Assembly: GCA_016218625.1 (NCBI GenBank)
Contig: JACRDL010000006.1
Span: forward strand, 1-34,081
DNA length: 34,081 nt
Direction of reading: 5' to 3'
DNA from: Elusimicrobiota bacterium
GTDB lineage: Bacteria; Elusimicrobiota; UBA8919
The first letter of the stretch is position 1. The number at the start of each line of letters is the position of its first letter. Of the stretch, positions 1 to 34,081 are shown piece by piece. Both the position numbers and the translations under genes were made by a program. Below the pieces are notes generated by a model, which was given only the letters and a program-made list of their open reading frames with translations, was not told where the DNA came from and did not search any database.

Positions 1-339
1 AGAAATTATTATGATATAAAATTAGCACAGACCGACAAAGCAATTTCTGAGGAGGCGTTCCGTTCGGTGCAACAGCAACTCACATCAATGCTTTTTTCCG
101 TCTGGAACGATTTTATTAATGAAGTTGAAAGCGTAAATGTCTCACAGATGTATTTTTCGGCTGCCGAGGAGCAATCAAAAATTACTTCAACAAAATATAT
201 CAACGGGCTTGCTTCTTATCAGGACTGGTACACCGTGGAAAATGATTTTATAAATTCCGAAAAATCGCTTCTTGATGCCAAGAAAAATTCGGTAATTTCA
301 GAGGCAAACTGGAAAAATGTTCTGGGTGTGGGAGAATGA
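1..339 (+). CDS. TolC-like outer membrane efflux protein, C-terminal fragment (5' truncated by the window edge)
   Basis: Frame open from base 1 (RNYYDIKLAQTDKAISEEAFRSVQQQL...); helical content and position directly upstream of an HlyD-type adaptor and MacB. Confidence 0.55.
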   Translation, partial: RNYYDIKLAQTDKAISEEAFRSVQQQLTSMLFSVWNDFINEVESVNVSQMYFSAAEEQSKITSTKYINGLASYQDWYTVENDFINSEKSLLDAKKNSVISEANWKNVLGVGE

Positions 340-1283
340 AAATGAAAAAAATAATCATCATAGTAGGTATTGTTATCGTTGTTGTTGCTGTTTTTTTATT
401 TTTGAGAAAAAACAAAAAATCAAATCAATTTCAGGAAATTCATCCGACGAGGGGCTCTATCGCCATTGAATTCCGCGAAACAGGAACTGTCAGTCCCAGA
501 AACCGTCTTGAAATAAAACCGCAGGTTTCCGGCCGGCTTGAAGATATTCTCGTCGTAGAAGGACAGAATGTGAAGAAAGGCGAGGTTCTTGCGTGGATGA
601 GTTCAACCGACCGAGCGGCGCTTTTAGATGTCGCCCGGGAAAAAGGGGATGCGGAGTTCCAAAAATGGTCTGATGCCTACAAACCGACTCCGATTATTTC
701 ACCGTTGGACGGATTTATTATCGCAAGAAGTAAAGAGCCGGGTCAAAGCGTATCGGTTAGTGATGTAATTCTGGTTATGGCGGACAAACTTATTATTGAG
801 GCAGATGTTGATGAAACAGACCTGCGGTATATGAAACTCGGGCAGGAAATTGACATATTTTTGGACGCGTATCCGGAAAAAGAATTTAACGGTATCGTTG
901 AACATATAGCATATGAATCAAAGGTAATAAATAATGTCACAGTGTACGAAGTAAAAATTAAGCCGGAAAATCCGCCGTCTAATTTTCGTGCAGGTATGAC
1001 AGCCACCATAGAAGTTACCGCCGACAAAAGAGAAAATGTCTTGCTTTTACCCGTTGATATAATCGTTGAAAAAGGCAGCAGAAAATTCGTCACCCTTAAA
1101 GTTGCCGGCGGTAAATCCGAGTTAAGAGAAATCAAAACAGGAATTACCGACGGTAAAAAAATAGAAATCACGGAGGGTGTCACGGAAGACGATATAATTT
1201 TGAGTTCGTCTAAGGTTTCCAAAAGAGATAGAACTGCGCAAACACGAATTGGCGGTATTCCCGGCATGGGTGTCCCCCGGTAA
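336..1283 (+). CDS. Efflux RND/MacA-type periplasmic adaptor (HlyD family)
   Basis: N-terminal TM helix, biotinyl-lipoyl-like halves (GTVSPRNRLEIKPQVSGRLEDILVVEGQNVKKGEVLA), beta-barrel region; overlaps upstream ORF by 4 nt. Confidence 0.9.
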   Translation: MKMKKIIIIVGIVIVVVAVFLFLRKNKKSNQFQEIHPTRGSIAIEFRETGTVSPRNRLEIKPQVSGRLEDILVVEGQNVKKGEVLAWMSSTDRAALLDVAREKGDAEFQKWSDAYKPTPIISPLDGFIIARSKEPGQSVSVSDVILVMADKLIIEADVDETDLRYMKLGQEIDIFLDAYPEKEFNGIVEHIAYESKVINNVTVYEVKIKPENPPSNFRAGMTATIEVTADKRENVLLLPVDIIVEKGSRKFVTLKVAGGKSELREIKTGITDGKKIEITEGVTEDDIILSSSKVSKRDRTAQTRIGGIPGMGVPR

Positions 1284-1285
1284 AA

Positions 1286-1424
1286 AAAATCAGCCACAGA
1301 TGAATACAGATAAGACATACCACGGAAACACGGAGGAACAGAGACACGGAAAAACTTCAGTGTTTCCGTAATTCAGTGCTTCAGTGGTAAATGTTTTTTA
1401 TCTGCGTAATCTGCGTTCAAAAAA
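1286..1424. repeat. Intergenic imperfect nested palindrome (cacagat/cacggaaacac word family)
   Basis: cagat..tacagataa / ttatctgcg..atctgcg and accacggaaacac / gtgtttccgt..gtggt inverted halves. Confidence 0.7.
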
Positions 1425-3398
1425 ATGAACATTATTGAAATAAAAAACATTTCCAAAACATATCATCTCGGCGAGTTTGATGTTCCCGCACTTGACGGTG
1501 TTTCGCTTGAAATTGAAGAAGGCGAATTCGTTTCTATTATGGGAGCATCCGGCAGCGGGAAGTCAACGCTTCTGCATATCCTCGGTCTTTTGGACAAACC
1601 CACCTCAGGCAGTTATAAACTTGAAGACAAAGAGATATCCAAATTTTCTGATGACGAACTGGCAACTTTGCGGAACAAATTTATCGGGTTCGTTTTCCAG
1701 CAATTCAATCTTTTACCGCGGACATCTGCAAAAGAAAATGTGGAACTGCCGTTGATTTACTCCTCCAATAACACCGCCGCCGATGCAATAGCCCTGTTGA
1801 AAAAAGTTGGGCTTGGCGAAAGAGAAAACCACAAACCCAACGAACTTTCCGGCGGTCAACAGCAACGGGTAGCGATTGCCCGTGCCTTGATAAACAATCC
1901 CCTGCTTATTTTTGCCGACGAGCCGACTGGGAATCTGGACACCAAATCAGCGGCGGAAATAATTGAAATTCTTAAAGAACTGAATAATGCCGGCATTACC
2001 ATAGTTATGGTGACCCACGAACCGGATTTAGCGTCCGCTGCAAATAGAATTGTTACTTTGCAGGATGGTAAAATTATTTCAGATAAATTGCAGCTGACTC
2101 CTCGCGGATTAAAAACAAAAATTACAGAAGCAAAACAATCTTCTATTTCCGAAAATCATTTTTTGCATCCGGTTTTTAAACTTCAAAGTCTCGGCAATTA
2201 TTTTTTTCAGGCTGCACGCTCTCTTTTATCAAACAAAACCCGCTCCGCCCTATCCATTCTCGGTGTTTTAATCGGAGTCACAAGCGTTATAGCGATGCTC
2301 GCTCTGGGGACGGGTGCCAAGGAGGATGTGAAAAAGAGAATCTCATCGCTGGGTTCAAATCTTCTGACGGTCAGGTCGTCTTCCCGCCGTATCGGAGGCG
2401 TTTCTTTGGAAGCCGGTTCCGTTACCAGATTTACCCTTGAAGATGCTAATGAAATTAAGGAAAAAATTTCAGGTATTGATAAAGTTGCCGCTAATGTAAC
2501 CGGCCGCGGTCAGGTTGTTTATCGGGGTAAAAATTGGAATACAACTATTCAGGGAACTACTGAGGATTACCCGGATATGAGGAACGCCCGTCCAGCAAAA
2601 GGCAGATTTTTTACGAAGAACGAAACGATTACAAGAGCAAAAGTTGCAGTTATCGGTCAGACGGTTGTAAAACAACTTTTCGGCGACAAAATCCCGCTCG
2701 GCGAGTTCATCAAAATAAGAAGAGTTGATTTTCAGGTCATCGGTATTTTGCCGACGAAAGGTTCTTCCGGCTGGCGAGATGAAGACGACATAATAATTAT
2801 CCCTCTCAATACAGCGATGTACCGTCTGCTCGGAAAAGAATATGTTGACAGTATTGATGTTCAGGTAACGGATGCGAATTTAATGGACGAGGTCAGCGCT
2901 CAAATCAAAAAACTTATTATGGTGCTTCATCGTCTTACGGAATCGCAAAAAGATACGATTGATGTAAGAAATATGGCTGATATTCAGGAGACAATAACCT
3001 CAACGGTAAAAACATTCTCTTACCTTTTAGGTTCAATTGCATTTATAAGTTTGCTGGTCGGCGGAATAGGAATTATGAACATTATGCTTGTCTCCGTTAC
3101 TGAAAGAACGAGAGAAATAGGACTGCGTAAAGCCGTCGGTGCCGATAACGACGACATACTTTTCCAGTTTATAATTGAGTCGGTCGTTATTTGCATTTTA
3201 GGCGGTCTCATCGGGATAATGTTAGGTTCCCTGATTTCCGTTATTTTATCAAAATTTGCCGGCTGGTCGACAAAGATATCGCTGTCATCAGTTCTTCTGG
3301 CGTTTACATTTTCCGTTGCAATCGGTTTGATTTTCGGAATATGGCCCGCCAAAAAAGCATCCCGACTTAATCCTATAGACGCTCTCCGCTATGAATAA
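1425..3398 (+). CDS. macB: MacB-type ABC transporter (fused ATPase and permease)
   Basis: Walker A GASGSGKST, signature LSGGQQQRVAIARAL, Walker B LLIFADEPTGNLD; C-terminal MacB periplasmic domain and FtsX-like permease. Confidence 0.93.
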   Translation: MNIIEIKNISKTYHLGEFDVPALDGVSLEIEEGEFVSIMGASGSGKSTLLHILGLLDKPTSGSYKLEDKEISKFSDDELATLRNKFIGFVFQQFNLLPRTSAKENVELPLIYSSNNTAADAIALLKKVGLGERENHKPNELSGGQQQRVAIARALINNPLLIFADEPTGNLDTKSAAEIIEILKELNNAGITIVMVTHEPDLASAANRIVTLQDGKIISDKLQLTPRGLKTKITEAKQSSISENHFLHPVFKLQSLGNYFFQAARSLLSNKTRSALSILGVLIGVTSVIAMLALGTGAKEDVKKRISSLGSNLLTVRSSSRRIGGVSLEAGSVTRFTLEDANEIKEKISGIDKVAANVTGRGQVVYRGKNWNTTIQGTTEDYPDMRNARPAKGRFFTKNETITRAKVAVIGQTVVKQLFGDKIPLGEFIKIRRVDFQVIGILPTKGSSGWRDEDDIIIIPLNTAMYRLLGKEYVDSIDVQVTDANLMDEVSAQIKKLIMVLHRLTESQKDTIDVRNMADIQETITSTVKTFSYLLGSIAFISLLVGGIGIMNIMLVSVTERTREIGLRKAVGADNDDILFQFIIESVVICILGGLIGIMLGSLISVILSKFAGWSTKISLSSVLLAFTFSVAIGLIFGIWPAKKASRLNPIDALRYE

Positions 3399-4596
3399 CG
3401 GCATTTTCAAATCACTGCGGCATAAAAATTTCCGTCTTTTTTTTATAGGGCAGACGGTTTCTATGACAGGGAGTTGGATCCAGATAACCGCATTGCCGTG
3501 GCTGGTCTACCGTCTTACTAATTCTGCAATACTTTTGGGACTTGTCGGATTTTTAAGCCAGATTTTCGTTCTTCTTTTTTCGGCAATTTCCGGCGCCGTC
3601 GCCGACCATTACAGCAAAAGAAAACTTTTAATAATAACCCAGACGCTGTTAATGTTACAGGCGGTTATTCTCGCAGCACTTACCATTTCCGGCAAAATTC
3701 AGATTTCTCACATTATTATTTTGGTGACATTTATCGGAATCGTATTCGCACTGGATATGCCCGTCCGTCAGGCATTTTTAATTGAAATGGTAGGCAGAGA
3801 GGATTTGATGAATGCCATCGCCCTGAACTCCGCGATTGTCAACGCCAGCCGCCTTGTAGGTCCCGCTATCGCCGGAATTTTAATCGCTGCCGTCGGAGAA
3901 GGTTATTGTTTTTTAATCAACGGCATAAGTTTCATCGGCGTCATTATCGTGTTGTATCTTATGAAGAATATCTCTTTAAATCCGGTTGATAAAGCGGTGT
4001 CGGTTACAAAAAAATTTTTCTCCGGACTTAAATATGTCCGCAGTTCAAAAACTATTTCGTCAATACTTTTTTTATGTGCGATGACAGGATTAATCAGCGC
4101 CTTCCCGATGGTTCTGATGCCGGTTTTTGTTAAAGATGTTTTTCATCTACATTCCTCGGGCTTGGGGATTTTTATGTCTGCTATCGGCGTGGGCGCAATT
4201 TTAGGAACGGTTAAGGTTGCCACCAGGAAAAGCACGGAAGGACTTGAGCGACTGATAGTTCACTCGGCGGTAGGTTTTGGTCTGGGGGTAGTCGCTTTCT
4301 CCCTCTCAAAAAACATTTTTTTTGCGGTTTTATTTCTCATTCTTTCGGGATATTTTATGATTTTACAGATGGCATCCAGCAACACGCTTATTCAGTTAAT
4401 CACTTCCGACAATATGCGCGGCAGAGTGATGGGATTTTTTACGATGGCGTTTATGGGTTTTGCCCCTATAGGGTGTCTGGTAAGCGGTTTTATAGCTCAC
4501 AAAATATCCGCGCCGCTGACCGTTGTCATCGGCGGATTATTATCGGTAGTTATAACGATAATTGTAGAAAAAAAGATTTTTGCAAAAAAGAGTTGA
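3391..4596 (+). CDS. MFS transporter (enterobactin-exporter-like, MFS_3 type)
   Basis: Multiple TM segments, FRLFFIGQTVSMTGSWIQITALPWLVYRLT start typical of the family. Confidence 0.85.
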   Translation: MNNGIFKSLRHKNFRLFFIGQTVSMTGSWIQITALPWLVYRLTNSAILLGLVGFLSQIFVLLFSAISGAVADHYSKRKLLIITQTLLMLQAVILAALTISGKIQISHIIILVTFIGIVFALDMPVRQAFLIEMVGREDLMNAIALNSAIVNASRLVGPAIAGILIAAVGEGYCFLINGISFIGVIIVLYLMKNISLNPVDKAVSVTKKFFSGLKYVRSSKTISSILFLCAMTGLISAFPMVLMPVFVKDVFHLHSSGLGIFMSAIGVGAILGTVKVATRKSTEGLERLIVHSAVGFGLGVVAFSLSKNIFFAVLFLILSGYFMILQMASSNTLIQLITSDNMRGRVMGFFTMAFMGFAPIGCLVSGFIAHKISAPLTVVIGGLLSVVITIIVEKKIFAKKS

Positions 4597-4627
4597 TGAA
4601 AATTATCATTAGGATTCGTAGTTAAAT

Positions 4628-4654
4628 TGACCGTGTTGTTCCGGTCATTTTTTT
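4628..4654 (+). terminator. Rho-independent terminator downstream of the MFS gene
   Basis: TGACCG-tgttgttc-CGGTCA stem followed by a T tract. Confidence 0.65.
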
Positions 4655-4655
4655 A

Positions 4656-4684
4656 TTGTATTTTTACCGTTTTTTTAGTAAAAT
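4656..4684 (+). promoter_or_regulatory. Putative sigma70-like promoter of argG
   Basis: TTGTAT, 17-nt spacer, TAAAAT; 20 nt upstream of argG ATG. Confidence 0.5.
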
Positions 4685-4704
4685 AACCAAATTGGAGGCG
4701 TGAT

Positions 4705-5907
4705 ATGAAGATAGTTCTTGCTTATTCCGGCGGTTTGGACACATCGGTAATGATAAAATGGCTGAAAGAAAATTATAGTGCGGAGGTTATTGCCTGCATT
4801 GTTGATGTCGGACAGACCGACGAGGATTTATCAAAAGTTCATCAAAAAGCATTAAAAACCGGTGCATTAAGGGCATATACCATTGACGCAAAAAAAGAGT
4901 TTGTCGAAAAATATATTTTTTCTGCAATAAAGGCGAATGCAATTTATGAGGGGAAATATTTTCTCGGAACTTCGTTAGCAAGGCCTTTAATCGCGGAAAA
5001 AGTTATTGATATAGCAAAAAAAGAAAAAGCGGATGCGGTTTCTCACGGTGCCACCGGAAAAGGCAACGATCAGGTGAGGTTTGAACTAACATTTAAGTCA
5101 TTGATGCCGTCTATAAAAATAATTGCACCTTGGAGAGAGTGGAAGTTGAAATCCCGGCAGGAAGAAATTGACTACGCGAAAAAGCACGGGATTCCGCTGC
5201 CTGTTTCAAAAGAAAAACCGTATTCATCAGACGCAAATTTGTGGCATATTTCCTACGAAGGCGGTATTTTGGAAAATCCCGCGAATTCGCCCGACGATAA
5301 AATGTTTCAAATGACCGTCTCGCCAGAAAAAGCACCTGATAAACCGATGGTAATAGATGTTTATTTTGAAAAAGGCGCGCCGACGAAAATCAACGGCAAA
5401 AAATACGGGCCCGTTGAGATAATAGAAAAATTAAATGAACTCGGCGGAAAAAACGGCATTGGCAGAGTAGATATTGTTGAAAACCGGCTGGTGGGAATGA
5501 AATCACGGGGCGTTTATGAAGCGCCTGCGGCGACCATACTTTACATTGCTCACAGAGAACTTGAGTCGTTGGTTTTAGACAGAGAAACCTCTCATTTTAA
5601 GGAAATTCTGACGGTAAAATATTCGGAATTGGTCTACTACGGCTTGTGGCAGTCCCAACTGAAAAAAGCAATTGACGGATTTATCAATGAGACGCAGAAA
5701 AATGTCAGCGGCTCCGTGAAATTAAAACTTTACAAGGGCAATTGCATTGTTTTGGGAAGAACTTCTCCGAAATCGCTTTACTGGGAAAAACTTTCAACAT
5801 TTGAAAAAGAGGATATTTACAACCAAAAAGACGCGGAGGGTTTTATAAATCTGTTCGGTCTGCCGTTAAAAGTTGAGGCAATTTTGAGAAAGAACGCTCG
5901 CAAATAA
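4705..5907 (+). CDS. argG: Argininosuccinate synthase
   Basis: [50 protein letters not shown] motifs. Confidence 0.97.
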
Positions 5908-6026
5908 GTTTCTTTGAGACGCTCCCCTGTGGTCGCTCTGCAATTTGCCCCTGAAGGGACTTCCTTCGGTCGCTCCTGCCGGGTATAGGTCGCAAATTGA
6001 GGCTCTTCAGAAACTTTTTGCTCGCT
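5895..6026 (+). repeat. Junction element copy 1 (CGCTCG...CTCGCT hairpin family)
   Basis: Starts within the last codons of argG; GTTTCTTTGAGACGCTC / GAGGCTCTTCAGAAAC inverted ends, CTGCAATT / AATTGAGG inner boundary; related to 22358-22552 and 30310-30429. Confidence 0.75.
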
Positions 6027-6047
6027 ATGAATAATTAGAGGTATTTT

Positions 6048-7358
6048 ATGAAATTAGAAAAATTTGTTTCATCCATTGATTACGATGTTAAACTTACGAA
6101 ATATGATATTTTCGGAAGTATTGCCCATACAAAAATGCTTGGTAATTGCGGTATTATTCCAAAAAACGATTCTAAAAAAATTATCAATGGGCTTAACTCA
6201 ATACTGAAAGATTTTGTAAATGGCAAACTGAAATTTACCGGCGAGGATATTCATACTTCAATAGAAACCGAACTCAAAAAAAGAATAGGCAATGTCGCCG
6301 GAAAAATGCACACGGCAAGAAGCAGAAACGACCAGGTGGTGTTAGACGTTCGGCTTTACCTAAAAGACGAGTTAAAAATTATTGTTGAAAAAATAGATAA
6401 AACAATTGGTACGATTAAAAATGTCGCCCAGAAAAATTTATCCGTAATTATGCCGGGATTCACCCATCTGCAAAATGCTCAGCCGGTATTATTTAGTCAC
6501 TGGTTTTTATCTTACGGTTGGATGTTGAAGAGAGACAAAGAAAGATTTCTGGACTGTTATAAAAGGGTTGATGTTATGCCGCTCGGCGCCGCCGCTTTTG
6601 CAGGGACGGAATTTCCCATAGACAGAAATTTCGTCGCAAAAGAACTCGGTTTTTCCAAAATTTCGGAAAATTCCGTTGACACCGTTTCCGACAGGGATTT
6701 TTTAATTGAATTTCTGTTTGACTGTTCAATTGTGTCAATGCATCTTTCGCGGCTTGCGGAGGAAATTATAATCTGGTCGTCTCAACAATTCGGATTTATA
6801 AAACTGTCAGGGCAATTCACTACGGGTTCGTCAATTATGCCGCAGAAAAAAAATCCGGATTTTGCGGAACTTATAAGAGGAAAAACAGGCAGAACTTATG
6901 GCAATTTAATTTCGCTTTTAACCGTGATGAAAGGACTTCCGTTGTCTTACAATAGGGATATGCAGATGGATAAAGAACCGCTTTTTGATTCCGTTGAAAC
7001 AATAAAAAATATACTTGATGTGTTGTCGGAAATGATAAATACCGTTAAAATAAACTCCGAAAAAATGTTATCCTCCTGCAAAAACGGATTTATTCTCGCA
7101 ACCGATGTCGCCGACTATCTAACATCCAAAAGTATGCCTTTCAGAACGGCGCATAATATCGTCGGTAAAATTGTGAATTATTGCATTAAAAATAAAAAAT
7201 CATTTAATAATTTGTCAATTGTAGAATGGAAAAAGTTTTCGGATAAATTTGAAAAATCCGTTTTTGAAGTTTTGGATTTTAGAAAATCAACTGAATTAAG
7301 AAAGTCAAACGGAGGAACATCATTATCGTCGGTAAAACAGCAACTGAAAAAATTATGA
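6048..7358 (+). CDS. argH: Argininosuccinate lyase
   Basis: GKMHTARSRNDQV, TGSSIMPQKKNPD fumarase/ASL signature. Confidence 0.97.
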   Translation: MKLEKFVSSIDYDVKLTKYDIFGSIAHTKMLGNCGIIPKNDSKKIINGLNSILKDFVNGKLKFTGEDIHTSIETELKKRIGNVAGKMHTARSRNDQVVLDVRLYLKDELKIIVEKIDKTIGTIKNVAQKNLSVIMPGFTHLQNAQPVLFSHWFLSYGWMLKRDKERFLDCYKRVDVMPLGAAAFAGTEFPIDRNFVAKELGFSKISENSVDTVSDRDFLIEFLFDCSIVSMHLSRLAEEIIIWSSQQFGFIKLSGQFTTGSSIMPQKKNPDFAELIRGKTGRTYGNLISLLTVMKGLPLSYNRDMQMDKEPLFDSVETIKNILDVLSEMINTVKINSEKMLSSCKNGFILATDVADYLTSKSMPFRTAHNIVGKIVNYCIKNKKSFNNLSIVEWKKFSDKFEKSVFEVLDFRKSTELRKSNGGTSLSSVKQQLKKL

Positions 7359-8695
7359 AAAAAATTTATAGAGAGCGGAGAGTAGCGGCGGGATTGCTAT
7401 CCCCCACAATTCGGCGAATGGCAATTCGCCCGCTACTACTTTTCTTCCTACTTCCTACTTCCTGTCTCTATTCTCAGCAACTTATGGAGAGAACCCTAAC
7501 GCTTGAACAGAGCGTAGGACTTGCCATATCAAACAGCCAGCAACTTTTGTCGGCGGCTCAGGACATACAAATTGCCAAACAGCGACTTATAGAAGCCCGT
7601 GCAATAATGTATCCGCAACTTGAATTCAATGCCAATTATTCAAAATTCAATGCCGAAAGTCCACTGTTTCTTCCATCTCTTCTGGGAAACACTATTTTGC
7701 CCCAGAAAATGGGAGAACTTGACGATGTAGAAAATTATTATACAACCAAAATTTCGTTATCTCAAGTATTATGGAGTGCCGCAAAACTGAGTTCAACGAA
7801 GAAATTTGCCGAGACGGAACTGAAGACAGCCGAAAGCGATTATGGTGCAATAAAAAATAAAACGGTTGCAACCGCTGCGAAAAATTTTTACAAACTTTTG
7901 GCATTGCAAAAAAAACTTGATATCTGCAATGTATCGCTTGAAAAATTAGCAGATAGAAAAAATGATAATGCAAATTCCAAAAACAGGTTTTTAGCAGACA
8001 GGAACATTGGAAAAATTAAAGCAATCGGTGAAAAAATAAAAAAGGACTTGGAAATAGCAAGGATTGATTTTCTGGATTCCATCGGCATTGAATTGAACAC
8101 CATATTTGCTATAAAAGGCGAACTGGAATATAAAAAAGTTCCCGCCGACCTGAATAAGTGTCTTGCCTGGGCTGCGGAATATCGTCCGGAACTTAAAAAA
8201 ACCCAGTTGCAGGAACAGATGGACGCTCTCTCTGTTAATCTGTCGCTCTCCGGCCGCTATCCGACCGTTGCCCTCGGAGGAAATTACCAACTTGAAGATA
8301 AACAGTGGCCTTTTGAAAAAAAATCATGGAATGCCACAGTTAATTTAACCCTTCCTATTTTTGACGGATTTGGACAATTCGCCAGAATAAAACAAAAAAA
8401 ATATCAGTATAGAAAGGCGCAGATTAACAGGGCAAACATCTCGGATGCGATAAAAGCGGAAGTGAGAAAATCCTTTATTGAGTATGAGTATGCAATTGAG
8501 AAATATGAAAAGAAAATCAAAGAAGCGGAGACGATTGCCGATACTTCGGAATTATATAAAAATATTTCATCCTCGGAATATATAGAAATTTCCGAACAGA
8601 TTTTACAAATGCGGTTGGAATATATTGATGCTGTGAGAGATGTCATTATCGCAAAAATTGATTTAGAAACCGTCGTCGGCAAGAACTTTGAATAA
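7355..8695 (+). CDS. TolC-like outer membrane efflux protein
   Basis: Signal peptide, then LTLEQSVGLAISNSQQLLSAAQDIQIAKQRLIEARA TolC repeat motif and a second half (LPIFDGFGQFARIKQ). Confidence 0.88.
   Translation: MKKIYRERRVAAGLLSPTIRRMAIRPLLLFFLLPTSCLYSQQLMERTLTLEQSVGLAISNSQQLLSAAQDIQIAKQRLIEARAIMYPQLEFNANYSKFNAESPLFLPSLLGNTILPQKMGELDDVENYYTTKISLSQVLWSAAKLSSTKKFAETELKTAESDYGAIKNKTVATAAKNFYKLLALQKKLDICNVSLEKLADRKNDNANSKNRFLADRNIGKIKAIGEKIKKDLEIARIDFLDSIGIELNTIFAIKGELEYKKVPADLNKCLAWAAEYRPELKKTQLQEQMDALSVNLSLSGRYPTVALGGNYQLEDKQWPFEKKSWNATVNLTLPIFDGFGQFARIKQKKYQYRKAQINRANISDAIKAEVRKSFIEYEYAIEKYEKKIKEAETIADTSELYKNISSSEYIEISEQILQMRLEYIDAVRDVIIAKIDLETVVGKNFE
7446..7466 (+). repeat. Heptamer tandem repeat (CTTCCTA) in signal-peptide codons of the TolC-like gene
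   Basis: cttcctacttcctacttcctg. Confidence 0.8.
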
Positions 8696-8697
8696 AA

Positions 8698-9654
8698 ATG
8701 ATGGTTATTCGCCGTTGGTTGAGTATTTTACTGCTTACTACTTACCACTTACTACTTACTACTTCCCTTATTTATTCCCAAAATGACGAATTGTTAAGAA
8801 ATTTGCTATGGAAGGATTTTTTAGCACTTGAAGGTATTAGACCCAAAATTGCACTTGTTTTAGGCGGTGGCGGCGCCCGCGGGCTAACACATATCGGCGT
8901 ATTAAAAGCACTTGAAGAAAAAAAAATTCCCATTGATATTATCGTCGGTACCAGTATCGGCGCCCTTGTAGGCGGACTTTATGCGTCGGGAATGAAAATC
9001 GAAGATTTGGAAAAAATGGGTCAGGGCATCGGCTGGAACAAAATATCAAATCTTTCATCGGTAAAACTTTTTACTCTTATTACTGCGGAGTCGCTTTTAA
9101 GTACCGAAAAACTTGAAAAATATCTTAAAAAATATATCGGCGCTCAAAAATTTGATGAGTTAAAGATTCCGTTTGCCTGCGTTGCCTGTGATATAAAAAC
9201 CGGCGAGAGAATTGTTTTTAAGGATGGCGAGGCAGCATTTGCTATGAGGGTTTCAGCGACTATTCCGGGTGTTTTTAATCCTGTTGAATACAGGCACCGG
9301 CTCCTTGTTGACGGCGGTATTGTTGACAATCTGCCCGTTGACATCGCGAAAGTTATGGACGCCGATTTTATAATTGCCGTCTATCCGCAAGCGGACATTT
9401 CAAATTTTGAAGTAAAAAATGTGATGACAACGCTTTCGCAGGTTATAAACCTACAGGGCGGTTTTCTTATGGCAAAGCAGATGAAGGAATCCGATTTTCT
9501 GCTCATTCCGAATGTTAAAAATGTAAGTTTAATAGAACTTGACAGGTCGCAGGAATGCATAGAAGCAGGCATTGTTGCCACAAGAAACAAAATAGACGAG
9601 ATAAAAGACAAAATTTTAGAGAAGTTTATTGATAAAATCGTCTTCAAAAAATGA
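8698..9654 (+). CDS. Patatin-like phospholipase (RssA/NTE family)
   Basis: GGGGARGLTHIGVLKALEE oxyanion loop, GTSIG nucleophile elbow, DGGIVDNLP dyad. Confidence 0.93.
   Translation: MMVIRRWLSILLLTTYHLLLTTSLIYSQNDELLRNLLWKDFLALEGIRPKIALVLGGGGARGLTHIGVLKALEEKKIPIDIIVGTSIGALVGGLYASGMKIEDLEKMGQGIGWNKISNLSSVKLFTLITAESLLSTEKLEKYLKKYIGAQKFDELKIPFACVACDIKTGERIVFKDGEAAFAMRVSATIPGVFNPVEYRHRLLVDGGIVDNLPVDIAKVMDADFIIAVYPQADISNFEVKNVMTTLSQVINLQGGFLMAKQMKESDFLLIPNVKNVSLIELDRSQECIEAGIVATRNKIDEIKDKILEKFIDKIVFKK
8734..8767 (+). repeat. Heptamer tandem repeat (CTTACTA/CTTACCA) in signal-peptide codons of the patatin gene
   Basis: cttacta cttacca cttacta cttacta cttccc. Confidence 0.9.
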
Positions 9655-10505
9655 AAAAAAATAATTGGAAGTTGATTTTACTTACTCACTTACTCACTTA
9701 CTCACTTACTCACTTTCTTTCTGCTGATATGGAAAAAATAGCGGAAGAAAAAGCGGCAATTAGATATACCACTACTGCTAAATCAAAAAAGAAGAAAGTT
9801 GAACTTTATATTTCCAAAGGCGACGAATATCTACTTTGCGGCGAATACAGTTATGCCATTGATTACTACGACGAAGCAAGAACCCTTAAGAAAAAAAATC
9901 CGAAAGTTTATTTGCGGCTCGGAGAGGCGTATCGTCTTGCGGATATGAAAGACGAAGCGATTGAATCGTACGATAAAGCATTGAAATACGGCTCCAAAGA
10001 CATAAGAAATTTTCTTGGTTTAGGAATTGTTTATAAATCAAAATATCTTTACGAAAAAGCAGAAGAATTTTACAAAAAGGCCGTGGAACTTGAAAGAAAC
10101 GACACGTTGGCATTGACGGGTCTCGCGGATATCTATAGTGAGCAGGGTAAATATCCGCAAGCGATCGAACTTTATGAAAAAGCATTGTCTATAAATCCGA
10201 CCGACGAAATAAAATTAAAACTTGCGATGTTGAACTACTTGGACGGCAATGAAAACGAAATTCAAAAATATAATGTCATTTCTGAATATTCTACGATATT
10301 AAATGGCTATCTTGAACTCGAAAAAAACCCGAACAACGCAATTTCCTATTTTATATCCGCCGACGAGTATTTTTTAAGGGCGGTCGCTTATCTGAAAAAA
10401 AAGGATGTGTTAAACGCAAAAAAATGTCTTAATCTTATAATAAGTGGAAAAGAAGACACACTTTCTAAAAAACTTGCAATCGTCCTCAGAAAACATATTC
10501 AATGA
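9651..10505 (+). CDS. Secreted tetratricopeptide-repeat protein
   Basis: Signal peptide then several TPR units (AIDYYDEARTLKKKNPKVYLRLGEAYRL..., AIELYEKALSINPTDE). Confidence 0.88.
   Translation: MKKNNWKLILLTHLLTYSLTHFLSADMEKIAEEKAAIRYTTTAKSKKKKVELYISKGDEYLLCGEYSYAIDYYDEARTLKKKNPKVYLRLGEAYRLADMKDEAIESYDKALKYGSKDIRNFLGLGIVYKSKYLYEKAEEFYKKAVELERNDTLALTGLADIYSEQGKYPQAIELYEKALSINPTDEIKLKLAMLNYLDGNENEIQKYNVISEYSTILNGYLELEKNPNNAISYFISADEYFLRAVAYLKKKDVLNAKKCLNLIISGKEDTLSKKLAIVLRKHIQ
9681..9716 (+). repeat. Octamer tandem repeat (CTTACTCA, 4 perfect units plus partial) in signal-peptide codons of the TPR gene
   Basis: cttactca x4 then cttt. Confidence 0.95.
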
Positions 10506-11698
10506 ACAGAAATTTTGTTTTTGCCATTTTGGCGACTACGCTATCCATTTCCGGTATTGACATATTGATTCCGATTCTGCCGGTTAATTTTTTAAGGATA
10601 ACAAACAGCCCGTCCTTGATGGGTATTTTAATGGGCATTACCTCGCTGGCTGCCGTTTTATTGCGGCCTATTTCATCTTCCTTTATCGGTAAAATAGGTC
10701 TTAAAAAATCAATGATTTTCGGAGATTTAATTCTTTCAATTGCGGCGTTTTCGTATTTTATCACCGAAAGTTTTAGAACCCTTGCGGTATTGAGAATTTT
10801 TTTCGGCGTAGGCATTATTTTATTTTTTGTCAGTGTTTGGTCTCTTATAGGCGCAATTATTCCGTCCGAAAAGCGGGGTTTTGCGTTGAGCATTTATACG
10901 GTTGCTTTTTTGTTCCCATGTTTCTACGCACCATTTATCGGCACGAAGTTGAATGTGGACAGTTTTGTGCCGTTTTTAATATCGGGCCTTTTATTTTTGA
11001 TTGCCGCAATTTCCTGTTTTTTTATAGACGATAGAGGACTGCATTCAAAAGACGGGCATGGATTTTTTGCAACACTTTTTCGTCGCGATTTATTTGTTCC
11101 AGGAATTATAATTTTTTCCATAATTCTTGCAGATGCTTCGGTCACAGTTTTCCTGCCGCTTGTCGCATTAAAAAGGTTTATAGGCGACTACGGATTATTT
11201 TTCACTATTTTTTCCGTCTCAACCGTATTTTTTCGGCTTTATTTAGGCAGATATTATACTCACAACAACAGAAGCAGATTTGTAATCTGGGGAATGATTC
11301 TTATGTTTTTAAGTTTTATTGCCGTCGGTTTTGCGAACTCGCTCCCACTTCTTTTGGTCTCCGGGTTTCTGTACGGCACGGGTTTTGCGCTGACAGACCC
11401 CAACCTTTTTGTCATTATTATAGAAAGACGGAGAGATTTTTCCATGACGCAGGTTATGGCGGGTTACGGCGGATTTTTTGATTTCGGTTACGCCGCCGGA
11501 CCTTTGATTATGGGACTGATTTATAAAAACTTCGGCGAATTCGGGCTATATTCTTCAGCATCGCTTTTTGTATTTATCGGATTTTTAATTTCAATAATAT
11601 ATTTTAGAGCATCGGAATTTCAAAGGCGCCACAGAATCATCCCGCAAGCGGGACAGGCGCCGAAGAAACACAGAAATAACTTCTGTGAAATTCTGTGA
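10502..11698 (+). CDS. MFS transporter
   Basis: 12-TM-like hydrophobic profile; MNRNFVFAILATTLSISGIDILIPILPV start; C-terminal tail encoded by a palindromic repeat. Confidence 0.85.
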   Translation: MNRNFVFAILATTLSISGIDILIPILPVNFLRITNSPSLMGILMGITSLAAVLLRPISSSFIGKIGLKKSMIFGDLILSIAAFSYFITESFRTLAVLRIFFGVGIILFFVSVWSLIGAIIPSEKRGFALSIYTVAFLFPCFYAPFIGTKLNVDSFVPFLISGLLFLIAAISCFFIDDRGLHSKDGHGFFATLFRRDLFVPGIIIFSIILADASVTVFLPLVALKRFIGDYGLFFTIFSVSTVFFRLYLGRYYTHNNRSRFVIWGMILMFLSFIAVGFANSLPLLLVSGFLYGTGFALTDPNLFVIIIERRRDFSMTQVMAGYGGFFDFGYAAGPLIMGLIYKNFGEFGLYSSASLFVFIGFLISIIYFRASEFQRRHRIIPQAGQAPKKHRNNFCEIL

Positions 11699-11708
11699 CA
11701 TTCTGTGG
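11625..11708 (+). repeat. Nested palindromic element forming the MFS gene 3' end
   Basis: ccacagaat...attctgtgg outer arms, ggcgcc...ggcgcc, cccgc-aag-cggg, cacagaa-ataac-ttctgtg. Confidence 0.8.
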
Positions 11709-11729
11709 CTTATCTTGGAAAGGAGAATT

Positions 11730-12935
11730 ATGCTGAAATACAAAAACAATCTTTTATTTATTGATGATGTTTCCGTTTTTGATGCGGCGGTTAAGGTAGG
11801 CACGCCGTTTTATATTTACGGGAAAAAGAAACTCCTGGAAAATTACAAAGCCCTTGACGGTGCATTTTCCAAAGCAAAACATATAATTTGTTACGCCGTA
11901 AAAGCAAATGAGAATCCGCACATATTAAAAATTCTTGCCGAAAAAGGATGCGGCGTTGATATTGTTTCCGTCGGAGAATTAAATCTTGCCGTTTCCTGCG
12001 GCATTAATCCTAAAAAAATTGTTTTTGCAGGAGTAGGTAAGACAGATGATGAAATCACCGAGGCACTAAAAAAAGATATTTTGATGTTCAATGTTGAGTC
12101 AGTCCCCGAACTTTTTAGAATTGATAAAATTGCAAAATCACTCGGTAAAATTGCGAGAATTTCATTCAGGGTAAATCCCGACATAAATGCAAAAACACAT
12201 CCGCATATTACAACCGGTCTTCCTCACAATAAGTTCGGGTTGTGTTTTGAAGAAGCGTTTGAGGGCTATCTTTTAGCGAAGGAACTGAAAAATATAAAAA
12301 TTGTCGGACTCCATCTGCATATAGGTTCGCAAATAACCGACAAAGATTCATTTGAACTTGCATCAAAAAAGGTTTCCGGGTATATCAAAAAACTTTCCGC
12401 GGCAAAAATAAAACTTAGATATATTGATATGGGCGGCGGTCTCGGGATAAAATATAATGACGAAAAAATAATTACTCCGGCGGAATATGCCAAAGCGGTT
12501 ATGTCGAATCTTCCTAAAAATCACACAATAATTTTAGAGCCGGGCAGATTTATCGTCGGAGATACCGGCATTTTAGTCACAAAAATAATTTATATCAAAA
12601 AAACATCAAAAAAGAACTTTTTGATAGTTGATGCCGGTATGAACGATTTAGTGAGGCCTGCTATCTACGGTGCGTATCATGATATTATTCCGGTTGCCTT
12701 AAGAGAGGGCGAAAAACATAACTGGGATATTGCCGGCCCTATCTGCGAATCGTCCGATATTTTTGCGAAAGACAGACAGATGCCGAAAGTTTCCGAAGGT
12801 GACTGTCTTGCTATTTTATGCACCGGTGCTTACGGATATTCAATGTCGTCAAATTATAATATGCGTCCCCGTCCGGCGGAAGTGCTCGTTGAAGGAAAGA
12901 AATGGAGAGTGATAAGATGCAGAGAAAAATTATAA
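11730..12935 (+). CDS. lysA: Diaminopimelate decarboxylase
   Basis: PLP motif YAVKANENPHIL, HIGSQ, GGGLGIKY, EPGRFIVGDTG; start refined to ATG after aaaggag (track start 11685 lies in the repeat). Confidence 0.96.
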   Translation: MLKYKNNLLFIDDVSVFDAAVKVGTPFYIYGKKKLLENYKALDGAFSKAKHIICYAVKANENPHILKILAEKGCGVDIVSVGELNLAVSCGINPKKIVFAGVGKTDDEITEALKKDILMFNVESVPELFRIDKIAKSLGKIARISFRVNPDINAKTHPHITTGLPHNKFGLCFEEAFEGYLLAKELKNIKIVGLHLHIGSQITDKDSFELASKKVSGYIKKLSAAKIKLRYIDMGGGLGIKYNDEKIITPAEYAKAVMSNLPKNHTIILEPGRFIVGDTGILVTKIIYIKKTSKKNFLIVDAGMNDLVRPAIYGAYHDIIPVALREGEKHNWDIAGPICESSDIFAKDRQMPKVSEGDCLAILCTGAYGYSMSSNYNMRPRPAEVLVEGKKWRVIRCREKL

Positions 12936-13744
12936 ATTTTGTAAAAATGTCTGGCAGCGGGAATGATTTTATAGTTATTGACAACAGAAATAAAATTGTC
13001 AGAATTGCATCCGCTTTTGCCAAAAAATACTGTAACAAAGAAGGCGTGGACGGACTTTTGCTCGTTGAGAAAGCCCTGCAAAAGCAAAACGATTTCAAAA
13101 TGGTTTATTACAATTCTGACGGGAGTCGCGCCTCTTTTTGCGGAAACGGAGCCAGGTGCATCTCGCTTTTCGCATATCTCAATAAAATTGCTCCGTCAAA
13201 AATGAGTTTTGAGTCGGATTCCGGAATAATTCTCGCAGAGATTAAAAATTGTAGCCGCAAAGCGAAGCTTTGCTATGATGTAAAAGTAAAAATGCCTACA
13301 CCGCGAAATTTTAAGCCGGATTTTAACATTAGCGTTTTCGGTAAAAATTTGAAAGCATCTTTTATCAACACCGGTGTACCGCACACCGTAATTTTTGTCA
13401 AAGATATAAAAAATGTTGATGTGAATAAACTCGGTCGGCTCATCAGATTTCATAAAAAATTTAAGCCCGAAGGCACGAATGTCAATTTTGTAAAAGTTTT
13501 AGCCAAAAATAAACTCCGAGTCAGAACCTACGAGAGGGGCGTAGAAGCCGAAACACTCGCCTGCGGGACCGGAGTTGTAGCATCGTCGGTAATTTCAATT
13601 ATGAAAAAATATGTTTCCTCGCCCGTCAGCGTTCTAACCCAAGGCGGCGAAACGCTAAAAGTCCATTGCAAAAATGTAGTGCGACCCTTCACGGGTTGCT
13701 TCCCTGATGTCTTTTTAGAAGGTAAGGTCACCATAGGTATTTGA
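12902..13744 (+). CDS. dapF: Diaminopimelate epimerase
   Basis: KMSGSGNDFIVIDN, NSDGSRASFCGNGARC, ERGVEAETLACGTG motifs; alternative start at 12917. Confidence 0.95.
   Translation: MESDKMQRKIINFVKMSGSGNDFIVIDNRNKIVRIASAFAKKYCNKEGVDGLLLVEKALQKQNDFKMVYYNSDGSRASFCGNGARCISLFAYLNKIAPSKMSFESDSGIILAEIKNCSRKAKLCYDVKVKMPTPRNFKPDFNISVFGKNLKASFINTGVPHTVIFVKDIKNVDVNKLGRLIRFHKKFKPEGTNVNFVKVLAKNKLRVRTYERGVEAETLACGTGVVASSVISIMKKYVSSPVSVLTQGGETLKVHCKNVVRPFTGCFPDVFLEGKVTIGI
13257..13273 (+). repeat. Perfect 7-3-7 hairpin inside dapF
   Basis: GCAAAGC-gaa-GCTTTGC. Confidence 0.75.
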
Positions 13745-13797
13745 AGGGAAAACAGAAAAAATTAAAGGAACTGATAGGTGTTCCCATTTTTAATCTA

Positions 13798-13826
13798 TTG
13801 ACATTGCCCAAGATATTGAGTAAAAT
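13798..13826 (+). promoter_or_regulatory. Putative sigma70-like promoter of the DUF4143 ATPase / R-M operon
   Basis: TTGACA, 17-nt spacer, TAAAAT. Confidence 0.65.
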
Positions 13827-13846
13827 TACTCAAGATATTGAGTAAA
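13809..13846 (+). promoter_or_regulatory. Operator-like array of three TTGAGTAA half-sites and a 22-bp-period direct repeat
   Basis: TTGAGTAA(13816)-aa-TTACTCAA(13826)-gata-TTGAGTAA(13838); CAAGATATTGAGTAAA at 13809 and 13831. Confidence 0.75.
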
Positions 13847-13863
13847 TACTAAATCAAACGAGG

Positions 13864-15057
13864 ATGCGAATGTTTAAAAGAGCCGCTATAAATGTAATTT
13901 TAGAAAGGTTGCAGGAAAAGAGACATTTTATACAGGTTTTGACCGGACCCAGGCAATGCGGGAAAACTACAATTGCAAAACAGGTGATGGATGCGGTAAA
14001 AATTCCATCCCGCTATGCTTCTGCTGATGAACCTATGCTGAAAGACCGGACATGGATAGAGCAACAGTGGGAGACCTCACGATTTACGTTAGGCAAAAAC
14101 TCTCAAACTTCGCTGCTGGTATTAGATGAAATCCATAAAATTCCTCAATGGTCTGAGGCAGTAAAACATTTGTGGGACGAAGACACGCGCAAAGGAAACA
14201 AATTGCATGTTATTCTGCTGGGTTCTTCGCCCTTATTAGTTCAAAAAGGATTGACCGAAAGTCTTGCTGGAAGATTTGAAATAATCAATATTACCCACTG
14301 GTCGTATGAAGAAATGCAAAAAGCATTCGGCTGGAATGTTGACGAGTACATCTATTACGGAGGTTATCCCGGCAGTGCAAAGTTGATAAACAATCCGATA
14401 AGGTGGGCAAACTATATTAAAGATTCTCTGATAGAAACAACAATTTCAAAGGATATTTTATTGATGACAAGGATAGATAAGCCGATGTTGCTGCGGCGGG
14501 TTTTTGAATTAGGGTGTTTGTATTCCGGACAAATACTTTCATACCAGAAAATGCTCGGACAACTGCAGGATGCCGGCAATACCGTTACCATCGCTCATTA
14601 TTTGAGATTGCTTGAAAGTGCGGGTTTGGTAGCCGGCTTATCCAAATATGCCGGACAAAAAGTCCGCCAGCGCGGTTCAAGTCCCAAATTCCAGGCGATG
14701 AATACCGCTTTGATGACTGCCCAACAAGGCATCTCCTTTTCAGAAGCAAAAGAAAATAGTGAATTCTGGGGACATCTCGTAGAATCATCTGTCGGCGCCA
14801 CAATATTAAATAAGATAAAAGGAAAAGGCATAGAATTATTTTATTGGGCCGGAAATAACCGCGAAGTTGATTTTGTAATCTGTAAAGGTAAAACAGTAAT
14901 TGCCGTTGAAGTGAAAAGCGGCAGAAAAAAAGTGAGCCTGCCGGGAATTGAACTTTTTTCCGAAGAGTTCAAAGTAAAGAAAAAATTATTGGTCGGTCCG
15001 GGCGGAATTCCGATTAAAGAATTTTTAACCGTACCTATTGAAACTTTTTTTAATTAA
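13864..15057 (+). CDS. AAA_14/DUF4143-type ATP-binding protein with C-terminal D-ExK (nuclease-like) motif
   Basis: GPRQCGKTT Walker A, LLVLDEIH Walker B, GSSPLL; C-terminal EVDFVICKGKTVIAVEVKSG. Confidence 0.88.
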   Translation: MRMFKRAAINVILERLQEKRHFIQVLTGPRQCGKTTIAKQVMDAVKIPSRYASADEPMLKDRTWIEQQWETSRFTLGKNSQTSLLVLDEIHKIPQWSEAVKHLWDEDTRKGNKLHVILLGSSPLLVQKGLTESLAGRFEIINITHWSYEEMQKAFGWNVDEYIYYGGYPGSAKLINNPIRWANYIKDSLIETTISKDILLMTRIDKPMLLRRVFELGCLYSGQILSYQKMLGQLQDAGNTVTIAHYLRLLESAGLVAGLSKYAGQKVRQRGSSPKFQAMNTALMTAQQGISFSEAKENSEFWGHLVESSVGATILNKIKGKGIELFYWAGNNREVDFVICKGKTVIAVEVKSGRKKVSLPGIELFSEEFKVKKKLLVGPGGIPIKEFLTVPIETFFN

Positions 15058-15098
15058 GCAAGATAACCAAAAATAATTACCAAACTCGGAGATGAAAA

Positions 15099-16868
15099 AT
15101 GAATGAAAACAATTTTAATTATTCAGAATTGGACAGTGAATTAGTCCAAATAAAAGATAATAAAGTCACTTATTTGGCAATTAATAAATCATATAGGGCA
15201 ACAGACCCGGAAGAGCAAGTTAGAATAAGTATTTATCAGGAGTTAATCAAAAAATACAAATATCCAAAAGAAAAAATTGATTTAGAAGTTATTGTTCCTC
15301 GCAGAAAGCCTGAAGACAAAGCAGATATTATCGTCTATGAAGACGACGAAAAGAAAAATCCGTATTTGGTTGTTGAATGTAAAAAAGACGGCATCACCGA
15401 TGCGGAATATAAACAGGCAATTGAACAGGTTTTCGGCAATGCCAACTCAATCAGAGCGAAATTTGCCTGTGTAGTTGCCGGTAATACAAGAACAGTTTTT
15501 GATGTTTCCGAATTCAAACCAAGTGAAAGAGAAAAAAATGTTGTTGCCGATATACCAATAAAATACGGCAAAGTACCAAAATATAAATTTCTTAAAGGCG
15601 ATAAAAACCATGAATTAATTAAAGTATCCAAAGACGACCTAATGCGGGCTTTGGGAAAAGCACATGATACTATTTGGCAAGGTGGGAAATATGACCCCAC
15701 AGATTCTTTTGATGAAATATCAAAACTGCTTTTCTGTAAGTTATCAGATGAAAAAGAAGAAACCATTAAAGGGGATCCTTATAAATTTCAGATAGGGACT
15801 CATGAAACAGCAGACGAAGTTTTCAAAAGGATTGATTCTATATACCAAAAAGCCAAGAAAAAAGCTTCCGAAGTTTTCCAAGAGAATATCAAATTAGATT
15901 CCGAAATAGTATATTCAGTCGTAGAACATTTGCAAAGTATTAATTTTAATAAAACAGATTTGGATACGAAAGGAATTGCTTTTGAAACATTTTTGGGAAA
16001 TTACTTTAAGGGTGAAATGGGGAGATATTTTACTCCAAGAGAAGTTATAAGATTTTCTATAAAGATGCTTAATCCAAAAACAGACCAATTGATTTTAGAC
16101 CCCGCTTGTGGTTCCGGCGGTTTCTTACTCAATGCAATGGATTTTATTAGAGAATATGCACAAAAAGAATTTTCAGATGATCCCATTGAATCTTATAGAA
16201 TGTGGCACGATTTTGCGAAGGAAAATCTTTATGGAATAGAAATAAGCGATAAGATTGCCAGAGTTTGCAAAATGAATATGATTATTCACGATGACGGACA
16301 TACAAATATTATATCCACAGATTCATTAAGTGATTTTGAAGATATTCAAAAAATTAGGCAAAATTTTAAAAAAAATAAATTTGATTTAATTTTAACTAAT
16401 CCACCATTCGGGGCAAATGTAAAAGGAAAAGAAAAACCGTATTTAGAAAAATACGAATTAGGAAAAAACAAGAAAAACCAAAGCACAGAAGTTTTATTTA
16501 TTGAAAGATGTTTGGATTTCTTAAAAGAAGATGGGAAAATGGCAATAGTTTTGCCAGATGGAATTTTAACAAACTCGTCTTTACAACCTGTCCGTGATTT
16601 TCTGATGAAAAAATCTCAGATTTTAGCAGTTGTATCATTACCGCAATTTGCCTTTGCTCATTTTGGTGCCGGAGTAAAAACGTCTTTGGTGTTTTTGAGG
16701 AAAAAAGATGAAAGCGAAAAATTAGAAAAATATCCAATATTTATGTCAATCGCCGAACATATCGGCTACGATGCTACCGGTAGAAAAGATACGATAAACG
16801 ACTTGGACACAATTTACGAGGAATACAAAAAATTCTCAAAAAATCCAAAAGAATATAAAGGGATATAA
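15099..16868 (+). CDS. Fused HsdR-N-type nuclease and N6-adenine DNA methyltransferase (HsdM-like)
   Basis: N-terminal DKADIIVYEDDEKKNPYLVVECKK (D-ExK); GRYFTPREVIRF, LDPACGSGGFL, NPPFG methyltransferase motifs. Confidence 0.9.
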   Translation: MNENNFNYSELDSELVQIKDNKVTYLAINKSYRATDPEEQVRISIYQELIKKYKYPKEKIDLEVIVPRRKPEDKADIIVYEDDEKKNPYLVVECKKDGITDAEYKQAIEQVFGNANSIRAKFACVVAGNTRTVFDVSEFKPSEREKNVVADIPIKYGKVPKYKFLKGDKNHELIKVSKDDLMRALGKAHDTIWQGGKYDPTDSFDEISKLLFCKLSDEKEETIKGDPYKFQIGTHETADEVFKRIDSIYQKAKKKASEVFQENIKLDSEIVYSVVEHLQSINFNKTDLDTKGIAFETFLGNYFKGEMGRYFTPREVIRFSIKMLNPKTDQLILDPACGSGGFLLNAMDFIREYAQKEFSDDPIESYRMWHDFAKENLYGIEISDKIARVCKMNMIIHDDGHTNIISTDSLSDFEDIQKIRQNFKKNKFDLILTNPPFGANVKGKEKPYLEKYELGKNKKNQSTEVLFIERCLDFLKEDGKMAIVLPDGILTNSSLQPVRDFLMKKSQILAVVSLPQFAFAHFGAGVKTSLVFLRKKDESEKLEKYPIFMSIAEHIGYDATGRKDTINDLDTIYEEYKKFSKNPKEYKGI

Positions 16869-16870
16869 AA

Positions 16871-18247
16871 ATGGAATGCTTTACTGTTTATTCTGATAAA
16901 ATTGAGGGAAGAATTGATCCTTATTTTTACATGCCTGAATTCGTTGAGTTAGAGGAAAAAGTTGCCAAAAAAACAAATAAAAAATTAGGCGATTTTATTA
17001 TATCTATTTCAAGTGGAGCAACACCAAGTAGAAAGAAAGACGAAGAATTATACACGGATGAAAAAAACGGAATACCATTTTTAAGAGTTCAAAACATTAC
17101 AGAAAATGGTTTAGTTCTTGATGATGTAAAATTTATTACAAAAGAAGTTCATAATACTGAATTAAAACGAAGTCAAGTAAAAGAAGACAATCTTTTAATT
17201 ACAATTACTGGAAGAATTGCGAGTTCTTGCATTGTTCCAAAAGGTTTTGAAGGTAATATAAATCAACATTCTGTTGTCATAGAAACAAAAGATAGAGAAA
17301 CTGCTGAAATTATTGCGACTTTTCTAAATTCAAAAACAGGGAATACATTAGCATTAAGAAGAACATCGGGAGGTTCAAGACCTGCATTAGATTACAGTGC
17401 ATTAAAATCAATTCCAGTAATATTGAATGAGAAAATCGTTTCGTTAATGGACAATGCCTACCAACAGAAAAAGCAAAAAGAACAAGAAGCACAGAAACTT
17501 TTGGATTCAATCAATGATTTTGTTCTTGACGAATTGGGGATAAAATTACCCGAGTTAGAAGACAAAAAATGTTTTGTTGTTAATTCTGAAATTGTAAATA
17601 ATAATCGTCTCGCTTCATATTATTATCAACCAAAATATGCTGTGGTAGAACAGGCATTAAATAGAGGAAAATATAAAACCGAATTTCTAAAAAAATTTAT
17701 TATCAAAATACATTATGGGGTTTCTATAAAAAATGAATATATTGATGAAGGTATCCCTTTGTTGAGAATTTTAAATTTGAAACCCAATATGTTTAATTTG
17801 AGTGATGTTGTAAAACTTGACGAATCAAAAAGAAAAGAAATCGGTAATGGTTTTGTCTATGAAGGTGATATTTTAATATCCCGCAGCGGTTCTGTCGGTA
17901 TTGTTGCAGTTGTACCAAAAGAAGCAGACGGTTTTGCTTTCGGTTCTTTTATGATTAAGTTTTGTGTAAATGATGAGATTAACAAGGAATATCTTTCTAT
18001 TTGGCTGAATAATCAAATATCAAAATTATTAACAGAAAGAGAAAAAATCGGAGCAATTCAAGGAAATATTACTATTGAAACTATTGAAAATTTTAAAATT
18101 CCCATTCCACCGTTAGAAATTCAAAACAAAATTGCCGAAGAGGTGAAAAATCGCCAAGCAAAAGCGAAACAACTTCAAGAAGAATCAAAACAAATTCTTG
18201 ACCAAGCCAAACAAGAAGTTGAAAAAATGATTTTAGAAAAAAAATAA
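16871..18247 (+). CDS. hsdS: Type I-like specificity subunit (two target-recognition domains)
   Basis: LGDFIISISSGATPSRKKDE...GIPFLRVQNI and second half YGVSIKNEYIDEGIPLLRILNL; conserved helices; 2 nt after the methyltransferase gene. Confidence 0.9.
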   Translation: MECFTVYSDKIEGRIDPYFYMPEFVELEEKVAKKTNKKLGDFIISISSGATPSRKKDEELYTDEKNGIPFLRVQNITENGLVLDDVKFITKEVHNTELKRSQVKEDNLLITITGRIASSCIVPKGFEGNINQHSVVIETKDRETAEIIATFLNSKTGNTLALRRTSGGSRPALDYSALKSIPVILNEKIVSLMDNAYQQKKQKEQEAQKLLDSINDFVLDELGIKLPELEDKKCFVVNSEIVNNNRLASYYYQPKYAVVEQALNRGKYKTEFLKKFIIKIHYGVSIKNEYIDEGIPLLRILNLKPNMFNLSDVVKLDESKRKEIGNGFVYEGDILISRSGSVGIVAVVPKEADGFAFGSFMIKFCVNDEINKEYLSIWLNNQISKLLTEREKIGAIQGNITIETIENFKIPIPPLEIQNKIAEEVKNRQAKAKQLQEESKQILDQAKQEVEKMILEKK

Positions 18248-18268
18248 AAATCATATTAAGGTATTACG

Positions 18269-18298
18269 GGGACACTTCACATTTTTCTGATTTGAAAA
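18269..18298 (+). repeat. 30-bp direct repeat, copy A (upstream of the TA pair)
   Basis: gggacacttcacatttttctgatttgaaaa. Confidence 0.95.
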
Positions 18299-18404
18299 TT
18301 TGGAAAAGATTTCGGGAATGTAAATCAAGTTTCGTATTTTCAAGTTTGATGCTTACAGGTTTCCTACCTCCCATTTTTTCATATTTCCTACTTTCGTAGT
18401 TGCG

Positions 18405-18475
18405 TAGTTGTGACCGAAGGGAGTCCCTTCAGGGACGAAAGTAGCGACCACAGGGAGTCCCTTTAGGGATTGAAT
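18405..18475 (-). repeat. Reverse-oriented TCCCTNAAGGGANTCCCT..GGTCGC module shared with junction elements
   Basis: gaccgaagggagtcccttcagggac...gcgaccacagggagtccctttaggga is the reverse complement of words in 5930-5975 and 22398-22432. Confidence 0.7.
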
Positions 18476-18618
18476 ATCTCGGGTTTTACCGACGGCAAAG
18501 CTAAAACCAGAAAATAGAAAAATAATGTTGCCGGAGGCAATTAGAACTGCCGGCGGATATTGATAATTCGCCACCCGATTGCATCTTTGAAAGATATTTT
18601 TTCATCTTCAAATAATAC

Positions 18619-18647
18619 TTGACAAACCATATAATTATATGTATAAT
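18619..18647 (+). promoter_or_regulatory. Consensus sigma70-type promoter of the toxin-antitoxin pair
   Basis: TTGACA, 17-nt spacer, TATAAT. Confidence 0.8.
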
Positions 18648-18652
18648 TATAT
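18629..18652 (+). promoter_or_regulatory. Operator-like inverted repeat over the TA promoter
   Basis: ATATAATTATA-tg-TATAATTATAT perfect 11-2-11, plus palindrome CATATAATTATATG in the spacer. Confidence 0.7.
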
Positions 18653-18663
18653 TGACAAATAGT

Positions 18664-18945
18664 ATGGATAAAAGATTCGGCAGTTTTATATGGGACATAG
18701 AAAAAGAGAACAGCAACGTAGAAAAACACGGTATTGATTTTTTCACGGCGTTAAAAGTATTCAAAGACCCGAAAAGAAAAATTTTCATTGATTCAAAACA
18801 CAGCGAAAAAGAAGAAAGATATTTTTGCGTAGGGAAAGCAGGAGATAAGATTTTAACCGTAAGATTCACGTACCGTGCGGGAATAATCCGCGTTTTCGGT
18901 GCGGGCTCTTGGAGAAAGGGGGTGCGATATTATGAGAAAGATTAA
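18664..18945 (+). CDS. brnT: BrnT-family (DUF497) ribonuclease toxin
   Basis: FIWDIEKENSNVEKHGIDFFTALKVFKDP...GDKILTVRFTYRAGIIRVFGA; start refined to ATG downstream of the promoter (track start TTG is the -35 box). Confidence 0.85.
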   Translation: MDKRFGSFIWDIEKENSNVEKHGIDFFTALKVFKDPKRKIFIDSKHSEKEERYFCVGKAGDKILTVRFTYRAGIIRVFGAGSWRKGVRYYEKD

Positions 18946-19162
18946 AGATTTGAATATGCCGATTGGTAAGATGATTAAGATAAACGATTTTTTACCTCCA
19001 CCCGACAAACTTGCCGTACCAGATGAGAATGTAAAGGTTACCATATCGCTCAGCAAGACGAGTGTAGAATTTTTTAAACAGAAAGCCAAAAAATACCACA
19101 CTAAATATCAAAAAATGATTCGGAATCTCATCGACGGATACGCTATGCATCAGTCACGGTGA
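18932..19162 (+). CDS. BrnA-like/CopG-like antitoxin
   Basis: NVKVTISLSKTSVEFFKQKAKKYHTKYQKMIRNLIDGY ribbon-helix-helix-like C-terminus; 14-nt overlap with the toxin. Confidence 0.75.
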   Translation: MRKIKDLNMPIGKMIKINDFLPPPDKLAVPDENVKVTISLSKTSVEFFKQKAKKYHTKYQKMIRNLIDGYAMHQSR

Positions 19163-19198
19163 CAGGTTTGACATTTCACATTCTAAATGTAAAAATCA

Positions 19199-19228
19199 GG
19201 GACACTTCACATTTTTCTGATTTGAAAA
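19199..19228 (+). repeat. 30-bp direct repeat, copy B (downstream of the TA pair)
   Basis: gggacacttcacatttttctgatttgaaaa, identical to 18269-18298. Confidence 0.95.
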
Positions 19229-19257
19229 CTTGTCCGAAGGACTCCTACGGAGAAAAA

Positions 19258-19815
19258 ATGAATATCGGGACCGATTTAGATGGTGTTATCGCAGATAGCG
19301 ACCCAGCATACCGTTTTTTTATTAAAAAATTTTTGGGAAGAGAATTGAAAAGAGAAGATGTCACTTCTTTTTTTTACGAGGATTGTCTCGGTATCAGCAT
19401 TGAGGAAATGAACAAGGTCTGGGATTTTTTTAACAAGGAACATGGCTGGGATAAAATAAAACCAGTAAACAAAGCGGTTGAATGCTTAAATAAATTTGCA
19501 ATAAAAAATAAAATTTTCGTGATTTCATCAAGACCGGTTTTTTTAGAAAAAGTTACCAAAGATTGGCTTGATAGATATAAAGTTAACTATGATAAATTAA
19601 TTTTAACCGACGGTCAACCCAAACTGAATGTTGTTAAGGATTTAAATATAACCCATTTTATAGAAGACCGGCTGGATTATGCGCAAGATATGGCAAAGGC
19701 GGGCATCAAGGTTTTGTTGTTTGATTATCCGTGGAATCAACACAGCGAAAAACAGTCAAATCTTTTCAGAGTGGAAAACTGGGACGATATAAATGAATTT
19801 TTCGGAACTTGTTAA
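19258..19815 (+). CDS. HAD-superfamily 5'-nucleotidase-like phosphatase
   Basis: DLDGVIADSDPAYRFF, VISSRPVF, THFIEDRLDYA; start refined to ATG 19258. Confidence 0.82.
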   Translation: MNIGTDLDGVIADSDPAYRFFIKKFLGRELKREDVTSFFYEDCLGISIEEMNKVWDFFNKEHGWDKIKPVNKAVECLNKFAIKNKIFVISSRPVFLEKVTKDWLDRYKVNYDKLILTDGQPKLNVVKDLNITHFIEDRLDYAQDMAKAGIKVLLFDYPWNQHSEKQSNLFRVENWDDINEFFGTC

Positions 19816-20338
19816 GAAAAGGCAGAGCGTAAGAAAATATTCCGATAAACCGGTGCCGAAAGATATTTTGGAAAGATGTCTTGAAGCGGCCCGTCTTGCC
19901 CCGTCGGCTTGCAATTCTCAGCCGTGGAGTTTTATTGTTATTGACGATGTGAAGTCTAACAATGAGGTTGCGAGAGCCGCGTTTTCAGGAATTTATTCTT
20001 CCAATTCTTTCGCGAAATCAGCGCCGGTTTTGGTTGCGGTTATCACTGAACAATCAAAATTTATCGCCGCGCTCGGCGGTTATTTTCGTGGTACACAGTA
20101 CAATCTCATTGATGTTGGAATTGCGGTGGAACATTTTGTTTTACAGGCGGCGGAAGAAGGGCTCGGGACATGCTGGCTTGGTTTTTTTAATGAAAAAGAG
20201 GTCAAGAAAATCCTCAATGTTCCCAAAGAGAAAAAAGTTGATATTATGATCAGCGTAGGTTATCCGGCCGACGATAAAGTAAGGGAAAAATCACGAAGGC
20301 CGATTGATGAGATAAGAAAATACGCACAGAAGGGGTGA
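19793..20338 (+). CDS. Nitroreductase family protein
   Basis: ELVKKRQSVRKYSDKPVPKDILERCLEAARLAPSACNSQPW, LGTCWLG. Confidence 0.92.
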   Translation: MNFSELVKKRQSVRKYSDKPVPKDILERCLEAARLAPSACNSQPWSFIVIDDVKSNNEVARAAFSGIYSSNSFAKSAPVLVAVITEQSKFIAALGGYFRGTQYNLIDVGIAVEHFVLQAAEEGLGTCWLGFFNEKEVKKILNVPKEKKVDIMISVGYPADDKVREKSRRPIDEIRKYAQKG

Positions 20339-20340
20339 AA

Positions 20341-20589
20341 ATGTTTGACAAATTAAAGCAGTTGGGAAAATTGAAAGAGATACAAAACATTCTCGGCGAG
20401 GTGAAAGCGGAAGTTGAAAAAGAGGGTGTGAAAATAGTTCTTACGGGTAAACTGGAGGTTGAAAGCGTCTTAATCAATCCGGCGCTTTCCAAAGAAAAAC
20501 AGGAAAAAGTGTTGAAAGAATGTTTTAACGAGGCGATTAGAAAAATCAATTTAAGTATTGCCCAAAAAATGACAAGATTTAAAGTGTAA
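20341..20589 (+). CDS. YbaB/EbfC-like nucleoid-associated protein
   Basis: Small protein with LKQLGKLKEIQNIL... TGKLEVESVLINPAL... pattern. Confidence 0.6.
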   Translation: MFDKLKQLGKLKEIQNILGEVKAEVEKEGVKIVLTGKLEVESVLINPALSKEKQEKVLKECFNEAIRKINLSIAQKMTRFKV

Positions 20590-20591
20590 TT

Positions 20592-21443
20592 ATGAAAATT
20601 ATTTATTCGGAAAAAGCGGCTGAATATAATATCCCCGGCCATCCCGAAGCGCCTTTCAGGGTGTTAAAAACAAAAGAGTTCTTGAAAAAAACAGGTGTGA
20701 AGTTTGTTGTGCCGAATAAAGCAAAAGAAAAAGATATTCTGTTGGCTCACACTGAAGAACTTCTGAATCTTGTCAAGTCCGAAAATTTTTTTGATGCCGA
20801 TACTCCATCTTTCAAAGACGTATATGAAAACGCTCTGCTTTCCGCGGGCTCTGCTATTGATGCCTCCGATTATGCGATGAAAAACGAATTTGCCTTTTCA
20901 CTGATGAGGCCGCCGGGACATCACGCCGGCAGAAATTCTTTAGGCGGTTTCTGTTATTTTAATAATATAGCCGTCGCCGTCAAGCACTTAATCTCCCAAT
21001 CGCCTAATTGCCCAATCGCCATTTTGGATATTGATGTTCACCACGGCAACGGCACTCAGGATATTTTTTTGGGCGACGAACAAGTATTGTTTGTTTCCTT
21101 GCACCAGGTTCCGCTTTATCCGGGGACAGGACAGAGTTCAGAAAAAAATTGTTTCAACTTTCCACTCTCGCCCGGAACAGATGAAACATCATACTTAAAA
21201 ACGCTTGATACGGCGATAGAAAAAATAATAAAATTCTCTCCGAAAGTTGTGGGCATTTCGGCGGGTTTTGATACATATGAAGGCGACCCGCTTGCAAATC
21301 TTCAATTGAAAAAGAACTCTTATAAAAAAATTGCAAAAAAAATCAGCGAAATAAAAGCGGGAAAGTTTGCTGTTTTGGAAGGCGGATACAGCCGGGATTT
21401 GCCGGAGTTGATAGGAAATTTTTTAGAGGGTATTGAACAATAA
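20592..21443 (+). CDS. Histone deacetylase-like / acetoin utilisation family amidohydrolase
   Basis: RPPGHHAG, GFCYFNNIAVA, DIDVHHGNGTQDIF. Confidence 0.94.
   Translation: MKIIYSEKAAEYNIPGHPEAPFRVLKTKEFLKKTGVKFVVPNKAKEKDILLAHTEELLNLVKSENFFDADTPSFKDVYENALLSAGSAIDASDYAMKNEFAFSLMRPPGHHAGRNSLGGFCYFNNIAVAVKHLISQSPNCPIAILDIDVHHGNGTQDIFLGDEQVLFVSLHQVPLYPGTGQSSEKNCFNFPLSPGTDETSYLKTLDTAIEKIIKFSPKVVGISAGFDTYEGDPLANLQLKKNSYKKIAKKISEIKAGKFAVLEGGYSRDLPELIGNFLEGIEQ
20995..21020 (+). repeat. Degenerate octamer tandem repeat inside the HDAC-like CDS
   Basis: CCCAATCG CCTAATTG CCCAATCG CC. Confidence 0.8.
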
Positions 21444-21460
21444 TAAAAATTTAGTAAAAT
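21433..21460 (+). promoter_or_regulatory. Putative dapA promoter
   Basis: TTGAAC, 16-nt spacer, TAAAAT. Confidence 0.45.
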
Positions 21461-21476
21461 AGAATTAGGGGGTTTT

Positions 21477-22349
21477 ATGTTTGAAGGAAGTTACGTGGCA
21501 TTAGTTACGCCGTTTGCAAACGGCAAAGTTGATTTTGAAAAATTAAAAGAACTTGTTGAGTTTCATATCAAAAACGGAACTAATGGAATTGTGCCTTGCG
21601 GAACAACCGGCGAATCGGCTACGCTCAATTACAACGAGCATGAAAAAGTTATTGAGGTTGTTGTTAAACAGGTTGCAGGACGGATAAAAGTTGTTGCCGG
21701 AACCGGTTCTAACAGTACTGCCGAAACGATTGAGATGACGGCATTCGCAAAAAAGGTCGGCGCCGACGGAGTGCTTCTTGTCGCTCCTTATTATAATAAA
21801 CCGACCCAAAAAGGGATTTACCTGCATTTCAGAAAAGTTGCTGACGAAATTGATATCCCGATAATGCTCTACAATATACAATCCAGGACCGCAGTCAACA
21901 TAGAGCCGGAAACGGTTGCGAAATTATATTCTGAATGTGAAAATATCGTTGCAATAAAAGAGGCGAGTGGCTCGTTAGAACAGATGACAAAAATACGGAT
22001 TCTATGTCCTGAAATAGAGATGCTTTCCGGCGACGATGCCTTAACAATTCCGCTTCTTTCTATTGGTGGTAAAGGTGTTGTTTCCGTCGTAGCAAACATC
22101 GTACCAAAAGATGTTTCAGAGATGGTTTGGTCATATCTTAAAGGTGAAATAGAAAAAGCCAGAGAACTCCATTTCAAACTTTTTGATTTAACAAAAGTGA
22201 TGTTCATTGAGACAAATCCGATACCGGTTAAAACTGCAATGGGTCTGATGGGTTTGTGTTCCAACGAATTGCGGCTTCCTATGTGTGCGATGGACGAAAA
22301 AAATAAAGAAAAACTTATCAAAGAAATGAAAAATTACGGTTTGTTATGA
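21477..22349 (+). CDS. dapA: 4-hydroxy-tetrahydrodipicolinate synthase
   Basis: GTTGESATLNYNEHEKV, VAPYYNKPTQKGIYLHF, IAIKEASG. Confidence 0.96.
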   Translation: MFEGSYVALVTPFANGKVDFEKLKELVEFHIKNGTNGIVPCGTTGESATLNYNEHEKVIEVVVKQVAGRIKVVAGTGSNSTAETIEMTAFAKKVGADGVLLVAPYYNKPTQKGIYLHFRKVADEIDIPIMLYNIQSRTAVNIEPETVAKLYSECENIVAIKEASGSLEQMTKIRILCPEIEMLSGDDALTIPLLSIGGKGVVSVVANIVPKDVSEMVWSYLKGEIEKARELHFKLFDLTKVMFIETNPIPVKTAMGLMGLCSNELRLPMCAMDEKNKEKLIKEMKNYGLL

Positions 22350-22357
22350 TTGAATGT

Positions 22358-22552
22358 CGCTCGCAAGCAAATTTTTTTGAGACGCTCGTCAGAACTTGTC
22401 CCTAAAGGGATTCCCTGCGGTCACTCTGCAATTGACGCAGAGCGTCATTGCGAGGAGCCGTAGGCGACGAAGCAATCTCAATGGGATTGACATGGGCTTC
22501 GCCCTCGCAACGACTTCGTCAATTGAGGCTCTTCAGAAATTTCTTGCTCGCT
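22358..22552 (+). repeat. Junction element copy 2 with swapped core
   Basis: CGCTCGCAAG...TTTTTTTGAGACGCTC ... CTGCAATT [core] AATTGAGGCTCTTCAGAAATTTCTTGCTCGCT. Confidence 0.8.
22444..22514 (+). repeat. GTCATTGCGAGG...CCTCGCAACGAC palindromic element nested in junction element copy 2
   Basis: gtcattgcgaggagccgtaggcgacgaagcaatctc...cctcgcaacgac; second related copy at 32143. Confidence 0.75.
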
Positions 22553-22574
22553 CTGGGTAAGTTAAGGTTTAACT

Positions 22575-22889
22575 ATGATTGAAAAAATTCTTGAAAAAAT
22601 AAGGCAGGCGGAGGAAAAATCCGAAGCGGAAATAAGGCAGGCGGAAGGAAACGGCATATTGAAAATAAAACAGGCGAAAGAAGCCGGAAAAAAATTAGTT
22701 GAAGAAGTTATTAAAGAGACCGAAAAAGAGATTGAAGATTTAATGAAGAAAAGTCAAACCGAGACGGACAAGAAAATAGAATCACTAAAAAAGAAATCGG
22801 AAGAAGAAAAAAAGATTATTCGTGAAAAATCGTCGGCAAAAAAAAATAAGGCGATTGATTATTTAATGAAAGAATTGGATTTTCAATAA
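22575..22889 (+). CDS. V-type ATPase subunit H/G-like coiled-coil stalk protein
   Basis: Highly charged coiled coil with hendecad-like repeats, first in the V-ATPase cluster. Confidence 0.7.
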   Translation: MIEKILEKIRQAEEKSEAEIRQAEGNGILKIKQAKEAGKKLVEEVIKETEKEIEDLMKKSQTETDKKIESLKKKSEEEKKIIREKSSAKKNKAIDYLMKELDFQ

Positions 22890-22891
22890 TT

Positions 22892-24853
22892 ATGTCGATT
22901 TTACAAATAAATAAAATTCATATACTCGGTTACATCCATCTTAAAAAAGAGATAATGGATTTTCTCTTTGACAGCGGTGCTGTTGAAATTATAGATACGG
23001 ATAGCGGTATTCAAAGGAGCTTTACTCCCGTTAATATTTCCGAAATAGACAAAAAACTTTCCGAGTTAGATTTCGCAATATCTTTTTTAAGGAAGTTTGC
23101 GGAAGAAAAAATAAAATCTGTTTTATGCAGTAATGAGTTTTATGAAAAAATAATTTCGGAGTTTAACTATGAATATATCCTTCAGTTCTGTAAAAATGCG
23201 GAAATGTCGTTCGCAAAGATAAAAAATTCAAAAGAAAAACTTTTATCACAAAAAAACGGTTTTCTTCCCTGGCTTTCACTTGATGTTAAGATGGATTTGG
23301 TTAAAGATACGGCTACCGCGAGTGTTTTTTCGGGGTTTCTACCGGCTACGAATTTGAAAAAAGTCGGAGAAAAAATCGGGAAAGATGTTTATATAGAAAC
23401 TATTTCGCAAAACAAAAAATATGCTTATTTTGTTCTGATTTGCGATAAAGATAAAACAACGGAGGCGGTAGAAACATTAAAGGAATGCGGTTTTTCAAAA
23501 ACGGTTTTTCCGTCGGAATCCTTATCCGTTAAGGAATATATAAACGGAATTGAACGCGAACTTAAAGCATTATTGGATGAAGAAAAATTACTATTGGATG
23601 ATATAAAAAAACGGTTATCGGCATTGGAAAAACTTATGATAATATACGATTATTTTTATAACATCAAAATAAAAACCACCGCCGGCAATTTTTTGAACGA
23701 AACAAAGGAAACATTTTATCTCTGCGGATGGATACTCTCTAAAAAAGCGGAAGAACTTAAGTCAGAAATAGAAAAAAAATATCCGGAGACCGAAATCTAT
23801 TTTACTAAACCCGCCCCCGCTGAAGATGTTCCCGTTTTTATAGGCAATAACAGATTTACAAAACCGTTCAATTTTGTAACGGAACTTTATGGACATCCCG
23901 TGTCCGGCGGAATAGACCCGTCGCCTTTATTGGCGCCGTTTTTTGTGATATTTTTCGGGTTCTGTCTTACCGATGCCGCATATGGAGTTATTCTGACGAT
24001 TCTATCTTTTATTGTTCTGAAAAAAATGCGTCTAGCGGAAGATATGTCTAAATTTTTTCATCTAATGTTTTATAGCGGTTTGTCAACGATAATTTTGGGT
24101 GCGGTAACAGGCGGCTGGTTCGGCGACCTTTTTGACCGGATGCCTTCCGGATTTTATTTTCTGAAAAATTTCAAAAATTCTCTCATAATGGAAAAAATAA
24201 ATCCCGCCACACAGCCGCTTAATTTTCTGGTTCTCGCCCTGATTTTAGGAAGCATACAGGTTTTGTTCGGACTTTTGATTAATCTTTATTATCAGTTAAA
24301 ATTGAAGAATATATTTTTTGCGGTTTTTCAGCAGATACCGACCATAATTATTCAATTTGTTTTGATTGCTCTGGTAATTTCTGGCATCGGCATTATCTCT
24401 TTTGGAAAAAATGTTTCGGTTGCGTTGTTTTTAATACTCGGATTATCAATGTTAAGTATCGCCTTTACCCAGTGGAAAATAAACAACGCCGTCGGCGAAA
24501 AATTGTTCTGGTCTATTTTTACAAATTACAGCATTATAACAGGTAATTTTCTTGCCGACACGCTTTCATATGCCCGTCTTTTTGCCCTCGGACTTTCAAC
24601 GGGACTTATGGCAATGGCAGTCAATGAAATATCTTTTCTGGTTCTGAAACTTCCGTATTATATTGGCGTGATTCCGATGATTATTTTTCTGGTTGCCGGG
24701 CATCTATTAAACATTGCAATAAATATGCTCGGCGCATATGTGCATACAAGTCGTCTTCAGTATCTTGAATTTTTCTCAAAATTTTATATATCAGGCGGAA
24801 GGGTTTTCAAACCATTCGGTGAGATAAGGAAATACACAATACAGGCAAGATAA
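22892..24853 (+). CDS. ntpI: V-type ATPase subunit I (a-subunit)
   Basis: Soluble N-half, C-half TM bundle with DAAYGVILT, GLSTGLMAMAVN, LINIAINMLGAYVHTSRLQYLEFFSKFY-like motifs. Confidence 0.93.
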   Translation: MSILQINKIHILGYIHLKKEIMDFLFDSGAVEIIDTDSGIQRSFTPVNISEIDKKLSELDFAISFLRKFAEEKIKSVLCSNEFYEKIISEFNYEYILQFCKNAEMSFAKIKNSKEKLLSQKNGFLPWLSLDVKMDLVKDTATASVFSGFLPATNLKKVGEKIGKDVYIETISQNKKYAYFVLICDKDKTTEAVETLKECGFSKTVFPSESLSVKEYINGIERELKALLDEEKLLLDDIKKRLSALEKLMIIYDYFYNIKIKTTAGNFLNETKETFYLCGWILSKKAEELKSEIEKKYPETEIYFTKPAPAEDVPVFIGNNRFTKPFNFVTELYGHPVSGGIDPSPLLAPFFVIFFGFCLTDAAYGVILTILSFIVLKKMRLAEDMSKFFHLMFYSGLSTIILGAVTGGWFGDLFDRMPSGFYFLKNFKNSLIMEKINPATQPLNFLVLALILGSIQVLFGLLINLYYQLKLKNIFFAVFQQIPTIIIQFVLIALVISGIGIISFGKNVSVALFLILGLSMLSIAFTQWKINNAVGEKLFWSIFTNYSIITGNFLADTLSYARLFALGLSTGLMAMAVNEISFLVLKLPYYIGVIPMIIFLVAGHLLNIAINMLGAYVHTSRLQYLEFFSKFYISGGRVFKPFGEIRKYTIQAR

Positions 24854-24868
24854 AAAATAGGGGGTTTT

Positions 24869-25339
24869 ATGGAAGGTTTGATTTTGGCTTTGTTAGGCGG
24901 TGCACTGGCAGTTTTTCTTGCGGGCAGCGGTTCGTCAATAGGAATTGGGTATGCAGGTTCGGCGGCAAACGGCGTTCTTTCTGAACAACCGGAAAAATTC
25001 GGCACTATGCTTTTGCTTGTTGCACTTCCAGGAACGCAGGGAATATACGGTTTTTTGACCGGTTTTCTTGTTTTGTTAAAAACAGGACTTCTTATCGGTA
25101 ACATTCCCGCTATTTCCGTTCAGCAGGGTTTTGGAATTTTAGTGGCATGTCTTCCGATTGCGGTTTCAGGACTTATTTCAGCGATACATCAGGGAAAAGT
25201 ATGCGCTGCAGGTATCGGTGTGGCTGCTAAACATCCTGAAGCGGCGATGAGAGCTTTGGTCTACGGCGCCCTCGTTGAAACTTATGCCATATTGGGTCTG
25301 GTCATAACGATTTTTTTACTTAACGGAATAAAAATATAG
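24869..25339 (+). CDS. ntpK: V-type ATPase subunit K (duplicated c-ring hairpin)
   Basis: LPGTQGIYGF, HQGKVCAAGI, ALVETYAILGLVITIFLL. Confidence 0.94.
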   Translation: MEGLILALLGGALAVFLAGSGSSIGIGYAGSAANGVLSEQPEKFGTMLLLVALPGTQGIYGFLTGFLVLLKTGLLIGNIPAISVQQGFGILVACLPIAVSGLISAIHQGKVCAAGIGVAAKHPEAAMRALVYGALVETYAILGLVITIFLLNGIKI

Positions 25340-25341
25340 GG

Positions 25342-25420
25342 CGATGCAAACGGATAAAGGACTGATTCAGACGGATTGAATCTGTTTGAATCCTGTTGTT
25401 ATCTGTCTGAATTGTATTTA
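25342..25420. repeat. Intergenic imperfect palindrome (gattcagacggat word family)
   Basis: attcagacggatt / aatctgtttgaat inverted halves. Confidence 0.7.
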
Positions 25421-25422
25421 AT

Positions 25423-25968
25423 ATGTCTATTGAAAATATAATTGAAAAAATATCTTCGGAAACGGAAGAAAAAAAAGTAAAAATACTTAAGGAATCCGGT
25501 AGAAAATGCCGTGAGATTCTTGCAATGTCCGAAAAAGAAGCGAAGAAAATAAAAGAAGAAATGCTTCTTTCCTGCTGTAAAAAAATTAAAGAAGAACATA
25601 GCAGAAAAATTTTGCTTACAAATTTAGAAATAAAAAAGGAGCAACTTTCAGAAAAAAGAAAAATCCTTGATGAGATTTACTTGGAAGCTCATAAAAAACT
25701 TAACGGTCTTTCCCGCGAAAAAATTGTAAAAATTATATCGGAAAAACTAATGGAAAATGCTTTTGTCGGAGATGAGGTTTCGGTTTCCGCAAAATATAAG
25801 GATAATTTTCCAAAACCTGCAAATGTCAAAATTAAATTTGACGATATTGATAGTATTTTCATAATAAAAAAAGCCACTTCAGAAATCAGATTTTCTTTTG
25901 AGGAACTGATTTCAGAATTGAAAGAAAAGACCGAAAGAAAATTATCGGAGATTTTATTAAATGATTAA
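25423..25968 (+). CDS. ntpE: V-type ATPase subunit E
   Basis: Coiled-coil N-terminus, position between K and C, size. Confidence 0.75.
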   Translation: MSIENIIEKISSETEEKKVKILKESGRKCREILAMSEKEAKKIKEEMLLSCCKKIKEEHSRKILLTNLEIKKEQLSEKRKILDEIYLEAHKKLNGLSREKIVKIISEKLMENAFVGDEVSVSAKYKDNFPKPANVKIKFDDIDSIFIIKKATSEIRFSFEELISELKEKTERKLSEILLND

Positions 25969-26932
25969 TTCAAATACAAAATATGCTTACAGCGTCGGCA
26001 AAATCAGAGCACTTGAAACACGGCTTATAAATCCTTCACAGATGGAAAAGGTCTGGCAACAAACGGGATTTAATTCCGCTGCGGGTTTTTTTGAGGAAAA
26101 ATACGAACTTACAAATTTTGCCGAAGATAATTTTGAATATCAACTGAATGAACATCTGGGAAAGACCATAAAAACACTTAAAGATATTGCAGTTGAATGC
26201 CGTCTATTCGGTGTTTTTTTGCTGAAATACGATTTTCATAATTTTAAAGTTCTTTCCCGCCTGACGACCGTCGGGCAGGCCAAAAATTTATCGGATAGTT
26301 TTATTTTACCGTCTGGTAATTTTTCAAAAGAGGAACTTACCGAAATGTTCAAGGCGTTTAATTTTAGCAAGTTTAATGAAATATCAGATGTAATTCCGCT
26401 TCGGCTTTCCGCGATTTTTAAGTCGGATAAAAAAACCGCCGGTTCGCAATCGGACTATTACCTTGAACAATTGCTTTTTGATGTTTCGGTTATGACTGCG
26501 AAAAAATATAAAAATGATTTTCTGGTAGATTTTATAAAAAAGCAGATTGACATTAAAAATTTAAGCACATTTTACAGGTCCGTAAAACAAAAAAAAGAAA
26601 AAGATTTTCTAAAAAGATATTTGCTTGCCAACGGCTATATCGACAAAGAAATTTTTTTAACTGCATTTTCCAACCCGACTGCCATTAAAATCCCGCAGTA
26701 TGAAAAACTGCTTGTTGCGGTGAAAAATGATTTTGAGAAAGATGCTGATGATTTTATTACGGAATATATCGGTCCCGCAAAACACATTTCTTTCGGAATC
26801 ACGCCACTTATCGGCTATCTCTGGGCCAAGGAGATTGAACTGAAAAATGTTCGTATTATTTTGTACGGGAAAATTAATAATTTTGAAAAAGAAGAGGTTT
26901 TTGCCCAATTGAGGATTCCATATGTCCAGTAA
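25961..26932 (+). CDS. ntpC: V-type ATPase subunit C (d-type)
   Basis: YAYSVGKIRALETRLINPSQMEKV start; YIGPAKHISFGITPLIGYLWAKEIELKNVRIILYGKIN end. Confidence 0.88.
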   Translation: MINSNTKYAYSVGKIRALETRLINPSQMEKVWQQTGFNSAAGFFEEKYELTNFAEDNFEYQLNEHLGKTIKTLKDIAVECRLFGVFLLKYDFHNFKVLSRLTTVGQAKNLSDSFILPSGNFSKEELTEMFKAFNFSKFNEISDVIPLRLSAIFKSDKKTAGSQSDYYLEQLLFDVSVMTAKKYKNDFLVDFIKKQIDIKNLSTFYRSVKQKKEKDFLKRYLLANGYIDKEIFLTAFSNPTAIKIPQYEKLLVAVKNDFEKDADDFITEYIGPAKHISFGITPLIGYLWAKEIELKNVRIILYGKINNFEKEEVFAQLRIPYVQ

Positions 26933-27236
26933 AATATGTTTTATAGGGGTTAAAGATACGGTTGATATGTGGCGTATTTTTGGAGTCGATGTTTTTTATT
27001 CTAAAAATTTCGCTGAAACTAAAAATCATATTTTCCGCGCGGTTGAAGAAAAATATGAGTTAATATATGTCACGGGTGAAATTAACAGCAGTGTTTTTAA
27101 GGAGATTGAACGACTGAATCATTCAAAAGTTGCGTTAATAACTATATTACCCGTAGTTCAACCGCCGGAAATTAACTGGGCAGATGAGACATTAAAACAT
27201 TTGTCAATAAAAGCGGTCGGAAGCAGTATTAAATAA
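26922..27236 (+). CDS. ntpF: V-type ATPase subunit F
   Basis: ICFIGVKDTVDMWRIFGVDVFYSKN...YELIYVTGEI; position before A. Confidence 0.85.
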   Translation: MSSKICFIGVKDTVDMWRIFGVDVFYSKNFAETKNHIFRAVEEKYELIYVTGEINSSVFKEIERLNHSKVALITILPVVQPPEINWADETLKHLSIKAVGSSIK

Positions 27237-27239
27237 GAT

Positions 27240-27374
27240 AAAACGATTCAGACAGATGAGAAACATGGATGAAAACGGATGAAGTCGCGGATTCAGACAG
27301 ATATAAATCCGTTTGCATCCGAAATAATCCGTCTGAATCTGCGTTTTTATCCGTTTGAATCGTCGTTATAAGGA
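27240..27374. repeat. Intergenic nested palindrome (gattcagacagat / atccgtttgaatc word family)
   Basis: ataaaacgattcagacagat ... atccgtttgaatcgtcgttat outer arms; gcggattcagacagat ... atccgtctgaatctgc inner arms. Confidence 0.8.
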
Positions 27375-27380
27375 AAAATT

Positions 27381-29114
27381 ATGTCAAAAGGAAAAATTGT
27401 AAAGGTCTCGGGACCTTTGGTTGTTGCAGAAGGACTTGAGAATGTAAAGATGTACGAGGTGGTCAGAGTCGGCGAGAAAAAATTAATCGGCGAGGTACTT
27501 GAATTAAAAGACAATTTTGCGTCAATTCAGGTCTATGAGGAAACATCCGGCGTGGGCCCCGGCGAGCCGGTGTTTGCAACGGGGTTTCCTCTTTCCGTGG
27601 AGTTGGGACCCGGGCTTATCGGTTCTATTTTTGACGGCATTCAGAGGCCGCTGGATATTATTTCAAACAATTTCGGAGATTTTATCGCCCGCGGAATTGA
27701 TGTTCCCGCGCTTAACAGAGTTAAAAAATGGCATTTTACACCCATGTTAAAAAGAGGAGATGATGTGATTACCGGTGATATTTTAGGCGAGGTTCAGGAG
27801 ACATCGCTTGTCAAACAAAAAATAATGGTGCCGCCCGGTGCGGAAGGAAAAATAATAAAAATTTCAGAGGGTAATTTTACGGTTGAAGAAACGGTCGTGG
27901 AAATAAAATCGGAAAAAACGGAAACGGTGCACAAAATTTCTTTGTTACAAAAGTGGCCTGTAAGAAAACCGCGGCTTTATCGCGAAAAACTTCCGCCGGC
28001 GGAAATGCTTATTACGGGACAAAGGGTTATTGATACATTTTTTCCCGTCGCTAAAGGCGGCTCGGCATGTATTCCCGGACCTTTCGGCAGCGGTAAGACC
28101 GTCGTTCAGCATCAGATTTCCAAATGGTCGGATGCCGACATAATAGTTTTTGTCGGCTGCGGCGAAAGAGGAAACGAAATGGCGGATGTGCTTCTGGAGT
28201 TCCCTCAATTAAAAGACCCGAAAACAAACGAGCCGCTTATTAAAAGAACGGTGCTTATAGCAAACACATCAAACATGCCGGTTGCCGCCCGGGAATCGTC
28301 CGTCTATACGGGAATTACCATAGCGGAATATTTCCGTGATATGGGCTACACCGTCGCACTTATGGCCGACTCAACCAGTCGCTGGGCTGAAGCGCTGCGG
28401 GAAATTTCCGGCCGTCTTGAAGAGATGCCCGGTGACGAGGGATATCCCGCCTATCTTTCTACCCGTCTTGCGGAGTTTTACGAGCGTGCAGGTTGTGTAA
28501 TCTGTTCGGGAAGCGATGAGCGTCTCGGTGCCTTAACGATTATCGGTTCCGTTTCTCCTCCCGGCGGCGATTTATCGGACCCTGTCGTTCAGGCAACATT
28601 GCGGATTGTAAAGGTTTTCTGGTCGTTAGAAGATAAACTTGCATTTGCCCGCCATTTTCCGGCAATCTCATGGCTTAGAAGTTATTCGCTTTATGTTGAA
28701 TCATTTTCTTCGTATCTGTCAAAAAATATAGCGGGTGATTTCTTATCGTATAGAAAAACGGCTCTTCGGATTTTACAGGAGGAGGCATCGCTTGAGGAAA
28801 TTGTCCGTCTCGTGGGAATTGAGGCACTTACACCGTCGGAGCGGCTTATTTTGGTAACAGCGAAATCAATAAGAGAGGATTTTTTGCATCAGGTTGCGTT
28901 TGACCCCGAGGATACTTACACACCGTTGAGCGTTCAATACAGTATGCTGAAAATTATAATTCTTCTTCACAATAAATGCGAAAAACTTTTATCTACGGGA
29001 GCGACGATAGATGAAGTCGCTTCTTTAGGTGTGAGGGAAAAAATCGCACGGATGAAATTTTTCAAGGATGATGCATTAGAAAAATTTGACTCTCTTATAA
29101 AGGAGGTGAGATAA
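27381..29114 (+). CDS. ntpA: V-type ATPase catalytic subunit A
   Basis: [18 protein letters not shown]-loop, [49 protein letters not shown]. Confidence 0.97.
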
Positions 29115-29115
29115 A

Positions 29116-29241
29116 ATGAAAAAGCTGATTTTGGTTCTTCTTCTGGCAACAATAGTAATAGCTGGCTGTAAAAAAGCAGAAGTGCCTGCGGCACCGGAAA
29201 CTCCTGCAGCACCTGCGGCTCCGGAGACACCGGCGAAGTAA
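29116..29241 (+). CDS. Unannotated 41-aa Ala/Pro-rich micro-lipoprotein
   Basis: MKKLILVLLLATIVIAGCKKAEVPAAPETPAAPAAPETPAK; lipobox IAGC; SD aggaggtgag 5 nt upstream; not in supplied ORF track. Confidence 0.8.
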   Translation: MKKLILVLLLATIVIAGCKKAEVPAAPETPAAPAAPETPAK

Positions 29242-29250
29242 TATATTGCA

Positions 29251-29293
29251 CAACAAAAAAGACGCTGGATTTTTTCTGGCGCCTTTTTTGTTG
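29251..29293 (+). terminator. Strong terminator after the V-ATPase cluster/lipoprotein
   Basis: CAACAAAAAAGaCGC ... GCGcCTTTTTTGTTG stem. Confidence 0.85.
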
Positions 29294-29318
29294 ACAAAAT
29301 GTATTATTATTGTAAAAT
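29291..29318 (+). promoter_or_regulatory. Putative promoter of the moaA cluster
   Basis: TTGACA, 16-nt spacer, TAAAAT. Confidence 0.6.
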
Positions 29319-29351
29319 CAGAACTATTAAACAGGCACTCATCGGTCTTAT

Positions 29352-30305
29352 ATGAAACTCATAGACAAGTTCGGAAGAACTATTGATTACCTTCGGATTT
29401 CGGTTACAGACAGGTGTAATTTGAGGTGCGTTTATTGTATGCCCGAAAAAGGCGTTGAAAACATGCCGCACGATGAAATTTTACGCTATGAAGAAATTCT
29501 GAAAATTGTTGATGTCGCAATTTCCCTCGGAATAAAAAAAATTCGCATAACCGGCGGTGAACCGCTTGTCCGAAAAGGGATTGTTCAATTCCTTTGCGAA
29601 TTATCTCAAAGAAAAATTGATTTTTCAATTACCACAAACGGAATATTGCTCGGTGATTTCGCCGATGATTTGAAAAAAGTCGGTGTCAGAAGAATAAATG
29701 TAAGTTTGGACACGCTGGATGAATTAAAGTTTTCTGAAATTACCCGCGGCGGTGTTCTTAAAAAAGTGACAACTGGAATTCTAAAAGCAAAAGCCGCCGG
29801 AATAAATCCGATAAAAATAAACACAGTGGTGTTGTCAGACACAAATGACGAAGATATTAAAAATTTTATTGAATTTGTCAAAGAAAACGGACTTGTTTTG
29901 AGATTTATAGAACACCTACCAATTGTAGACAATAAAAAAACAAACTTTGCCCAATTTGAACAATTGTTCAAATTGAAATATAAACCGATACTGACGGCAA
30001 TTGAGGGCTTTGGCACCGGCAGATATTATAAAATAAACGGCGCCACGGTAGGATTTATCTCAGCATTATCTCGGCCATTTTGCCAAAAGTGTAATCGCCT
30101 GCGGCTTACTTCAGACGGTAAATTACTATCTTGTTTAAGTTCGTTAGATGTCGTTGATATAAAAAAAGCGGTCCGCAATTTTTTTTCAGATGATAGAATA
30201 AAAAATCTTTTTTTTGAAGCGGTGAAAAACAAGCCAGAAAAACATACTTTTGAAAGTCCGCGGGACTGTATGAATATAAAAAATATGGCTGAAATAGGAG
30301 GATAA
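29352..30305 (+). CDS. moaA: GTP 3',8-cyclase (radical SAM)
   Basis: DRCNLRCVYCMPEKG, C-terminal CQKCNRLRLTSDGKLLSC and terminal GG. Confidence 0.95.
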   Translation: MKLIDKFGRTIDYLRISVTDRCNLRCVYCMPEKGVENMPHDEILRYEEILKIVDVAISLGIKKIRITGGEPLVRKGIVQFLCELSQRKIDFSITTNGILLGDFADDLKKVGVRRINVSLDTLDELKFSEITRGGVLKKVTTGILKAKAAGINPIKINTVVLSDTNDEDIKNFIEFVKENGLVLRFIEHLPIVDNKKTNFAQFEQLFKLKYKPILTAIEGFGTGRYYKINGATVGFISALSRPFCQKCNRLRLTSDGKLLSCLSSLDVVDIKKAVRNFFSDDRIKNLFFEAVKNKPEKHTFESPRDCMNIKNMAEIGG

Positions 30306-30309
30306 GAGT

Positions 30310-30429
30310 CGCTCGGCAGTAAATTTTTTCAGACACGCTCATCCGACCGCCCTGTCGGATTTCGCTCTAATCGTCGCTCCTGAAAGTGTAGTCGCTCCTC
30401 AAGGGTCTGATAAAAATTTCTGCCTCGCT
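30310..30429 (+). repeat. Junction element copy 3
   Basis: CGCTCGGCAGTAAATTTTTTCAGACACGCTC ... GGGTCTGATAAAAATTTCTGCCTCGCT. Confidence 0.75.
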
Positions 30430-30453
30430 CCCGTAAATTTGAGGAGATGAATT

Positions 30454-30927
30454 ATGAAAAATTTTACTCATCTTGACAAAAATGGAAAGGCAAAAATGGT
30501 TGATGTCTCCGAGAAGCCCGTAACTTTAAGGTTCGCAAAAGCGGAAGCAACTGTAAAAATGTCGTCGGCGACGGTTGAAAAAATCAAAAAAAATGAAATA
30601 AAAAAAGGTGATGTTCTTACAACGGCAAAACTGGCAGCAATAATGTCGGCGAAAAGCGCAAGCAATTTAATTCCGCTCACCCATCCGATAAAAATAACAC
30701 ATAGCGATATAAAATTTTCACTTTCAGCAAAAAACGGGATAAAAATAATTTCCGAAGTCAAAGTATTTGATACGACAGGATGTGAAATGGAAGCACTGAC
30801 GATGGCTGCGGTTGCCGGGCTTACTATTTACGATATGATAAAAGCGGTTGACAGGTCAGCTGAGATAACAGACATTCGGTTACTTTACAAAAGCGGAGGT
30901 AAAAGCGGACTATGGAAAAGAAAATAA
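30454..30927 (+). CDS. moaC: Cyclic pyranopterin monophosphate synthase
   Basis: FTHLDKNGKAKMVDVSEKPVT, LIPLTHPIKI, GCEMEALTMAAVAGLTIYDMIKAVD. Confidence 0.96.
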   Translation: MKNFTHLDKNGKAKMVDVSEKPVTLRFAKAEATVKMSSATVEKIKKNEIKKGDVLTTAKLAAIMSAKSASNLIPLTHPIKITHSDIKFSLSAKNGIKIISEVKVFDTTGCEMEALTMAAVAGLTIYDMIKAVDRSAEITDIRLLYKSGGKSGLWKRK

Positions 30928-31151
30928 AATGTAAGCAAATGCTTACATTGTGTAAAAGAATTCTATCTTTTGTAAAATCATCAATTAGGCAAAGAGGGTT
31001 TCCTCCAACTGAAAGAGAAATTTCCAAATATTTCCGTTTTTCATCCTCCCGAACTGCACATTATCACTTAACCTTAATGAAAAACAATGGACTATTAAAA
31101 TTCAGATACAAAAAAGGAAGAAGATGTGCCCGAGGTCTTAAATTGAGGTAA
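30912..31151 (+). CDS. Orphan LexA-like winged-helix DNA-binding domain protein (no peptidase domain)
   Basis: RILSFVKSSIRQRGFPPTEREISKYFRFSSSRTAHYHLTLMKNNGLLKFRYKKGRRCARGLKL matches the LexA N-domain pattern; ggaggt SD 11 nt upstream. Confidence 0.75.
   Translation: MEKKIKCKQMLTLCKRILSFVKSSIRQRGFPPTEREISKYFRFSSSRTAHYHLTLMKNNGLLKFRYKKGRRCARGLKLR
30929..30948 (+). promoter_or_regulatory. 20-bp operator-like palindrome copy 1 (inside the LexA-like ORF)
   Basis: ATGTAAGCA-aa-TGCTTACAT perfect 9-2-9. Confidence 0.75.
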
Positions 31152-31156
31152 AAGAA

Positions 31157-31176
31157 ATGTAAGCAAATGCTTACAT
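31157..31176 (+). promoter_or_regulatory. 20-bp operator-like palindrome copy 2 (upstream of the MOSC gene)
   Basis: Identical ATGTAAGCAAATGCTTACAT; shared 24-mer aaatgtaagcaaatgcttacattg. Confidence 0.75.
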
Positions 31177-31186
31177 TGAACAGAAC

Positions 31187-31650
<464 letters not shown>

Positions 31651-31654
<4 letters not shown>

Positions 31655-32133
31655 TTAAAATCGGAATTCTTACATGTAGCGACAAGGGTTCAAATGGCGA
31701 AAGGGTTGACACGTCCGGCGTTGCAATTAAGGAAATTGTAAAAGAAATCGGCGGAGAAGTTATAAAATACGAAATCGTACCCGACGATAAAAAAAATATT
31801 TCCGAAAAATTGACAAAATGGTCTGACAAACTGAAACTGGATTTGATTTTTACGACCGGTGGGACGGGATTATCAAAAAGAGATATTACGCCGGAAGCAA
31901 CGGAAGAAGTCATTGACAGAAAAGTTCCGGGATTTTCGGAAATAATGCGATTAGAAGGTTTTAAGAATACCAAGCACTCAATCTTATCTCGCGGCGTGTC
32001 CGGATTAAGAAAAAAAACACTCATCATCAATCTTCCCGGTTCTGAAAAAGCAGTCCGGGAAAACCTGAAAATCATTCTGCCGTCAATCCCCCACGCGATA
32101 GAAATCATCCGCGGCAAAACAGAACATAAATAG
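31651..32133 (+). CDS. MoaB/Mog family molybdopterin adenylyltransferase-like protein
   Basis: ILTCSDKGSNGERVDTSG, FTTGGTGLSKRDITPEAT, NLPGS. Confidence 0.93.
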
Positions 32134-32142
32134 GGTATTTCT

Positions 32143-32178
32143 GTCATTGCGAGTCCCGAAGTAGGGACAAAGCAATCT
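32143..32178 (+). repeat. GTCATTGCGAG...AAGCAATCT element, second copy
   Basis: gtcattgcgagtcccgaagtagggacaaagcaatct. Confidence 0.75.
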
Positions 32179-32245
32179 TGGTCGGTCATTGAAAAAATAA
32201 TTATCCCTCTCCTAATTATGTCCCTTATCACTGTCAGGATATTTC

Positions 32246-32273
32246 TTGATTTTTTGCCGACAAATAGTATAAT
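32246..32273 (+). promoter_or_regulatory. Putative promoter of the Type III R-M operon
   Basis: TTGATT, 16-nt spacer, TATAAT. Confidence 0.45.
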
Positions 32274-32324
32274 AAAATTCAGTAAAACAATCTTCGAAAT
32301 TTAACAAAGAGAAAATATCTATCT

Positions 32325-33920
32325 ATGCCGAAATCTGGCTACAAAAAACTGGAACTTACTTGGTTTAACAAAGATAAAATTCTTATCTGGAATGAAAAAG
32401 AAAATAATTACGAATGGATTGAGCCGAATGATATCCGGTTTGCTGAGCCGCGAATACTGAAGCAAAAAGCAAGTTATGGCGACCCGAACTCCGAATATAA
32501 CTCCGAAACAAAATGCTGGGAAAAATCAAAAAATAAAATTCTGAAAGAAGAACAAAACCTGCTCATAAAGGGCGACAACCTTTTAGCACTCAAATCATTA
32601 GAAGACCAATTCACAGGTAAAATAAAACTCATCTACATAGACCCACCGTTTAATACCGGAAATGCTTTTGAACATTACGACGACGGCTTGGAACATTCCA
32701 TCTGGTTATCACTAATGCGAGATAGATTGATGATTTTGAAAAAATTACTAAGTGAAAATGGAATAATTTTAGTCCATATAGACCAGTATGAACACGCATA
32801 TCTAAAAATTTTAATGGACGATACATTTGGTAGAAATAATTTTATAAATGAAATAATATGGAAAAAAACAAATAGTCCGAAAGCCCAAAGTATTGGATTG
32901 GGCAATCAACACGATATTGTATATGTATATGGAAAAACAAAAGAAAAAATTAAAATAAAACCGATATTTTCGTCTATAGACGAAAATTATAAAAAAGGAT
33001 TTAGTTATGACGATAAAGACAGACGGGGTGTATACCAAACTGTGGCTCTGATTGCTGGTGGAATGCAGCGTTCCCCAAATAGAAAAGTATTTGAATTTAG
33101 AGGCGTTAAAGCCCCATGGCTATACTCGGCAAAAAACCTTGAACAGTTTTGGAAAGAAGGTAGAATTTATAAAACAAAAACCGGGAAATATAGGTTAAAA
33201 AAATATTTGTCAGAAATTAAGGGAAGACAAGTTGCTGATATTTGGGTTGATTCTTGCGTTTCTCCAATGCAAGGTAGTTCGAAAGAATATAGAAAATTTT
33301 TAACTCAAAAACCGGAAAGTTTAATTAAAAGAATTATTGAAATGACAACTTTGCCTAACGATTGGGTGCTTGATTCTTTCGCCGGTTCGGGGACAACGGG
33401 GGCGGTGGCTCATAAAATGGGCAGGAAATGGATAATGATTGAAATGGGTAAGCATGCAGAGACGCATATTATTCCGCGAATGAAAAGGGTTGTTTCGGGC
33501 AAGGATTCAACCGGCATTACAAAAGATGTCGGTTTCAATGGTGGCGGTGGATTTAGATATTGCGTTTTAGGCAAAAGCGCTATCAAAAAAGATGAGATGG
33601 GAATTGTAGAAATGTCGGTTGATAACGGAGAATTGATTGAAGCAATTTGCAAAATTGAGGGCTTTAAGTTAATAGAGCAGGACCTTTTCAGAAGTTCAAA
33701 ACTTCACGGTGTTATTAACGGTAAAAGATATTGCCACATTGCGGAGAATTTTGTAACCCAAGATTATATTGATGATTTGGCAAATGAAATTTCAGAAGAC
33801 GAGTCGCTTGTAATTTATGCTATGAAAAATACATCTGGATTAAAATTGCCGTTAAATATAGAAGTCAAAAAAATGCCGAGAGATATTGTGAAAAAATTCA
33901 AATTGCCGTCCCCGAAATAA
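32325..33920 (+). CDS. mod: Type III restriction-modification methyltransferase (Mod)
   Basis: IDPPFNTGNAFEHYDDGLEHSIWLSLMRDRL and DSFAGSGTTGAVAHKMGRKWIMIE (beta-class N6 MTase); followed by a Res-like start. Confidence 0.9.
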   Translation: MPKSGYKKLELTWFNKDKILIWNEKENNYEWIEPNDIRFAEPRILKQKASYGDPNSEYNSETKCWEKSKNKILKEEQNLLIKGDNLLALKSLEDQFTGKIKLIYIDPPFNTGNAFEHYDDGLEHSIWLSLMRDRLMILKKLLSENGIILVHIDQYEHAYLKILMDDTFGRNNFINEIIWKKTNSPKAQSIGLGNQHDIVYVYGKTKEKIKIKPIFSSIDENYKKGFSYDDKDRRGVYQTVALIAGGMQRSPNRKVFEFRGVKAPWLYSAKNLEQFWKEGRIYKTKTGKYRLKKYLSEIKGRQVADIWVDSCVSPMQGSSKEYRKFLTQKPESLIKRIIEMTTLPNDWVLDSFAGSGTTGAVAHKMGRKWIMIEMGKHAETHIIPRMKRVVSGKDSTGITKDVGFNGGGGFRYCVLGKSAIKKDEMGIVEMSVDNGELIEAICKIEGFKLIEQDLFRSSKLHGVINGKRYCHIAENFVTQDYIDDLANEISEDESLVIYAMKNTSGLKLPLNIEVKKMPRDIVKKFKLPSPK

Positions 33921-33928
33921 ATTCGGGG
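33908..33928 (+). repeat. Hairpin over the mod stop codon
   Basis: CCCCGAA-ataaa-TTCGGGG, with the TAA stop inside it. Confidence 0.7.
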
Positions 33929-33944
33929 CAGGCTCCAAACAAAA

Positions 33945-34081
33945 ATGGAAACAATAGATAAAATCGCGAAAGAGATGTCTCTCTGGAAGCCGCAGAAATT
34001 GGCTTTGACAAAATTAAATTCTACTTTACAGGCGATTGACTTAAAACAGGATAAGGACACAATAAAAGCGTCTATCCCCGG
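33945..34081 (+). CDS. Start of a Type III restriction (Res) / DEAD-box helicase subunit, truncated by the window
   Basis: METIDKIAKEMSLWKPQKLALTKLNSTLQAIDLKQDKDTIKASIP; directly downstream of mod. Confidence 0.6.
   Translation, partial: METIDKIAKEMSLWKPQKLALTKLNSTLQAIDLKQDKDTIKASIP

Follow-up and report, generated by a model that had tools for sequence, protein, structure and literature searches.

Three closely packed genes of an Elusimicrobiota bacterium (UBA8919; GCA_016218625.1, contig JACRDL010000006.1) are best explained as two independent defence-type modules lying head to tail: a presumably self-regulated PDC-S01 ATPase-nuclease (gene 1) followed by a Type IIB-like restriction-modification (R-M) pair (genes 2 and 3). 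We put the probability of this reading at roughly 0.75. For the most part, both modules belong to known types of unit with a probable role in phage defence, and the unexpected feature of the locus is a promoter with a conserved palindrome. The stretch analysed (the window) spans 34,081 nt, read on the forward strand, and contains these features:

13798..13826, + strand: gene 1 promoter, sigma-70-like (TTGACA-N17-TAAAAT), 11 of 12 consensus positions
13804..13823, no strand: degenerate second copy of the putative operator, TTGCCCAAGATATTGAGTAA, 2 mismatches (from sequence)
13826..13845, no strand: perfect palindrome TTACTCA-N6-TGAGTAA, putative operator, its first base being the last of the -10 hexamer (from sequence conservation)
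13864..15057, + strand: gene 1, PDC-S01 protein with AAA+ ATPase (AAA_14), winged HTH and PD-(D/E)XK fold (DUF4143) (Pfam, PADLOC, structure model)
14482..14697, + strand: predicted winged HTH within the DUF4143 part of the protein, residues 207-278, with its recognition helix at 240-252 (model and alignment)
14758..14997, + strand: predicted PD-(D/E)XK domain, residues 299-378, with D336, E349 and K351 (alignment and model)
15099..16868, + strand: gene 2, HSDR_N_2-type nuclease domain fused to a gamma-class N6-adenine methyltransferase (MTase) (Pfam, residues, PDB match)
16871..18247, + strand: gene 3, specificity (S) subunit with two Methylase_S stretches (Pfam, relatives)

Two kinds of protein in one row

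The three open reading frames (397, 589 and 458 aa) are separated by gaps of 41 nt and 2 nt, the same frames and spacing as in an earlier sequence-only reading of this DNA, and such a tight row could be a functional operon here. Translation of gene 1 probably starts at its second ATG (13870): alignments with the closest relatives begin at residue 3, and a GAGG lies at 13860-13863. By sequence, gene 1 is a member of PDC-S01, a candidate single-gene defence family described as an unvalidated fusion of an ATPase domain to a PD-(D/E)XK member (PMC12988326). The agreement covers the whole length of the protein, including AAA_14 and DUF4143: the PADLOC model PDLC04791 matches residues 3-396 of 397 with 585.7 bits. 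Among 43 aligned gene-1 proteins the Walker A and B motifs (GPRQxGKT and LDEI-type) are invariant or nearly so, and D336 and E349 show no variation. K351 is kept in 32 and lost in 11 of these proteins, and therefore the nuclease activity of the PDC-S01 protein may not be essential.

The structure model of gene 1 (pLDDT 88.6, pTM 0.87) was built on 19 sequences and replaced a poor first model made from 6. It predicts the winged HTH with high confidence (pLDDT of the block 84-95), and in the PD-(D/E)XK region the order of elements is helix, three strands, helix, strand. Foldseek matches to this model include RuvB and archaeal Orc1/Cdc6 in its DNA-bound form; because the matches mostly reflect the AAA+ part, the C-terminal domain was barely probed by fold comparison. 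A PDB sequence search with gene 1 returned no related chain.

From their sequences, genes 2 and 3 look like an ordinary RM and S pair of the Type IIB-like (BcgI/BsaXI) kind. Pfam finds HSDR_N_2 and N6_Mtase in gene 2, the MTase motifs NPPF and DPACGSGG are intact, D76, E93 and K95 do not vary among 6 aligned proteins, and the best PDB sequence match is RM.BsaXI (1.2e-38). The alignments thus bear out the D...ExK motifs that had been noted in the proteins of both gene 1 and gene 2. Gene 3 shares 38-44% identity with the S proteins that accompany RM relatives, and its two Methylase_S stretches correspond to the two target-recognition domains (TRDs) of a Type IIB S subunit. Enzymes of this type combine a nuclease-MTase fusion with a separate two-TRD S subunit and have no HsdR (PMC11997821), all of which genes 2 and 3 share with BcgI and BsaXI; Pfam, catalytic residues and the similarity to BsaXI agree with the sequence-only reading on this point. 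There are also differences: BsaXI RM has 916 aa and gene 2 only 589, leaving little room for a BsaXI-type C-terminal extension, and the gene 2 nuclease domain scores as HSDR_N_2.

The absence of an HsdR translocase, also claimed before, holds at the level of the host genome (86% complete), in which a search for the SWI2_SNF2 motor found none; the same search was positive in 10 of 14 control genomes, and the HSDR_N matches of the host are methylase fusions, not HsdR. A Type I identity was rejected on this ground. No hsdR was seen beside three RM relatives either (L046, L047 and L048). Genes 2 and 3 match the MAD2 and MAD5 models of MADS, yet with scores far under the equivalog cut-offs (329.1 vs 720 bits and 131.6 vs 400 bits, respectively), and membership in MADS was rejected.

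Relatives of the two modules occur apart

If the three proteins formed one R-M-like machine, with the DUF4143 ATPase as its motor, gate or sensor -as the sequence-only reading had speculated-, relatives of gene 1 should accompany R-M genes elsewhere. No such association appeared among the relatives examined, in either direction, an outcome that the sequence-only reading had itself named as refuting it. No N6-MTase or S homologue lies beside 45 close gene-1 relatives (flanks of roughly 2-6 kb), and no gene-1 relative lies beside the closest RM-S relatives (72%, 67% and 42% identity), which are complete without it. For instance, the RM and S pair in L048 stands alone between mnmE-like and ksgA/dnaA-like genes. 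The neighbours of gene-1 relatives vary, with ABC transporter genes in Thermus, housekeeping genes and other defence genes. At the scale of the phylum, gene-1 relatives occur in 33 of 198 genomes and RM relatives in 6; only two genomes (G000 and G136) hold both, on separate contigs in G136. On these searches, gene 1 as a fixed partner of the R-M pair was rejected. The single machine is also disfavoured by base composition (40.6% G+C in gene 1, unlike the 32.1% and 29.6% of genes 2 and 3) and by Type IIB enzymes not being known to have a separate motor subunit. The tight spacing, the one strong promoter and the lack of a detectable HsdR in the host genome speak for it, and we consider it very improbable.

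A palindrome that travels with gene 1

The claim of one regulated promoter for the three genes stood in part. There is a strong promoter with a palindrome at its -10 box, far beyond chance, but the palindrome belongs to gene 1. Across the whole region the number of promoter-like sites is not above that in shuffled sequence. The palindrome at 13826-13845 is the sole exact copy within the host genome, and the degenerate copy next to it adds one more half-site at 13816-13823, TTGAGTAA, making three.

With at most 1 mismatch, the palindrome occurs within 150 bp upstream of 28 of 45 gene-1 relatives and in 0 of 1,424 control windows, counts to be read with the motif having been defined by eye, mostly on the same upstream regions. 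More independent tests come from plasmid relatives and from a genome-wide scan, in which 21 of the 26 exact palindromes in 198 Elusimicrobiota genomes stand upstream of a gene-1 relative at a distance of about 120 bp or less; a reversed control pattern gave 1 match. The palindrome is also found in Bacteroidota, Ignavibacteriota, Pseudomonadota, Thermodesulfobacteriota and Actinomycetota: at the sequence level, it travels with gene 1 across phyla. N6 is the rule for its spacing, because the N5 version, which we rejected, has only 2 sites in the 198 genomes. About a third of gene-1 relatives carry no recognisable class-1 site, and some of these (L063, L067, L121) share the recognition helix.

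A second class of palindrome, TTAGTAGG-N4-CCTACTAA, precedes the genes of a divergent PDC-S01 clade, which is monophyletic (100/100) and has the recognition helix [DE][QK]GNVTT instead of DAGNT[TV]T. Sequence comparison thus shows that the palindrome differs in a clade whose helix differs, an association confounded by phylogeny.

Orphan palindromes do occur, and three such loci precede AbiE-like pairs; a simpler reading would be that they are scars of lost PDC-S01 genes. None of 30 AbiEii loci inspected carries the palindrome, and a site shared with AbiE was rejected. The orphans bear on two other explanations. First, some host regulator other than the PDC-S01 protein could bind the palindrome, since some copies lack the gene and the gene 1 protein is a presumed binder. 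Yet the sites of a host regulon should be numerous in each genome; exact copies are almost limited to the PDC-S01 gene and to genomes holding it, across phyla, and the type of site varies with the protein clade, all of which makes this explanation unlikely. Second, the palindrome could be an insertion or recombination site for the exchange of defence genes, as the orphans next to AbiE-like genes and the mixed neighbourhoods of gene-1 relatives might suggest. We find this still less credible: the counted sites precede the gene, in most cases at or close to a promoter-like box, none of the exact genome-wide sites follows a gene-1 relative at its 3' end, and the AbiEii loci lack the palindrome. 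A phage feature is unsupported, since 51 viral contigs carry the 16-base form and none of these adjoins a gene-1 relative.

By sequence, then, the palindrome is a site conserved upstream of its own gene and rare elsewhere, as is typical of an autorepressor operator, and the predicted winged HTH would be the DNA-binding domain of such a repressor. In the literature covered, which is incomplete and includes part of PMC12988326, we found no mention of a conserved self-operator or a winged HTH for PDC-S01, nor was an operator described in work on DUF4143/AAA_14 and autoregulated ATPases.

Proposed self-regulation and its possible reach

Under the two-module reading, module A comprises gene 1 and its own promoter, and encodes a protein with, in this order, an AAA+ ATPase, a winged HTH and a PD-(D/E)XK domain. 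The protein would dimerise or oligomerise on the putative operator at the -10 box and repress its own gene; an infection-related change (nucleotide state, foreign DNA ends or titration) would lift this repression, and the ATPase would turn the nuclease-like domain on DNA. Module B would act as an (RM)2S complex: adenines in a bipartite site would be methylated, and unmethylated DNA would be cut by the N-terminal nuclease domain without a translocating HsdR.

In the host genome, module B may be transcribed from the promoter of module A. Transcription may run on into the R-M genes, because no + strand promoter-like site was listed in the gap between genes 1 and 2 (15058-15098). The scan of the gap thus did not reveal the separate promoter before 15099 that the sequence-only reading had named as a refutation, although one may lie within the 3' end of gene 1. 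C proteins regulate Type II R-M systems. Gene 1 may likewise, and incidentally, control the R-M genes here, its operator setting the expression of all three genes, a local effect compatible with two modules. The putative operator sits at the only strong promoter, the R-M pair follows after 41 nt, and R-M regulators with palindromic sites are known: in Type I R-M islands under RptR control, the protein encoded by the first gene binds palindromic sites in the defence promoter (PMC12255303). The resemblance includes the palindromic sites and a first-gene product as presumed binder, but RptR is a dedicated repressor of 9 kDa, whereas the presumed regulator here is the ATPase-nuclease itself. The operator belongs to gene 1 whatever lies downstream, which makes any R-M control incidental to this locus, and with the possible promoter inside gene 1 we regard such control as possible though doubtful.

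More broadly, and only tentatively, PDC-S01 proteins might be one-component self-repressing effectors: the same protein would sense, repress through a clade-specific palindrome and attack DNA, foreign DNA would draw it off the operator and release expression, and neighbouring defence genes -the R-M pair here- would join the same switch.

The locus carries a caution, in that a gene packed closely against an R-M operon does not have to be part of the same system. For the family, sequence and model are best read in this way: a PDC-S01 gene comes with its own operator, through which its AAA+/wHTH/PD-(D/E)XK product regulates itself. PDC-S01 is reported to rank fourth in frequency among the defence-type systems of prokaryotes (PMC12988326), and the conserved putative operator gives it a defined DNA target, which opens its DNA binding, autorepression and release signal to direct tests in a laboratory strain.

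Gene layout and domains

The sequence-only reading had speculated that three tightly packed genes make one non-canonical R-M-like system, with the DUF4143 ATPase as its motor, gate or sensor. Packing is as described, the genes being 41 and 2 nt apart, and a promoter scan listed no + strand promoter-like site in the 41-nt gap before gene 2. Genes 2 and 3 may be transcribed by read-through from the promoter of gene 1.

Features of the locus (window coordinates)
13798-13826: promoter TTGACA-N17-TAAAAT, upstream of gene 1
13804-13823: degenerate operator copy, overlapping the promoter
13826-13845: operator palindrome TTACTCAAGATATTGAGTAA, after the promoter boxes
13864-15057, + strand: gene 1 (AAA_14 and DUF4143 Pfam domains)
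15099-16868, + strand: gene 2 (HSDR_N_2 and N6_Mtase)
16871-18247, + strand: gene 3 (two Methylase_S stretches)
18619-19162: BrnT/BrnA toxin-antitoxin pair, downstream of the R-M genes (BrnT 4.8e-19; BrnA below cut-off)

Gene 1 probably starts at 13870, because its relatives begin there and GAGG lies six bases before. The D-ExK nuclease-like motifs proposed for the first two proteins are intact (D336/E349/K351 in gene 1, D76/E93/K95 in gene 2); K351 is absent from 11 of 43 aligned gene-1 proteins. The reported lack of HsdR also held: no SWI2_SNF2 motor was found in the 86%-complete host genome, a MAG that its closest named relative suggests is Elusimicrobiota-like; the two HSDR_N matches there are methylase fusions with N6-MTase-type motifs. 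The BrnT/BrnA pair next to the R-M genes suggests a small defence island. Units of GGGAGTCCCTTYAGGGA are repeated at 18390-18480, between the S gene and BrnT.

Probably two systems side by side

Gene 1 and genes 2 and 3 do not form one system: two-way neighbourhood searches separate them, and the single-system reading was not borne out. Among 198 Elusimicrobiota genomes, 33 carry gene-1 relatives and six gene-2 relatives; both occur only in the host and in one other genome (G136), there on different contigs. HMM searches found no M or S homologues near gene-1 relatives, with flanks shortened by contig ends at some loci; their single M match falls in another part of the host genome, 3.5 kb away from a remote DUF4143 gene. 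A Thermus relative of gene 1 sits beside an ABC transporter operon, and others beside housekeeping genes or defence genes of various kinds (additional PDC-S01 genes, SoFic, TOTE primase and a pair of Type III R-M genes). Conversely, judging by gene names read from translations, an RM+S pair without gene 1 (L048) has an mnmE-like gene on one side and ksgA/dnaA-like genes on the other, and neither hsdR nor gene 1 was seen near the pair at two further loci (L046, L047). In a Klebsiella plasmid RM relative (29% identical) S alone follows, and for other plasmid RM relatives the PLSDB annotation, which is incomplete, shows no hsdR in the surrounding 6-7 kb. G+C is 40.6% in gene 1, and 32.1% and 29.6% in genes 2 and 3.

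By its PADLOC match along its length, gene 1 is assigned to an already known candidate family, PDC-S01. PMC12988326 describes its members as fusions of an ATPase with a PD-(D/E)XK domain, identified through guilt-by-embedding and very common in both Bacteria and Archaea. The closest relative of gene 1 (83%; L051, G067:C92:3243-4430) has an in-frame TAA near the start and an intact operator, and this copy is probably decaying.

Putative operator palindromes and a predicted DNA-binding domain

Relatives of 40-83% identity to gene 1 are preceded by the same palindrome, TTACTCA-N6-TGAGTAA (class 1). Allowing one mismatch, it lies within 150 bp before the gene in 28 of 45 relatives, window included, vs 0 of 1,424 random windows from the same loci. 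Most of these upstream regions had served to define the motif, which makes scanning the genomes the cleaner test: 21 of 26 exact copies in the 198 genomes precede a gene-1 relative by no more than ~120 bp, and a reversed control pattern matched once. One of the other five copies, in G165:C39, looks like the same site again, on contig ends that overlap. The site also precedes relatives in Bacteroidota, Ignavibacteriota, Pseudomonadota, Thermodesulfobacteriota and Actinomycetota, and the Thermus relative has TTACTAG-N6-CTAGTAA, of identical geometry. Motif-free palindrome scoring likewise set upstream regions of gene-1 relatives apart from controls (p = 3e-15). A search of open-licence papers found no self-operator of PDC-S01. 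At another locus (L061, 1754-7254) two operator copies accompany a gene-1 relative that lies directly downstream of an apparent Type III R-M pair.

A structure model built from 19 sequences (pLDDT 88.6, pTM 0.87) orders the gene-1 protein, with domains named from predicted secondary structure, as AAA+, winged HTH (207-278) and PD-(D/E)XK-like core (299-378). Top Foldseek matches include AAA+ proteins that carry winged helices, namely DNA-bound archaeal Orc1/Cdc6, and RuvB. The archaeal ATPases 2qen (Z 15.5, rmsd 3.4 over 262 residues) and 2fna (Z 15.2, rmsd 4.0 over 259 residues) head the VIA-align rows, but these rows have close Z values and reflect the AAA+ part. As modelled, the protein could recognise the palindrome. 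Most class-1 proteins have DAGNT[TV]T as their recognition helix; it reads [DE][QK]GNVTT in a monophyletic clade of four with a different palindrome, TTAGTAGG-N4-CCTACTAA (class 2; one imperfect). Alanine at residue 237 goes with class-1 presence (Fisher p = 5e-4, uncorrected for phylogeny).

Orphan sites and proposed mechanism

Three of the seven exact class-2 sites in the phylum precede the clade's genes and four are orphans. Orphan palindromes without a PDC-S01 gene stand before AbiE-like pairs at three loci; at one (L112 422-522, G056:C7) both TTACTCA-N6-TGAGTAA and TTAGTAGG-N4-CCTACTAA, 81 bp apart within about 100 bp, precede an HTH and nucleotidyltransferase pair, with no PDC-S01 gene there. 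As AbiEii loci generally lack the palindromes, the simplest account is that a PDC-S01 gene may have been lost from an island. The arms of an orphan class-2 palindrome at L199 2609-2628 (G087:C155), GTTTACAAATTAGTAGG-N4-CCTACTAATTTGTAAAC, are extended and long, and the stretch analysed around it holds no gene-1 relative. A viral contig (L151 10743-11610) carries four exact TTTACTCA-N6-TGAGTAAA sites, three of them arrayed in tandem, and has no gene-1 relative close by; the sites may belong to an unrelated regulator or be decoys.

The palindromes, situated at the promoter or close to it, are conserved, gene-linked and clade-specific, and the gene-1 product is predicted to contain a winged HTH. 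We propose that this protein would repress its own gene, that this repression would be released, and, from its motifs, that it may carry out a nuclease step. The RM+S pair is an ordinary member of a known R-M kind and, because of its domain make-up and the likeness of the MTase part of gene 2 to BsaXI, would act as an (RM)2S Type IIB enzyme.

Follow-up and report, generated by a model that had tools for sequence, protein, structure and literature searches.

A lineage-restricted family of stand-alone LexA-type DNA-binding domains with private palindromes in Elusimicrobia

The window (the whole stretch of 34,081 nucleotides that was analyzed) encodes, between moaC and a MOSC-domain gene, a LexA-type winged-helix protein that proved to be one member of a family of small proteins, nearly all of which have their own palindrome at the edge of the gene. 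Judged from sequence comparison, these proteins are probably mini-LexA repressors that are restricted to the lineage, cannot be cleaved, and use one private operator class each. We observed a covariation of recognition helix and palindrome, a dispersal of the palindromes in genomes that also carry the proteins, and the gain or loss of the gene at one junction.

The mini-LexA gene of the window and its palindromes

The mini-LexA frame matched the LexA DNA-binding domain PF01726 with an E value of 4e-13 (49 bits, against a cut-off of 23.7), and the mini-LexA profile matched the DNA-binding domain of LexA in the PDB (1lea; E value of 6e-13). The fold predicted by AlphaFold2 had three helices (residues 2-28, 34-41, and 46-58), with a core pLDDT of about 90. 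As had been proposed from the sequence alone, the frame holds only the winged-helix domain and no S24 peptidase; it stops straight after the domain, with no linker or hinge. The DNA-binding domain of the LexA family is present, and its self-cleavage domain is absent. Searches for the S24 peptidase gave zero matches across the window's own genome (G000, 86% complete) and two congeners (G001 and G002), and control genomes did respond. An alternative in-frame ATG of the gene lies at 30939, within the first palindrome copy. Directly after moaB, the window carries an N4/N6 DNA methyltransferase gene (PF01555; 32325-33920).

Two identical palindromes flanking the gene had been described, and the 20-mer ATGTAAGCAAATGCTTACAT was found as exact copies at 30929-30948 and 31157-31176, with a spacing of 228 bp. 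The 24-bp direct repeat was also as described, but the perfect palindrome is 22 bp long rather than 20 bp. No further copy of ATGTAAGCAAATGCTTACAT was present in the window with up to three mismatches allowed (chance expectation, 0.01), and a chance origin of the palindromes was ruled out by window, Markov, and synonymous-codon controls. Copy 1 starts 1 to 2 bases after the moaC stop codon (30925-30927), and it covers codons 6-13 of mini-LexA only if the ATG at 30912 is the start. The second-class palindrome in moaA, of class TTTGAACA, was absent from the sequence-only description; it occupies the same codons in G000 and in G006 (another genus of the same family) and is replaced in the moaA of G002. 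A GAAGTCC micro-repeat was seen within the MOSC gene (31468-31500), and the same variable loop of the G006 MOSC gene has a GTAAGCA palindrome.

Table 1. Features at the mini-LexA locus of the window
Feature	Position	Strand	Remarks
moaA	29352..30305	+	PF04055, PF06463; carries an intragenic palindrome
Second-class palindrome CAATTTGAACAATTGTTCAAATTG	29952..29975		Within moaA codons (FEQLFK); also in G006 moaA
moaC	30454..30927	+	PF01967; upstream neighbor, overlaps the start of the mini-LexA frame
mini-LexA	30912..31151	+	Stand-alone protein of 79 aa with a LexA-type winged helix; SSRTAHYHL is the recognition helix
Direct repeat AAATGTAAGCAAATGCTTACATTG, left copy	30927..30950	+	24 bp; sequence comparison
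Palindrome copy 1 (AATGTAAGCAAATGCTTACATT)	30928..30949		Within mini-LexA codons 6-13
Direct repeat AAATGTAAGCAAATGCTTACATTG, right copy	31155..31178	+	24 bp; sequence comparison
Palindrome copy 2 (AATGTAAGCAAATGCTTACATT)	31156..31177		Past the mini-LexA stop, just ahead of the MOSC start codon
MOSC-domain gene	31187..31654	+	PF03473; downstream neighbor
moaB-like gene	31651..32133	+	PF00994; downstream

A family with private palindromes and covarying recognition helices

The description of the gene as an orphan did not hold, since about 20 stand-alone relatives (two of them fused) were found by profile, and these family-wide matches ruled out a single isolated gene. With the single protein as the query, 11 of 60 genomes responded, with three loci in the window's own genome, seven in G001, seven in G006 (one of them a full LexA), and two each in G002 and G004. 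The profile search of 199 genomes of the phylum gave strong short matches only in those five genomes and in one G053 fusion; the remaining matches were in frames of at least 190 aa, mostly about 200 to 250 aa, like full LexA, with the exception of a 97-aa frame in G186. The mini-LexA proteins are thus nearly all in one Elusimicrobia family, with up to seven paralogues per genome. A phage or plasmid origin was rejected, as searching phage and plasmid collections at the protein level returned only ordinary LexA-like matches with less than 60% identity. In the literature that was searched, we found nothing that joins LexA, Elusimicrobia, and palindromes, and publications that join LexA, Elusimicrobia, and SOS concern subjects other than such a system.

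The paralogues were located at moaC/MOSC, korA/korB, dapB/FAH hydrolase, NhaD-like/dapB, ispA/dxs, hesA/pyrK, and gltD/membrane protein (neighbor names were read from translations by eye). Others lie between parA and parB and upstream of rlmD in G000, G001, and G002, and between oppB and oppC in G001 and G006 (L033 and L034). The two fusions carry the mini-LexA domain at the C terminus, one on a prephenate dehydrogenase-like protein (TyrA; G006 L032:685-1740) and the other on a LacI-type regulator (G053 L014:409-1734), with palindromes beside or before both genes.

A private palindrome, xxxxxCAnnTGxxxxx (N5 CA nn TG N5'), was present at the edge of nearly every gene of the family, and the window protein, a stand-alone domain with such a private palindrome, fits this definition of a mini-LexA cassette. 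The classes were GTAAGCA (the window), TAGAGCA, TAGGACA, TAGTACA, TAGTCCA, TGGAACA, AAGGACA, ATGGACA, CTTAACA, TATACCA, and CCGAACA. A perfect site with 7-bp arms was present at the edge of 13 of the 20 mini-LexA genes, compared with 3.1% of background open reading frames, and most of the other genes had imperfect or shorter-arm sites (operator assignments are imperfect for L011, L014, L021, and L023). In six cassettes, including that of the window, a direct repeat of 23 to 29 bp that contains the palindrome was found on both sides, and in two further cassettes the repeat was present twice downstream. The repeats differed from cassette to cassette, save for the two oppB/oppC orthologues, whose shared asymmetric flanks argue for a duplication of DNA and not for selection of symmetry alone.

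The palindrome at the window gene has, by sequence, the geometry of a LexA box at its own gene. The consensus box of Gram-positive LexA/DinR, CGAACRNRYGTTYC (PMC2248561), equals the CCGAACAnnTGTTCGG sites, three of which lie at the TyrA fusion of G006, whereas the other classes have AAGC, GAGC, GTAC, GTCC, GGAC, or TAAC in place of GAAC. Near two full-length LexA genes of the phylum, we found TAGCACAnnTGTGCTA. The CCGAACAnnTGTTCGG sites often followed one another in tandem, their starts 18, 19, 26, 28, or 35 bp apart (G000 C91:707-822 and C3:6555-6605; G001 C227:4649-4702; G006 C50:10385-10452), and the TAGAGCA pairs of G006 were 36 bp apart. In G000, an intergenic stretch of about 105 bp (C2:23918-24022; L110:13918-14022) holds TAGTACA, TAGGACA, and TAGGACA; the two flanking genes, named by eye, resemble an operon for a metal ABC transporter.

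When the recognition helices were aligned with Escherichia coli LexA, whose residue numbering is used here, Gln was found at position 44 in L014, L021, L023, L029, and L030, and the same five had T at half-site position 4 (5 of 5 versus 0 of 15), with A or G in the remaining 15. The probability of this association is one over C(20,5), or 6e-5, with kinship ignored, and 1 in 816 when the weaker assignments L014 and L023 are left out. The label requires four changes on the tree, at least three of them forced by the starred branches, and therefore does not reflect one single inheritance. Orthologues in the same operon also differed in both helix and site (L013 versus L023 at parA/parB; L024, L028, and L031 at rlmD), while the oppB/oppC pair L033/L034 kept both across genera.

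Dispersed sites and the gain and loss of cassettes

Nor was the site confined to the locus. In whole genomes, GTAAGCA sites numbered 9 in G000, 3 in G001, 2 in G002, and 56 (mostly perfect) in G006; the corresponding counts were 1, 7, 0, and 17 for TAGAGCA, 4, 6, 1, and 19 for TAGTACA, and 15, 25, 3, and 31 for CCGAACA. All four classes were absent from G003, G005, G007, and G008, and reversed-pattern controls gave zero throughout. In samples of 139 to 384 kb per genome, CAnnTG palindromes, compared with a fourth-order Markov expectation, numbered 53 versus 4.6 in G006 and 29 versus 2.2 in G000 (both partly picked around known sites, so that these densities are biased upward and the whole-genome counts are unaffected), and 4 versus 1.2 and 5 versus 1.4 in G003 and G007, which are without the small proteins. 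The 384-kb contig of G004 has AAGGACA and ATGGACA sites, two of each, and these are just the ones at its two mini-LexA genes. An occurrence of the palindrome in many unrelated places had been named as grounds for refutation, and it is literally what we observed; however, the link with the protein is not refuted, since the presence of sites tracks that of the protein family, which suggests targets in trans or a dispersed repeat.

Within coding sequence, there were 9 GTAAGCA sites versus 0.08 in synonymous shuffles (about 100-fold) and 21 CAnnTG sites of all classes versus 2.65, while control palindromes were at the expected level (4 observed versus 4.2). Both stop-free frames were used (VSKCLH five times and CKxxLT six times), and the constraint thus acts on DNA and not on protein. 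Elsewhere in G000, the window-class palindrome lies before nikM, inside glyQ, and inside a glcD-like gene. In glyQ, G000 and G006 have exactly the same site despite a third-position identity of 56%; of the six other relatives, the five that were read (the congeners G001 and G002, and G003, G005, and G007) lack it. No gap interrupts the alignment of the GlyQ proteins of G000, G002, and G006 at this point, and TrpB of G006 has two sites and no indel relative to the solved TrpB; with no added length, in-frame insertion of a repeat was ruled out for both genes. Weak sites in waaF, argF, and trpS (1 to 2 mismatches; G001/G002) resemble natural CKxxLT codons and were left uncounted as targets, and a search of G000 with the GCTCGTCGG core returned almost exclusively chance matches in coding sequence. 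Also scattered between genes of G006 is an element of about 95 bp, in which a GTAAGCA palindrome and a fixed linker, TTGAATTTTGCTCGTCGGTAATTTTTGGTTTTT, are followed by another palindrome, CAATTAGnnCAAATGnnCTAATTG; the variable letters of the latter correspond to the sites of different paralogues (examples are L094:2640-2710, L102:9426-9497, and L109:12021-12092).

The sites listed for G000 and G006 are at metabolic and envelope genes. Some results count against a regulator: the putative targets have no obvious common pathway; the CCGAACA sites of G000 and G001 are without an assigned matching protein; and in G006, with its 56 GTAAGCA sites, only a remnant of the matching gene was found, which leaves three explanations, namely sites that have persisted beyond the loss of their regulator, binding by another protein, or an assembly that lacks the intact gene.

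The alternative that a small helix-turn-helix cassette had been inserted at moaC/MOSC was supported by related junctions: moaC and MOSC abut in G002, with neither gene nor palindrome between them, G006 has one palindrome without the gene, and the window has palindrome, gene, and palindrome. The start codon of the window gene is in the position of the one used by MOSC in G002. At korA/korB, the gene is intact in G001, missing in G000 and G004, and reduced to a 3' remnant in G006, where the sequence encodes KKFRYRKNKRCARGIKLR up to a stop and then TTGTAAGCAAATACTTACAT, close to the C terminus of the window mini-LexA plus its palindrome. The moa and kor genes are contiguous in G006, and a move of the window gene from korA/korB to a palindrome resident at moaC/MOSC is therefore possible.

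These junctions could also be explained by a selfish cassette, a small homing or mobile unit made of palindrome and gene, in which palindromes spread as repeats, the gene is inserted or deleted between them by direct-repeat recombination, and regulation is secondary. We regard this as unlikely, although the three moaC/MOSC states, the varied korA/korB junctions, the direct repeats with asymmetric flanks in common (L033 and L034), and the dispersed G006 element all speak for it. Where an insertion with target-site duplication and a related empty site is concerned, empty and one-palindrome junctions are present, but the repeat coincides with the operator. Against a selfish cassette, no enzyme of mobility (transposase, nuclease, or recombinase) is encoded. 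Moreover, intragenic sites arose without a change in length (TrpB), unlike insertions, the parA/parB, oppB/oppC, and rlmD positions are kept between species, and palindromes differ between paralogues of one genome, which indicates that the copies are old. Palindromic elements of Rickettsia and MITE-like repeats similarly occur between and within genes; however, the in-gene copies described here replace codons in place (TrpB and GlyQ), and a cognate protein family exists.

A role in chromosome architecture, with mini-LexA marking dispersed palindromes for the organization or segregation of the nucleoid, in the manner of Noc or RefZ and their scattered palindromic sites in Bacillus, appears improbable. 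Tens of near-identical sites lie in unrelated genes, in both stop-free frames, and between genes, an orthologue is located between parA and parB in three genomes, and the chromosomal position of RefZ motifs is conserved within a genus (PMC6657595), which we counted in favor of such a role; all genomes that carry mini-LexA are fragmented assemblies. Noc and RefZ resemble the present case in having dispersed near-palindromic sites and a small helix-turn-helix protein, with binding by mini-LexA presumed, but they are unrelated proteins, and each mini-LexA has its own site class with its own gene as a main site cluster. The several site classes per genome, the clustering of sites at the regulators' own genes, and the G004 contig with sites only at its two genes all argue against this role. 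RNA-level hairpins (terminators, attenuators, or processing sites) with LexA-like genes nearby by coincidence are very improbable, for although many sites lie in operons near stop codons, the two-base center allows no loop unless pairs break, no T-run is required, LexA boxes have the same CAnnTG core, and the sites covary with the protein helix and depend on the presence of the protein.

A proposed repressor mechanism and its relation to LexA

We therefore return to the mini-LexA repressors with private operators. A cassette would consist of the gene and its own palindrome, in one copy or two, and would lie in an operon or at its edge. A mini-LexA dimer would bind the palindrome with one winged helix per half-site, like LexA on a CGAACAnnTGTTCG-type box. 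LexA dimerizes mainly via its C-terminal domain, which mini-LexA lacks, and this counts against the dimer. At its own gene, the bound protein would limit its own and downstream transcription, as an autorepressor or a roadblock, and in the window it possibly controls MOSC and moaB in this way. The same protein would also bind the dispersed copies, such as those before nikM and inside glyQ and the glcD-like gene. Being unable to self-cleave, mini-LexA would have its activity set by protein level rather than by RecA, and cross-talk between paralogues would be prevented by joint changes of recognition helix and palindrome. The earlier proposal of a compact autoregulated repressor gains indirect support from the palindromes at nearly every gene, their LexA-box geometry, and the helix covariation, with binding itself presumed; palindromes at the genes and junction states thus lend support to both earlier ideas, the autoregulator and the inserted cassette.

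Compared with LexA, mini-LexA has the same winged-helix domain (PF01726), with the same length up to the RGI(R/K)L end, and, by sequence, the same N5 CA nn TG N5 operator geometry with an operator at its own gene. LexA differs in having a hinge, an S24 peptidase, RecA-triggered self-cleavage, and a C-terminal dimer domain. In addition, mini-LexA paralogues have different palindromes, and their neighbors are metabolic operons, not SOS genes. The non-canonical LexA of Bacteroidetes and the products of lexA duplications are similar in being repressors whose palindrome preference diversified after duplication, but they keep S24 and control SOS genes (PMC8565304). LexA motifs vary from phylum to phylum but have been described as stable inside broad groups (PMC8565304), whereas the preference of mini-LexA shifts even between congeners.

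A bolder reading, which we put forward only tentatively, is that of a self-diversifying set of orthogonal regulator cassettes, each with a non-cleavable LexA domain and a private operator, that insert into operons, change specificity by helix-operator coevolution even between congeneric orthologues (parA/parB and rlmD), and drive exact operator copies into essential enzymes (GlyQ, TrpB, and TrpS), overwriting codons in place, as a genome-wide control or chromosome-marking layer. With about ten natural pairs of helix and operator built on the same scaffold, one bacterial family would provide a ready code both for the specificity of LexA and for synthetic repressors that are orthogonal to each other. 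Exact copies of operators in enzyme genes, conserved between genera although neighboring third positions differ, raise the question of what kind of selection would place the site of a regulator among the codons of glyQ or trpB.
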